Source: Bacteroidales bacterium (lineage in GTDB: Bacteria; Bacteroidota; Bacteroidia; Bacteroidales; PUMT01). From it: 51,036 bases of DNA. Every line of letters starts with the position of its first letter. Position 1 is the stretch's first letter. The position numbers and the translations under genes were made by a program. The stretch is taken from positions 1 to 51,036 of the forward strand of contig SLCF01000004.1 in the NCBI GenBank assembly GCA_007125955.1, in the 5' to 3' direction. The notes beneath the pieces are model-generated. The model searched no databases. It was not told the origin of the DNA and saw only the letters and a program-made list of their open reading frames with translations. Positions 1-51,036 of the stretch are shown here, piece by piece.

Positions 1-1
1 A

Positions 2-1387
2 GGAGCAAGACTGCTGATGGCAGTCAGGAATATAAGTGCTTCATATTCCCGCAGCGATGGCACCATGTTGCCGGGATACCTTCCCGGAACGAACATACTT
101 GGTCAGGAAAGGGTGAACAACATTTTTGCTCCCGGATTCCCTTTTATATTCGGGTACCAGGACTCTGACCTGCCTTACAGGGCTATTGAAAGAGGCTGGC
201 TTACGACAGATACTACGATGAACGAGGCTTTCATGATGACACACAATAATACACTTAACTTCAGGAGCACAATTGAGCCGGTTAACGGACTGCGAATTGA
301 CCTGACGGCAACCCGAACCTTTGCAGAGAACAGCAGTGAGTATTTTGTAGCCGACGAGCAAGGTCAATTCACCCCTTCAAGCCGTATGACATCCGGTAAT
401 TTCAGCATGAGTTTTCTTTCCTGGAGTACTGCCTTTGAAAGGGTATCAAGTAAAAATAACTATCATTCAAAGGCATTCAGCAACTTTAAGGATTACAGGC
501 TGGTAATTGCAGAAAGGCTGGCTGACGGGAGAGGTCTTTCAGAATACTACGATCCCGGGGATACCCGGCCTGACGGTTATCCGGACGGTTACGGAAGCCT
601 CTCCCAGGATGTGCTGATTCCTTCCTTCCTTGCAGCTTACGGAGGTTTCGATCCGGGCAGGATCAGCCTGAAAAACTTCCCATTAATTCCGTGGCCGAAC
701 TGGAGGATAACTTATGACGGGCTTGCGAGATTACCTTTTATAGGCAACCTGGTTAGCTCAGCCAATTTAAATCACGCATTCCGCTCTACATACAGTGTCT
801 CAAACTATATGACCAACTTCAACTACCAGGAGCAAGATGATGGGTTCAGTTATATAAGGGATAAAATCCAGGATAATTTTATACCACGTCATAACATTTC
901 ATCGGTTGTAATAAGCGAACGGTTTGATCCCCTGATAAATCTCGATATCACCTGGAACAACAACTTTACCACACGGGCAGAATACAGGAAAACACGAACT
1001 GTTTCCCTCAGCTTTGCCAACAACCAGATATCTGAGATACGAAGCGATGAGATATCGATTGGAATGGGATACCGGTTCAGGGATGTTCAGATAGTCTATC
1101 GCTCACGCGACGGACAAAGGGAGCTGATGAGCGATCTTAATGTGAGGGCTGATTTCTCGGTGAGGGAGAATCTCACAGTAATAAGGAAGCTTGCGGAAGA
1201 TGGTGTTCAGCCTACTGCTGGTCAGACAATCTATTCTATTAAAGCATCAGCCGATTATGTAATAAGCAACCGTTTTGATGTAAGATTTTTCGTAGACAGG
1301 GTTATAAACAGGCCTATTGTAAGTCTGTCATATCCAACAGCCAATACAAACATAGGTTTTAGCTTGAGATTTACATTAATACAGTAG
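2..1387 (+). CDS. sprA: SprA, type IX secretion outer-membrane translocon, C-terminal part (5' truncated)
   Basis: This is the last roughly 460 codons of a much larger gene; the reading frame is open from the first bases of the window, so the start lies outside. The sequence is amphipathic and rich in Tyr, Asn, Arg and Phe, as in outer-membrane strands, and ends in alternating polar and aromatic residues (GFSLRFTLIQ). The run with NISASYSRSDGTMLPGYLPG, then FAPGFPFIFGYQD and NYMTNFNYQEQ, resembles the C-terminal barrel of SprA (Sov in Porphyromonas). In the family this is a giant barrel of over 2,000 residues that forms the type IX secretion channel and is needed for gliding in flavobacteria. 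gcvH follows, a neighbour I recall for sprA in other Bacteroidota. Identity is from recall of family sequence, not a search. Confidence 0.85.
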   Translation, partial: GARLLMAVRNISASYSRSDGTMLPGYLPGTNILGQERVNNIFAPGFPFIFGYQDSDLPYRAIERGWLTTDTTMNEAFMMTHNNTLNFRSTIEPVNGLRIDLTATRTFAENSSEYFVADEQGQFTPSSRMTSGNFSMSFLSWSTAFERVSSKNNYHSKAFSNFKDYRLVIAERLADGRGLSEYYDPGDTRPDGYPDGYGSLSQDVLIPSFLAAYGGFDPGRISLKNFPLIPWPNWRITYDGLARLPFIGNLVSSANLNHAFRSTYSVSNYMTNFNYQEQDDGFSYIRDKIQDNFIPRHNISSVVISERFDPLINLDITWNNNFTTRAEYRKTRTVSLSFANNQISEIRSDEISIGMGYRFRDVQIVYRSRDGQRELMSDLNVRADFSVRENLTVIRKLAEDGVQPTAGQTIYSIKASADYVISNRFDVRFFVDRVINRPIVSLSYPTANTNIGFSLRFTLIQ

Positions 1388-1406
1388 TTTTTTATTCAAA
1401 AAATTG

Positions 1407-1414
1407 TACTTTTG
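1407..1414 (+). promoter_or_regulatory. Bacteroidota-type -7 promoter box for gcvH
   Basis: TACTTTTG matches the TAnnTTTG element of Bacteroidota promoters and lies 45 bp before the gcvH ATG. No clear -33 TTTG is visible at the expected distance, so the call rests on the -7 match and position. Confidence 0.5.
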
Positions 1415-1459
1415 GATCAACAATAATAAGATGTTAATTATATAAAAATTGAAATTATC

Positions 1460-1840
1460 ATGAAGATACCCGAAAATTTAAAGTACACCAAAGATCACGA
1501 ATGGATTCGTGTTGATGGAGATATCGCCATTGTAGGAATAACAGACTTTGCCCAGGGGGAGTTGGGAGACATTGTTTTCATTGAAATTGAAACAGAAGGA
1601 GAAACTCTTGATAAAGACGAAGTTTTTGGAACAATAGAAGCGGTTAAAACTGTTTCCGATATGTTTATGCCTGTATCGGGAGAAGTTAAAGAGGTGAACG
1701 AAAAACTCGAAGATACTCCCGATATAGTCAACAAGGACCCATATAATGAAGGCTGGATGGTAAAAATTGTAATGAGCGATAAATCAGAGCTTGACGAACT
1801 GCTTTCTGCTGAAGAATACAAAGAGCTTGTCGAATCATAA
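1460..1840 (+). CDS. gcvH: Glycine cleavage system H protein
   Basis: A 126-residue lipoyl carrier that shuttles the aminomethyl intermediate between the P, T and L proteins of the glycine cleavage complex. The full family length is present, starting at [17 protein letters not shown]. The lipoylation site is in [11 protein letters not shown], with the modified lysine at K63, and the C-terminal [13 protein letters not shown] block is also present. There is no Shine-Dalgarno sequence, which is usual in this phylum. The gene has its own predicted promoter just after sprA and ends in a strong terminator. The L protein (lpdA) and formate-tetrahydrofolate ligase occur elsewhere in the window, so the same metabolic branch is represented, although P and T proteins are not here. 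Confidence 0.97.
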
Positions 1841-1867
1841 GTAAAAGGGAAAGGAAACACTGAATTT

Positions 1868-1903
1868 GAAGAAACCCCGTCAGCCGACTGACGGGGTTTC
1901 TTT
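1868..1903. terminator. Bidirectional intrinsic terminator between gcvH and the AbgT gene
   Basis: A perfect 13-bp inverted repeat (GAAACCCCGTCAG at 1871-1883, CTGACGGGGTTTC at 1888-1900) encloses a 4-nt loop. It is flanked by A residues upstream and T residues downstream. The flanking genes are convergent, so the hairpin can end transcription from both sides. Confidence 0.9.
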
Positions 1904-1940
1904 ATGGTGCGCCGTGCATGGCAGGTAACCTGTAAACAAA

Positions 1941-3464
1941 TCAGGGTGTGTAATATATTGGTCCTTCTATACCCAGAGGCAGTCCGAGTAATATCCATGC
2001 AACAAACATTGGTATCCTCACAGCTGCAAAAAGTAAGGCATACGGGAGCATTGTTGAAATTATAGTTCCCAGTCCGATATTCTTGTCATATTTTTGGGCA
2101 AAGACTATCACAAGAGGGAAGTATGGCAGTAACGGGGTAAGTATATTCGAGTAGGAGTCGCCTATCCTGTAAGCCGCCTGGGCAGTTTCTGGCGAATACC
2201 CCATAAGCATGAGCATCGGTACGAATATGGGTGCCATTATTGCCCATTTTGCCGATGCGCTACCTATCAGAAGATTTATAAATGAGCTTACCAGAACGAA
2301 GGCCACCAGAAGGGGGATCCCTGTGAAGCCAATGTTTTGAAGTCCGCTTGCTCCGCTTACCGCAACTATCAAACCCAGGTTAGACCAGTTGAAATATGCA
2401 ACGAACTGAGCGGCCACAAAAGCAAGCACAATATAACCTCCCATGCCCGCCATTGAATCACCCGTCATTTTGGCCACATCCTTGTCGCCCTTTATAGACT
2501 TGGTTATAATTCCGTAAACCAGCCCGGCTATAAGGAAAAGTATAAGCATCAGGGGAACAATTGAGTTGTAGAAAGGGTTCAGGCTCCCGTCAACATCCCT
2601 TAAAACTCCGTTTGATGGAATTATGGCAAGGGCTATCAGAACAAGGAAAGCTGCTATTGATACCAGAGACCATTTCAGACCCTTCTTTTCGAGGGGGGAG
2701 ATCTCATCTTCTTCATGGACAGACTCTCCTTCATAGGTGCCAAGCCTTGGAACGATTATTTTTTCGGTAACCCATGTGCCTGCAAGCCCTACAAGGGGAA
2801 CAGATGCCGCAAGAAGGTAAAAATTGGAGAGTGGGTTCACCGTGTATGTCGGATCAATTATTTGTGCAGCAGGTTGAGTAAATGAAGCAATAAGAGGGTC
2901 AATCCCTGTTGGGATAATATTTGCCCCGAAACCTCCAGAGACTCCTGCAAATGCTGCTGCAAGACCTGCCAGGGGATGCCTTCCCATTCCCATGAAAATC
3001 GCAGCACCAAGAGGTATAAGAACCACGTAACCGGCATCAACAGCAACCGAACTGAACATGCCAGCAACAACTATGGAGAAGGTTATAAGGGAATTGGGAA
3101 CTTTGCTGACGAATATCTTAAGCCCCACGCTTATCAAACCGCTCCGCTCTGCAACGCCTATCCCCAGCATAACTGCAAGCACCAAACCAAGAGGGGGAAA
3201 TTGTGCAAAAACGTCAACCATATTTGTCAGGATCCTTCTTATCCCCTCAGCATCAAGAAGGTTAATAGCATTTATACGCTCCGTTATATCAGGCGCTGGG
3301 TGTTCAACACTAACACCCAGGCTTCCGAATATCCAGGACAGGATCAGTATCAGTCCCATCAGGATTGCAAAAAGTGTTACCGGCTGGGGAAGCTTGTTGC
3401 CGACCACTTCAACCTTGTCGAGGATCTTTTTGAATAAACCGCTTTTTTCTTTATTATTTGCCAT
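1941..3464 (-). CDS. AbgT-family transporter (p-aminobenzoyl-glutamate transporter type)
   Basis: A 507-residue polytopic inner-membrane protein with about ten or more hydrophobic segments. Family-like blocks include AVMLGIGVAERSGL, the Asp-containing SSVAVDAGYVVLIPLGA, GGFGANIIPTGIDPLIA, and a C-terminal MAPIFVPMLMLMGYSPE followed by YRIGDSYSNILTPLLPYFPL. Known AbgT members import p-aminobenzoyl-glutamate (AbgT), and YdaH and MtrF have been described as sulfonamide or p-aminobenzoate exporters. The substrate here cannot be read from sequence. The gene stands alone, convergent with gcvH and divergent from pepD, with a well-matched promoter. PepD next door is a dipeptidase, so a peptide or folate-breakdown link is possible but unproven. 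Confidence 0.9.
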   Translation of the reverse strand: MANNKEKSGLFKKILDKVEVVGNKLPQPVTLFAILMGLILILSWIFGSLGVSVEHPAPDITERINAINLLDAEGIRRILTNMVDVFAQFPPLGLVLAVMLGIGVAERSGLISVGLKIFVSKVPNSLITFSIVVAGMFSSVAVDAGYVVLIPLGAAIFMGMGRHPLAGLAAAFAGVSGGFGANIIPTGIDPLIASFTQPAAQIIDPTYTVNPLSNFYLLAASVPLVGLAGTWVTEKIIVPRLGTYEGESVHEEDEISPLEKKGLKWSLVSIAAFLVLIALAIIPSNGVLRDVDGSLNPFYNSIVPLMLILFLIAGLVYGIITKSIKGDKDVAKMTGDSMAGMGGYIVLAFVAAQFVAYFNWSNLGLIVAVSGASGLQNIGFTGIPLLVAFVLVSSFINLLIGSASAKWAIMAPIFVPMLMLMGYSPETAQAAYRIGDSYSNILTPLLPYFPLVIVFAQKYDKNIGLGTIISTMLPYALLFAAVRIPMFVAWILLGLPLGIEGPIYYTP

Positions 3465-3500
3465 TATTTTATATGTTTACATTTAAGTATTACAAATAGT

Positions 3501-3530
3501 CAAAAATAAACCGTTTAGCAGAAAGACAAA
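3501..3530 (-). promoter_or_regulatory. Promoter of the AbgT-family transporter gene
   Basis: On the minus strand, TTTG (3530-3527) is followed after exactly 18 bp by TATTTTTG (3508-3501), a full match to TTTG-N18-TAnnTTTG. The start codon lies 36 bp downstream. Confidence 0.65.
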
Positions 3531-3693
3531 AATTTTTTTTTCTTTTTAAAAAAGAACTTGGCAATGATAACAAATTGAATCCTAATTCCAATAAAAAGAG
3601 GGGAAAGTAATATGATAAATAGCCGGTTTCCCCGGATAATAAGCATTGTAGATTAAATATTTTAAATTCAAAAAACCTGAAGGGAGGCACACT

Positions 3694-5148
3694 ATGAGCA
3701 TAAAAGATCTTCAACCCACGATTTTGTGGAAATATTTCCATGAACTCACCCAAATACCCAGGCCTTCAAAAAAGGAGCAACGTGTTGTGGAATATGTTAA
3801 AAATTTTGGGAAAGAGCATGGTTTAAAAACCATTGTTGATGAAGCCGGAAACGTGATTCTGAAAAAACCTGCAACAAAAGGGATGGAAAAACTGAAAGGT
3901 GTAATCCTGCAGTGTCATCTTGACATGGTGCCTCAGAAAAACAGCAATGTTGATCACAACTTTGAAAAGGATCCTGTTGAAGCTTATGTGGATGGCGAAT
4001 GGGTTACCGCAAAGGGCACAACACTTGGTGCTGACAACGGGATTGGTGTAGCTGCTGCGCTTGCTATTATGGAGTCAGGCGAAATCGTTCACGGCCCGCT
4101 CGAGGCTTTGCTCACAGTTGATGAGGAAACGGGTATGACAGGAGCATTCGGACTGAAGGCAGGATTGCTTGACGGTGATATACTTATCAATCTCGATTCC
4201 GAAGAGGATGGTGAATTGTATGTTGGATGTGCAGGCGGAATGGATGCAAATATTAAGTTTTCTTTCAGTGAAGAGCCGGTACCTGACGATGCAGTTCCTT
4301 ACAATATAAAGGTGTCAGGGCTTAAAGGCGGTCATTCCGGAATGGATATTCACCTGGGGCGCGGAAACTCCAACAAGCTTCTGTTTCGTTTCATGAAATA
4401 TGCATATGCAGAATATGGAATACGCATTGCATCGGTAGATGGTGGCGGAATGAGAAATGCCATTCCGAGAGAAGCGGAAGCTGTTGTTGTTGTACCTGTT
4501 TCAAAAGCAAAGGATTTTGAAAAATCGGTCAGGGAGCACCAGTCAGTTTATAAGAAAGAACTTGCCAATGTTGAACCGGATCTTTCATTTACTGTTGAAA
4601 AGACAGATATGCCCGTATGGCTTATCGATGCAGAGACCGGAGAAAAACTTATTCACTCGGTCTGCGGTTGTCCCAACGGTGTTATCAGGATGAGCGACTC
4701 CATACCCGGACTGGTTGAAACATCTACCAATCTGGCAAGTGTGAGGTCGTTTGAAAATGAGATAACTATACAGTGCCTTATGCGCAGTTCGGTGGATACT
4801 GCAAAAGATGAACTTGCAGGGATGATTGAAAGTGTGTTCAAGCTGGCCGGTGCAGAAGTTCATTTTGACGGGGCATACCCGGGATGGAAGCCAAATATGG
4901 ATTCAGAAATACTGAAGATTATGAATAATGTTTACAAGGAGATGTACGGGGAGTCACCAGAGGTAAAAGCCGTTCATGCGGGACTGGAATGCGGGCTGCT
5001 GGGAGGGATATATCCTCATATTGACATGATATCCTTCGGCCCTGAGATAGTTAACCCCCATTCACCTGATGAAAAAGTTCATATAGAATCGGTTGAGAAA
5101 TTCTGGAACTATCTTCTTGAAACACTGAAGAACATGCCGGTAAAATAG
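3694..5148 (+). CDS. pepD: Aminoacyl-histidine dipeptidase (peptidase D, M20C)
   Basis: A 484-residue cytosolic zinc dipeptidase of the M20C family; family members cleave Xaa-His dipeptides such as carnosine and some other dipeptides. Metal and catalytic positions are visible: CHLDMV (H75, D77), GADNGIG (D114), the general base and ligand in VDEETG (E144, E145), NLDSEEDGEL (D168), and a C-terminal His in FGPEIVNPHSPDEKVH. Length matches the family. The start is supported by AGGGAGG at 3681-3687, six bases before ATG; a real Shine-Dalgarno sequence is uncommon in this window and suggests strong translation. The gene is convergent with rpmH, five bases away. Confidence 0.95.
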   Translation: MSIKDLQPTILWKYFHELTQIPRPSKKEQRVVEYVKNFGKEHGLKTIVDEAGNVILKKPATKGMEKLKGVILQCHLDMVPQKNSNVDHNFEKDPVEAYVDGEWVTAKGTTLGADNGIGVAAALAIMESGEIVHGPLEALLTVDEETGMTGAFGLKAGLLDGDILINLDSEEDGELYVGCAGGMDANIKFSFSEEPVPDDAVPYNIKVSGLKGGHSGMDIHLGRGNSNKLLFRFMKYAYAEYGIRIASVDGGGMRNAIPREAEAVVVVPVSKAKDFEKSVREHQSVYKKELANVEPDLSFTVEKTDMPVWLIDAETGEKLIHSVCGCPNGVIRMSDSIPGLVETSTNLASVRSFENEITIQCLMRSSVDTAKDELAGMIESVFKLAGAEVHFDGAYPGWKPNMDSEILKIMNNVYKEMYGESPEVKAVHAGLECGLLGGIYPHIDMISFGPEIVNPHSPDEKVHIESVEKFWNYLLETLKNMPVK

Positions 5149-5153
5149 GAGGG

Positions 5154-5309
5154 TTACTTGTGCCTCGGTTCGTCAGAAACACTCATCTTTTTGCGGCCTT
5201 TTGCCCTTCTTTGCGCAAGGACTTTACGGCCTGAAAACGACGACATTCTTTCCCTGAAACCGTGCTTGTTTTTCCTTTTTCTGTTTGATGGCTGAAATGT
5301 CCGCTTCAT
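5154..5309 (-). CDS. rpmH: 50S ribosomal protein L34
   Basis: A 51-codon gene that is easily missed. The translation begins [20 protein letters not shown], continues [20 protein letters not shown] and ends [11 protein letters not shown]. This is the L34 signature ([12 protein letters not shown]...HGFR.RM....GR.VL..RR.KGRK) at full length, and it is strongly basic as expected for a ribosomal protein. A TTTG-N19-TAGTTTTG promoter lies 45 bp upstream. rsmG is upstream on the same strand, and pepD ends five bases beyond the stop on the other strand. Confidence 0.97.
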
Positions 5310-5353
5310 TATGTTATAGTTGTATTGGTTTTTACTTTTTAAAATTCAGACCG

Positions 5354-5384
5354 CAAAACTAATGTTTTTTGCAGATATTGCAAA
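5354..5384 (-). promoter_or_regulatory. Promoter of rpmH
   Basis: On the minus strand, TTTG (5384-5381) precedes TAGTTTTG (5361-5354) with a 19-bp spacer, matching the Bacteroidota promoter pattern. The predicted transcription start gives a leader of about 40 nt before the rpmH ATG at 5309. Confidence 0.65.
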
Positions 5385-5407
5385 AACAATTAATGGAATA
5401 AATTTTA

Positions 5408-6031
5408 TTAATCTGCCGGAAGGTATATTATTTTCTTTTTATCAAAGAAATCTTCGCTAAAAAAACAGGATATGCTGAAGATTTTCACCTTTCCTTCAAA
5501 AAGGGATATTTCGTTCCGGATATCGCCCCCTTTCAGGTAGAGTATACCGTTGGCGATACTATTTTTGCCCCCCGGCTTTAACAATCCCCTGGTCATCTTC
5601 ACAAATTCCGGGAATTTGCAAACTGCACGGCTTACTATAAAATCGTATTGCCCTTTCAGGTCTTCTGCCCTTGAATGCAACGCAGTAACATTCTCAAGTC
5701 CAAGTTCGCCTTTAATTTCATTTACTACCCTGATCTTTTTTCCCGTTGAGTCAACCAGGGTGAAAAAAACCCCCGGCATTAATATTGCAAGCGGGATACC
5801 CGGGAAACCTCCTCCTGTGCCGACATCAAGCACAGTTGTCCCTTTCCTGAAAAGTATGACCTTTGCAATGCTGAGGGAATGGAGGGTGTGGTTGAGGTAA
5901 AGATTGTCTATATCCTTCCGGGAAATTACATTGATCCTTTTATTCCAGTAATGGTAAAGTTCCCCCGCCTTTTTAAACTGGCCAATCTGTTTATCAGTCA
6001 GATCGCTGAAATATTTGATCAATAGATGCAT
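5408..6031 (-). CDS. rsmG: 16S rRNA (guanine527-N7)-methyltransferase
   Basis: A 207-residue Rossmann methyltransferase that in the family makes m7G527 of 16S rRNA using S-adenosylmethionine; loss in other bacteria gives low-level streptomycin resistance. The N-terminal YHYWNKRINVISRKD and YLNHTLHSL blocks precede the SAM-binding motif VLDVGTGGGFPGIPLAI, then the acidic ribose-binding LVDSTGKK and the late SRAVCKFPEF. All are typical of RsmG/GidB. It lies 11 bp downstream of the ECF sigma gene on the same strand, so glycosyltransferase, sigma factor and rsmG probably form one transcript. Confidence 0.95.
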   Translation of the reverse strand: MHLLIKYFSDLTDKQIGQFKKAGELYHYWNKRINVISRKDIDNLYLNHTLHSLSIAKVILFRKGTTVLDVGTGGGFPGIPLAILMPGVFFTLVDSTGKKIRVVNEIKGELGLENVTALHSRAEDLKGQYDFIVSRAVCKFPEFVKMTRGLLKPGGKNSIANGILYLKGGDIRNEISLFEGKVKIFSISCFFSEDFFDKKKIIYLPAD

Positions 6032-6042
6032 GGAAAAGTCAG

Positions 6043-6642
6043 TCAGATGGTTTTTCCGCTGCTTTTAAGTATGTTGTGCAACAAGTCCCTTGCCCTGAAA
6101 AGCCGAGCTTTTACAGTGCCAATAGGCAGATTAAGCTCAGATGATATCTCTTCGTATGAATATTCCCTGAAATAACGTAATTCTATCAGGTTCCTGTAGC
6201 GGGGTTTCAGCTTGGTTACAACAGTACGCATCAACTCCACCTTTTGCTGTGTTATCATCGATTCCTCCGGATCGAGGTTTGAGGAGGGCAATAGCTGGGA
6301 AGGGTTTTCGTAATCCTCTCCGGGGGGGTCTATTGAGACCGGGTTCCCCCTTTTTTTTCTCATAAAATCGATACAATTGTTGGTTGCTATCTTGAACAGC
6401 CAGGTACTGAAAGCGAAGTTGGGGGTGTATTGATGAATGTTTTTGAATGCCTTGCCAAATGCTTCTATGGTTAGATCTTCAGCATCATTGCCGTTGTTCA
6501 CCATTTTGAGCAGCATAAAGTATATAGCATCCCGGTATCTGTCAAGTAATTCGGCGTATGATTTCTGGTCGCCTTCAATGGCTTTCAGAACCAGCTGGTA
6601 ATCGTGTTTAGCCTTATCTGATAAGTTGGCGTTTATTTCCAT
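6043..6642 (-). CDS. ECF-type RNA polymerase sigma factor
   Basis: A 199-residue sigma factor. Region 2 spans about residues 20-95 (YAELLDRYRDAIYFMLLKM, then AEDLTIEAFGKAFKNIHQY and STWLFKIATNNCIDFMRKK). Region 4 spans about 135-192, with a helix-turn-helix in YSYEEISSELNLPIGTVKARLFRAR. A Pro/Ser-rich linker separates them. The ATG overlaps the end of the glycosyltransferase gene by 10 bp, so translational coupling is likely. No anti-sigma gene is adjacent; the next gene is rsmG. This resembles the conserved RpoE-like ECF factors of Bacteroidota; its regulon cannot be inferred. Confidence 0.92.
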   Translation of the reverse strand: MEINANLSDKAKHDYQLVLKAIEGDQKSYAELLDRYRDAIYFMLLKMVNNGNDAEDLTIEAFGKAFKNIHQYTPNFAFSTWLFKIATNNCIDFMRKKRGNPVSIDPPGEDYENPSQLLPSSNLDPEESMITQQKVELMRTVVTKLKPRYRNLIELRYFREYSYEEISSELNLPIGTVKARLFRARDLLHNILKSSGKTI

Positions 6643-7781
6643 TTATTTCTCTTTGAACAGATGTAATTGGCTGTTGAAAGCGCCAGGTTGATAAAAGGTA
6701 TAAAAATATCATATAGAGGCGAAATTAATAATAATTTCTTTTCATTTAATCGAATAGTTGCAAATTTAAATATCAACAATTTAATTAACAATCTGAAAAA
6801 AAAGACGGATAAGGCAGGCAGAGCCAATGTGGGCTTGATGAGAAGAAAAATAACCGATAAATAAAATAAAATACGGCTAACCATCTCGCCTCCCAATAAA
6901 ATTTTTGTCTTTTTACGGTAATGCAACCCGGTTGTAAGATGTCTTTTTTTCTGTGCAATCCATTCTCCGAATGTTCCGGAAGGCACAGATACAGTGTGGG
7001 CAGCCGGATTGAACTCTAAGGCAGTATTCCCTGCCGTGGCTACCTCATTTACAAAAAGGTCGTCATCACCTGATTTGATCTTAAGATGTGTTGCAAAGCC
7101 TTTGTTGTTAAAGAAAAGAGACCGCCGGTAGGCAAGGTTCCGGCCCACCCCCATGTAAGGGAAGCCGGCCATGGCAAAAGTCAGGTACTGCAAGCCAATG
7201 AACATCGTATCCATCCTGATAAATCTGTTAAACAGCCCTTTTGTCGTTTCATATTTTCCATATCCCAGCACTAAACTTTTTTCGCATGTAAAATGCTTTG
7301 CCATCTCTTTAATCCATTTGTTGCCTGATGGCCTGCAGTCAGCGTCTGTAAGCAAAACCCACTCATTTTTGGCTGCTTTGAGGCCTAAAGTAAGGGCGAG
7401 TTTCTTTCCGTGGGTGAATTTGGGGTCCTTTTTTATGCGCGTCGAACTTAAGCGGGGAAATCTTTTTTTAAACTCACTCAGAATATTTTCAGTTTCGTCC
7501 TCCGATGAGTCGTTTACTACAATTACTTCATAACAATGATAATCCTGTTCAAGTATTTCAGGCAGGTGTTTTTTCAGATTTGAAGCTTCATCCTTTGCGC
7601 AGATAACAACCGACACGGGTGGATCGCCGCCATCTGCATTATCTTTGCAGTCTGAAGCCCTGAAAACAATTCGGATGTATATTCCCAGCCAGTAAAATAG
7701 CTGAATTGCAAAAGAAAACAGCAATATTGAAACAGCAACTGTTTCAGCCGGATTTAAGTAAAGTGCACTTATAGAAGACAT
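6633..7781 (-). CDS. Membrane glycosyltransferase, family 2
   Basis: A 382-residue inner-membrane GT-A enzyme. One N-terminal membrane segment (about residues 10-35) precedes the catalytic domain: SVVICAKDEASNL, IVVNDSSEDET, the DxD-like LLTDADCRP, GYGKYETTKGLF, acidic GDDDLFV, and QKKRHLTTG in the position of the Q-x-x-R-x motif of processive GT2 enzymes. Two or three membrane segments follow. An upstream TTG at 7838 would add 19 residues with no family-like sequence; I prefer the ATG at 7781. The donor and acceptor are unknown. The gene overlaps the ECF sigma gene and is divergent from tgt. Confidence 0.88.
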   Translation of the reverse strand: MSSISALYLNPAETVAVSILLFSFAIQLFYWLGIYIRIVFRASDCKDNADGGDPPVSVVICAKDEASNLKKHLPEILEQDYHCYEVIVVNDSSEDETENILSEFKKRFPRLSSTRIKKDPKFTHGKKLALTLGLKAAKNEWVLLTDADCRPSGNKWIKEMAKHFTCEKSLVLGYGKYETTKGLFNRFIRMDTMFIGLQYLTFAMAGFPYMGVGRNLAYRRSLFFNNKGFATHLKIKSGDDDLFVNEVATAGNTALEFNPAAHTVSVPSGTFGEWIAQKKRHLTTGLHYRKKTKILLGGEMVSRILFYLSVIFLLIKPTLALPALSVFFFRLLIKLLIFKFATIRLNEKKLLLISPLYDIFIPFINLALSTANYICSKRNKWK

Positions 7782-7987
7782 TTTAAAAAGTATGACGGGA
7801 AAAAGCCGCAAGTTTATCAAACAATTCAAATAAATCAAGCAAAAAAGTCAGCTCCCCGGAAAATTTATAAACAACCTTCTGTGTTTTTTCATTGAAATAA
7901 ATATTGTGATGCCTTCTGGCAACACTTATAATCAGAGATTTTTCGGGTTGAATTATATGTCGGGGAATTAATATATATTTTTTTAAA

Positions 7988-7995
7988 TAACTTTG
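7988..7995 (+). promoter_or_regulatory. -7 promoter box for tgt
   Basis: TAACTTTG matches TAnnTTTG and ends in an in-frame TTG that could be mistaken for the tgt start. If it is the promoter, transcription starts near 8002 and the ATG at 8020 is the true start. No clear -33 element is visible. Confidence 0.5.
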
Positions 7996-8019
7996 AAGAT
8001 TAAATCAAAACCGCACCGG

Positions 8020-9150
8020 ATGTTTTTCAGGGTTAAAAATTTTGAAAATGGAACAAATGCAAGGTCAGGTTACATCGAAACTGAGCGTGGCATAATTGAA
8101 ACACCCGTTTTTATGCCTGTGGGTTCTGCCGGCAGCGTCAAGGGGGTTAGTCTGGATGAGCTGGAAAACAAAATAAAAGCCAGGATAATACTGGCCAATA
8201 CATACCATCTTTACCTGAGACCGGGTATTGAAGTTATAAATCAGGCCGGCGGTATACACAAATTCACTGGGTGGAACAAACCCATCTTAACCGACAGTGG
8301 CGGGTACCAGGTTTTTTCACTTGCTGAAAACAGGAAACTGACTGAAGAGGGAGCGGTTTTCCGTTCGCATATCGATGGTTCAAGGCACACTTTCACCCCT
8401 GAAAATGTGGTGGATATTCAGCGTATTATCGGAGCCGATATAATAATGGCATTTGATGAGTGTACTCCATATCCCTGCGATTACCGTTATGCAAAGGAGT
8501 CAATGGAACTTACCCACAGGTGGTTTAAAAGAGGGTGGGAACGTTTCAACAGCACTTCTCCCGTATACGGAAAAAAACAATATTTTATCCCCATTGTACA
8601 GGGAAGTACTTATAAGGATTTGCGTCGTGATTCGGCAAATTTTGCTGCCGGATTTGATGCTCCGGGAATAGCTGTTGGCGGACTTTCTGTTGGAGAACCG
8701 GCTGAAATAATGTATGAAATGATAGAAGTTGTAAATGAGGTGCTGCCGGTACACAAACCACGATACCTTATGGGTGTCGGAACTCCTTCCAACATACTTG
8801 AGGCAATTGAGAGGGGAATCGATATGTTCGATTGTGTTATGCCGACGAGAAACGGGCGTAACGGCACTGTTTTCACGTTGCAGGGGGTTATGAACATCAA
8901 GAACCGGAAGTGGAAAGATGATTTCTCCCCGGTTGATCCCGATGCAACCACTATCACAGGTACACAATATTCAAAGGCATACTTGCGTCATTTAATAGTT
9001 TCCGGGGAGATACTCGGGTCTGTTATAGCAAGCATACATAATCTCGGGTTTTATATGTGGCTTGTTGATCAGGCGCGGGAGAAAATTGAATCCGGAGAAT
9101 TCAAAAGCTGGAAGAGATCCGTTATCCAACAATTAAATGCCAAATTATGA
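8020..9150 (+). CDS. tgt: tRNA-guanine transglycosylase (queuosine pathway), zinc-site cysteines missing
   Basis: A 376-residue TIM-barrel enzyme that exchanges guanine-34 of GUN-anticodon tRNAs for preQ1. Clear family motifs are present: ETPVFMPVGSAGSVKG, LTDSGGYQVFSL, IVQGSTYKDLR, GGLSVGEP, and FDCVMPTRNGRNG, the segment carrying the catalytic Asp. The start is set at ATG 8020 because the upstream TTG at 7993 lies in a promoter box and MFFRVKNFENG resembles usual N-termini. Oddly, the bacterial CxCxxC zinc motif reads A309-T-T311-I-T-G314, while the fourth ligand, H340 in SIHNLGFY, remains. The ATGA overlap with the next gene (9147-9150) implies an operon with the Lpt-type permease. Confidence 0.95.
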   Translation: MFFRVKNFENGTNARSGYIETERGIIETPVFMPVGSAGSVKGVSLDELENKIKARIILANTYHLYLRPGIEVINQAGGIHKFTGWNKPILTDSGGYQVFSLAENRKLTEEGAVFRSHIDGSRHTFTPENVVDIQRIIGADIIMAFDECTPYPCDYRYAKESMELTHRWFKRGWERFNSTSPVYGKKQYFIPIVQGSTYKDLRRDSANFAAGFDAPGIAVGGLSVGEPAEIMYEMIEVVNEVLPVHKPRYLMGVGTPSNILEAIERGIDMFDCVMPTRNGRNGTVFTLQGVMNIKNRKWKDDFSPVDPDATTITGTQYSKAYLRHLIVSGEILGSVIASIHNLGFYMWLVDQAREKIESGEFKSWKRSVIQQLNAKL

Positions 9151-10244
9151 ACAAGCCGGGACTGAAAATCCTTGACCTTTACATAATAAAGAAGTTCCTG
9201 GGAACATATTTCTATTCTATAATACTTATAGTAAGTATTGCAGTTGTTTTTGACTTTGCCGAAAGGCTCCACAGGTTCATAGAAAATGAAGCTCCTTTCA
9301 GGGAGATCATATTCGACTACTACATGAACTTTATTCCCTACTTTGCCATACTTTTCAGCTCCCTTTTCACATTTATTGCAGTTATCTATTTTACTTCCAA
9401 AATGGCCTACAGTTCCGAAATAATTGCAATACTTAGCAATGGTATCAGTTTCCGGCGGTTGCTTGTTCCCTATCTTATTTCGGCAACGGTTATTGCGGTT
9501 TTTTCTTTTGTTATGACCGACCAGGTTCTGCCCGGGGCAAACCAGAAACGACTTGAATTTGAGGAGCTCTATTTCCGTGACACACCTCAGAGGTTTGGCC
9601 AAAGAGATATACACAAGCAGATACTTCCCGGCATATATGTTTACCTGTCAAGCTATAGTTTTTCTTCCGATATTGCCTATAATTTTTCAATAGAAAAGTT
9701 CGAGGATGGCAGGCTTGTCTCCAAGCTTATTTCCGATTATGCCCGGTGGGATTCCTCGGCAGCCAAGTGGACACTCAGGAACTATTATATCAGGCATTTT
9801 GACAGGGAGATGGGTGAAACTATTGAGCACGGCCGCACCCTTGATACTACCCTGGTTTTGCATCCCGATGATTTCAGGTTACGTGACAGGTTCGTCGAGG
9901 CAATGAGTCTTGCACAGCTGAACAGCTTTATTGAAGAGAAGAAGATGCGAGGTGATGAAAATATAGAGTTTTATCTGATAGAGAGATACAGCAGGATAGC
10001 ATTCCCGTTTTCCACTTTTATACTAACGGTTATAGGTATGACACTTTCTTCCAGGAGGGTGCGGGAAGGTACAGGATTCCATATCGGTCTGGGAATTTTA
10101 CTCAGTTTTTCATATATATTGTTTATGAGGTTTACCGAGATGTTTTCGATAAGCGGCCTGTTCAGTCCGCTAATGGCTGTCTGGATTCCAAATATACTTT
10201 ACGCTTCAGTAGGTTACCTTCTATACAGGCTTGCACCTAAATAA
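9147..10244 (+). CDS. LptF/LptG-family lipopolysaccharide export permease
   Basis: A 365-residue protein of the YjgP/YjgQ family, the inner-membrane part of the LptB2FG ABC extractor that moves lipopolysaccharide towards the outer membrane. Family topology is visible: two or three N-terminal membrane segments (DLYIIKKFLGTYFYSI, then FIPYFAILFSSLFTFIAVIYF, with EIIAILSNGISFRRLLVPYL), a roughly 150-residue periplasmic jellyroll, and three C-terminal membrane segments beginning RIAFPFSTFILTVIGMTLSS. Overlap with tgt by four bases suggests co-translation, a pairing I recall from other Bacteroidota. Whether it is LptF or LptG cannot be decided. Confidence 0.92.
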   Translation: MNKPGLKILDLYIIKKFLGTYFYSIILIVSIAVVFDFAERLHRFIENEAPFREIIFDYYMNFIPYFAILFSSLFTFIAVIYFTSKMAYSSEIIAILSNGISFRRLLVPYLISATVIAVFSFVMTDQVLPGANQKRLEFEELYFRDTPQRFGQRDIHKQILPGIYVYLSSYSFSSDIAYNFSIEKFEDGRLVSKLISDYARWDSSAAKWTLRNYYIRHFDREMGETIEHGRTLDTTLVLHPDDFRLRDRFVEAMSLAQLNSFIEEKKMRGDENIEFYLIERYSRIAFPFSTFILTVIGMTLSSRRVREGTGFHIGLGILLSFSYILFMRFTEMFSISGLFSPLMAVWIPNILYASVGYLLYRLAPK

Positions 10245-10424
10245 GGAGTTGCTTTTGCTGTTTCTCAATCCGCATATCACGCGGTTAAAAAGATGATGAC
10301 CAATTAATCAATAATAAAATTTTTTTTAATTGAATTGATTTCGTAATGTTGCAATTATTATAATCAGATAATATTTAATGCAGTTATCGGTTAAACACCT
10401 TATTTTTAATAAAATGCTTTGTTT

Positions 10425-11969
10425 ATGGGATTAAAACGAAAAATTCTTGAGCTGCACAAGAAAAGGGAAGCGGTATTGAAGGGAGGAGGCGATAAGGCCA
10501 TTGAAAAGCAGGCAGCCATGGGTAAGCTTACTGCACGTGAGAGGATTATTTCTCTTCTCGATCCTGATTCATTTCATGAATATGATCTTTTTGTGGAGCA
10601 TGAGGCGAGAGATTTCAACATGGACAAGAAAATCCTTCATGGCGACGGTGTTATCATAGGGACTGGAACTATATATGGTGCACCTGTATGTATTTTTGCA
10701 CAGGACTTCACCGTTGCAGGAGGATCTCTTGGAATGATGCATGCCCGCAAGATTACCAAAATAATGGATCATTCACTAAAGCTGAAGGTACCGCTTATCG
10801 GGATCAATGATTCGGGAGGTGCACGTATCCAGGAAGGTGTAAATTCACTGGCTGGATATGGCGAGATATTTTTCAGAAACACCCTTTCCTCGGGTGTTAT
10901 TCCCCAGATTTCAGTTATTCTGGGACCATGTGCCGGAGGAGCAGTTTATTCTCCTGCCCTGACAGATTTTGTGTTTGTGGTGGACAAGATTTCAAAGATG
11001 TTTATAACGGGTCCTGAAGTTATAAAAACAGTTCTCGGTGAAGAGATATCGATGGAAGATCTTGGCGGTGCGAAAGTTCACAGTGAAATAACAGGTAATG
11101 CACATTTCTATGCCAAAAGCGAGGCAGAGTGTTTTGAGCAGATAAAAAAGCTTGTTTCATTCATTCCATGGAACAATATTAAAAAAGCCAAGGCTTTTGA
11201 GCCAAAAGAACCCAAATCAGAGTACAAAGTATCCGAAATAGTTCCCGGCGATCCTCGTCAGCCTTATGATGTAAGGGATGTAATAAAGGGAATTGTTGAC
11301 GATTCTGACTTTTTTGAGATCCAGGAGAACTGGGCTGCCAATATAGTTATAGGTTTCGGAAGGATGAACGGGGAGACTATAGGATTCGTTGCAAATCAGC
11401 CCCTCGTGCTTGCAGGGGTGCTTGATGTCGATTCATCAGACAAGGCTGCAAGGTTCATCCGTTTCTGTGATGCTTTCAATATTCCAATTATAACTCTGGT
11501 TGACCTACCAGGCTATCTGCCCGGTGTTGACCAGGAACACATGGGAGTGATCAGGCACGGGGCAAAAGTGCTTTATGCATACAGTGAAGCTACTGTCTCA
11601 AAGATTACGGTTATACTGAGAAAAGCATACGGAGGAGGCTATATCGCTATGGCTTCGCGCCATCTCAGAGCCGATTTTGTATTTGCATGGCCTACAGCGG
11701 AGATAGCTGTTATGGGACCGGAAGGTGCTGCAAATATAATATTCCGTAAGGAGATAATGGAAGCAGAAGATCCTGATAAGATGAGAAAACAGAAAGTGAA
11801 GGAATACAAGGAAAAGTTTGCAAATCCATATGTTGCAGCAGCAAGAGGGTATGTCGATTCGGTTATCGAACCGGAAGAAACACGCAAGCTAATTCTTCAT
11901 GCCATAGATGTTTCAGACAGCAAATCGGTTTTCCTGCCGCAAAAGAAACACGGCATTCCTCCGTTTTAA
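10425..11969 (+). CDS. Acyl-CoA carboxyltransferase subunit (propionyl-CoA carboxylase beta / methylmalonyl-CoA decarboxylase alpha)
   Basis: A 514-residue carboxyltransferase with two crotonase-like halves. Family blocks are GKLTARERIISLLDP, FTVAGGSLGMMHARKI, NDSGGARIQEGVNSL, GPCAGGAVYSPALTDF, LVDLPGYLPGVDQEHMG and the C-terminal KKHGIPPF. It transfers carboxylate between biotin and propionyl- or methylmalonyl-CoA. A TTG two codons upstream of the ATG is ignored. The gene is followed after 22 bp by a biotin carrier but no biotin carboxylase. The pair could therefore be part of a sodium-pumping methylmalonyl-CoA decarboxylase, or a carboxylase whose other subunit is elsewhere. MeaB at 30 kb supports a methylmalonyl-CoA pathway in this organism. 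Confidence 0.9.
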   Translation: MGLKRKILELHKKREAVLKGGGDKAIEKQAAMGKLTARERIISLLDPDSFHEYDLFVEHEARDFNMDKKILHGDGVIIGTGTIYGAPVCIFAQDFTVAGGSLGMMHARKITKIMDHSLKLKVPLIGINDSGGARIQEGVNSLAGYGEIFFRNTLSSGVIPQISVILGPCAGGAVYSPALTDFVFVVDKISKMFITGPEVIKTVLGEEISMEDLGGAKVHSEITGNAHFYAKSEAECFEQIKKLVSFIPWNNIKKAKAFEPKEPKSEYKVSEIVPGDPRQPYDVRDVIKGIVDDSDFFEIQENWAANIVIGFGRMNGETIGFVANQPLVLAGVLDVDSSDKAARFIRFCDAFNIPIITLVDLPGYLPGVDQEHMGVIRHGAKVLYAYSEATVSKITVILRKAYGGGYIAMASRHLRADFVFAWPTAEIAVMGPEGAANIIFRKEIMEAEDPDKMRKQKVKEYKEKFANPYVAAARGYVDSVIEPEETRKLILHAIDVSDSKSVFLPQKKHGIPPF

Positions 11970-11991
11970 TATTTCTAACCCAACTGTTCTT

Positions 11992-12327
11992 ATGAAGAAG
12001 AATGATTGTGAAGGTAAAAAAAAGAGGTGCCGTTCACTTTTAATTGAAGGCACAAAGTACAAGACTTATCTTAACAAGAAATATGAAAACCGCAAATTCT
12101 GGAAGAAGAAGGATGAGAAGAAAATATTCACCTTTATTCCCGGAACTGTGGTCAAGCTTTATGTAAAAAAGGGTCAGCTTGTCAAGAAAGGAGAGCCCCT
12201 TTTATTGCTTGAAGCTATGAAAATGCGGAATATAATAACATCTCCGGCTGAGGGAAAGATCAGGAAACTAAAAGTAAAGGAAGGCGGGAAGCTGAAAAAG
12301 GACCATTTGATGGCCGAGCTGGAATAG
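11992..12327 (+). CDS. Biotin carboxyl carrier protein of an acyl-CoA (de)carboxylase
   Basis: A 111-residue protein with a Lys-rich N-terminus and a C-terminal biotinyl domain (about residues 45-111). The biotin site EAMKM has its lysine at K77, and FIPGTVVKLYVKKGQLV and ITSPAEGKIRKL flank it. The frame stays open upstream into the 3' end of the carboxyltransferase gene, but the ATG at 11992 is the first sensible start and falls 22 bp after that gene's stop. The N-terminus lacks the Pro/Ala-rich linker usual in decarboxylase gamma subunits and is basic instead. It partners with the carboxyltransferase just upstream. Confidence 0.9.
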   Translation: MKKNDCEGKKKRCRSLLIEGTKYKTYLNKKYENRKFWKKKDEKKIFTFIPGTVVKLYVKKGQLVKKGEPLLLLEAMKMRNIITSPAEGKIRKLKVKEGGKLKKDHLMAELE

Positions 12328-12382
12328 AGTTCCCTGACCTGTTAATCAGGCTTAAATGGAGTACGGTCTGTTAAAACTATTA

Positions 12383-13951
12383 CTACTCTTTTTCCTTAAG
12401 TTTTTCAAGGTCGGGTACCCCTTTCACCTGGTAATCTTTTTTAAGTGCTTTTACAAGGCTTATACAGCACACCATAACAATTATGCTTTGCGGAAGCCCC
12501 GCAGATATGGATGCTGCCTGCAGGGCACTTAACCCGCCAGCGAGAAGCAGTGCAGCAGCTGCAGCTCCTTCAGAAACACCCCAGAATATACGGGTTCCTA
12601 CAGGAGGGTCGGGATTCCCGCCTGATGTGACCATATCGTCCACAAGTGATCCGCTGTCGGATGATGTTATGAAAAATATTACAACCAAAAGAATTCCCGC
12701 CCATTGTGTTACCTGGGCAAAAGGAAGATTGCTCAAAAGGGCATTAAGCGACATAGCCACATTTTCATTTACAATTTCACTTATTCCACCTTGTCCGATC
12801 ATTTCAATATGCATTGCGGTTCCACCGAATACTGAAAACCATAAAAAAGTTATCATGGTAGGTATAAACAGAACGAAGAAAATAAACTCCCTTATGGTAC
12901 GTCCTTTTGAGATACGGGCCAGAAATATTCCTACAAATGGTGACCAGGAAAGCCACCACCCCCAGTAAAAAAGAGTCCAGTTTGCCTGCCAGTCTGAATC
13001 CGGTCTTAAGTCAAGCCAGAGGCTGGTGCTGATCATATGCTGGAGATAATCACCAAAAGTGTTAATAAGGATATTGATCTGGTAAAGTGTAGGTCCTGCA
13101 ATAAAAACAAACAACATCAGCAATATCATAATTATAATATTGGCCATGCTCAACAGCCTTATACCCCTTTTAACTCCTGAAACTACTGATATTACTGCTA
13201 TAGCCGTAATAACACCAATAATTATAATCTGGTTGTCTGTGCTGTAAGGAACGTTTGCCATAGCGTTTATTCCCGAGTTGATCTGCATTGCACCAAGACC
13301 CAGCGATGTTGCAACGCCCAGAAGTGTTCCTATGGTGCAAAAGGCATCGGCTAAATGACCGATCCAGCCGTGAATTTTTTCCCCGATGAGAGGGTAAAAA
13401 AGTGATCGCGGAGCAAGCGGGAGCTTATGACGGAAATGGAAATAGGATATCCCCAGTGCAAATATTATGTAAATGGCCCAGGGGTGAAAGCCCCAGTGGA
13501 AAAAAGAGAAGCGCATGCTCTCCTCAAATGCACGAATGCTTTCCGGTTCCGCTTTTGGCGGGGCTGCATAGTGCATAATAGGTTCTGCAACACCCCAGAA
13601 GACAAGTCCCATACCCATGCCTGCTGCAAATATCATGGAAAACCAGCTAAAACGGCTGAATTCGGGTTTAGCATTTTCTCCTCCCAGCCGTATTTTTGAA
13701 TACTTGCTGAAAAGCAGCCATAAAACAAAGATCAGAAAGGAGAAAACCAGGATTATATAATACCATCCGAAGTTATGTGCAATAGATTTTAGAATGTAGT
13801 TAAAAAAATTGCCTGCAGCTTCAGTCCATACGGTTCCGTAAATTATTATGGCCAGCACCCCCAAAGCGGCTCCCAGAAAGACAGGGGGGTTCACTTCTTT
13901 TGAAAACCAACTATACAGTTTTTTAAAAAAGGCATGCAAGTATTTAGCCAT
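12383..13951 (-). CDS. BCCT-family transporter (betaine/choline/carnitine type)
   Basis: A 522-residue, roughly 12-segment inner-membrane carrier. The family hallmarks are the glycine-rich FAAGMGMGLVFWGVAEP in segment 3, the aromatic block FYWGWWLSWSPFVGIFLARISKGRTIREF in segment 8, and SSDSGSLVDDMVTSGG. BCCT proteins import trimethylammonium compounds such as glycine betaine, choline or carnitine by sodium or proton coupling, often for osmoprotection. The short C-terminal tail (KDYQVKGVPDLEKLKEKE) lacks a long osmosensing extension like that of BetP. The gene is convergent with the biotin carrier gene, and substrate is not predictable. Confidence 0.95.
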   Translation of the reverse strand: MAKYLHAFFKKLYSWFSKEVNPPVFLGAALGVLAIIIYGTVWTEAAGNFFNYILKSIAHNFGWYYIILVFSFLIFVLWLLFSKYSKIRLGGENAKPEFSRFSWFSMIFAAGMGMGLVFWGVAEPIMHYAAPPKAEPESIRAFEESMRFSFFHWGFHPWAIYIIFALGISYFHFRHKLPLAPRSLFYPLIGEKIHGWIGHLADAFCTIGTLLGVATSLGLGAMQINSGINAMANVPYSTDNQIIIIGVITAIAVISVVSGVKRGIRLLSMANIIIMILLMLFVFIAGPTLYQINILINTFGDYLQHMISTSLWLDLRPDSDWQANWTLFYWGWWLSWSPFVGIFLARISKGRTIREFIFFVLFIPTMITFLWFSVFGGTAMHIEMIGQGGISEIVNENVAMSLNALLSNLPFAQVTQWAGILLVVIFFITSSDSGSLVDDMVTSGGNPDPPVGTRIFWGVSEGAAAAALLLAGGLSALQAASISAGLPQSIIVMVCCISLVKALKKDYQVKGVPDLEKLKEKE

Positions 13952-14127
13952 TCGGTCTTATTTTGCAATTCAGGATTATCACAAACTTATCAATTAAGAA
14001 GTTTTTAAAAAAATTAATTTCAGTTGGGCGGATTTAATAAGTGCATATTTATCCTGTTAAATATTCTGATTTTTGAAATAAACGGGAGTCTATACAATAT
14101 ACTGTTGATAAGCATCTCTATATGCAG

Positions 14128-14976
14128 TCAGATTTCAAAAATTTCGTTTTGACATTTCCCTTCCCATACAAAGCAATTTTCCAGGGAATTCCTGATTATA
14201 TGTGCGGACCGGTTTTCAAATAAACCGTAACATGCTGAGCCGCTGCCTGACATGGATGCATAAACGGCACCTTTTTCAATCAAAGATTTTTTGATAGTTT
14301 CAATGAAAGGGTATTCCCTGAATACAATTTCCTCAAAATCATTTACAATATGGTCCTGCCAGCTTTCCGGGGGGAGTTTAACAATCTCTTTCAATGAATG
14401 ATCCGGTTTTTTGGGCTTAATTTGCGAATAAGCCCACGCAGTTTCAATTTTTATTCCGGGATGAACTATAACTATACGATATTTTTCCAGGTTCAGTTTT
14501 GTTTCACTGAACAGATTTCCTGTTCCGGTAGCAAATACCGGTTTGTTAACCATAAAAAAAGGTGAGTCGCTTCCTGTTTTACCGGCTGCATTTTTCAAAG
14601 CTGCCTCATTCAGTTTCAAATCAAAAATTTTATTGAGTCCCATTACTGTGAAAGCCGCATCTGATGATCCGCCCCCCAGTCCGGCACCCGCAGGTATCAC
14701 CTTATGCAGGTGAATATTGACTCCGGGAAGGCTGAACATCTTTGACATTTCACTGTAAGCCTTCATGCAGAGGTTTTTTTCAGGAGGGGAATCAACAGCT
14801 ACTCCCGTTACAGTTAACCGGGATTGTGAGTTGTCCTCACCCTTTGCCGGGGTTATTTCCAGTATGTCGCACAATCCGACCGGGCAGAAAACGGTTTCAA
14901 TGTTATGAAAGCCGTCAGACCTTCTGCCAATGACGTTCAGGCCTATGTTGATCTTCGAATTGGGAAAAAGAAGCAT
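14128..14976 (-). CDS. ispE: 4-diphosphocytidyl-2-C-methyl-D-erythritol kinase
   Basis: A 282-residue GHMP kinase of the non-mevalonate isoprenoid pathway, phosphorylating CDP-methylerythritol at the 2-hydroxyl. The N-terminal SKINIGLNVIGRRSDGFHNIETVF block has the catalytic Lys and the substrate-binding DGFH. The ATP loop is PAGAGLGGGSSDAA (residues 95-108), TGSDSPFF follows, and the third GHMP motif is SMSGSGSACYGLF. Length is normal. It is divergent from dnaB across a 181-bp region with promoter-like boxes on both strands. Confidence 0.96.
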   Translation of the reverse strand: MLLFPNSKINIGLNVIGRRSDGFHNIETVFCPVGLCDILEITPAKGEDNSQSRLTVTGVAVDSPPEKNLCMKAYSEMSKMFSLPGVNIHLHKVIPAGAGLGGGSSDAAFTVMGLNKIFDLKLNEAALKNAAGKTGSDSPFFMVNKPVFATGTGNLFSETKLNLEKYRIVIVHPGIKIETAWAYSQIKPKKPDHSLKEIVKLPPESWQDHIVNDFEEIVFREYPFIETIKKSLIEKGAVYASMSGSGSACYGLFENRSAHIIRNSLENCFVWEGKCQNEIFEI

Positions 14977-15045
14977 TGATCTGCAGATGTTTTAGCTGAT
15001 TTGATCCCGGTTGCATATCAGGTGGTATCGCCGGTATGTTTTCAA

Positions 15046-15053
15046 CAAAAATA
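15046..15053 (-). promoter_or_regulatory. Possible -7 promoter box for ispE
   Basis: On the minus strand this reads TATTTTTG, a TAnnTTTG match 69 bp before the ispE ATG. A TTTG lies further upstream but at a 25-bp spacing, longer than usual, so the call is weak. Confidence 0.35.
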
Positions 15054-15122
15054 GAACTTTTTTCAACAATGAACGGTTCAAAATTAAATCAATTTTTATA
15101 GAGCAGTAGAATACAATTTTTT

Positions 15123-15130
15123 TAATTTTG
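15123..15130 (+). promoter_or_regulatory. -7 promoter box for dnaB
   Basis: TAATTTTG matches TAnnTTTG. Its terminal TTG is in frame with dnaB and looks like an alternative start, but transcription would begin about 7 bases later, leaving the ATG at 15158 as the start with a short leader. Confidence 0.5.
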
Positions 15131-15157
15131 AATTTTAATCCACAACATAGAGAAATT

Positions 15158-16681
15158 ATGGCAGGTCAGCCGGGAAAGTACAAAAATCAATCAGTTACCC
15201 ATGAATACGGTAAACTTCCTCCACAGGCAGTTGAGCTTGAAGAGACAGTGCTGGGTGCTATTATGCTTGAAAAAGATGCTCTAATTGCAGTCATAGACCT
15301 GCTTAAGCCTGAAAGCTTCTATAATAACTCCCATCAAAAAATCTATTCCGCTATCCTTGAGTTATCATCAAAGGAGAAGCCCATCGATATACTTACCGTA
15401 ACCGAAGAGCTGAAAAAAAGGAAAGAACTGGAATCGGCAGGGGGAGCAGTTTATATCACCCAGCTTACCAGCCGGGTTGCATCGGGAGCACATATTGAGT
15501 ACCATGCCCGCATAATTGCTCAAAAATACATACAGCGTGAGCTTATAAGGATATCAAGCGAGATCCAGAACAGGGCTTTTGATGAAGCTACTGATGTTGA
15601 TGATCTGCTCGATTATTCAGAGACCGAGCTTTTCAATATAGCAGAGGGCAACATTAAAAAGGAGGCGGTAAAGATCAATAACCTCATAAAGGAAGCAATT
15701 CACCAGATCGAGGAGTCCGGTAAAAGAGATGACCATTTGAGCGGTGTGCCCTCCGGTTTTACCAGGATAGACCGGATAACGTCCGGGTGGCAGAAATCCG
15801 ACCTGATAATCATAGCCGCCCGTCCTTCAATGGGAAAGACAGCTTTTGTGTTGTCTATGACACGAAACATTGCAGTTGAACACAACAGACCGGTTGCTTT
15901 TTTTTCTTTGGAGATGTCTTCATTGCAGCTTGTAAACCGGCTTATTGTGAGTGAGACAAAGCTGCCGTCTGAACGTATCAGGAACGGCAAGTTACAGGAC
16001 TGGGAATGGGAACAGCTGGAATTCAAGATCAAGAACCTGGTGGATGCACCTATATTCATAGACGACACTCCCGCGATCTCGATATATGAGCTAAGAGCAA
16101 AATGCCGCAGATTGAAGCTTCAGCATGATGTGGGTCTTATAATAATCGACTATTTGCAACTGATGACAGGTACGGCCGAAACAAGGGGTAACAGGGAGCA
16201 GGAAGTCAGCATTATTTCACGTTCATTAAAGGCTATTTCCAAGGAGCTGGATATACCTATAATTGCGTTATCACAGCTGAACAGGGCTGTTGAGACAAGG
16301 GGAGGGACCAAACGCCCCCAGCTGTCCGATCTCCGGGAGTCCGGCGCAATTGAACAGGATGCCGACATGGTACTGTTCATACACAGACCGGAATATTACG
16401 GATTCCTTGAAGATGAGGAAGGTAATTCCAATATAGGTATTGCAGAGATAATAATAGCAAAACACAGGAACGGAAGGATTGGTGATGTTAAGCTGAAGTT
16501 TCAGTCAGAGTCTGCTTCTTTTGTTGAGATGGACGAGGAGGTGCCGGTACTGGAAACAGGTTCTCCATCTTCAATAACTTTGGGGTCAAAGATGAACAAG
16601 GATAAAGACGATGATCAGCAGGACAATTATGGGTTTCCATCCAATACTTCATTTGACGATGAGAGATCTGCCCCCTTTTAG
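15158..16681 (+). CDS. dnaB: Replicative DNA helicase
   Basis: A 507-residue hexameric helicase that unwinds DNA ahead of the replication fork. The N-terminal domain starts PPQAVELEETVLGAIML and is followed by a linker helix and a RecA-like motor. The motor has Walker A ARPSMGKT (K227), FFSLEMSSLQLVNRL, Walker B LIIIDYLQLM, and SQLNRAVETR with the arginine-rich LSDLRESGAIEQDADMV. The C-terminal IIIAKHRNGRIGDVKLKF is also typical. There is no intein. The start is ATG 15158, since the upstream in-frame TTG at 15128 lies in a promoter box. The acidic tail ends DDERSAPF. Confidence 0.97.
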   Translation: MAGQPGKYKNQSVTHEYGKLPPQAVELEETVLGAIMLEKDALIAVIDLLKPESFYNNSHQKIYSAILELSSKEKPIDILTVTEELKKRKELESAGGAVYITQLTSRVASGAHIEYHARIIAQKYIQRELIRISSEIQNRAFDEATDVDDLLDYSETELFNIAEGNIKKEAVKINNLIKEAIHQIEESGKRDDHLSGVPSGFTRIDRITSGWQKSDLIIIAARPSMGKTAFVLSMTRNIAVEHNRPVAFFSLEMSSLQLVNRLIVSETKLPSERIRNGKLQDWEWEQLEFKIKNLVDAPIFIDDTPAISIYELRAKCRRLKLQHDVGLIIIDYLQLMTGTAETRGNREQEVSIISRSLKAISKELDIPIIALSQLNRAVETRGGTKRPQLSDLRESGAIEQDADMVLFIHRPEYYGFLEDEEGNSNIGIAEIIIAKHRNGRIGDVKLKFQSESASFVEMDEEVPVLETGSPSSITLGSKMNKDKDDDQQDNYGFPSNTSFDDERSAPF

Positions 16682-16859
16682 TTAATGATCCTCTGTTTCC
16701 AGTATGGCAGATATTTCCCGCCGTTATCAGAGAGAAAACCGGTAAAAACTATTTGGCTTTTAACTTTCTGTTAAGTTAAATATGTTAATTTTACACAAAA
16801 TGAGGGAAATGAAAATTATTCCTGTAAATCGGTAAAATAAAAATAAAACATTAACAGAT

Positions 16860-18062
16860 TTGGATTTCAAGGATTTTTTATTCGATTCTCCAATACTTGA
16901 AGGAATAGAGGCAATGGGGTTCCAGATGCCCACTGCAATACAGGAGAAAGCTATACCGGTAATATTGAATGGCGACGACCTTATAGGATGCGCACAAACC
17001 GGAACCGGCAAGACTGCTGCATATATACTGCCGCTTTTGCAGCAACTGCTGAAATCGCACGATAAAAAAGGCACGTATGCACTGATACTTGTGCCCACAA
17101 GGGAGCTCGCCCAGCAAATTGACCAGCATTTGCAGGGTTTCGCCTATTATCTGTCCCTGAGTTCTGCACCAGTTTACGGCGGCGGATCGGGAGATATCTG
17201 GGAAAAACAGAAAAAGGCGGTGCAGACAGGAGCAGATATTATTGTGGCGACTCCCGGCAGACTTATATCATTGCTGGTTCTTGGGCATATGAAACCGGAA
17301 AACCTTAAGGTGCTTGTGCTGGATGAGGCTGACAGGATGCTTGACATGGGTTTTTACGAAGATATAATACAGATAATAGATTATCTGCCGGCCAGACGGC
17401 AGAATTTAATGTTTTCTGCAACTATGCCCCCCAAAATCAGGGAGCTTGCTAAAAAGATTCTTAAAAGCCCTGTCGAGATAAATATTGGCCTGGCCAGGCC
17501 CCCAGAGAAGGTGCTTCAGGCTGTTTATATGGTAGATGACGAGGAAAAAAGGGAACTTGTAAGGGACCTGCTCAGAGGTAAAGAGGATTTAAAAAGCATA
17601 CTTATCTTTTCTTCAACCAAAAAGAATGTAAAGACATTATTCAGCAGGCTTAAAAGCGACGGTTTTGCTGTCAATGCCATGCACTCCGATCTTGAACAGA
17701 AAGAGAGGGAAGAGGTGATAGCAAGCTTTAAGAACCGGAAATTTCAGATACTTATAGCAACCGATATAGTTTCCCGGGGAATAGATATTGAGAATATCGA
17801 TCTGGTTATAAACTATGATGTTCCTCACGATGCCGAGGATTACGTACATCGTGTAGGGAGAACAGCCCGTGCAAAAAACAGCGGGGTAGCCCTCACTTTT
17901 GTAAATAAATTTGAAAGGAGAAAGTTCCGGAACATTGAACAGTTTATTGGATCGGAAGTATTCAGGGTGCCACTGCCTGCAAATACCGGTAATGACAGAA
18001 AGAATAAGGAGCCTCCCCTGAAAAAGCGGGGCAGGGGCAGGCCGCGCAAAAATCGTGAATAA
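16860..18062 (+). CDS. DEAD-box ATP-dependent RNA helicase
   Basis: A 400-residue RNA helicase with all core motifs: Q motif (FQMPTAIQEKAIP), Walker A AQTGTGKTAAY, PTRELAQQ, TPGRL, the DEAD box in VLDEADRMLDMG, SAT, and the C-terminal IATDIVSRGIDIENIDLV and HRVGRTARAK. The tail is short and basic (KKRGRGRPRKNRE), suggesting RNA contact. I keep the TTG at 16860 as start because the preceding in-frame codons offer no ATG before a stop and the aromatic FKDFLF belongs to the N-terminal family signature. Likely roles are ribosome assembly or RNA turnover. It is convergent with rsmI, three bases away. Confidence 0.93.
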   Translation: MDFKDFLFDSPILEGIEAMGFQMPTAIQEKAIPVILNGDDLIGCAQTGTGKTAAYILPLLQQLLKSHDKKGTYALILVPTRELAQQIDQHLQGFAYYLSLSSAPVYGGGSGDIWEKQKKAVQTGADIIVATPGRLISLLVLGHMKPENLKVLVLDEADRMLDMGFYEDIIQIIDYLPARRQNLMFSATMPPKIRELAKKILKSPVEINIGLARPPEKVLQAVYMVDDEEKRELVRDLLRGKEDLKSILIFSSTKKNVKTLFSRLKSDGFAVNAMHSDLEQKEREEVIASFKNRKFQILIATDIVSRGIDIENIDLVINYDVPHDAEDYVHRVGRTARAKNSGVALTFVNKFERRKFRNIEQFIGSEVFRVPLPANTGNDRKNKEPPLKKRGRGRPRKNRE

Positions 18063-18065
18063 AGG

Positions 18066-18740
18066 CTATTTTTCTTTTCCGGCTATTACGATAACTATTT
18101 CACCTTTGGGCGGGGAATTGGAGAAATGGGATGCAAGTCCGGAAATAGTTCCTCGCACAGTTTCTTCAAACACTTTTGTCAACTCCCTTGAAACTGAAGC
18201 CTGCCTGTCACCGCCAAATATCCCGGCCATTTGATTAAGAGCCTTTACCAGTCGGTGAGGGGATTCATAAAATATCATTGTTCTTTTCTCTTCTGCCAGT
18301 TCGCTGAGCCTTTTATTCCTTCCTTTTTTCTGTGGGAGGAATCCCTCAAAACAGAACCTGTCAGATGGCAAACCGGAGTTTATCAGGGCGGGCAGGAATG
18401 CAGTAGCTCCGGGAAGACACTCAACTTCAATATCTTCCTCAAGACATGTTCTTATCAGTAAAAACCCGGGATCTGAAATTCCCGGTGTACCGGCATCGGA
18501 AACAAGAGCGACTGTCTCCCCGTTTTTAATCTTAATTGCAACTTTTGAAACGGTTTTGTGTTCGTTGAACTTGTGATGTGAAAATATCTTCTTTTCAATG
18601 CCGTAATGGGCAAGCAGCAATCCCGTTTTTCTGGTGTCTTCTGCCAGAATTGTATCGGCTTTTTTAAGAAGGTCTACTGCCCTGTATGTTAAATCACCCA
18701 GGTTACCTATAGGCGTGGGTACGATTATCAGCTTGCTCAT
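18066..18740 (-). CDS. rsmI: 16S rRNA (cytidine1402-2'-O)-methyltransferase
   Basis: A 224-residue tetrapyrrole-methylase-fold enzyme that 2'-O-methylates C1402 of 16S rRNA in the decoding centre. Typical blocks are IIVPTPIGNLGDLTYRAV, ILAEDTRKTGLLLAHYGI, VALVSDAGTPGISDPGF, VECLPGATAFLPAL and FYESPHRLVKAL, followed by VSRELTKVFEETVRG. The ATG at 18740 gives MSKLIIVPTPIGNL; a GTG two codons upstream is possible. Just upstream on the same strand lies a protein of unknown function ten bases away, so they are probably co-transcribed. Confidence 0.96.
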   Translation of the reverse strand: MSKLIIVPTPIGNLGDLTYRAVDLLKKADTILAEDTRKTGLLLAHYGIEKKIFSHHKFNEHKTVSKVAIKIKNGETVALVSDAGTPGISDPGFLLIRTCLEEDIEVECLPGATAFLPALINSGLPSDRFCFEGFLPQKKGRNKRLSELAEEKRTMIFYESPHRLVKALNQMAGIFGGDRQASVSRELTKVFEETVRGTISGLASHFSNSPPKGEIVIVIAGKEK

Positions 18741-18750
18741 CAGCACTGTT

Positions 18751-19512
18751 TTATTCCTTCTGATGCATTCTTTTCACCAGATTGAAGAACTTTTCGGAAG
18801 CTTTATTTTCTTCGTTCCAGTCAAAATTGCTTTTAAGGTAATCTAAAGCCTCCTGATAAGAAGATGCGTTGTTCAGAAAATCTATGCACTTGTTGTATGT
18901 TTCGGGGTTATTGCCAAAAAGTTCCCTTATGAACAGGAATTTTTCATTCAGTCCGATGGAATCCCTCATGTTTATGATGGGTTTGTTCTGCAAGCGGCTG
19001 GTAATGTCACCGCCTTTCCTTTTGTTAGCTAGTGATTCATTTATATGATTATGGGAATCATAATACCGGTCTGCTACCGTATCAGCTTTTTTCCTGCTGC
19101 TCTTTTCGTTATCAGTTTTTTTCGGTTTATTATCTTTCCTCATTTCGTTTTCTGTTTCTGATTTCTCCGGGGCAACATCCAAGGAACCGGGTTCTTCTTT
19201 TTCTTTATCTTTGTCAGATATACCGGGGATACGGTTTCCCACTTCAAAAAAGCTGTCATCATCTTCTTGCGGCACAACCGGATCAGCGGGTACCGGTGAT
19301 TTTTCCCCTTCTTTTTCTATTCCGTGTTCTCTCTCCTTATTGCTGCTCTTATCTCTGGCGATCAAAAGTATGGAGTATAGCTCCCTTGTTTTTTCAAGAG
19401 CAATGTCAATGTCTATGTTATCCGGTCTTTCCGACGAGGTTATATTCTTTATGACAAGTTCCAGTTCCCTGAGTTTATGTGACAGTTTTATGTCATAGGT
19501 TTTTTGGGACAT
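18751..19512 (-). CDS. Conserved Bacteroidota protein of unknown function, disordered middle
   Basis: A 253-residue cytosolic protein that I can describe but not name. The N-terminal 60 residues are helical (YDIKLSHKLRELELVIKNI, then IALEKTRELYSILLIARDK). Residues 60-165 are highly charged, rich in Lys, Glu, Asp and Ser, and probably disordered. The C-terminal 80 residues form a compact-looking domain beginning NMRDSIGLNEKFLFIRELFG, then YNKCIDFLNNASSYQEALDYL and ending FFNLVKRMHQKE. I recall C-terminal domains of this kind in other Bacteroidetes proteins without known role. It precedes rsmI by ten bases and has its own promoter box. Confidence 0.8.
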   Translation of the reverse strand: MSQKTYDIKLSHKLRELELVIKNITSSERPDNIDIDIALEKTRELYSILLIARDKSSNKEREHGIEKEGEKSPVPADPVVPQEDDDSFFEVGNRIPGISDKDKEKEEPGSLDVAPEKSETENEMRKDNKPKKTDNEKSSRKKADTVADRYYDSHNHINESLANKRKGGDITSRLQNKPIINMRDSIGLNEKFLFIRELFGNNPETYNKCIDFLNNASSYQEALDYLKSNFDWNEENKASEKFFNLVKRMHQKE

Positions 19513-19541
19513 ATGTTTAAGGGGTTTTTTGTTTATTTTTG

Positions 19542-19549
19542 CAAAGGTA
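19542..19549 (-). promoter_or_regulatory. -7 promoter box for the unknown gene and rsmI
   Basis: On the minus strand this reads TACCTTTG, an exact TAnnTTTG match 29 bp before the ATG at 19512. No good -33 TTTG is seen at 18-20 bp. Confidence 0.5.
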
Positions 19550-19635
19550 AAAATAAATAAGTAAAGTTTCCGGCAATGTATGCTGAAGAATGCAAACTAT
19601 TTCCGGCTGCTGACCTGCAAATATAATGAGGTTAT

Positions 19636-22104
19636 ATGGCTGATTACAAAATAGAACAGCTTGTTAAAAACTGCGGGGGCCGATTGGTTGCCGGAACACC
19701 CGAAGCCCCGGTAAGCCGCCTTGCGGTTGATCCGTTCAACATAATATTTCCAGGGGAATCCCTTTTTTTTGCAATTAAGCGTCATGGCCATGACAGTCAC
19801 GGGGTTATTGCCGAGCTGTATGAAAACGGAGTGATTAATTTTGTGGTAAACCGGATTACCCCTGTTATGGAAGGATGTAACCGGGCCAACTTTGTTGTTG
19901 TTGAGGATGTACAGATGATGCTCTTTAAAATTTCGGAATTCCACAGAAAACAGTTCAGTTGTCACGTAATTGCCTTAACCGGCGGAATTGGCAAAACAGA
20001 GATAAAGGAGTGGATCAGCAGTATATCTGAACCAGCTATAAAAGTTGTAAAGACATCGAGGAGTATGGGTTCGGAAACGGGAGTTCCTTTATCTGTTTGG
20101 TCTATGGGTTCAGATGCCGGGATGTGTGTTTTTGAAGCCTCAGCAGTCGGATATGGCACAATGGAGCATCTTGAAAAGGTTATCAGTCCGCAGACAGGAG
20201 TTATTACAGGAACGGAACTGATACTTAATGACGGATTTTCCAGTCTGAAAGAAAAGGCAACAGAAGAGCTTAAATTGTTCAGAAATTGCAAATCGGTTAT
20301 TTATTGCAGCGATAAGGAATATTTACACGAAGCGGTAATGGAAAGTGAACTACACCCGAAGGTGAAACTGTTTACCTGGTCGTTCAGAAAACCGGCAGAC
20401 ATTAACGTGCAGCAGGTTAAAAAAAGGGATGGAAAAACAATGATAACGGTATTGTACAATATGAAGGAAATTACCGTAACCATTCCTTTTACAGATGATG
20501 AGCCGGTTGAGAATGCTATTTATACACTGGCAGTTTCACTTTTCCTCAACTATGGTGAAGATATTATAATCAGGCGGATGAAAAGGCTCAATAAAGTTTC
20601 CCCGGCAATGGAGCAACACGAAGGGATAAATAACTGCACGGTAATATATGACAGGTATTGTCCTGATATTGCTTCAATCCCCGCTGCTCTGGGCTTTCTT
20701 GTCGATCAGAAAAAATATAACAAAAGAACTGTTATTATTTGTTGTCCGGAACAGTTTCCGGAATTGGGAGAAAAATGGCTAAGCGACTTTGCTTCAATGA
20801 TTGAGGCAATAGGTGTGAGGCGACTTATTACTGCCGGTCTGCCTCTTTCTTCAGCAGGAAAATATTTCAGGGGGAATAATGAGCACTACTCATCCGCCCC
20901 GGAACTGGAGCGAAATATCGATGCCGGCAAATTCAACAACGAGGCTATACTTATTTTCGGATTTCCTGATAGCGCTAGCGAACTTATACTGCCTCACCTT
21001 CAGCATAAATTACACAATGCTGTATTGGAAGTGGATCTCGATAGTATGGCAAATAATATTGATTATTTCCGCAATCAACTGGACAGTCAGACAAAGTTGA
21101 TTGCGGTTGTAAAAGCTTTTTCTTATGGGAGCGGGTCATATGATATTCCCTGTTCACTTCAGAATTATCCGGTTGATTATCTGGCGGTGGCCGTTACAGA
21201 TGAAGGAGTTGCACTCAGAAATTCCGGTGTTGAACTGCCCGTCCTTGTAATGAATCCCGATCCGTACTCATATTCACGTATGATAGATAACCGGCTTCAG
21301 CCTGAAATTTACAGTTTCACCTCCTTTTCACTTCTTAATGACGAACTTGAGAAGAAAGGAGTAGATGAGTATCCTGTTCATATAAAGTTTGATACTGGAA
21401 TGCACCGACTCGGTTTTTTATCTGAAGAGATAGATATGCTAGCAGAAAGATGCAGGGAATTTCGCAGGATAAGAGTAGAATCGGTTTTTTCTCATCTTTC
21501 TGCGGCTGATGACTCCAGACATGATGAATTTACAAATGAGCAGCTAAGAAAGTTCATTGACATGTCCCGAAGATTTGAGGAAAAGATTGGCCACAAAGTT
21601 TTGCGCCATATTCTTAACTCGCCTGGTATAGAGCGGTTCCCCGGATCCGGATTCAATATGGTGAGACTTGGTATAGGGATGTACGGTGTAAGTGCCCTGA
21701 AGAATAAAAGTCTCGAAAATGTATGTACTTTGAAAAGCAAAATATTGCAGGTCAAAGAGCTTCAACCAGGTGTTTCGGTTGGATATTTAAGGAAGCATAT
21801 GGTTAAGGAAACTTTAAAGGTAGCAGTTGTTGCAGCCGGTTATGCCGACGGGTTTAACAGGAAGCTGGGGAATGGCAATTGGAGCGTTTTTGTGAAAGGG
21901 AAGCAGGTTGCTGTTATAGGGAATGTATGTATGGATATGTTTATGATTGATATTACGGGTATTGATGCATCAGAAGGGGATGAGGTGATTTTGTTCGGTG
22001 AAAGGAATAATATTTGCACTATGGCTGAAGTTCTTGGCACAATACCAAATGAAATACTTACAAGTGTATCCGCCAGGGTAAGACGCGTTTATATTCGCCA
22101 CTGA
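19636..22104 (+). CDS. MurF-like / alanine racemase fusion protein, MurF half degenerate
   Basis: An 822-residue two-domain protein. The C-terminal half (from about 460) is a fold-type III alanine racemase making D-alanine for peptidoglycan. It has PLP lysine K493 in AVVKAFSYGSG, IKFDTGMHRLGF, VRLGIGMYGV, SVGYLRKH with the catalytic Tyr region, and NVCMDMFMIDIT. The N-terminal half follows the D-Ala-D-Ala-adding enzyme MurF, with P-loop LTGGIGKTEIKEW (K120) and GSETGVPLSVWSM. Other MurF positions differ from the consensus: the N-x-x-x-A-H-x-E region reads TGTELILNDGF, the carbamylated lysine site is E211, and DSYN reads DRYC (339-342). I infer an active racemase and a MurF domain that may be non-catalytic. 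Confidence 0.92.
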   Translation: MADYKIEQLVKNCGGRLVAGTPEAPVSRLAVDPFNIIFPGESLFFAIKRHGHDSHGVIAELYENGVINFVVNRITPVMEGCNRANFVVVEDVQMMLFKISEFHRKQFSCHVIALTGGIGKTEIKEWISSISEPAIKVVKTSRSMGSETGVPLSVWSMGSDAGMCVFEASAVGYGTMEHLEKVISPQTGVITGTELILNDGFSSLKEKATEELKLFRNCKSVIYCSDKEYLHEAVMESELHPKVKLFTWSFRKPADINVQQVKKRDGKTMITVLYNMKEITVTIPFTDDEPVENAIYTLAVSLFLNYGEDIIIRRMKRLNKVSPAMEQHEGINNCTVIYDRYCPDIASIPAALGFLVDQKKYNKRTVIICCPEQFPELGEKWLSDFASMIEAIGVRRLITAGLPLSSAGKYFRGNNEHYSSAPELERNIDAGKFNNEAILIFGFPDSASELILPHLQHKLHNAVLEVDLDSMANNIDYFRNQLDSQTKLIAVVKAFSYGSGSYDIPCSLQNYPVDYLAVAVTDEGVALRNSGVELPVLVMNPDPYSYSRMIDNRLQPEIYSFTSFSLLNDELEKKGVDEYPVHIKFDTGMHRLGFLSEEIDMLAERCREFRRIRVESVFSHLSAADDSRHDEFTNEQLRKFIDMSRRFEEKIGHKVLRHILNSPGIERFPGSGFNMVRLGIGMYGVSALKNKSLENVCTLKSKILQVKELQPGVSVGYLRKHMVKETLKVAVVAAGYADGFNRKLGNGNWSVFVKGKQVAVIGNVCMDMFMIDITGIDASEGDEVILFGERNNICTMAEVLGTIPNEILTSVSARVRRVYIRH

Positions 22105-22110
22105 AACCCT

Positions 22111-22875
22111 TTATCCCCTTTCACTGATAAGATCAAGCTTTTCCGGATTTATTATCTTGATTTTTCGGCCGTCAAGTGAAATTACATTTTCTGATGCAAA
22201 GTTTGACAAAGTTCTTATTGCATTCGATGTTGTCATATTCGACAGGCTTGCCAGGTCTTCCCTTGAAAGGTAAACCTTGATGGTTTTCCCGTCTTCTTCC
22301 AGTCCGTAAGTCTCTTTGAGAAAGATAAGCGATTCGGCGAGCCTGCCCCTTATGTGCTTTTGGGTTAAAGTTACGGTGCGGCTGTTTGAAAAACCGAGTT
22401 CACTTGCAAATGACTTGATAATGCCCAGGGAGAGGTTGCTGTTTGTGGAGAGAACCTTGAAAAGCATATCCCTGTTTATGACACAAATTTTTGAATCCTC
22501 TATTGCTACTGCAGAAGCCATATAATTTTCTTCAGCAAAAAGCGCCCTGTAACCTATGAATCCAACCGGTTTTGCCATACGAACTATCTGTTCCCTGCCA
22601 CCAATCCCTTCCTTGTATATTTTAACCTTCCCGGACGAAAGGCAAAGCAGGCCGGTTGGCTTCTCACCCTCCAGATAAATAATTTCTCCTTTCCTGTAAT
22701 CAATACATCTGTGATTGCGGGATAATAGTCCTTTCTCCTTAACAGAAAGCGAATTGAAAATAGACATCCGGTTGTTGATGCAATTATCGCATATGGGTTC
22801 ATTTTTATGCATGGTCTGAAAAATATTATCCGTCATACTTAAATCGGAGAATGCAAATGTACATGAATTTTCCAT
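22111..22875 (-). CDS. Crp/Fnr-family transcriptional regulator
   Basis: A 254-residue regulator. The N-terminal cyclic-nucleotide-binding-like jellyroll covers about residues 40-165 (YRKGEIIYLEGEKPTGLLCLSSGKVKIYKEG, GFIGYRALFAEENYMASAVAIEDSKICVI). A winged helix-turn-helix follows (LSREDLASLSNMTTSNAIRTLSNFASE). An N-terminal PICDNC motif (C29, C32) precedes the sensor domain, with further cysteines at C57 and C76; Fnr-type iron-sulfur sensing is possible but the spacing does not match E. coli Fnr. The cAMP-binding Arg/Ser pair is not evident. It is convergent with the racemase gene, six bases away. Start could also be M14. Confidence 0.9.
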   Translation of the reverse strand: MENSCTFAFSDLSMTDNIFQTMHKNEPICDNCINNRMSIFNSLSVKEKGLLSRNHRCIDYRKGEIIYLEGEKPTGLLCLSSGKVKIYKEGIGGREQIVRMAKPVGFIGYRALFAEENYMASAVAIEDSKICVINRDMLFKVLSTNSNLSLGIIKSFASELGFSNSRTVTLTQKHIRGRLAESLIFLKETYGLEEDGKTIKVYLSREDLASLSNMTTSNAIRTLSNFASENVISLDGRKIKIINPEKLDLISERG

Positions 22876-23015
22876 CTAAATAAACTACCAAAATGCTCTT
22901 TTATATACATGGAGATCGACTGGGTCATTTTTTATCTTAAAATAGACACAGGCAGATGAGAAAAACAGAACGATAATTTCCAAATAACAGGTTAGATCCT
23001 TCACTGAAATATGAT

Positions 23016-24677
23016 TTATATTTTTGCAACAAGGGGCATTTTTCTGCCCGGACCGAATGCTTTTTCTGAAACCCTCAAAACGGGAGGTGATTGATAACGT
23101 TTGTACTCAGACTTATTTACCAGTGATATAATTTTATCAACCAAAGATGGGTCGGCTCCGGTTTTTTTGATCTCCCCGGCAGATCTGTTTAGTTCAATAT
23201 ACTGGAAGAGTATTTTGTCAAGCAGTTCATATTCGGGAAGGTCATCTGAATCTTTCTGGTTTTCCTTCAGCTCTGCTGACGGAGCCCTTGATAATATGCC
23301 ATCCGGAATTATTTCTTTATTGTGGTTGATGTACTTTGCCATCTCATACACCCTTGTTTTGTAAACATCTCCGATTACCGACAGGCTTCCGGACATATCG
23401 CCGTAAAGAGTTGTGTATCCAACGGCAGATTCGCTTTTGTTTGATGTGTTAAGCAGTATATGACCGAATTTGTTTGAAAAAGCCATAAGAATGTTGCTTC
23501 TGATACGTGCCTGGATATTCTCTTCGGTATTGTCTTCCGGAAGACCGCTGAACAATGGTTTGAGCATTCCGTTGAAAGTGTCGAAAAGACGGTCAATTTC
23601 AATTACATGATAACCTATATCCAGGTTTTTGGCAAGTTTGAGTGCATCTTCAATTGACCCTTCCGAAGTGTAGCGTGACGGAAGGATGAGTGCTTCAACA
23701 TTCCTGTGACCCAGTGCCCTGACAGCAAGAACTGCGGTAACGGCAGAGTCAATTCCGCCTGAAAGGCCTATTACGGCCTTTTTAAACCCAAGCTTGAAGA
23801 AATAATCCTTTACACCAAGCACGAGTGCCTGGAATGTCATGTCGACCAGATCTTTTTCATTCAGTTTGATTCCGTGTGCCCTTGTATCGGTCACTTCATC
23901 AAGCTCATATATCTGGAAGTCCTCCTCAAAAAAAACCAGGCGGTCAAAAACCTCTCCCTTATGATTCACTACAAGAGATCCCCCCTCAAAAATCAGATCA
24001 TTATTTGCCCCAACCTGGTTTACAATAAAGAATGGAACGCCATACTTTTCTGCGTTTTTCCTGTAAACCTCTTTTTTTGCTTCAATCCTGGAAGCGGCAA
24101 AAGGTGTTGCAACCAGTCCGGCAACCAAATCGGGCTCAAGCTTCATTAGTTTATCCAGAGGTGATTCGCTGTACAGGAAATTTCTGCCGAAACTGTTTTC
24201 AACCGGTTGATTGAACCAGAGATCCTCGCAAATAGCTACGGCAATTTTTTTTCCTTTAAACTCAATCAGATTGTATTCATTGCTGGGTTCGAAATATCGA
24301 TACTCATCATAGATATCGTAATCGGGCAGGAGGGTTTTGTTATGGATACTTTTAATCTGTCCCTGATGCAGGAATAAAGCGGAATTATGCAGATTCTTGC
24401 CGTTTTTCTTTTCGTTTATGGTGGGACTTCCGATTATAACACCAATATCGGTGCATATCCTGGAGATATTTTCCGCAGATTCCATGCATCTTTTTACGAA
24501 TTCAGGATAATCAAGCATGTCCTGCGGAGGATAGCCGCAAACCGACATTTCTGAGAAGATCAGAAGATCAACATTGAATTGCTGAGCTTTCTTAATGTTT
24601 AGTACAATATCGGTTGTGTTGGCTACCAGGTCGCCTATATGATAATTCAACTGAGCAAGTGCAATTTTCATAGCCAT
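23016..24677 (-). CDS. nadE: Glutamine-hydrolysing NAD+ synthase
   Basis: A 553-residue two-domain enzyme that amidates deamido-NAD to NAD using glutamine. The N-terminal nitrilase-type glutaminase (1-260) has its triad in FSEMSVCGYPPQ (Glu), HNKTLLPDYDIYDEYRYF (Lys) and VAICEDLWF (Cys). The C-terminal ATP-pyrophosphatase domain has GLSGGIDSAVTAVLAV (P-loop), LPSRYTSEGSIEDALKLAKNLDI, and NKSESAVGYTTLYGDMSG. The final PPVLRVSEKAFGPGRKMPL is also typical. The start at 24677 gives MAMKIALAQL; ATG 24671 (MKIALAQL) is equally plausible. The barrel gene lies 24 bp upstream on the same strand. Confidence 0.97.
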   Translation of the reverse strand: MAMKIALAQLNYHIGDLVANTTDIVLNIKKAQQFNVDLLIFSEMSVCGYPPQDMLDYPEFVKRCMESAENISRICTDIGVIIGSPTINEKKNGKNLHNSALFLHQGQIKSIHNKTLLPDYDIYDEYRYFEPSNEYNLIEFKGKKIAVAICEDLWFNQPVENSFGRNFLYSESPLDKLMKLEPDLVAGLVATPFAASRIEAKKEVYRKNAEKYGVPFFIVNQVGANNDLIFEGGSLVVNHKGEVFDRLVFFEEDFQIYELDEVTDTRAHGIKLNEKDLVDMTFQALVLGVKDYFFKLGFKKAVIGLSGGIDSAVTAVLAVRALGHRNVEALILPSRYTSEGSIEDALKLAKNLDIGYHVIEIDRLFDTFNGMLKPLFSGLPEDNTEENIQARIRSNILMAFSNKFGHILLNTSNKSESAVGYTTLYGDMSGSLSVIGDVYKTRVYEMAKYINHNKEIIPDGILSRAPSAELKENQKDSDDLPEYELLDKILFQYIELNRSAGEIKKTGADPSLVDKIISLVNKSEYKRYQSPPVLRVSEKAFGPGRKMPLVAKI

Positions 24678-24701
24678 GGGGTATTAATGTATAAGAGCAA
24701 A

Positions 24702-25385
24702 TTAAAAAAGTATACCTGTCCTTAAAAAGATGGAATGGGACAATGCATTGTAATCACTTTTACTTGTTATCAGATCCATAAAGTGATGCCTGTAAATGAC
24801 TCCCCCGATTAAGGCCGTTTGTCCTCCCAGCGAATAGTAAATCCCAGCCCCGATATGGTATGACATTCCGAATAAGTTAATTTCATCCTTTATTCCTGCA
24901 TCCTTGAATTCTGACCTGCTGTCATCTGCAGTAGCACTTATGTTGAAATGTGTTCCGAAGCCGAGATTGGAATAGATAGTGGTATAACCTATCTCCCTTG
25001 ATATAAATTCCATTCCGACAGGAATAGTTACATACCTTAAATTGTATTTAACTGTGCTTCCTGGTTCCAGGAAATCAGTTCCGTGGTCGAACCGGATTTC
25101 CATACCTTCTTCAAATTGCAGTTTGCCACCGAGATGTCCTATTGTAACACCTGTGGAAAATGCATAGGTGGGATTGAAAAAAAACTCCGATTTCATTCCG
25201 GCGTTAAAACCTGCAACAACCCCGTTGTTGCTTACGCCCGGCGTATTTGATTTCAACCAGCTTAGCTGGGGCTCGGCAATAACGCTGAACCGGACTCCCT
25301 GTGCTCCTGCTTTTATCGAAATGACAAGCAATAACAGGATCAGGATATATCTGACAGTTCTTAAAAACGGGTTATTAAACTTCAT
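24702..25385 (-). CDS. Outer-membrane beta-barrel protein, PorT-like
   Basis: A 227-residue exported protein. A signal peptide is clear: KFNNPFLRTVRYILILLLLV then SIKAGAQG, with cleavage after AQ likely. The mature part alternates Tyr/Gly/hydrophobic residues as in small barrels (GVVAGFNAGMKSEFFFNPTYAFSTGV, YNLRYVTIPVGMEF, SYHIGAGIYYSLGG) and ends SIFLRTGILF with a terminal Phe. This fits the outer_membrane beta-barrel group that includes PorT, a type IX secretion assembly factor, but small barrels are hard to separate by sequence. Its place between nadE and gldB is suggestive. ATG 25385 is preferred, since upstream codons only extend past the signal peptide. Confidence 0.75.
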   Translation of the reverse strand: MKFNNPFLRTVRYILILLLLVISIKAGAQGVRFSVIAEPQLSWLKSNTPGVSNNGVVAGFNAGMKSEFFFNPTYAFSTGVTIGHLGGKLQFEEGMEIRFDHGTDFLEPGSTVKYNLRYVTIPVGMEFISREIGYTTIYSNLGFGTHFNISATADDSRSEFKDAGIKDEINLFGMSYHIGAGIYYSLGGQTALIGGVIYRHHFMDLITSKSDYNALSHSIFLRTGILF

Positions 25386-25490
25386 TCCTGCAAAACTATT
25401 TACGGGAAAGTTATATTTATTATACGGGTCGTTCTGCAACCGTATCAATATGTTTTACGTACACAAAATTAAATAAAATTTAGATATACA

Positions 25491-25520
25491 TTGCCGGAAA
25501 TAATTTTTCAGTTAAGTTTG
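25491..25520 (+). promoter_or_regulatory. Promoter of gldB
   Basis: TTG at 25491-25493 and TAAGTTTG at 25513-25520 are separated by 19 bp, matching the Bacteroidota promoter pattern. The predicted transcript would have a leader of about 58 nt containing a second copy of the -7 motif. Confidence 0.5.
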
Positions 25521-25544
25521 ACATAAAAAAAATCTAAGCTTGAC
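25513..25544 (+). repeat. Near-exact 10-bp direct repeat in the gldB leader
   Basis: TAAGTTTGAC (25513-25522) recurs as TAAGCTTGAC (25535-25544), 22 bp from start to start or about two helical turns. The outer flanks also form an 8-bp inverted repeat (AGTTAAGT 25510-25517, ACTTAACT 25543-25550). Tandem -7 boxes or an operator are both possible. Confidence 0.5.
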
Positions 25545-25584
25545 TTAACTATTATGTTGATAAGCATTAATCAACTTTAAAATT

Positions 25585-26646
25585 ATGAAGAAAGATTCAT
25601 CCAAAGACATGCTTGTTTGGCTGAAAATTCTTTTTCACCCCGTTTACTTTGCAATAATACTGTTTTCATTTACTGTAATATCTAACGGATGCAGTAACAA
25701 TGAAAGGAAAAGAATAGATCTTTCAGGCATTGATGTGGAAATAGAGATAAAACGGCTTGAAGAAGACCTGTATAATCTCGAATTTGACAGGATAGATGAG
25801 GGTGTTGAATATCTGAAGGAGAAGTACGGTGAATTCTTTGATATCTACAATCATTTGATAATCAAAATAGGAAGTCATGAATCACCTGCTTATAACGGTT
25901 ATCTTATGAACTTCCTTACAGATTATGATATACATCAACTTCAGATGGAGGTAAAGGAAGTATTTCCGGGCCTTGGTGAATTGGAGGCCGGTCTTTCAGA
26001 GTCATTCAGAAGGTATAAATATTTTTTTCCAGGTAATCCGGTTCCGGCTGTCTATACCTATATTGCAGGATTTAACCAGTCGATTGCCACGGCAGACAGC
26101 ATACTGGCCATAGGCCTGGATAAATACCTTGGTGAGGGTCACACTTTTTATGAACAGTTACATTTGCCAAGGTATAAGCAAATGAACATGCATCCCGGCA
26201 AGATACTTCCGGACTGTATGAAAGCCTGGGCAATAACGGAGTTTGAGTATGTGGACAGTGTAGACAACCTGGTGGCCAATATGATTTATAATGGCCGGAT
26301 AATGTATTTCAAGAAAATGATGCTGCCTCATGAGCATGATACCCTGATTACCGGGTTTACTTCACCTCAGCTTGAATGGTGCCGGAAAAACGAAGATCTG
26401 ATGTGGACTTATCTTGTTGAGAACAAGCTTTTATTTACAACAAATAAAAGGGATATCAGCAGACTGGTAAATGAGGGCCCCTTTACGGCGGAATTTACAA
26501 GGGAATCTCCTGCAAGGGCAGTAGTGTGGCTTGGCTGGCAGATTGCTGAATCGTACATGAAAAGAAATCCCGGTATAACCCTTGAGCAGTTCATGAACGA
26601 TCACGATTACCAGCGGATACTTAATGATGCGAGATACAGGCCTTAG
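25585..26646 (+). CDS. gldB: Gliding motility lipoprotein GldB
   Basis: A 353-residue exported lipoprotein. The N-terminus has a basic start, a hydrophobic core and the lipobox SNGCS with the acylated Cys near residue 36. The mature part shares family features: ERKRIDLSGIDVEIEIKRLEEDLY, VPAVYTYIAGFNQS, GLDKYLGEGHTFYEQLHLPRYKQMNM, and a C-terminal WLGWQIAESYMKRNPGITLEQFM. GldB is essential for gliding in Flavobacterium johnsoniae and occurs also in non-gliding species with type IX secretion. Its position after nadE and a barrel gene resembles known nadE-gldB neighbourhoods. Together with SprA it indicates a type IX secretion-bearing organism. Confidence 0.92.
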   Translation: MKKDSSKDMLVWLKILFHPVYFAIILFSFTVISNGCSNNERKRIDLSGIDVEIEIKRLEEDLYNLEFDRIDEGVEYLKEKYGEFFDIYNHLIIKIGSHESPAYNGYLMNFLTDYDIHQLQMEVKEVFPGLGELEAGLSESFRRYKYFFPGNPVPAVYTYIAGFNQSIATADSILAIGLDKYLGEGHTFYEQLHLPRYKQMNMHPGKILPDCMKAWAITEFEYVDSVDNLVANMIYNGRIMYFKKMMLPHEHDTLITGFTSPQLEWCRKNEDLMWTYLVENKLLFTTNKRDISRLVNEGPFTAEFTRESPARAVVWLGWQIAESYMKRNPGITLEQFMNDHDYQRILNDARYRP

Positions 26647-26762
26647 CCGTATCATCTACGGCACTATGGGCTGTATGGAAAACATTTGATTCGAACCGGA
26701 TTAATAAGTGAATGTTGAACAACTGGAATAAATATATTAATTTATAAACTTAATTTGTACGT

Positions 26763-28436
26763 ATGAAATCTGATATTGAAATAGCCTCATCAGCTAAAAT
26801 GAAGCACATTGATGAAATAGCTTCCCAACTGGGTATACCTTCAGATGTAATTGAACATTACGGAAAGTATAAAGCCAAATTACCCCTTAGTTTAATTGAT
26901 GAAGAGAAATCAGAAAAGAGCAATCTTATACTGGTTTCTGCCATGTCGCCTACTCCTGCCGGAGAAGGCAAGACAACAACATCAATAGGGCTGGCTCAGG
27001 CCATTAATAAAATCGGGAAGAATTGTACGGTTGTTCTGCGTGAGCCTTCGCTGGGACCTGTTTTTGGAATAAAAGGAGGAGCAGCAGGCGGAGGCTATTC
27101 CCAGGTACTTCCGATGGAAGATATCAACCTCCATTTCACAGGTGATTTTTCAGCTATAGAAAAGGCTAACAACCTCCTGGCCGCTATGATCGAAAACTGT
27201 ATACACCATAACAACGGAAACGGTCCGTGCCTCGATCCAAGAACAATTATATGGAAACGTTCTATGGATATGAATGACCGGTCGCTTCGAAACATTGTTG
27301 TCGGACTGGGAGGTGTTTTGGGTGGAGTCCCGCGTGAAGGAGGTTTCAATATCACGGCAGCTTCTGAAATAATGGCAATCCTCTGCCTGGCTAAGGATCT
27401 GAAGGACCTGAAAGAAAGGATGGGAAACATTTTTGTGGGATTCACATTCGATAAAAAGCCGGTATACGCAAAGGATATTAAGGCTAACGGTGCGATGGCT
27501 GCATTGTTGAAAGATGCTGTCAAACCAAATCTTGTGCAGACGATAGAAAATACACCTGCAATAATTCATGGAGGTCCTTTTGCAAATATTGCCCAGGGCA
27601 CCAATTCGCTTATTGCCACCCGGATGGGGCTTTCGCTATCTGAATACGTTGTTACCGAAGCCGGTTTCGGCTTCGACCTTGGCGCTGAGAAGTTTTTCGA
27701 TATCAAGTGCGGTTATTCGGGACTTTCGCCTAAAGCGGTAGTCCTTGTAGCAACCATAAGGGCCCTGAAGTACCACGGAGGGGTAAATGTTAAAGAGCTA
27801 AACATGCCGAATTTAAAGGCACTTGAGAAAGGTATGGCAAATCTTGAAAAACATGTTGAAAATATCAAAACATTTAATGTTGATGCAGTTGTGGCGATCA
27901 ACAAGTTCGTGACAGATACAGATGAGGAGATTGAACTTGTAAGTAAAAAATGCAGTGAAAGAGGGATTAAGGCTATTGTTGCCGATGTATGGGGTAAAGG
28001 AGGCGACGGAGCAATGGAACTTGCACACGGTGTAACAAAGATAGCCGAGAACTGCAAGACCAGGTATAAGCCTATGTATGACTGGAACTGGGATGTCTTT
28101 AAAAAAGTTGAAACTATTGCAAAAAAGATATACGGTGCAAATGCGGTGGATTTTACAGCCAAAGCAAAAAAAGATTTGAAAAAGATAGAGAATCTGGGTC
28201 TTGACAAGCTTCCGGTGTGTATAGCAAAAACTCAGAAATCGTTGTCTGATAACCCCAAACTGCTCGGCCGGCCGAAGGATTTCGTGGTAACAGTAAGGGA
28301 AATTGAAATTGCATCGGGAGCGGGCTTCATTATCCCGATTACGGGTGACATAATGCGTATGCCCGGATTGTCTGCCACTCCTGCAGCGCAGTCGATCGAT
28401 ATTGATGAAAATGGCAATATTACCGGTTTATCATGA
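26763..28436 (+). CDS. fhs: Formate-tetrahydrofolate ligase
   Basis: A 557-residue ATP-dependent enzyme that makes 10-formyl-tetrahydrofolate from formate; it feeds purine and one-carbon metabolism and can also run in the formate-producing direction in anaerobes. Typical features are TPAGEGKTTTSIGLAQAI (P-loop), VLREPSLGPVFGIKGGAAGGG, the folate-binding region DINLHFTGDFSAI, and SEYVVTEAGFGFDLGAEKFFDIKC. The C-terminus ends SIDIDENGNITGLS. Length is as in the family. It is followed within 25 bp by a strong terminator shared with the convergent ferredoxin gene. GcvH and LpdA elsewhere in the window belong to the same one-carbon network. Confidence 0.97.
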   Translation: MKSDIEIASSAKMKHIDEIASQLGIPSDVIEHYGKYKAKLPLSLIDEEKSEKSNLILVSAMSPTPAGEGKTTTSIGLAQAINKIGKNCTVVLREPSLGPVFGIKGGAAGGGYSQVLPMEDINLHFTGDFSAIEKANNLLAAMIENCIHHNNGNGPCLDPRTIIWKRSMDMNDRSLRNIVVGLGGVLGGVPREGGFNITAASEIMAILCLAKDLKDLKERMGNIFVGFTFDKKPVYAKDIKANGAMAALLKDAVKPNLVQTIENTPAIIHGGPFANIAQGTNSLIATRMGLSLSEYVVTEAGFGFDLGAEKFFDIKCGYSGLSPKAVVLVATIRALKYHGGVNVKELNMPNLKALEKGMANLEKHVENIKTFNVDAVVAINKFVTDTDEEIELVSKKCSERGIKAIVADVWGKGGDGAMELAHGVTKIAENCKTRYKPMYDWNWDVFKKVETIAKKIYGANAVDFTAKAKKDLKKIENLGLDKLPVCIAKTQKSLSDNPKLLGRPKDFVVTVREIEIASGAGFIIPITGDIMRMPGLSATPAAQSIDIDENGNITGLS

Positions 28437-28458
28437 CATTCTGGGTGAAGGTCCATAC

Positions 28459-28488
28459 AAAAAGGTCCCCTGCAACGGGGACCTTTTT
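28459..28488. terminator. Bidirectional intrinsic terminator between fhs and the ferredoxin gene
   Basis: A 12-bp stem (AAAAAGGTCCCC, then GGGGACCTTTTT) encloses a 6-nt loop TGCAAC. The T-run on either strand makes it functional for both convergent genes. Confidence 0.9.
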
Positions 28489-28508
28489 GTTCTTTTGCTT
28501 GCTGCTGA

Positions 28509-28676
28509 TTATTCCGGATGAATTGCATCAACAGGGCACACATCTACACACGCACCGCAATCGGTACATATTTCGGGGTCAATTTTATATATATCCCCTT
28601 CCGATATTGCTTCCACCGGGCATTCATCTATGCAGCTTCCACAAGCTGTGCAATCTTCATTAATTACGTAAGCCAT
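28509..28676 (-). CDS. Small 2[4Fe-4S] ferredoxin
   Basis: A 55-residue ferredoxin too short for standard gene-length cutoffs. The sequence starts MAYVINEDCTACGSC. It contains two typical clusters, CTACGSCIDECPVEAI and CTDCGACVDVCPVDAI, each with CxxCxxCxxxCP, and ends with HPE. Ferredoxins of this kind carry low-potential electrons in anaerobic metabolism, for example with pyruvate:ferredoxin oxidoreductase or hydrogenases; the partner cannot be told. It is convergent with fhs and has its own promoter box 29 bp before the ATG, which suggests independent expression. Confidence 0.97.
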   Translation of the reverse strand: MAYVINEDCTACGSCIDECPVEAISEGDIYKIDPEICTDCGACVDVCPVDAIHPE

Positions 28677-28704
28677 TTTAAATAAATTTTTAAGTTAGAA
28701 ACAA

Positions 28705-28712
28705 CAAATCTA
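28705..28712 (-). promoter_or_regulatory. -7 promoter box for the ferredoxin gene
   Basis: On the minus strand this reads TAGATTTG, matching TAnnTTTG, 28 bp before the ferredoxin ATG. A TTTG upstream is only 13 bp away, shorter than the usual spacer. Confidence 0.5.
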
Positions 28713-28807
28713 TTTTTAAAAAAATCAAACTCATATTTTAATGTAAAAATAATAAAAAACATATCAATTAAAACTGATTTATTGCAGTTTTTGTGATATG
28801 TTTTTAA

Positions 28808-29992
28808 TCATTGTACAAGGGGTTTACAACCAAATTTGTATGCAAGCCATGCAATATTTCCCGTTGCATTTTCAATAATCTCTTCGTCAATATCAAAAAC
28901 CGGAGTATGCAGTTTTTTATCGGCCATTCCCGTTCCTGTCCGGAAGAAAACTGCAGGGTATTTCATTGCAAAATATGCAAAATCCTCTGTTGTCATCCTT
29001 ATATCCATGTCCTCAACCATCTCATTGCCAAGGTATTGAGCTGAAAACCTGGCGGCAGCTTCAGTATATTCCGGGTTGTTAACAAGTGCCGGATATCCTT
29101 TCCGTATTTCCACTTTGCAATCTCCTCCCATCGCTTTTGCTGCATTGGTGGTTATTTCCATAATTCTTTCATGAGCAGCGCTTCTCCATTTTTCGTCCAT
29201 TGTTCTGAATGTGCCTTCAAGCCGGACTTCTTTTGGTATCACATTCGTTGCCCCTTCTGCCGTAACTTTTCCGATTGCCAAAACTGAAGGGATCCCTGCA
29301 GGGGCATCCCGGTCAGATAACTGATGGAGCTCCGTTATGATCTTCGCAGCTATTAAAACGGTATTGACTGTTTTGGAAGGGGTTGCAGCATGACCTCCTT
29401 TTCCTTTAACAGTAATGAAAAGCTCATCACCTGACGCCATATACAACCCTTTTCTGAAAGCCGTTTTTCCTGCCGGCAGTTCAGGCAGAACATGTTGTGC
29501 AATAACGACAAAAGGCTCACTCTCTTCAAAAAGCCCCTCTTCCAGCATTTGTTTTGCTCCACCCGGTAAAGTTTCTTCTCCAGGCTGAAAGATCAGCATT
29601 ATGCTCCCTTTCAGTTCAGGTTCAATTTCCTTCAGAATCCTTCCCGCTCCAAGGAGGCATGCAGTGTGGACATCATGGCCACATGCGTGCATTACACCCG
29701 GAATTATTGAAGCAAAAGGAAGTCTTGTTTCCTCTTGTACAGGCAAGGCATCCAATTCGGCTCTCAAAGCCACCCTTTTCCCCCCTCCTTTGCCTTTTAT
29801 CTCACCAATGATACCGTTTTCAGCAATTCTCCTGTAAGGAATTCCGTACTCCTTCAGCTTACATGCAACATAAGCCGATGTTTCATATTCCCTGAACGAC
29901 AGTTCCGGATGCCTGTGAATATGACGCCTTATTGAACGGGTCTCCTCAAAGTATCTGGCTGATAATAATTTTATGGCCTCTAATGTATCCAT
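28808..29992 (-). CDS. M20 amidohydrolase (hippurate hydrolase / N-acyl-amino-acid amidohydrolase type)
   Basis: A 394-residue metal-dependent amidohydrolase. Family blocks are RRHIHRHPELSFREYETSAYV, ALRAELDALPVQE, the metal ligands in MHACGHDVHTACLLG, FQPGEETLPGGAKQMLEEG, and IAQHVLPELPAGK, followed by the dimerisation domain (KGKGGHAATPSKTVNTV) and MTTEDFAYFAMKYPAVFFRTG. These are the signatures of the IAA-aminoacid/hippurate hydrolase group that removes acyl groups from amino acids. The substrate cannot be specified. The gene is transcribed away from meaB across a 298-bp gap. Confidence 0.94.
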   Translation of the reverse strand: MDTLEAIKLLSARYFEETRSIRRHIHRHPELSFREYETSAYVACKLKEYGIPYRRIAENGIIGEIKGKGGGKRVALRAELDALPVQEETRLPFASIIPGVMHACGHDVHTACLLGAGRILKEIEPELKGSIMLIFQPGEETLPGGAKQMLEEGLFEESEPFVVIAQHVLPELPAGKTAFRKGLYMASGDELFITVKGKGGHAATPSKTVNTVLIAAKIITELHQLSDRDAPAGIPSVLAIGKVTAEGATNVIPKEVRLEGTFRTMDEKWRSAAHERIMEITTNAAKAMGGDCKVEIRKGYPALVNNPEYTEAAARFSAQYLGNEMVEDMDIRMTTEDFAYFAMKYPAVFFRTGTGMADKKLHTPVFDIDEEIIENATGNIAWLAYKFGCKPLVQ

Positions 29993-30084
29993 TTGGGTAT
30001 TACTTTGACTACCTGATCTTTGAATAATGAAGGAAGTGATCTGTTTTTTTCAATTGTAAATATATGATTAATGCTATACATTTC

Positions 30085-30222
30085 TCCTGTAAAAGAGCCT
30101 GAATTTTGTAAACCGGGTGGGATGCATAATTTATTCCTGAATTACCCGTATTATTAGATATCTTTATTGGAAAGCGGAGCGGTTCATCCTGTAAGGCAAA
30201 ATTATTTTACCTTTTACAGGAT
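30085..30222. repeat. Three copies of a TCCTGTAA(AA)G motif upstream of meaB
   Basis: TCCTGTAAAAG occurs at 30085-30095, TCCTGTAAGG at 30187-30196, and the reverse complement CTTTTACAGGA at 30211-30221. The last two form a perfect 9-bp inverted repeat (ATCCTGTAA 30186-30194, TTACAGGAT 30214-30222). No coding sequence is seen in the 298-bp gap, 29993-30290. Function is unknown; an operator or a hairpin in the meaB leader is plausible. Confidence 0.5.
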
Positions 30223-30290
30223 AAAAAACCTTGTTTTTTCAGAAATATGCAGGATTATAATAATTTCGCAGAATATAATACAAACCCGGA

Positions 30291-31394
30291 ATGACGGATA
30301 GTAAAAGATATAAAAGTGCCCTTTCGGTCAACAAGGGGGTAGAGCAACCTCCTGATCTGAGCGAAGAGGTTATAAAGAAATACCGGGCGCACAAAAAGCG
30401 CAGGTATACAGTTCACGAGTATACTGAGGGGATATTGTCCGGTAACAGGAATATCCTGAGTCAGGCTATAACTCTCATTGAGAGTTCATTGCCCAGGCAC
30501 CATGAGATGGGGCAGCAGATAATTGAAAACTGTTTGCCACATTCATCCTCATCAGTCAGAATAGGCATTACGGGCGTACCGGGAGTCGGGAAGAGCACAT
30601 TTGTGGAATCCTTCGGGAAAATGCTCACCTCTTCAGGCAAAAAAATTGCTGTTCTGGCAATAGATCCCACAAGCGAAAAGACTAAAGGCAGTATAATGGG
30701 TGACAAAACCAGGATGGAGCAGCTTTCATCCGACCCGGATGCTTTTATACGTCCTTCCCCCTCCGGAGGCTCTCTGGGTGGTGTAGCCCGCAAGACCCGC
30801 GAAAGCATAATTTTATGTGAAGCAGCCGGGTTTGATACTGTATTTATAGAAACTGTAGGAGTAGGTCAATCAGAAACTGCAGTTCACTCCATGGTTGACT
30901 TCTTCCTGCTGCTTATGCTGGCAGGGGCAGGAGATGAGCTTCAGGGCATCAAGAGAGGGATAATGGAGATGGCTGATCTTATAGCGATCACAAAAGCGGA
31001 CGGTGATAATGTACAAAAAGCACAGATGGCAAAAGTTCAGTATGAAAACGCACTTCATCTTTTTCCGGCTCCTGAATCGGGATGGCAGCCAAAAGTTGTT
31101 ACATGCTCTTCAATAAACAATAACGGACTTGCGGGAATATGGGAAAAAGTGAATAAATATCTCGATTATACCAAAAAAAGCGGCTATTTTGCAAGAAGAA
31201 GGAGGGAGCAGGCACGTTACTGGATGCATCAAACAATAAACGAAAAGCTTAAGTATCGCTTTTATAACGACCGCAATATAGCATCGCTGATTGAAAAACT
31301 TGAACAGGATGTTATAGCAGACAGAATAACCAGTTTTGAAGCTGCCAGAAAACTTGTTGAAGAGTATTACGGAAATAAACTGAAGCGTAAATAA
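30291..31394 (+). CDS. meaB: Methylmalonyl-CoA mutase-associated GTPase MeaB
   Basis: A 367-residue G3E-type P-loop GTPase. Walker A is GVPGVGKSTFVE, then AIDPTSEKTKGSIMGDKTRME and the Walker B/switch region IETVGVGQSETAV, with ITKADGDN as the guanine-binding NKxD-like motif. The C-terminal helical arm (IASLIEKLEQDVIADRITSFEAARKLVEEYY) mediates dimerisation. Family members protect and repair the adenosylcobalamin-dependent methylmalonyl-CoA mutase. The mutase genes are not in the window. Together with the biotin-dependent carboxyltransferase at 10.4-12.3 kb this supports a propionate/succinate pathway. Confidence 0.95.
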   Translation: MTDSKRYKSALSVNKGVEQPPDLSEEVIKKYRAHKKRRYTVHEYTEGILSGNRNILSQAITLIESSLPRHHEMGQQIIENCLPHSSSSVRIGITGVPGVGKSTFVESFGKMLTSSGKKIAVLAIDPTSEKTKGSIMGDKTRMEQLSSDPDAFIRPSPSGGSLGGVARKTRESIILCEAAGFDTVFIETVGVGQSETAVHSMVDFFLLLMLAGAGDELQGIKRGIMEMADLIAITKADGDNVQKAQMAKVQYENALHLFPAPESGWQPKVVTCSSINNNGLAGIWEKVNKYLDYTKKSGYFARRRREQARYWMHQTINEKLKYRFYNDRNIASLIEKLEQDVIADRITSFEAARKLVEEYYGNKLKRK

Positions 31395-31469
31395 CAGTAT
31401 GATAACTTTATTATACCCTGAAGGCTGTTTTAATAAACCATATTATTAACCCGGATAATTTTTTTACAG

Positions 31470-32582
31470 ATGAACAGGATTTTTTTACTATTTTTTGTTT
31501 TAACAATTGCTTTTTCCTGTGAACGGCAGGGTGAGTTTACCATAACCGGTGAGGCGGAAGGACTTGATAACGAGATGGTCTATCTTTTGAAATATAGTGA
31601 GGGTGAACGCAGACCGGTAGACTCTGTATACATGGATGATGGGAAGTTCCGGTTTACCGGGAGGGTCGATATTCCGCAGTTTTACCATATCGGTTTTGAA
31701 GACAGGGTCTCTACCATCGAGGTTTTTCTTGAAAATTCAGATATTGAAGTGAGGACAAGCAGGAGGAATCTTGCAGATGCAAAAGTTGATGGTTCTTCAG
31801 TTCATGATGAATACAAGCAGTTCAAAATGAAGCTGATAAATGTTGAACTGGACATAAATGATGTGGTAAATGATATGGAATACCTTAAAAGATGGGGACA
31901 TGAAGAGGAAGCCGAAAAGCTCAGGGTTGAAATGCATGAGCCGCTTCTTGAAAAAAGGGAGGAGTTCCTGAAAGATTATGTAAAGGCAAACAGTTCATCG
32001 CATGTTGCTGCATTTGTTTTTTATTACTATATGATGTATAACCTGGAGAGTGATGAGCTGAAAGAAATAAAGAACAGTTTTCATTCTTCGTTAGCAGGTT
32101 CACCTTACCTGGAGGCTGTAGAAAGTGAGTTGGAAAAGAGGGAACGGCTTAAACCCGGAAAGGAACTGATTGACTTTACAATGGAAGATACAGAAGGGAG
32201 CCTCACTTCACTTGGTTCCTTTACAGGAGAAGGTTATCTGCTGATAGACTTTACAGCTTCCTGGAGCGAATCATACAGGGAGGTTTTGCCCGGATTGCGC
32301 AGGATTTATTCGGAATACAGTGATGCCGGCCTGGATATTTTAAGTGTTTCGCTTGACCATAACAGGGATGAATGGCTTGGGTTTATTGAAGATGAAAGGC
32401 TTGAATGGAACCATGTTTCCGATTTTAAGCAGTGGCAGAGTCCGGCAGCTGAAAATTACCTTGTAAGGTCAATACCGCATTGGCTGCTGATTTCTCCTGA
32501 CGGTAAGATCTTTTCAAACAGGATGAAGACAATTGATGAGCTGAATGCAGAGCTGGAGAGAGTGATCTTTTCAAAGCAGTGA
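31470..32582 (+). CDS. TlpA/DUF4369-type thioredoxin-like lipoprotein, redox cysteines missing
   Basis: A 370-residue exported lipoprotein. The lipobox is IAFSC with the acylated Cys at residue 17. An N-terminal DUF4369-like domain (about 20-115) starts FTITGEAEGLDNEMVYLLKY. A helical middle is followed by a thioredoxin-like C-terminal domain (about 230-370). The position that should read WCxxC reads W265-S-E-S-Y269, and I see no other cysteine apart from the lipid one. The cis-Pro block RSIPHWLLISPDG is kept. It should be unable to do disulfide chemistry and may bind a partner. An intact paralogue follows 110 bp downstream. Confidence 0.88.
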   Translation: MNRIFLLFFVLTIAFSCERQGEFTITGEAEGLDNEMVYLLKYSEGERRPVDSVYMDDGKFRFTGRVDIPQFYHIGFEDRVSTIEVFLENSDIEVRTSRRNLADAKVDGSSVHDEYKQFKMKLINVELDINDVVNDMEYLKRWGHEEEAEKLRVEMHEPLLEKREEFLKDYVKANSSSHVAAFVFYYYMMYNLESDELKEIKNSFHSSLAGSPYLEAVESELEKRERLKPGKELIDFTMEDTEGSLTSLGSFTGEGYLLIDFTASWSESYREVLPGLRRIYSEYSDAGLDILSVSLDHNRDEWLGFIEDERLEWNHVSDFKQWQSPAAENYLVRSIPHWLLISPDGKIFSNRMKTIDELNAELERVIFSKQ

Positions 32583-32692
32583 ATATTATTTTATCTATTT
32601 ATAAAAAGCGTTATAGGACCAGCCTGACGAACTGTTTTTAATTCTCCTGACATTTTTATATATTTACATTATTAAATCTAAAAACAACAAAA

Positions 32693-33793
32693 ATGGTAAG
32701 AACTTTTTTTTCATTACTTATCCTGTTTTTGGCACTTGTTTCCTGCAAACAGGATAATTACAGAATTACAGGCAGGATCGGGGGACTTGATGAAGGCAAG
32801 GTATATCTTCTCAAAGCCGAAACCCGTGAACTGGTAAGGGTTGACTCAACTGAAATATCAGGCGGCGATTTCACATTTACGGGAAGTGTGGACTTCCCCG
32901 GAGTATATGCTATTGAAGCTGAAGGTGCGGAACGAAACCTGATTTTCTTTCTTGAAAATTCGGAAATAAATATTACCGCTGATGCCGATGCAATGGAAAA
33001 CGGACAGGTAACAGGCTCATCAGTTCATGACAAATTTGTTGAATTTACATTCAAAGAGTCTGAATATGATGACAGAATTTCAGAAATAGCCGCAGAATTA
33101 ACTTCTTTAAGGGAAGAGGGGGATCAGGAGGCCTTTACAAAGTTAATGGAAGATGAATACCAGCCGTTACTTGACGAAAAAAGAGTATTCATAAAGGATT
33201 TTGTAACTGCTAATCCATCCTCGTATGTTTCACCCTTCATTCTTTACAATAAGCTTTGGATGTCCCTTGATGTTCAGGATAAGGATAATATGCTTTCTGT
33301 CCTGGAGCAGGAACTTGAAAGATCACCTTTTACCAAAACCATGAAAGATGAACTGGAAACTCTTATGAGGGTTGATGTCGGACAACGTTTTGTGGATTTT
33401 ACAATGGACGATCCGGACGGGAATTCCCGCTCTCTTTCCGCATTTACAGGAGAAGGGTATCTTTTACTTGACTTTACTGCCTCCTGGTGTGGTCCCTGCC
33501 GCAGTATCAATCCTGCCAAGGTCGAACTGTATCACGATTTCAGGGATCAGGGGTTTGATATAGTAAGCATTTCACTGGACAGGTCATATGATGAATGGGT
33601 TAAATATATCGAAGAAGACAATCTTGAGTGGCACCATTTATCCGACCTGCAGGCCTGGAATAGTGAAGCAGCTGGAATTTACGGGGTAAGGGCAATACCT
33701 CACAGTGTGCTCATTGATCCCGATGGAATAATTGTTGAAAAGGGACTCAGGCCTGATGCACTACGTGAAAGACTTAATGAATTACTGCAATAG
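32693..33793 (+). CDS. TlpA/DUF4369-type thiol-disulfide oxidoreductase lipoprotein
   Basis: A 366-residue exported lipoprotein with lipobox ALVSC (acylated Cys at residue 19). An N-terminal DUF4369-like domain begins RITGRIGGLDEGKVYLL. The C-terminal thioredoxin fold carries the active motif W265-C-G-P-C269, then SLDRSYDEWVKYIEEDNLEW and the cis-Pro block RAIPHSVLIDPDG. The tryptophan falls at the same residue number as in the upstream paralogue, so the two are colinear tandem copies. Members of this family are usually reducing thiol-disulfide proteins of the periplasm. A terminator follows the gene. Confidence 0.92.
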   Translation: MVRTFFSLLILFLALVSCKQDNYRITGRIGGLDEGKVYLLKAETRELVRVDSTEISGGDFTFTGSVDFPGVYAIEAEGAERNLIFFLENSEINITADADAMENGQVTGSSVHDKFVEFTFKESEYDDRISEIAAELTSLREEGDQEAFTKLMEDEYQPLLDEKRVFIKDFVTANPSSYVSPFILYNKLWMSLDVQDKDNMLSVLEQELERSPFTKTMKDELETLMRVDVGQRFVDFTMDDPDGNSRSLSAFTGEGYLLLDFTASWCGPCRSINPAKVELYHDFRDQGFDIVSISLDRSYDEWVKYIEEDNLEWHHLSDLQAWNSEAAGIYGVRAIPHSVLIDPDGIIVEKGLRPDALRERLNELLQ

Positions 33794-33820
33794 TTTTTTA
33801 ACCTCTGATCAGGAAATATT

Positions 33821-33849
33821 AAAAAAGCCCTCTTTAAAGGGCTTTTTTT
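33821..33849 (+). terminator. Intrinsic terminator after the thioredoxin-like gene pair
   Basis: AAAAAAGCCC (33821-33830) pairs with GGGCTTTTTT, enclosing a short AT-rich loop, and is followed by a T-run. It separates the lipoprotein genes from smpB. Confidence 0.85.
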
Positions 33850-33866
33850 AATGAACATAATTTTGC

Positions 33867-33874
33867 TACTTTTG
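33867..33874 (+). promoter_or_regulatory. -7 promoter box for smpB
   Basis: TACTTTTG matches TAnnTTTG and lies 44 bp before the smpB ATG, just after the terminator. No clear -33 TTTG is present. Confidence 0.5.
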
Positions 33875-33918
33875 CACTGGTCAAAATTTTACAGGCCTTC
33901 AGATAATGGATCCCACCT

Positions 33919-34371
33919 ATGCAGAAGAATGCCGTTAACATAAAAAACAAAAAAGCCTCATTCAACTTTCAGTTTCTGGAGAAATTTGTTGCCGGCATAC
34001 AGCTTACAGGAACTGAAATCAAATCTATACGCCTTGGAAAAGCCAGTTTGGCAGACAGCTACTGTTATTTTGAGGGAGATGAGCTATTTGTTAAAGGCAT
34101 GCATATTGCCGAATATTCACACGGCACTTATAACAATCATGACCCGAAGCGGAACAGGAAGCTTTTGTTAACCCGCCCGGAGCTGAAAAAACTGAAAAAG
34201 AAGTTTGAGGAGAAGGGAATGACGATTGTTGCGTCACGCCTATTCATAAATGAAAGAGGACTGGCAAAGCTGGATATAGCTCTTGCAAAGGGGAAAAGGG
34301 AATATGACAAACGGGAAGATATAAAAAGACGTGATGCAAAGAGGGAAATAAGCAGATTGTCGAAGTTCTGA
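33919..34371 (+). CDS. smpB: SsrA (tmRNA)-binding protein SmpB
   Basis: A 150-residue RNA-binding protein that delivers tmRNA to stalled ribosomes. Family blocks are NKKASFNFQFLEKFVAGIQLTGTEIKSIR, LADSYCYFEGDELFVKGMHIAEY, HDPKRNRKLLLTRPELKKL, and the basic C-terminal KGKREYDKREDIKRRDAKREI whose tail mimics the decoding helix. An in-frame ATG upstream at 33907 is possible, but the start at 33919 (MQKNAV) gives the usual family length. The tmRNA gene ssrA is not visible in the window. Confidence 0.97.
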   Translation: MQKNAVNIKNKKASFNFQFLEKFVAGIQLTGTEIKSIRLGKASLADSYCYFEGDELFVKGMHIAEYSHGTYNNHDPKRNRKLLLTRPELKKLKKKFEEKGMTIVASRLFINERGLAKLDIALAKGKREYDKREDIKRRDAKREISRLSKF

Positions 34372-34389
34372 TTTAATGTATTAAATCCG

Positions 34390-35760
34390 TCACTGGGAAA
34401 AGAAAAAATCAATAAGTTCATAAATATCATCAACAGTCAGAGGCGAATCATAACTAAAAAAATCTTCTATTGCCCGGGTTAGCTCTTCAAAAGATATTAT
34501 TCCGTCACCATCCTGGTCAATGAAACGGAATTTTTCGGGAATTTCCGCACCTTTATGATCTTCCCGGCCAGGGAGCCGGTAATGAGTCATTGAAGAGAAC
34601 ATGTGGGTCTCACTTCGGTTAACGGCATCCTCTCTTACAGAAATGATTTCAGCCAGTTTATCCGGACTGACTTCCCTGCCGTATTCATCAACAATTGCAC
34701 CTGGCGGTGTTCCCGCCTCTTTGTCAAGATAATCGGGCACACCGTCACCGTCACTGTCAACAGGGCATCCCCTTTCATCAACTTCAACACCAGGTGGAGT
34801 TCCCGGGCATTCATCGAACAGATCAAAAACACCGTCACCGTCTGAATCTGTAACCATCAGGGAGTCAAACAAAACATCCGCATAAAGTCTTTCCACAACA
34901 ACAGTCTCCGGATCTGAAAACAGGTCGAGGTGGAGCGATACGTATGAATATGAAAAACGGTCGTTTTTCCCGTTGGCATCTATCCCTGATATGCCGGTTG
35001 TCACATTATCGAGAATATCTGTAAATGTAAAATGATAAGAAGTGCCTATGCGCATATTAACCCTCTCTGATATCCTGAAGTCCACTCCTGCACTCAAAGG
35101 TATCGCGAATGCAATTTGGGGGTAATCACCCATACCGTAAAGATCTGCCTGCCTCAGGTCTGTTTCGTAAATATAATTTCTGCTCAGGATTATGCTTTCA
35201 TCTGCGTTTGGAGCGCCTTCAGGCATATTGCGTATAGTGCCGTCAGACCAGTAATTGTAAAGCCTCCCCTGGGAGTCGTAAAGGTCTGCTTTAGGGTTGA
35301 ACCGGAATGACTCCAGGCCTGCAGATATATAAGGGGTTATACGTTTTTCTTTGGAGAACAGATGGCCAAAACCATACTCCAGGTTAATTCCGAAATTTGT
35401 AATTTCCGACCTGAAGTTTAGATTTCTTTCAGGGTTGGTGTATGACCTCTCATTCCCCGAAACATTCCCTGTCAGTACATAAAAGTTGAGTCTGTATAAA
35501 TGGGAATTGTCAAGAAAAGTAGAAATATTAATCCTGTATCCGGGTTGCGCACTGAGAAAATTCCTGTGGTAATCATTGATATCACCAAAAAAATTCAATG
35601 TGCCTATCCCGAATGACACAACGGGTTTATATACAGGGCTCTCAACTTCCACTTCTTCCTTCAGCAACTCATCCAGTTCAGATCTCTCCTGTGAAAATCC
35701 CTGTCCGGTAAAAAGCGTGAATAAATAAATCCCTGTAAACAATGAAATATACTTTCTCAT
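34390..35760 (-). CDS. Outer-membrane barrel with TSP3 calcium repeats and an EF-hand
   Basis: A 456-residue exported protein with three parts. After a signal peptide (about 1-24), residues 45-285 resemble an outer-membrane barrel (Tyr/Phe/Asn-rich strands with YSYVSLHLDL at the end). Residues 305-363 hold two thrombospondin type-3-like calcium repeats (DSDGDGVFDLFDECPGTPPG and DSDGDGVPDYLDKEAGTPPG). The C-terminus has an EF-hand DQDGDGIISFEE (415-426). TSP3 linkers are common before OmpA peptidoglycan-binding domains, but no OmpA domain follows here. The next gene upstream on the same strand encodes a SPOR-like protein. No named homologue is recognised. Confidence 0.75.
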   Translation of the reverse strand: MRKYISLFTGIYLFTLFTGQGFSQERSELDELLKEEVEVESPVYKPVVSFGIGTLNFFGDINDYHRNFLSAQPGYRINISTFLDNSHLYRLNFYVLTGNVSGNERSYTNPERNLNFRSEITNFGINLEYGFGHLFSKEKRITPYISAGLESFRFNPKADLYDSQGRLYNYWSDGTIRNMPEGAPNADESIILSRNYIYETDLRQADLYGMGDYPQIAFAIPLSAGVDFRISERVNMRIGTSYHFTFTDILDNVTTGISGIDANGKNDRFSYSYVSLHLDLFSDPETVVVERLYADVLFDSLMVTDSDGDGVFDLFDECPGTPPGVEVDERGCPVDSDGDGVPDYLDKEAGTPPGAIVDEYGREVSPDKLAEIISVREDAVNRSETHMFSSMTHYRLPGREDHKGAEIPEKFRFIDQDGDGIISFEELTRAIEDFFSYDSPLTVDDIYELIDFFFSQ

Positions 35761-35838
35761 TTTCCAATCGGGGGTATCTTAAATCCCATCTGTTTTCCTT
35801 GCTTACGAAAAAAAAGGAAATTTGTTATAATACCGGTT

Positions 35839-37164
35839 TTACTTGTACCATTTCTGGCTTGTGACCATGAGGGCTTCCTGAACGGTAATACGCACTCCTT
35901 CATTGTATGCAGCGACAAATGCATCGTCTATAGGAGAGGTTTCCCAGATTATATTCCTTGAGTCGCGTGCATCCCTGTAGATATAATAAGAACCGATCGA
36001 GTACTTAACCCACCCTTCATGTATTTCCGTTGCCACCTCTCTTCTGATGTTCCGGCGTCTGAAATATTCGTTTATGTCTACAATGTCTCTTCTTCCTGCT
36101 GCAATCTGAACCCGGTAGTAAATGCCCGGCTCTTTTTGAAGAGGGTTTGGAAGAGCAGAAGCAGCGGGTGTTAACTCCGGAAGTTCTTTATGTGGAGGCT
36201 CTTCAACTGTTATTATCTCAGGAGTGGTTCCCGGGAGGTGTTCTTTAACTGCAGGGAGCAATCCTGCAATTAAAGAAAACTTATCCTCTGCCGAAAGTTT
36301 TCTGATTTCATCTCTTCTTTCCGGGATCTCTGTTGTACGTGGAGTGCCTTCTTCCATGAATGAAAAGTATCCGCTTATTTCAGGTGTTCCGGTTATTTCT
36401 TCTTCAGGGATAAGCCGATAGGATACTGTAAGGAAATCCTCTGCAGGCAGCGTGTTCCAGTGGATTTCAACCTTCTTTCTGCTGAAAGAGAACAACCCGC
36501 CACTGCTTTCTATTTCTTCAGCCCTGTAACCCTCCGGCACCAACTCTTCTATCCTGGCAAACCCATCTGCAGGATGAGCCTTATAAACAAGCAAATTGAC
36601 TATGAAATCTTCACCGTCAGGAACGGGGGTCTGTCTTACCGCAATGCTGTGTGAGTCTTCTTCTGATATTCTGTAAGAGGGAGCAAGAAGATGCGCTTCA
36701 CTGAAATCCACAATCTCTTTTTCATCCACCCATGGGGCTGGAGTGACAGATACCAGTGTTTCCGGGGCAATAGCTGACTGCCTGCGGTTTTCATGAATAT
36801 AACTCAGTGTGCCGCCCAGCTCCAGCTCTCCTTTGAGCCGCTCATCAATATGCAGTTTGTAACGGAGGGAAAACTGTTTTTCGTCAGGAAGCCGTAGCCA
36901 TATAACTGATACGGTGTTATTCTGAAAAGAGAAGTTTGCTTCAAGGGGATACACAGGCGTGGCAGTTACTCCTTCAGGGAGCTTCTGGTGAAATCTTGCA
37001 AAACCTTCCTCTTCACTCTTATAGAATTCAATCAGCACTTCAATTGTGCTGCCGGATTCAGTTTTTTCCGGAGCCAGTATCTGCATGGAAATATCCTGTC
37101 CGGAAAAATTGCCCGCAAAGGTTGCTGCAATCAGGCCAGTCAGCATTATGAGGTGTTTAACCAT
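35839..37164 (-). CDS. Exported protein with two internal repeats and a SPOR-like C-terminal domain
   Basis: A 441-residue exported protein with a signal peptide (about 1-22). It has two related domains of about 95 residues, one starting GSTIEVLIEFYKSEEEGFAR and one near VNLLVYKAHPADGFAR. Both continue through ...FSF...VxxIW/HW...LP...SYRL to a G-x-SYIHE or GYFSFMEE end, so this is an internal duplication. A Pro-rich linker leads to a C-terminal SPOR-like domain (about 345-430) with YYRVQIAAGRR, EGWVKYSIGSYYIYRDAR. SPOR domains bind denuded peptidoglycan; here the assignment is by resemblance. It sits 78 bp upstream of the TSP3/EF-hand gene on the same strand. Confidence 0.7.
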   Translation of the reverse strand: MVKHLIMLTGLIAATFAGNFSGQDISMQILAPEKTESGSTIEVLIEFYKSEEEGFARFHQKLPEGVTATPVYPLEANFSFQNNTVSVIWLRLPDEKQFSLRYKLHIDERLKGELELGGTLSYIHENRRQSAIAPETLVSVTPAPWVDEKEIVDFSEAHLLAPSYRISEEDSHSIAVRQTPVPDGEDFIVNLLVYKAHPADGFARIEELVPEGYRAEEIESSGGLFSFSRKKVEIHWNTLPAEDFLTVSYRLIPEEEITGTPEISGYFSFMEEGTPRTTEIPERRDEIRKLSAEDKFSLIAGLLPAVKEHLPGTTPEIITVEEPPHKELPELTPAASALPNPLQKEPGIYYRVQIAAGRRDIVDINEYFRRRNIRREVATEIHEGWVKYSIGSYYIYRDARDSRNIIWETSPIDDAFVAAYNEGVRITVQEALMVTSQKWYK

Positions 37165-37201
37165 GCCGTTTTAATTGATATGGCAATATATAAAAAATAT
37201 A

Positions 37202-37912
37202 TCAGAAGTTCGGACTCAGCAAATATTTTGAATAAAAAGCATTGATTTCTTCCACTGCCTCATCAGCTGTATCAACAAGGGAAAACAGCTCAAGGTCTTT
37301 TTCAATTATATTCCCTTCTTTATCAAGCATCACCTCTTTTATCCACTTAACAAGTCCCTCCCAGAAATCCTTTCCAACCAGGATAATAGGGAATTTCCCG
37401 ATCTTCTCTGTCTGAATGAGCGTAATAGCTTCGAAAAGCTCGTCGAATGTTCCAAATCCGCCGGGAAGGACTATGAATCCCTGTGCATATTTTACAAACA
37501 TCACTTTTCTTACGAAAAAATGGTTAAAGTTTATCAGCTTGTCTGGATCGATAAAAAGATTAGGACCCTGTTCCATTGGAAGGTCAATGTTGAGACCAAC
37601 CGATCTCCCTTCTCCCTCTTTTGCACCCATGTTGGCAGCTTCCATAATGCCTGGTCCTCCGCCGGTAATAACCCCGTAGCCGGTCTTAGTAAGCTTGTAA
37701 GCTATCTCCTTTGCCAGCTTGAAATACTTGTTGTCCGGTGGTGTTTTTGCAGAACCAAAAATTGAAACGCAGGGGCCTATCCGGCTTAATTTTTCAAATG
37801 CCTCTACAAACTCCGACATTACTTTAAATATTGTCCACGAGTCTAAGGTTTTTATTTCATTCCAGTCTTTTTCAATAAAAGCATCTTTTATTTTGTCCTC
37901 ACCTGAACTCAT
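37202..37912 (-). CDS. LOG-family phosphoribohydrolase-like protein
   Basis: A 236-residue Rossmann-type protein of the LOG (cytokinin riboside 5'-monophosphate phosphoribohydrolase) family. Hallmarks are SIFGSAKTPPDNKYF, VITGGGPGIMEAANMGAKEG and the catalytic PGGFGTFDELFEAI. Bacterial members hydrolyse nucleoside monophosphates to base and ribose 5-phosphate; the substrate is unknown here. The gene begins 21 bp after the uvrA stop on the same strand, so it is probably the second gene of a uvrA transcript. Confidence 0.93.
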   Translation of the reverse strand: MSSGEDKIKDAFIEKDWNEIKTLDSWTIFKVMSEFVEAFEKLSRIGPCVSIFGSAKTPPDNKYFKLAKEIAYKLTKTGYGVITGGGPGIMEAANMGAKEGEGRSVGLNIDLPMEQGPNLFIDPDKLINFNHFFVRKVMFVKYAQGFIVLPGGFGTFDELFEAITLIQTEKIGKFPIILVGKDFWEGLVKWIKEVMLDKEGNIIEKDLELFSLVDTADEAVEEINAFYSKYLLSPNF

Positions 37913-37933
37913 ATTAGTTATAATTTGATTAGA

Positions 37934-40789
37934 TTATTTTACCTCTAAATTAGAAATTCTACCGCAATTTAAAACCTCCTGAAGCATTTTTCCTGTATGA
38001 CTTTCCTTTATTTCAGAAATTTTTTCAGGCGTGCCTTCAGCTATTATTTCTCCTCCCTCCATACCACCTTCCCTTCCCATATCAATAATGTGGTCAGCCA
38101 TCTTTATTACATCCGGGTTGTGCTCAATTACAATAATGGTGTTGCCTTTATTCACAAGATGGTTCAGTACTTCAAGCAATATGTTTATATCTTCAAAATG
38201 AAGGCCTGTTGTAGGTTCATCAAGAATATAAAGGGTCTTTCCTGTATCGCGCCTTGACAGCTCTGAAGAGAGTTTCACCCTTTGAGATTCCCCGCCCGAA
38301 AGAGTAGTGGAAGGCTGACCAAGCTTGATATATCCCATTCCCACCCTTTGAAGTGTTTTAAGTTTTTGCTTCAGTCCCGGAATTTTATCGAACAGTTCTG
38401 CGGCCTGGTTTATGGTCATTTCAAGCACGTCTCCAATTGATTTGCCCTTGAATTTTATTTCCAGTGTTTCCCTGTTGTAGCGTTTGCCATTGCAAGATTT
38501 ACATTCTATGTAAACATCCGGCAGGAAATTCATTTCAATTGTCTGCACACCTGCACCCTTGCATTCCTCACACCTTCCTCCTTTCACATTGAAAGAGAAT
38601 CTGCCTGCTTTGTAGCCCCTGATCTTCGCTTCAGGTATCTGCTCAAACATTTTCCTTATATCAGAAAAGAGACCGGTATATGTCGCAGGGTTTGAACGGG
38701 GTGTGCGACCGAGTGGTGACTGGTTTACCTCTATCACCTTGTCAATATGTTCAATTCCCTCAACAGATCTGCAGGGGAGTGGTTCTTTAATTGAACGGTG
38801 AAGATGCCTGCTCAGTAAAGGGTGGAGTGTTTCATTTACAAGGCTTGACTTGCCGCTTCCTGAAACTCCGGTAACACAAATGAATTTGCCGAGCGGAAAG
38901 TAAGCAGTTACATCTTTCAGATTGTTGCCGGTTGCACCTCTAAGTATAATATTATTGTTATTCCCTTTTCTTCGCTCAGGTGGGATACTTATTTCACGCC
39001 TGCCTGAAAGGTATTGTGATGTAAGGGTATCTGCATTCATTATGGAGGAGGGTTTTCCCTGAGCCACAATTTTCCCGCCGTTCACTCCTGCACCGGGACC
39101 CATGTCTATTACCATATCAGCTGACAGTATCATGTCGCGGTCGTGTTCCACAACAATAATGGAATTCCCTTTATCTCTAAGCTTTCTGAGGGAATTGATC
39201 AGCTGGAGGTTGTCACGGTGGTGAAGGCCTATGCTTGGTTCATCCAGTATATACAATACATTGACAAGCTGTGAGCCGATCTGGGTAGCAAGCCTGATGC
39301 GCTGGCTTTCTCCACCTGAAAGGCTTTCAGCACGGCGGTTCAGGGAAAGGTAACCAAGTCCCACATCAGCCAGGAATCCCAGTCTTGTCAATATCTCTTT
39401 AATTATCTCCGAACCTATCTTTTTTTGTCTTGTGTTAAGTTTATCATCAACTCCTTTGAACCATTCCAGTAGTTCTGTAATATCCATTCCGGCAAGTTGA
39501 GCAATATTCATTTCATTTATCCTGAAATGGAGCCATTCCTCTTTCAGCCGCGTTCCTTTGCACTTTTTGCAGCTTATCTTTTTTATAAACTCATCAATTG
39601 GGTGCTTTACCCTCTTGCCGTTCATTCCATTATTGCTCTGTTCGCTAATATAGTTAATCACACCGTCAAAGGTCAAAAAATAATTGGAAGAGGAACCAAG
39701 AGGGGTATGCTGCAGTTTGAAGGTTTCCCCTGAACCATATAATATAGTATTGAGGATTTCACGGGGAATCTCCCCGACAGGTTGGTCCATACTGCAGCCG
39801 TTCCTGGAAACAATTGCTTCAAGCTGCCAGAAGATCAGAGAATTTTTGTAAGGGCCTAAAGGTTTGATCCCTCCCTTTTTTATTGAAAGACCGGGATCGG
39901 GGATTATTTTTTCAATATCTATTTCATTTACTGTCCCAAGTCCGTTACAATCGGGACATGCTCCTTCGGGTGAGTTGAAAGAGAAGCTGTGGGGAGCAGG
40001 TTCATTGTATGAGATCCCTGTTGTCGGGCACATCAGGTGCTTGCTGTAGTAACGTGTTTCTTCCGTTTCCATGTCAAGCAGCATAATTGTGCCTTTACCA
40101 TGCATCATAGCTGTTTCAACAGAGTTTCCAAGCCTCTTCTTATCGCTTTCAGATACAGCAAGCTTGTCAACAACAATTTCAATATTGTGTGTTTTGTAAC
40201 GGTCAAGCTGCAAACCCGGGTTAATTTCCCTTAACTCCCCGTTTATTCGTGCATGTAAAAAACCTTTTTTCCTGATCTGTGTGAACAGCTCTTTGTAGTT
40301 TCCTTTCCTTCCTTTTACAACTGGCGCCAGAATACAGGTTCTCCTTTTCCCGAATTTTTCAAATATCAGACTAACAGTCTGATCAAGAGTATATTTAACC
40401 ATTTTTTCGCCGGTTGCTGAAGAGTAAGCAACAGCTGTACGTGCAAACAATAGCCTCAGGAAATCATATATTTCGGTAATAGTACCTACTGTCGAACGGG
40501 GATTCCGGTTAGTAGTCCTCTGCTCTATAGATATTACCGGACTTAGTCCGGTAATTCTGTCAACATCCGGACGCTCCATATTACCCAGGAATTGGCGGGC
40601 ATAAGCTGACATAGTTTCCATATAACGACGCTGTCCTTCTGCATGGATTGTGTCAAATGCCAGTGACGATTTCCCGCTTCCGCTCAGTCCGGTTATTACA
40701 ATCAGCTTATTCCTCGGAATAGAAACATCAACTTCCCTGAGGTTGTGAACCCTGGCTCCCAGTACTTCTATTGAATTATCATGCTTCAT
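37934..40789 (-). CDS. uvrA: Excinuclease ABC subunit A
   Basis: A 951-residue dimeric ABC ATPase that recognises damage in nucleotide excision repair. It has two nucleotide-binding domains: first P-loop [16 protein letters not shown] and signature [16 protein letters not shown]; second [16 protein letters not shown] and [14 protein letters not shown], with [14 protein letters not shown] and [14 protein letters not shown] as Walker B. Zinc modules [15 protein letters not shown] and CEECKGAG are present. The start is ATG 40789, giving [20 protein letters not shown]. An upstream in-frame TTG at 40828 lies in the promoter -7 box and cannot be the start. A LOG-family gene follows after 21 bp. Confidence 0.97.
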
Positions 40790-40825
40790 CCGGATCTTCT
40801 GTTTGCAGCTTATAACAAATTTTTG

Positions 40826-40854
40826 CAAATTTAGCTAAATAAAATGACGGGCAA
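40826..40854 (-). promoter_or_regulatory. Promoter of uvrA
   Basis: On the minus strand, TTG (40854-40852) and TAAATTTG (40833-40826) are separated by 18 bp. The predicted transcription start is near 40819, about 30 bp before the ATG at 40789. Confidence 0.6.
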
Positions 40855-40942
40855 TTGATTGCCGGCAAATTTAAAACGGGATTGATCTGATAAAGAAAGC
40901 TGGTCCTGGTGGACAGGCAGAAGATCTATCAGGGAATAACGT

Positions 40943-41902
40943 TTATTGTAATGGATTGTTTTGCGGCGCCCGTATACGTGACCCCTCTTCCGGTATTTTT
41001 ATAGTATAACTCCTGTTCCTTACATTCAGATAAGGTTTTCTCAGCCAGGGATTGAGAAATTTGAGCATTTTGTAATTTGTGCCGTGCTCCTCGGCGAATG
41101 CAGCAAAATCCTCAATTTTCGAATCTATCTCAACTTCGAAGTATTCTAAGGGCTGATAAAGGTCTGATTTGCGGTATCTGAAACCATAATTGTCCGGATT
41201 TTCCATTATTGTTTTAATAGCTGCAATCCTGAAAACATATCTTGCAGTTTCTTCATTCAGTAAGAGGTCATAGTAATTTTCCACATCCTGGATCCTGATC
41301 TGGTTGTCTACTCCTCTTCTCCCTGCATTATAGGATGCTGCTGCAATAGTCCAGCTTCCGTATTTTTCATACGATTCTTTAAGGAATCTGCATGCTGCTT
41401 CCGTAGATTTTTCCAGGTGGTAACGTTCGTCAACCTCATCTGTGACCATAAGTCCGTACTCCCTTGCAGTGTCTCTTAAAAACTGCCAGTAACCCACTGC
41501 ACCTGCGGGAGATGTTGCATTGGTAATCCCGCTTTCTGCCAGTGCAAGATACTTAAAATCATCAGGCACACCCTCTCTCTGAAGTATTGGTTCGATTACA
41601 GGAAAATACCTGTTTGCCCTCTTGATGAAAAGCAGGGTTTGTGAGTGCCAGTAGGTATTGACCATCAGCTCTCTGTCAAGGCTTTCATATACATCGAAAT
41701 ATTCAAGAGGTAATCTTTCACCTGCAAAATCTACTTCTCCGGGGATATCAAGAGCAAATATTGAATAGCTATTCTTAAATTCCCGGGTATATGAACTCTT
41801 TTCACCTGAATTGAAAAAACTAAAAAGTAACAGAAAAGACGAAAGCAATAAAACAAAAAAAATAAAATATGTAATCCGTTCAAAAAAATTGTGAATCCTC
41901 AT
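40943..41902 (-). CDS. Membrane-anchored lytic transglycosylase (MltD-like)
   Basis: A 319-residue murein hydrolase. An N-terminal hydrophobic segment (about 10-30) anchors or exports it. The SLT domain (about 100-235) has the catalytic Glu in ALAESGI (E123), then SPAGAVGYWQF, the substrate-binding AAASYNAGRRGVDNQI, and YVFRIAAIKTI. The C-terminal 60 residues look like a LysM-type cell-wall-binding module (IEDFAAFAEEHGTNYKMLKFLNPW, RNRSYTIKIPE). It cleaves the glycan strands of peptidoglycan with formation of 1,6-anhydro-MurNAc. The gene stands alone between the uvrA transcript and a 233-bp gap. Confidence 0.9.
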   Translation of the reverse strand: MRIHNFFERITYFIFFVLLLSSFLLLFSFFNSGEKSSYTREFKNSYSIFALDIPGEVDFAGERLPLEYFDVYESLDRELMVNTYWHSQTLLFIKRANRYFPVIEPILQREGVPDDFKYLALAESGITNATSPAGAVGYWQFLRDTAREYGLMVTDEVDERYHLEKSTEAACRFLKESYEKYGSWTIAAASYNAGRRGVDNQIRIQDVENYYDLLLNEETARYVFRIAAIKTIMENPDNYGFRYRKSDLYQPLEYFEVEIDSKIEDFAAFAEEHGTNYKMLKFLNPWLRKPYLNVRNRSYTIKIPEEGSRIRAPQNNPLQ

Positions 41903-42135
41903 AAAAATAGATGTTTAGAAAGCAATTCAATTATTAGAAATATTTGGCACGGGCTTAGATCTTTGCAGTTCCTCTACTGGGTGGGTCATACATAAAGCCT
42001 GTTTATGAGCCCTTGATATAACTGGAAAGATAACATCAAAAATAGACATTTTTTGCAGAAATAATATAAAGACAATAAGCAGGAATTGATAAAACAGTAT
42101 CAGGCAGGGGAAAAGAAAGTGTCTTATGGGTTCTC

Positions 42136-43485
42136 TTAAAACCTGTAGCGGATCATAGTGGAAAGCCCGAATGAATAAGGATATGAGGTTACTGTCTGAT
42201 CAGGATTGATTGGTGACAGGAAAAAGTTAAATACAGGCTCAAGTGAGATATAAACATCGTTGGTTATGCTTTGCTCTATACCGCCGCTTATCTGTCCGCC
42301 AAAATTAACATCTGTGATGCTTACGGTTTTTCCGATAGGTATTTGCTCGTTAACACGTTGCAAAACAACTTCATTGCCTATCAGAATATTGGCGCTTACA
42401 CCACCTGATATGAAAAATCTGCTGTTTTCATTGTTAAGCAGGTAAAGACGTGCAGTCAATGGTACCTGGAAATAAGTGAACCTCTGTTCAATATTGCCGT
42501 GAATTGGACTGAAACTGGATGCAGATACTTTTTGGAATGTATTACCCGGTTTAGCAGGTATTCCTGTTGCAGTTGTGTTGCCTAAGAAAAAGACTGTAGG
42601 ATTGATTTTTGCTATTGACCCGGTTGAACTTTGAATAGTCAGGGTATTGGTGACCTGGTCGCGTACGGATATTATCTTGTCTTTGTTTGAATATCTTATG
42701 GATTGTCCCATACGAGACAGATGACCTCCAATCTGGATCTCAATATCCGGTGTTAGAAGATATGAAAATGTTATGCCGGGTGATACAGATCCAATTCCAC
42801 TTTCAAACCCGTTAAAATATGCTTTAGGTGTATCGCCGAAAACACCCCCTTTCAGCGTCCTGTATGAATATGCTGAAGTTATATGGAAACCTATATAGAA
42901 ACGATTATCCCTATCTGCCCTTGCTGAGGAACCCCTGTTGATTATTTTTTCGCTTTGCGGAGTTACAATATTTGCAGCGGGGAGGGTTGTTCCCTGGCGG
43001 ATAAGTCCGGCAGGCTCATCTCTGAATTCACCGTAAAGAGCAGCCTGTTTTTTTGCTATCTTTTCAAGATTTTCACTTTCCCTCATAACGGGTTTGCCGT
43101 TTTCTTCTTCACTTTCCGGATGATCAGATGCAGCAATGGTTTCTGCCGGTCTGTCAGATATATCGTTGTCGTTGATTAACCCAGCAAACGTAGGGGATAT
43201 GGCCTCTTCCTGGACAATCACATCCGGCAGGTCTCCCTGGTAAAAGGAAACGGGGCTTTCAGATACAGGTGAAACAAACCTGATCCCGAACAACATTGCA
43301 CCACCTACGGCTATAACCGCTGCAGTTGATGCCGCAACCTTCAGGAAGGCAACTAAACGCCTTCTTCTTTTTTCAGAATTGATGCTGTGAATAATAGCTT
43401 CCCATACCTCATCGGGCGGTGCCTCCTGAAAATGCTCAAGCCCATTCCTGAAAAAACTGTCGATATTTTGGCCTCTATAAGACAC
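42136..43485 (-). CDS. Anti-sigma-like inner-membrane segment fused to a C-terminal outer-membrane-type barrel
   Basis: A 449-residue protein starting at GTG (MSYRGQNID). The N-terminal 43 residues resemble the cytosolic part of Bacteroidota anti-sigma-like proteins (FFRNGLEHFQEAPPDEVWEAI), followed by a membrane segment (about 45-67) after RRRRLVAF. A Glu/Ser-rich linker (about 70-170) leads to a Tyr/Gly-rich barrel-like region (about 175-449) ending SFGLSTMIRYRF with a terminal Phe. The gene overlaps the upstream ECF sigma gene by 11 bp, implying translational coupling and a common regulatory role. How an inner-membrane segment and a barrel coexist is unclear. Confidence 0.8.
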   Translation of the reverse strand: MSYRGQNIDSFFRNGLEHFQEAPPDEVWEAIIHSINSEKRRRRLVAFLKVAASTAAVIAVGGAMLFGIRFVSPVSESPVSFYQGDLPDVIVQEEAISPTFAGLINDNDISDRPAETIAASDHPESEEENGKPVMRESENLEKIAKKQAALYGEFRDEPAGLIRQGTTLPAANIVTPQSEKIINRGSSARADRDNRFYIGFHITSAYSYRTLKGGVFGDTPKAYFNGFESGIGSVSPGITFSYLLTPDIEIQIGGHLSRMGQSIRYSNKDKIISVRDQVTNTLTIQSSTGSIAKINPTVFFLGNTTATGIPAKPGNTFQKVSASSFSPIHGNIEQRFTYFQVPLTARLYLLNNENSRFFISGGVSANILIGNEVVLQRVNEQIPIGKTVSITDVNFGGQISGGIEQSITNDVYISLEPVFNFFLSPINPDQTVTSYPYSFGLSTMIRYRF

Positions 43486-44041
43486 TGCTTTTATATACTC
43501 CTTTTGTTTTTGTGTAAAAATTGTTCACTTTTTCCTGTAATCTGCTCCTTGCTCTGAACAGATGCGATTTAGATGTATTTTCGCTAATGTTCAGCATTTG
43601 AGCTATTTCATTGTGCTTGTATCCCTCAATTGCATAAAGGTTGAAAACTATCCTGTAATTGCGCGGCAACTCCTGTATCATGGAGAGCAAATCTGACTCC
43701 GTCAGGTCTGTTGGAGCATTTGGAAGGTAAAGGTCGTGATTGTCAGGAAAATCATGAACTAAAGGGATCATGAACCTTTTTTTTCTTATGCCCTGGAGTA
43801 CCGAGTTAACAACTATTTTTTTCATCCAGCCTTCAAAAGAGCCTTTTCCCTTGAATTGATAAATACTGCTGAAAATATTCATGAAGGCTTCCTGAAGGTA
43901 ATCCTGTGCTTCTTCATAACTGTAGGCGTATCTCAGGCAAATGGCAAACATCTGGCCGGAATACCGCCTGTACAGCTGCTCCTGTGCTTCTTTCCTTCCA
44001 CGCGCACAGCCTTGCATGATACTTTTGAGTTTGCTCGTCAA
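43475..44041 (-). CDS. ECF-type RNA polymerase sigma factor
   Basis: A 188-residue ECF sigma factor. Region 2 (about 20-90) has YRRYSGQMFAICLRYAYSYEEAQDYLQEAF and FEGWMKKIVVNSVLQ. Region 4 (about 120-175) has YRIVFNLYAIEGYKHNEIAQMLNISENTSKSHLFRAR. The start at 44041 is a TTG (MTSKLKSIMQGC); ATG 44017 (MQGCARGRK) is the alternative. The downstream barrel/anti-sigma-like gene overlaps its stop, so the two are co-translated. The long upstream gap probably holds its promoter, but no good TAnnTTTG box was found close by. Confidence 0.9.
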   Translation of the reverse strand: MTSKLKSIMQGCARGRKEAQEQLYRRYSGQMFAICLRYAYSYEEAQDYLQEAFMNIFSSIYQFKGKGSFEGWMKKIVVNSVLQGIRKKRFMIPLVHDFPDNHDLYLPNAPTDLTESDLLSMIQELPRNYRIVFNLYAIEGYKHNEIAQMLNISENTSKSHLFRARSRLQEKVNNFYTKTKGVYKSSVL

Positions 44042-44586
44042 AATATCCGTATTTTATTAATAAGCTAAATTAATAAAATTATTTATTAAACGAACAAACA
44101 GCACGTCAAATTTTATTTGAAAGAACTTTTTAGTTTTAAAAAACATCCTGTGCAATTGCCAACCTATTTTACACAGGCAATTTTCCGGAATTTAATTGTT
44201 AAAGCATTCGGGCAGGCTGAAATGATAAATAATTCATTGAAAGTTTTCTATTCCCCTCATAATCCTGTAAATTGCCCTTCAAGTAAGGGTGCTGCACTTT
44301 AAGCAAAAACTTTTCCGGTATCGATGCTTTATTAATAAGATGCAAATTATTAATGAAAAGTTGCATCGTTTGTTGATTATCTGTTAATAACATCTTTTTT
44401 CAAAGCAGTTTCTGTAGTAAATGCGGCTTTTTTTTATCAGGGAATTTATACAAAAAGATAGATGACAGGTGTATGCATATGGTTAAATTTTAAGCTCTGT
44501 AGTAAAACAAAATACTGCAATTTTAGTTTTAAATAGTAAAGCAGTTTTATAATGAAAATATAACATTAAATAAATATATCAGTAAG
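44042..44586. other. 545-bp AT-rich intergenic region between divergent genes
   Basis: The region is strongly AT-rich, with TTATTAATAA-type runs near the sigma gene. The longest open frames are about 60 codons, lack start context and resemble no family. I see no tRNA, no strong hairpin terminator, and no exact TAnnTTTG box close to either flanking gene. It probably carries divergent promoters for the sigma gene and the plug-domain gene. Near 44147 an imperfect inverted motif (CCTGTG ... CACAGG) is visible. Confidence 0.5.
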
Positions 44587-46959
44587 ATGAAATATTTAAC
44601 AGGCCTGTTTATTTTGTTGTTTTCCCTTGCAATGACAAGGGGGGAGGATGAAATTCAGCAACTTGCGGAAAATATAAGATATTTTACCGCAGAGACACCG
44701 TCCCAGAAAATTTATTTGCATTTGGACAAGGATCATTATGTTTCCGGAGAGACAATGTGGTATAAGGCATATCTTCTTGACGGGAAAACTCACGAGCTTG
44801 TTTCAGACAGCATTAATCTGTACGTTGAGCTTGTCAACAGCAAGGGCAACCTTTTAAAGCAAAGGTTTCTGAGAGCAAGGGAAGGATTGGCGTGGGGTGA
44901 CTTTGAACTGGAGGACTCAATCCCGGACGGCAACTATCTTGTAAGATCCTATACTATACCTATGAAAAACAAGGGGCCGGAATTCTTCTTTCAAAAGAAC
45001 GTTTACATAAGCAATCCCGATTATACAAACTACATTGCTTTGAACGAACTTTTTTACAACAGGAGGTTCAACAGAAGGCTTGAAAGGATGTCGGACAACT
45101 ACGATATTAAATTTTATCCTGAAAACGGTTCCCTTGTTTCAGGGGTGCCGACAAGGGTTGCTTTCATGGCAAAAAATGAACTGGGGAAGGGAATCGATGT
45201 TGAAGGAGGAGAACTGCTTGACGGCAGCGGTAATAAAATTGCCGAACTCAGTACGATTAATCACGGTATCGGTATCTTTGAAATAACACCTGACTCCCGT
45301 CAGGAATATAAAGCAATGTTTGACCTTGAGGGGTCTCTTTTCCCGCGCACATTTGACCTTCCCCGTGTGAAAGAAGAAGGGGCGGGGCTCAGGGTAAGCC
45401 AGACCCCTGAAAATATCAGGGTGGAAGTAATCAATGGGTACAGAAGTGAGCCTTCTGAAGCAATTTACGTATTAGGGCATGTAAGGGGGAACCTGCTTTA
45501 TGTTAATGAAGTGGAATTTGACGACGGCAGGTTTGTCACGATGATCGATAAAGAAGATTTTCCTGCCGGAGTAGCTCATTTTGCGTTGGTAAGAGACCGG
45601 GAAAAAATTGCCGAACGCCTGTTTTTTGTGAACAACCTGGATAATGTCAGACTCAACACAGAGATGAATGTTATCAGGAGCAGAGAGGGCTCGAAAAATA
45701 TTGAGCTTTTTTTCAGGGACTCCGAAAACAAGCCCGTGGCAGGGAATTTTTCAGTCACTGTTTCCGGAGTATCAAACAATGCAGCAGACCCCTATGATAA
45801 TGCCCTTTCATATTTTCTCCTGAGTTCGGAGTTCGGGGATGTAATTGAAAATCCTGCTCACTATTTTCTTGCTGAAGATGAAGATATGTCAAAAGCCTTC
45901 GATGCGCTGATGATAGCTAAAAGCTGGGAACGCTTTTCGCTGGCAGATGCAATTTCAGGAGACGCACCCGAAATCCAGTTTGAAGACCGTTACGGTATAA
46001 ATGTTTCAGGGACTCTTGTAAATCCGGTCAATGACAACCCGGTTGTTGACCAGTCGGTTCAGCTCAGGGTGCTTAGCGGTTACAATGATACTTATTCCGT
46101 AAAAACTGATGAAGAGGGAAGGTTCTTTTTTGAGAACCTTGTCTATCCCGATTTTGTAACAATTGAGCTGACAACCGCAGCTTTGGAAAACCGCATGAAT
46201 CCGAGACTGAACATTGATACTCCAAAAGACGAGACCCTTGATTACACGAAAAATCTCTATACCAGAAATCAGGATGCCACATCAAGGGGGCCTTCCTGGA
46301 GATTAAAGCTGATCCGGCGCGATCAGGATCCCTACAGGGTGACTCCCGACTTCAAGGAGGCTGCACCGACTTACGGTACACCTGACCAGACTATCTATGT
46401 CGGAGAAAAATCGGAAGATTTCAGGAATATGGTTGACCTGTTACTTGCAAGGGTTACCGGACTGTCAGTGCGGAGTGGGCGGCTCGTTTTCCGGGATGCC
46501 GGCACACTGATGGGGCCTGCTCCCCAACCGATCTTTTTCCTGGACGGAACAGAAGTCGGCGCGAGAGCTTTTCTGAACACCAGCCCCAGGGATGTTTACC
46601 GGATAGAGGTATTCAGAGGTGCAAGTACTGCGATCTTCGGATCCAGGGGAGGAGGAGGAGCTATTCTTGGATACACTAAAAGAGGTGGTATGTATGGCAG
46701 GGATTTCTATGAATACCGCATTGCCGGGTTTTACACTCCACAGGATTTTGAGACTGTTGTTGATCTTACGACAATTGATATGCCTGAACCATTGAGCGAA
46801 AAGACACTTTTGTGGAAACCTGACCTCGAAGTCGGGAGAAACGGAAGGGCGCAGCTCTCATTCAGGACTCCCGCGAAATTCGATCTTTTCCGTGTTACTG
46901 TTGAAGGTGTGGGGGAAAACAGCAAAATCGGGTCAAAAGTGTTTTATATTGAAAGGTGA
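44587..46959 (+). CDS. Exported macroglobulin-like protein with a TonB-receptor plug domain but no barrel
   Basis: A 790-residue exported protein with a signal peptide (1-19). Residues about 35-135 resemble the MG2 domain of alpha-2-macroglobulins (PSQKIYLHLDKDHYVSGETMWYKAYLLDG). A carboxypeptidase-regulatory-like beta domain lies near 470-545 (NVSGTLVNPVNDNPVVDQS, YSVKTDEEGRFFFENL). A TonB-receptor plug lies near 600-695 (RVTGLSVRSGRLVFRDA, FFLDGTEVGARAFLN, YRIEVFRGASTAIFGSRGGG). About 80 more residues follow, with no barrel. Proteins of this architecture accompany TonB systems in Bacteroidota, but I know no demonstrated function. The gene follows an ECF sigma unit on the other strand. Confidence 0.82.
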   Translation: MKYLTGLFILLFSLAMTRGEDEIQQLAENIRYFTAETPSQKIYLHLDKDHYVSGETMWYKAYLLDGKTHELVSDSINLYVELVNSKGNLLKQRFLRAREGLAWGDFELEDSIPDGNYLVRSYTIPMKNKGPEFFFQKNVYISNPDYTNYIALNELFYNRRFNRRLERMSDNYDIKFYPENGSLVSGVPTRVAFMAKNELGKGIDVEGGELLDGSGNKIAELSTINHGIGIFEITPDSRQEYKAMFDLEGSLFPRTFDLPRVKEEGAGLRVSQTPENIRVEVINGYRSEPSEAIYVLGHVRGNLLYVNEVEFDDGRFVTMIDKEDFPAGVAHFALVRDREKIAERLFFVNNLDNVRLNTEMNVIRSREGSKNIELFFRDSENKPVAGNFSVTVSGVSNNAADPYDNALSYFLLSSEFGDVIENPAHYFLAEDEDMSKAFDALMIAKSWERFSLADAISGDAPEIQFEDRYGINVSGTLVNPVNDNPVVDQSVQLRVLSGYNDTYSVKTDEEGRFFFENLVYPDFVTIELTTAALENRMNPRLNIDTPKDETLDYTKNLYTRNQDATSRGPSWRLKLIRRDQDPYRVTPDFKEAAPTYGTPDQTIYVGEKSEDFRNMVDLLLARVTGLSVRSGRLVFRDAGTLMGPAPQPIFFLDGTEVGARAFLNTSPRDVYRIEVFRGASTAIFGSRGGGGAILGYTKRGGMYGRDFYEYRIAGFYTPQDFETVVDLTTIDMPEPLSEKTLLWKPDLEVGRNGRAQLSFRTPAKFDLFRVTVEGVGENSKIGSKVFYIER

Positions 46960-47037
46960 CTGTATATTTTTACGTGTCGCTGCATTTAGTTTTTAAGTCA
47001 ATGTGTTTTATATAGAACGGTAACAATTAACCGTAAC

Positions 47038-47078
47038 AAAAGAAGCAGGATTTCCCGGATGGGTCTCCTGCTTCTTTT
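47038..47078 (+). terminator. Intrinsic terminator downstream of the plug-domain gene
   Basis: A 13-bp stem (AAAAGAAGCAGGA 47038-47050, TCCTGCTTCTTTT 47066-47078) with a loop of about 15 bp ends in a T-run. It lies about 80 bp after the stop codon. Confidence 0.85.
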
Positions 47079-47080
47079 AG

Positions 47081-47226
47081 TTGGTGCCCCGCCTGTCCGG
47101 ACAACCTGTCGTTTAGGGAGCCGCTGTTAACCGGACGGTACGTATGCTGGTGTGGCAGATTGAAACGGGAGCTGATCCCGATTCTCCTGCACGCGCTGTT
47201 AACGGGCAGATTTCAGCATACCTGTC
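47081..47226. other. GC-richer structured intergenic segment before lpdA's 3' end
   Basis: This non-coding stretch is richer in GC than other gaps in the window. It contains several possible hairpins: an 8-bp inverted repeat GTATGCTG (47142-47149) / CAGCATAC (47214-47221), an inner CGGGA/TCCCG hairpin (47166-47180), and two GCTGTTAAC copies (47123-47131, 47195-47203). No known RNA family is recognised. A repeat element or a small RNA is possible. Confidence 0.35.
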
Positions 47227-48618
47227 TTAAATATGGATTGCTTCATCATAAGCATCTGCCGCCGCCTCCATAATAGCTTCAGACATCGTAGGGTGGGGGT
47301 GGACTGACTTGATCAGCTCGTGCCCCGTTGTTTCAAGATTACGTGCAACAACCGCTTCCGCGATCATTTCGGTAACATTGGCTCCAATCATGTGAGCTCC
47401 TATTAATTCTCCATATTTTGCATCGAAGACCAGCTTTACAAACCCTTCCCTTTCTCCTGATGCACTTGCTTTTCCGGAAGCGGTAAATGGGAATTTCCCA
47501 ACTTTTACTTCCCTTCCTTCATCCCTGGCAGCTTTTTCTGTCAGTCCTACCGACGCAACCTCGGGACTGGTGTATGTACATGCAGGAATGTTGTCGTAGC
47601 GCAAAGGTGCAGGATCCATGCCTGCAATTTTCTCAACGCAGATAACAGCTTCAGCCGAAGAAACATGGGCAAGTGCCGGTCCGTGAACTATGTCGCCAAT
47701 TGCACAGACCCCTTCTATGTTGGTGCGGTAGTAGTCATCAACCTCCACCTTCCCGTTTTTAATATTTACACCAGTTTCTTCTATTCCGATACCTTCAATA
47801 TTGGGTGTAACACCCACTGCCGAAAGGACTTTCTCTACCTCAATTATTTCTTCACCCTTTTTTGTTTTGACTTTTACCTTGCACAGGTCGCTGTTTTTGT
47901 CTACCGATTCAACCGACGAACCTGCAAAAACCTTTATTCCCATTTTTTTAAAAGATCTTCCAAGCTGGGAGGAGACATCCTCATCTTCAAGAGGGAGTAT
48001 ATTGGGCAAAACTTCAACAAGAGTTACTTTTGTTCCAAGTGATGCATAAAAGAAGGCAAACTCACTTCCAATCGCACCGGAACCGATAACAAGCATTGAT
48101 TCGGGCTGATTCTGAAGGGTCATTGCTTCACGGTAACCTATTATCTTTTCACCGTCCTGCTCAATACCGGGCAGTTCACGTGATCTTGCACCGGTTGCAA
48201 GAATTATATGTTTTGCGGAAAGTTCTGTTTTTTCCCCGTTTTCACCTGTAACCTCCACCTTGTTCCTGTCAATAAGTTTTCCGAATCCTTTTACCTGTTC
48301 AATTTTATTTTTTTTGAAGAGGTATTGTATCCCCTTGCTCATAGATTCGGCTACTTTACGGCTTCTTTGAATAATTTTTTCAAAATCGGGTTTGATTTCA
48401 CCTTCCACCGCTATTCCGTAATCTTCTGAATTTTTTAAATATTTATATACCTGTGCGCTTTTCAGAAGCGATTTTGTTGGTATACAGCCCCAGTTAAGGC
48501 AAACACCACCCGGCTCCTCTTTTTCCACAACCACTACTTTCATGCCCAGCTGGCTGGCCCTTATGGCTGCCACATAGCCTCCGGGACCACTTCCTATTAT
48601 AATCATGTCATAATTCAT
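47227..48618 (-). CDS. lpdA: Dihydrolipoyl dehydrogenase
   Basis: A 463-residue FAD flavoenzyme that reoxidises the dihydrolipoyl arm of 2-oxo acid dehydrogenases and of the glycine cleavage H protein. It has the FAD-binding IIIGSGPGGYVAAIRASQLG, the redox disulfide GGVCLNWGCIPTKS (C40, C45), the NAD-binding VIGSGAIGSEFAFFYASLG, the second FAD motif GVCAIGDIVHGPALAH, and the catalytic base region SVHPHPTMSEAIMEA. Length is normal. GcvH is elsewhere in the window, so it can serve that system. The gene starts 31 bp after the metal permease gene, on the same strand. Confidence 0.97.
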   Translation of the reverse strand: MNYDMIIIGSGPGGYVAAIRASQLGMKVVVVEKEEPGGVCLNWGCIPTKSLLKSAQVYKYLKNSEDYGIAVEGEIKPDFEKIIQRSRKVAESMSKGIQYLFKKNKIEQVKGFGKLIDRNKVEVTGENGEKTELSAKHIILATGARSRELPGIEQDGEKIIGYREAMTLQNQPESMLVIGSGAIGSEFAFFYASLGTKVTLVEVLPNILPLEDEDVSSQLGRSFKKMGIKVFAGSSVESVDKNSDLCKVKVKTKKGEEIIEVEKVLSAVGVTPNIEGIGIEETGVNIKNGKVEVDDYYRTNIEGVCAIGDIVHGPALAHVSSAEAVICVEKIAGMDPAPLRYDNIPACTYTSPEVASVGLTEKAARDEGREVKVGKFPFTASGKASASGEREGFVKLVFDAKYGELIGAHMIGANVTEMIAEAVVARNLETTGHELIKSVHPHPTMSEAIMEAAADAYDEAIHI

Positions 48619-48649
48619 ATCTGTTGTATTTAAAACGGTTAATAATTGT

Positions 48650-49504
48650 TTATAATTTATTTTTTTTCAACTGTTTTATAACTCTCATTCTTGTAATTGC
48701 CCAGTAAAGGACTTTAAAAACAAGGAAAATCAAAATTAATGAAAAAATAATTGAAGCACCTGAAGGTATGTTCATTTCAAAAGATATAAGCAGTCCGGTA
48801 AAACTCCCTGTAAAAGCAAAAATGACAGACCATATCATAATTGTCCTGAAATCTTTCGAAAAAGTGTTGGCGGTTGTTTGAGGCAGTGTGAGAAGTGAAA
48901 GAACCAGTATTATTCCCGCCACTTTAATGCTCATAACAATTGTAAGGGCTACAAGCGTTATAAGAACTGAGTTCATGAGCAGCACGGGGTAATTGTGTGT
49001 TTTGGCGTATTCCTGGTCAAATGCTATAAACAGGATCGGTTTGTAAAAAATTATAAAAAAAAGTACAATTATTGTTGAAAGAATAGCCATTACAATCAGG
49101 ATCCCGTCCGAAACAGTCATTATGTTCCCGAAAAGATACCCCATCAGGTCCGGCGCATAACCGGGGGACATAAAGATGAAAATAATCCCTGTTGCCATGC
49201 CAAAAGACCATAGTATACCTATCAGCGAGTCTTCCCTTACACCCGATCTTTTTGATATCATTTCAATGCCGAGCGCTGAAAGTACGGCAAAGAGAGCTGC
49301 ACCAAGAATTGGGCTGAAACCGTAATAGTACCCTATTCCGATACCTCCGAAAGATGCATGAGTTATTCCTCCGCTTATGAATACAATACGCCTTGACACA
49401 ATATATGTGCCGATAATACCGCATGCTATGCTTGTCAGTGTAGCTGCAAGCAGTGCGTTGGTAAAAAAACGGTATTGCAACAATTCGGCAAGGTTAATTA
49501 TCAT
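48650..49504 (-). CDS. Zinc/manganese-type ABC transporter permease
   Basis: A 284-residue inner-membrane permease of the ABC-3 family (ZnuB/MntB/TroC type) with about eight membrane segments. Family blocks include ALLAATLTSIACGIIGTYIVSRRIVFISGGI, HASFGGIGIGYYYG, SFGMATGIIF, and VLSLLTLPQTTANTF. Its start overlaps the ATPase stop by 11 bp, so the permease and ATPase are co-translated. The metal cannot be decided from the permease alone. lpdA follows after 31 bp and may be read through. Confidence 0.93.
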   Translation of the reverse strand: MIINLAELLQYRFFTNALLAATLTSIACGIIGTYIVSRRIVFISGGITHASFGGIGIGYYYGFSPILGAALFAVLSALGIEMISKRSGVREDSLIGILWSFGMATGIIFIFMSPGYAPDLMGYLFGNIMTVSDGILIVMAILSTIIVLFFIIFYKPILFIAFDQEYAKTHNYPVLLMNSVLITLVALTIVMSIKVAGIILVLSLLTLPQTTANTFSKDFRTIMIWSVIFAFTGSFTGLLISFEMNIPSGASIIFSLILIFLVFKVLYWAITRMRVIKQLKKNKL

Positions 49505-50261
49505 GGTTTTTACCGTGTTTTTTCAGGACTGTATGGGGCACATCCCCGTGTGTTATGATCTGGATAGGGCAGTTATAGGCTTCAAGTTGTTCCTGCGTGA
49601 TTACGTTAGACCTGTGGTAATGAAGGTTGCGGTTAACGCAGGCAATGGTTTTGACATACCATGTTATTGTACCCACATCGTGAGATACTATTATTACGGC
49701 CATCTCTTCATTCAGCTCCCTGAGAATTTCATAAAAATCGGTTTCAAACCTGGTGTCCACAAATGTGTTTGGTTCGTCAAGCATCAGCAGCCGGGGCGAG
49801 GATATAAGAGCCCTGCAAAGGTAAACCCTTTGCAGCTGCCCTCCTGAAAGCTCACCAACAGGCTTCTTTCTGAGGTTATATATTCCCAGCTTTTCAAGCA
49901 GGTTCAGGGCAAGTTCCTTCTGCCTCCCGGAGTACCGGCTGAAAACGCCTTCCTTCGACATAAGCCCGGATAAAACAACATCTGTTACCGATATCGGAAA
50001 GTCCCTGTCAAGATTGTTCATTTGAGGAAGATAACCGATTATATTCCTGTCATCGCCGCTTTCTCTGTGGAAAAACTTCACCTTGCCGCTGAACGGTTTC
50101 ACAAGTCCCATTACAGCCTTTAAAAGAGTTGTTTTCCCGCCGCCGTTGGGGCCTATTATTCCAATGAAATCCTTTTCATAAACTGTCAGGTTAATATCAC
50201 TTAAAACTACCTGATCTCCGTAACCGGCAGTAAGAGAACTTATTTCAAGGATTTTTTCCAT
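49494..50261 (-). CDS. Zinc/manganese-type ABC transporter ATPase
   Basis: A 255-residue ATPase with Walker A GPNGGGKTTLLKAVMG, signature ELSGGQLQRVYLCRAL, Walker B LLMLDEPNTFVDT, and an H-loop in VIIVSHDVGTI. The C-terminal tail contains CVNRNLHYHRSNVI, a His-containing segment seen in family members. Gene order is binding protein, ATPase, permease, all on the minus strand, as in znuACB operons. A 142-bp gap separates it from the binding-protein gene, wider than in most such operons. Confidence 0.94.
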   Translation of the reverse strand: MEKILEISSLTAGYGDQVVLSDINLTVYEKDFIGIIGPNGGGKTTLLKAVMGLVKPFSGKVKFFHRESGDDRNIIGYLPQMNNLDRDFPISVTDVVLSGLMSKEGVFSRYSGRQKELALNLLEKLGIYNLRKKPVGELSGGQLQRVYLCRALISSPRLLMLDEPNTFVDTRFETDFYEILRELNEEMAVIIVSHDVGTITWYVKTIACVNRNLHYHRSNVITQEQLEAYNCPIQIITHGDVPHTVLKKHGKNHDN

Positions 50262-50403
50262 CGCATACCGTTAGTGTGGTTACTGTGGCAATGATTTATA
50301 ACAACAACACTCTATTATGTTCTTATCCACGGTTGTTGAAAGCAGATAACTCCCACTGCCCGGAAATCATAAAAATTTGCCGGGATCTGCCTTTTATGTT
50401 TCT

Positions 50404-51036
50404 TTACAGTTGTGTATCACTGTTTAAAGCTTCCAGTATTTTTTCACCCATTGATTTCATATTTTCAAGCCAGTTTTCGGCAAGAGGGTCTAGCTCAATA
50501 ACATTACCACCCAGCTCGTTTGCTACTGTTTTAGCATTGCTCCGTTCGAACTCCTGCTGGATAAATACATCCTTTAACCCTTTTTCGCGGGCAATGTCTA
50601 TAACTTCCTTCATATGAGCCGCAGAGGGGCTTTTGCCGGCAGCTTCAACGGATATCTGAATAAGACCGTAATCCCTCGAAAAATAGGAAAGTGCAGGATG
50701 ATAGATCAGGAAAGCTCTTTTGCCGGAATTTCTGAATTTTTCAGACAGTTTCTTATCCAGATCCTCAATACGGGAAAGGAACTTTCGATGATTTTCCCTG
50801 TAAAACTCTTCATTTTCGGGGTCAATTGAAACAACGGTTTCCGTAATGTTTTTTAGCTGAGGTTTAATCTCCCTGAGGGAGAGCCATATATGGGGGTCAA
50901 CACCGTGAATATGAACATGATCACCGTGATCGACGAAATTATCGGCAATCAGATCAACGCCTTCAGAAGTATCAACAAATCTGACATCATCAGATGTTCT
51001 AAGATTCCTGATCATAGTCTGTTCAAAAAGGAGGTG
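50404..51036 (-). CDS. Zinc/manganese-type ABC transporter substrate-binding protein (5' truncated by window end)
   Basis: A partial cluster A-I metal-binding lipoprotein; the reading frame runs off the end of the window, so signal peptide and the first metal ligand are missing. The remaining 210 residues have a short His-rich stretch (DHGDHVHIHGVDPHIWLS), typical of zinc-type members, and the second-lobe features FLIYHPALSYFSRDYGL with a metal-ligand His, SPSAAHMKEVIDIARE, VFIQQEFERSNAKTVANELGG and a late Asp ligand in VIELDPLAENW. The His-rich loop favours zinc, not manganese. Confidence 0.92.
   Translation of the reverse strand, partial: HLLFEQTMIRNLRTSDDVRFVDTSEGVDLIADNFVDHGDHVHIHGVDPHIWLSLREIKPQLKNITETVVSIDPENEEFYRENHRKFLSRIEDLDKKLSEKFRNSGKRAFLIYHPALSYFSRDYGLIQISVEAAGKSPSAAHMKEVIDIAREKGLKDVFIQQEFERSNAKTVANELGGNVIELDPLAENWLENMKSMGEKILEALNSDTQL

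Follow-up and report, generated by a model that had tools for sequence, protein, structure and literature searches.

The ECF sigma factor gene and the partner gene found at 42136-44041 of the window, which is the whole stretch of DNA analyzed here (51,036 nt; contig SLCF01000004.1, positions 1 to 51,036), are a Das-Dma (EcfO-Reo) pair as judged by homology and by the synteny of comparators. The partner is predicted to restrain the sigma factor and to span the periplasm, and a disturbance of its barrel would free the sigma factor to act on an envelope regulon; we assign this reading a probability of roughly 0.8. The window pair is a further example of a published class, rather than a novel chimera or a new kind of sensor. 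In a preliminary description, the partner had been read as a chimera of an anti-sigma-like segment and an outer-membrane-type barrel. The gene pair, the domain order, the helix, the tether, and the barrel were all recovered, in the sequence and in a predicted structure.

The gene pair and its surroundings

Both genes lie on the minus strand. The sigma factor gene, of the putative Das/EcfO type, occupies 43475..44041 and encodes 188 aa from a TTG start at 44041. The partner, a putative Dma/Reo-type anti-sigma factor gene, occupies 42136..43485 and encodes 449 aa from a GTG start at 43485. The sigma gene runs 11 bp into the partner gene (43475..43485, minus strand), exactly as previously described. 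The sigma factor matched Sigma70_r2 and Sigma70_r4_2 in Pfam (PF04542/PF08281), and the broad sigma70-ECF model was the sole one over its cut-off among the best 25 of 104 matches in NCBIfam. No NCBIfam family was assigned to the partner, whose GTG start aligns with the ATG or GTG of its relatives (relatives' starts picked by the analyst).

Upstream of the sigma gene, a block at 44042..44130 (minus strand) is well conserved among three congeners in an alignment judged by eye. It is a candidate promoter/leader and might be an autoregulated promoter of the sigma gene. An SLT lytic transglycosylase gene is located downstream of the pair (40943-41902). A divergent gene (44587-46959) has a TonB plug match over the Pfam cut-off as well as weaker MG2 and carboxypeptidase-regulatory matches. 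By eye, both of these genes recur in both congeners.

Occurrence and conservation of the pair

A match to the partner was obtained in 31 of the 60 genomes searched, the window's own genome included. As the preliminary description had proposed, the same fusion was surveyed beside ECF genes. An ECF sigma ORF was directly upstream of the partner in 26 of 29 loci of relatives (own locus excluded), and the remaining three (L017, L022, and L026) are truncated where the contig or the fetched stretch ends. Since the pair and its gene order recur in 26 of these 29 loci, the pair is not a product of chance. From the sigma side, the named loci were the best 80 of 592 confirmed matches in genome records, the titles of which we take to be those of Bacteroidota; L039 and L055 stop immediately behind the sigma gene. 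In 76 of the 78 untruncated loci, the sigma gene is followed by an ORF whose N-terminal segment (N-segment) is, as judged by eye, of the type seen in the window partner; this count includes L052 and L067, in which the Trp of this segment is missing. No such downstream partner was found in L046 and L096.

For 68 of 69 named pairs, the intergenic gap lay within -25 to +40 bp, and the two genes overlap in 39 of 69 (L096, L114, L115, and L080 excluded). Furthermore, profile A3 of the partner gave matches in at least 53 of 198 sampled genomes of the phylum, with up to eight first-look candidates scored per genome. A single-protein query of a viral collection yielded no relative of the partner.

Compared with two congeners, the identity of the window sequence was 87 and 76% for the sigma factor, 73 and 53% for the N-segment, 54 and 25% for the tether, and 81 and 68% for the barrel. 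In the same comparison, dN was lower than dS in each region where both were computable. The N-segment and the barrel are better conserved than the tether, suggesting that both ends of the protein are kept while the sequence of the tether drifts.

Class of the sigma factor and comparators

Tree reconstruction with 87 sigma factors (L096 excluded) placed the window factor in a group of 79 with a support of 98/99. This group includes the das2-like and the NigD-linked comparators, L163 from Emticicia, and a second sigma factor encoded in the same genome as the window. Eight other sigma-like genes of that genome, obtained by profile search, fell outside the group; they have long branches, two of the matches contain internal stops, and the bootstrap had not fully settled. 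By its place in the tree, from which the class is taken, the sigma factor adjacent to the partner would be of the ECF21 type.

The comparators from gut Bacteroidales (L159-L162) were taken from plasmid records. The L162 locus (B. finegoldii) comprises the sigma gene, a barrel protein, DUF4943, DUF4858, and nitronate monooxygenase. The same gene types are reported around dma2 in B. thetaiotaomicron in the available text of PMC13088901, and L162 was taken as das2-dma2-like because its neighbours fit that description. In L161, an annotated NigD-like gene adjoins the pair, and in L160 we take a divergent lipoprotein-like ORF to be NigD-like. The homology to Dma was thus assessed on comparators identified by their neighbours, in place of the B. 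thetaiotaomicron sequence itself. In hhalign, profile A3 matched the L162 and L161 partners with probabilities of 97.6 and 97.9, respectively, covering the barrel only. Pairwise BLASTP matches between the window partner and the Bacteroides partners were low (E of 3e-4 and 0.001), and the window N-segment was 28% identical to that of L162 (E of 0.001).

The window pair shares with Dma systems the adjacent sigma gene, the homology to the Bacteroides comparators, and the origin from Bacteroidota. Its partner has the Dma-type N-terminal cytosolic segment (motif, W28, and charge), and the model predicts that it has a single N-terminal helix, that its long tether is disordered, and that its C-terminal region folds as a barrel.

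Partners with and without a barrel

A tree of 74 sigma factors was divided according to the type of partner (L096, L067, L078, L102, L163, and the own-genome sequences excluded); 46 have a barrel partner, 17 have a short partner, and 11 have another long partner. None of the 17 short partners (232-326 aa) matched the barrel model at E<1e-20, and they were treated as barrel-less. Ten of them were searched in Pfam, and no accepted domain was found in any. Several of the 11 other long partners match an outer-membrane barrel model, either weakly or over the cut-off. The 17 barrel-less partners belong to the same sigma group, and the barrel is therefore not essential to the class. We infer from these sequences that a sigma-holding module has been joined to different envelope modules.

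A W-x-x-I motif occurs two or three times in the partners L022, L043, L044, L079, L093, and L101, five of which are without a recognised barrel. The window's genome holds a second sigma/anti-sigma pair of the class (L121 3-1329, at the edge of contig C73). The partner of this pair is cut by the contig end and has three copies of the W-x-x-I motif ahead of its helix.

Architecture of the partner

The partner is predicted to consist of four parts, all encoded on the minus strand: a cytosolic segment (residues 1-49; 43339..43485), a single transmembrane helix (residues 50-68; 43282..43338), a disordered periplasmic tether of 122 residues (residues 69-190; 42916..43281), and an 8-stranded OmpA-like beta-barrel with a C-terminal Phe (residues 191-449; 42139..42915). 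Structure prediction of the full chain had been suggested in the preliminary description. The AlphaFold2 model, built from A3 (38 relatives), had a mean pLDDT of 72.8 and a pTM of 0.57, and its barrel is confident.

The tether is charged and mostly has a pLDDT below 50 (71-138 and 151-189). Tether length was surveyed in 94 proteins, which are the window partner, 71 complete named partners, and 22 relatives. L006 and L007 (on the same contigs as L053 and L047), L001 (the window's own locus), L015, L017, L022, L026, and L030 (cut or unclear start), and L067 and L102 (cut) were excluded. A barrel was regarded as clear when it matched the barrel model at E<1e-20, best domain only, and 62 of 94 proteins qualified; the model was derived from A3, and its 39 members match by construction. 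In these 62 clear-barrel members, window included, the distance from the end of the helix to the start of the barrel was 103-266 residues, with a median of 138.5. It was 122-133 residues in the four gut Bacteroidales comparators, for which the barrel start was set by hand. Shorter apparent tethers were seen in three partners with weak barrels, the starts of which are unsure (L027, 87; L090, 76; L068, 60).

A stretched chain extends by about 0.35 nm per residue, and the periplasm is some 20-30 nm wide. Even 103 residues would stretch to some 36 nm, and the 62 members could therefore span it. It had been pointed out in the preliminary description that a single chain of this kind is possible only if it spans the periplasm or if the barrel folds differently. 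The long tether resolves this difficulty in the same way as in the literature, since 122 residues are predicted to be able to span. The tether length of the window partner is consistent with spanning both membranes, and the floor of 103 residues could partly reflect shared ancestry.

Alternatively, the chain may be cut in the periplasm of every cell, with the N-terminal piece being controlled like RseA by intramembrane proteolysis and the barrel serving as a separate outer-membrane protein. A long unstructured tether would be an easy target for a protease, and the siblings without a recognised barrel retain the N-segment, the helix, and a tail. However, a cut protein needs no particular tether length, and the tether is kept at 103 residues or more in the 62 clear-barrel members despite the drift of its sequence. 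This argument is weakened by the three doubtful barrels with tethers of 60-87 residues. On balance, we consider constitutive cleavage unlikely and prefer the intact, spanning chain.

The N-segment contains the motif IDxxFRxxLxxxxxxPPxxVWxxI and has a basic end. The partner has one strongly hydrophobic stretch, residues 50-68, close to the helix at about 45-67 reported earlier; the AlphaFold2 model shows a helix at 8-15 and a long helix at 25-70. Six K/R residues are present in the 17 residues before the hydrophobic stretch, compared to one after it. According to the positive-inside rule, the K/R-rich side of a helix stays cytoplasmic, and the N-terminus of the partner is therefore placed in the cytoplasm. 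K/R residues were commoner before the helix than after it in all 62 clear-barrel members (5.3 versus 1.05 on average).

A second start site after the helix, which had been named beforehand as an observation that would speak against the chimera, was not seen. In-frame start codons are present at 64, 65, 89, and 134. A second exported start is unlikely, because there is no further such hydrophobic stretch between these codons and the barrel.

The N-segment and helix could also be an uncleaved export signal which serves the barrel only and is unrelated to the sigma factor. Sigma binding by the window protein is something we infer, and this leaves some room for such a signal. Against it, W28 is invariant in the 27 rows of alignment A2 and the 39 rows of alignment A3, with L052 and L067 as the named loci without the Trp. 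Moreover, the N-segment is common to barrel-less partners beside the same type of sigma factor, 76 of 78 loci have a partner with this segment behind the sigma gene, and homologues restrain their sigma factors, according to the available text of PMC13088901 and PMC9308784. A mere export signal is thus very improbable. When the sigma factor and the N-segment of a relative were linked and modelled with AlphaFold2, the pTM was 0.41 and the docking was not confident.

The barrel has 259 aa and ends in F; about 270 residues with a final Phe had been estimated previously. PF13568 (OMP_b-brl_2) was the sole Pfam match in the partner (27.8 bits versus a cut-off of 27), and it spans 329-416 of 449 (328-415 of 448). 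In ten-residue blocks, the pLDDT of the barrel was 79-98, except for 261-330 at 47-83. Eight long strands were predicted, at 196-213, 228-243, 248-264, 331-351, 355-377, 393-406, 411-422, and 432-448. In a Foldseek search against PDB, OmpA was the top row (E of 1.8e-9). VIA-align, covering residues about 190-449, gave Z values of 18.9 for a Legionella porin (top), 18.5 for OprF, 17.8 for NspA, 17.4 for OmpA, and 17.7 for the designed transmembrane barrel 6x9z. When profile A3 was searched against the sequences of solved structures, only two chance-level matches were obtained (E of 0.4 and 0.62). Both ends of OmpA-type barrels face the periplasm, which suits a tether on the periplasmic side.

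That the C-terminal region is instead a soluble periplasmic beta domain which never enters the outer membrane is hardly credible: the Pfam score is barely over the cut-off and the designed soluble barrels (two mFAP entries) align well, with Z of 13.0-13.3, but the best VIA-align rows are natural outer-membrane barrels (Z of 16.4-18.9), soluble YceI reached 9.8, and 54 of the 62 clear-barrel members end in Phe. A non-barrel fold, the other structural objection raised in advance, did not appear in the model.

Start codon of the sigma factor gene

Start codons were scanned over the 30 codons before a conserved Cys near the N-terminus (Cys12 in the window) in 96 loci, three of which are without this anchor (L006, L007, and L096 excluded). 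In 50 of 60 barrel loci, TTG or GTG was the only codon available to start the sigma gene; by the last candidate, these were 36 TTG and 14 GTG. In contrast, this was the case in none of the 16 barrel-less loci (14 have ATG and 2 have neither); the count was 4 for 17 other loci. The Fisher value on start codons was 4e-9, which ignores kinship and is descriptive only; few groups contribute the barrel-less loci, and most of these are relatives of Cytophagales, Chitinophagales, and Saprospiraceae. The ten barrel loci scored as having an ATG include the window, in which the only ATG is internal (Met9), and L009 and L010, in which the ATG lies 13 codons upstream of a TTG. The others are L016, L045, L069, L085, L088, L094, and L110. 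The TTG of the window sigma gene is common to both congeners. For the partner genes, an ATG was available at the expected place in 84 of 96 loci.

Among the gut comparators, the sigma gene starts with ATG in L159 and L161 and with TTG in L162; in L160 the start is GTG according to the ORF listing, with an ATG four codons on. It is possible that the weak start is a device which keeps the sigma factor scarcer than its partner. The phrase 'TTG start codon' in combination with sigma terms was not found in the literature among the matches listed, and the weak sigma start of barrel-type loci is possibly unreported.

Discussion

According to the available text of PMC13088901, Dma proteins of Bacteroidota begin with an anti-sigma domain at the N-terminus, continue with a helix and a long disordered tether, and end in a barrel, and their genes adjoin ECF21 sigma factor genes; Das2 is required for the vesiculation phenotype of the dma2 deletion. 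The same layout is described for Phocaeicola vulgatus in the corresponding part of PMC9308784. The protection credited to the active sigma factor is seen in P. vulgatus strains without a functional anti-sigma gene, and the sigma gene was induced 33-fold by the toxin BcpT (PMC9308784). This pair, named EcfO-Reo, is also the most upregulated with bacteroidetocin A (Bd-A) (PMC13114119), which is a BamA inhibitor (PMC9308784). As far as these texts go, the partners of the relatives keep their sigma factors in check and the pair is induced in envelope-damaged cells (PMC13088901, PMC9308784, PMC13114119).

The window pair has the domain order, the adjacent sigma gene, and the Bacteroidota origin in common with Das-Dma of B. 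thetaiotaomicron. Its tether is similar in length to that of the Dma2-like protein of B. finegoldii in L162 (122 versus 125 residues), whereas its barrel is larger (259 versus about 160 residues). The neighbours are different as well, being an SLT transglycosylase and divergent MG2/plug genes in the window but NigD, DUF4943, or DUF4858 for Das-Dma, and the window partner starts with GTG while those of L159-L162 start with ATG. In EcfO-Reo of B. fragilis and P. vulgatus, as described in the available literature, the sigma gene likewise precedes that of an anti-sigma factor, which is predicted to reach from the cytoplasm to the outer membrane. The comparators L161 and, by our reading of an ORF, L160 adjoin a NigD-like gene, unlike the window pair.

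In the RseA/RpoE and FecR/FecI systems, an inner-membrane anti-sigma factor and a cytoplasmic sigma factor are combined with a separate outer-membrane chain. The window pair resembles them in having a predicted inner-membrane anti-sigma factor and a cytoplasmic sigma factor. The difference is that, in the window partner, the outer-membrane part is predicted to belong to the same chain.

For the window protein, sigma binding, insertion into both membranes, the signal, the release route, and the regulon are carried over by analogy from these relatives. The partner would use its N-segment to keep the ECF sigma factor at the inner membrane, which its single helix would cross. The 122-residue tether would cross the periplasm, and the 8-stranded OmpA-like barrel would sit in the outer membrane. 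An outer-membrane disturbance which affects the barrel would release the sigma factor, and the freed sigma factor would then transcribe an envelope regulon. The earlier suggestion of a direct envelope-to-sigma sensor agrees with the published reading of Dma/EcfO-Reo and with the architecture found here, and by analogy the window protein may sense in the same manner.

A more specific form of this mechanism can be offered tentatively, with the odds rather against it. The partner might act as a sentinel client of the machinery for outer-membrane assembly: insertion of the barrel would keep the sigma factor bound, and failed assembly or a lost anchor would free it. At the same time, the weak sigma start and the close or overlapping anti-sigma start would keep the sigma factor below the level of the anti-sigma factor, so that release, not synthesis, would set the response. 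The induction of ecfO-reo by the BamA inhibitor bacteroidetocin A, reported in the available text of PMC9308784 and PMC13114119, fits this proposal without demonstrating it.

The window pair provides a sequence example, from uncultivated Bacteroidales, of the one-chain route from the outer membrane to transcription that was described in gut Bacteroides, and the survey indicates that the pair is present in many other Bacteroidota lineages. The tether floor, the N-in charge signal, and the barrel-less siblings serve as simple tests of the spanning model, and the weak sigma start may be a so far unreported element of the control.
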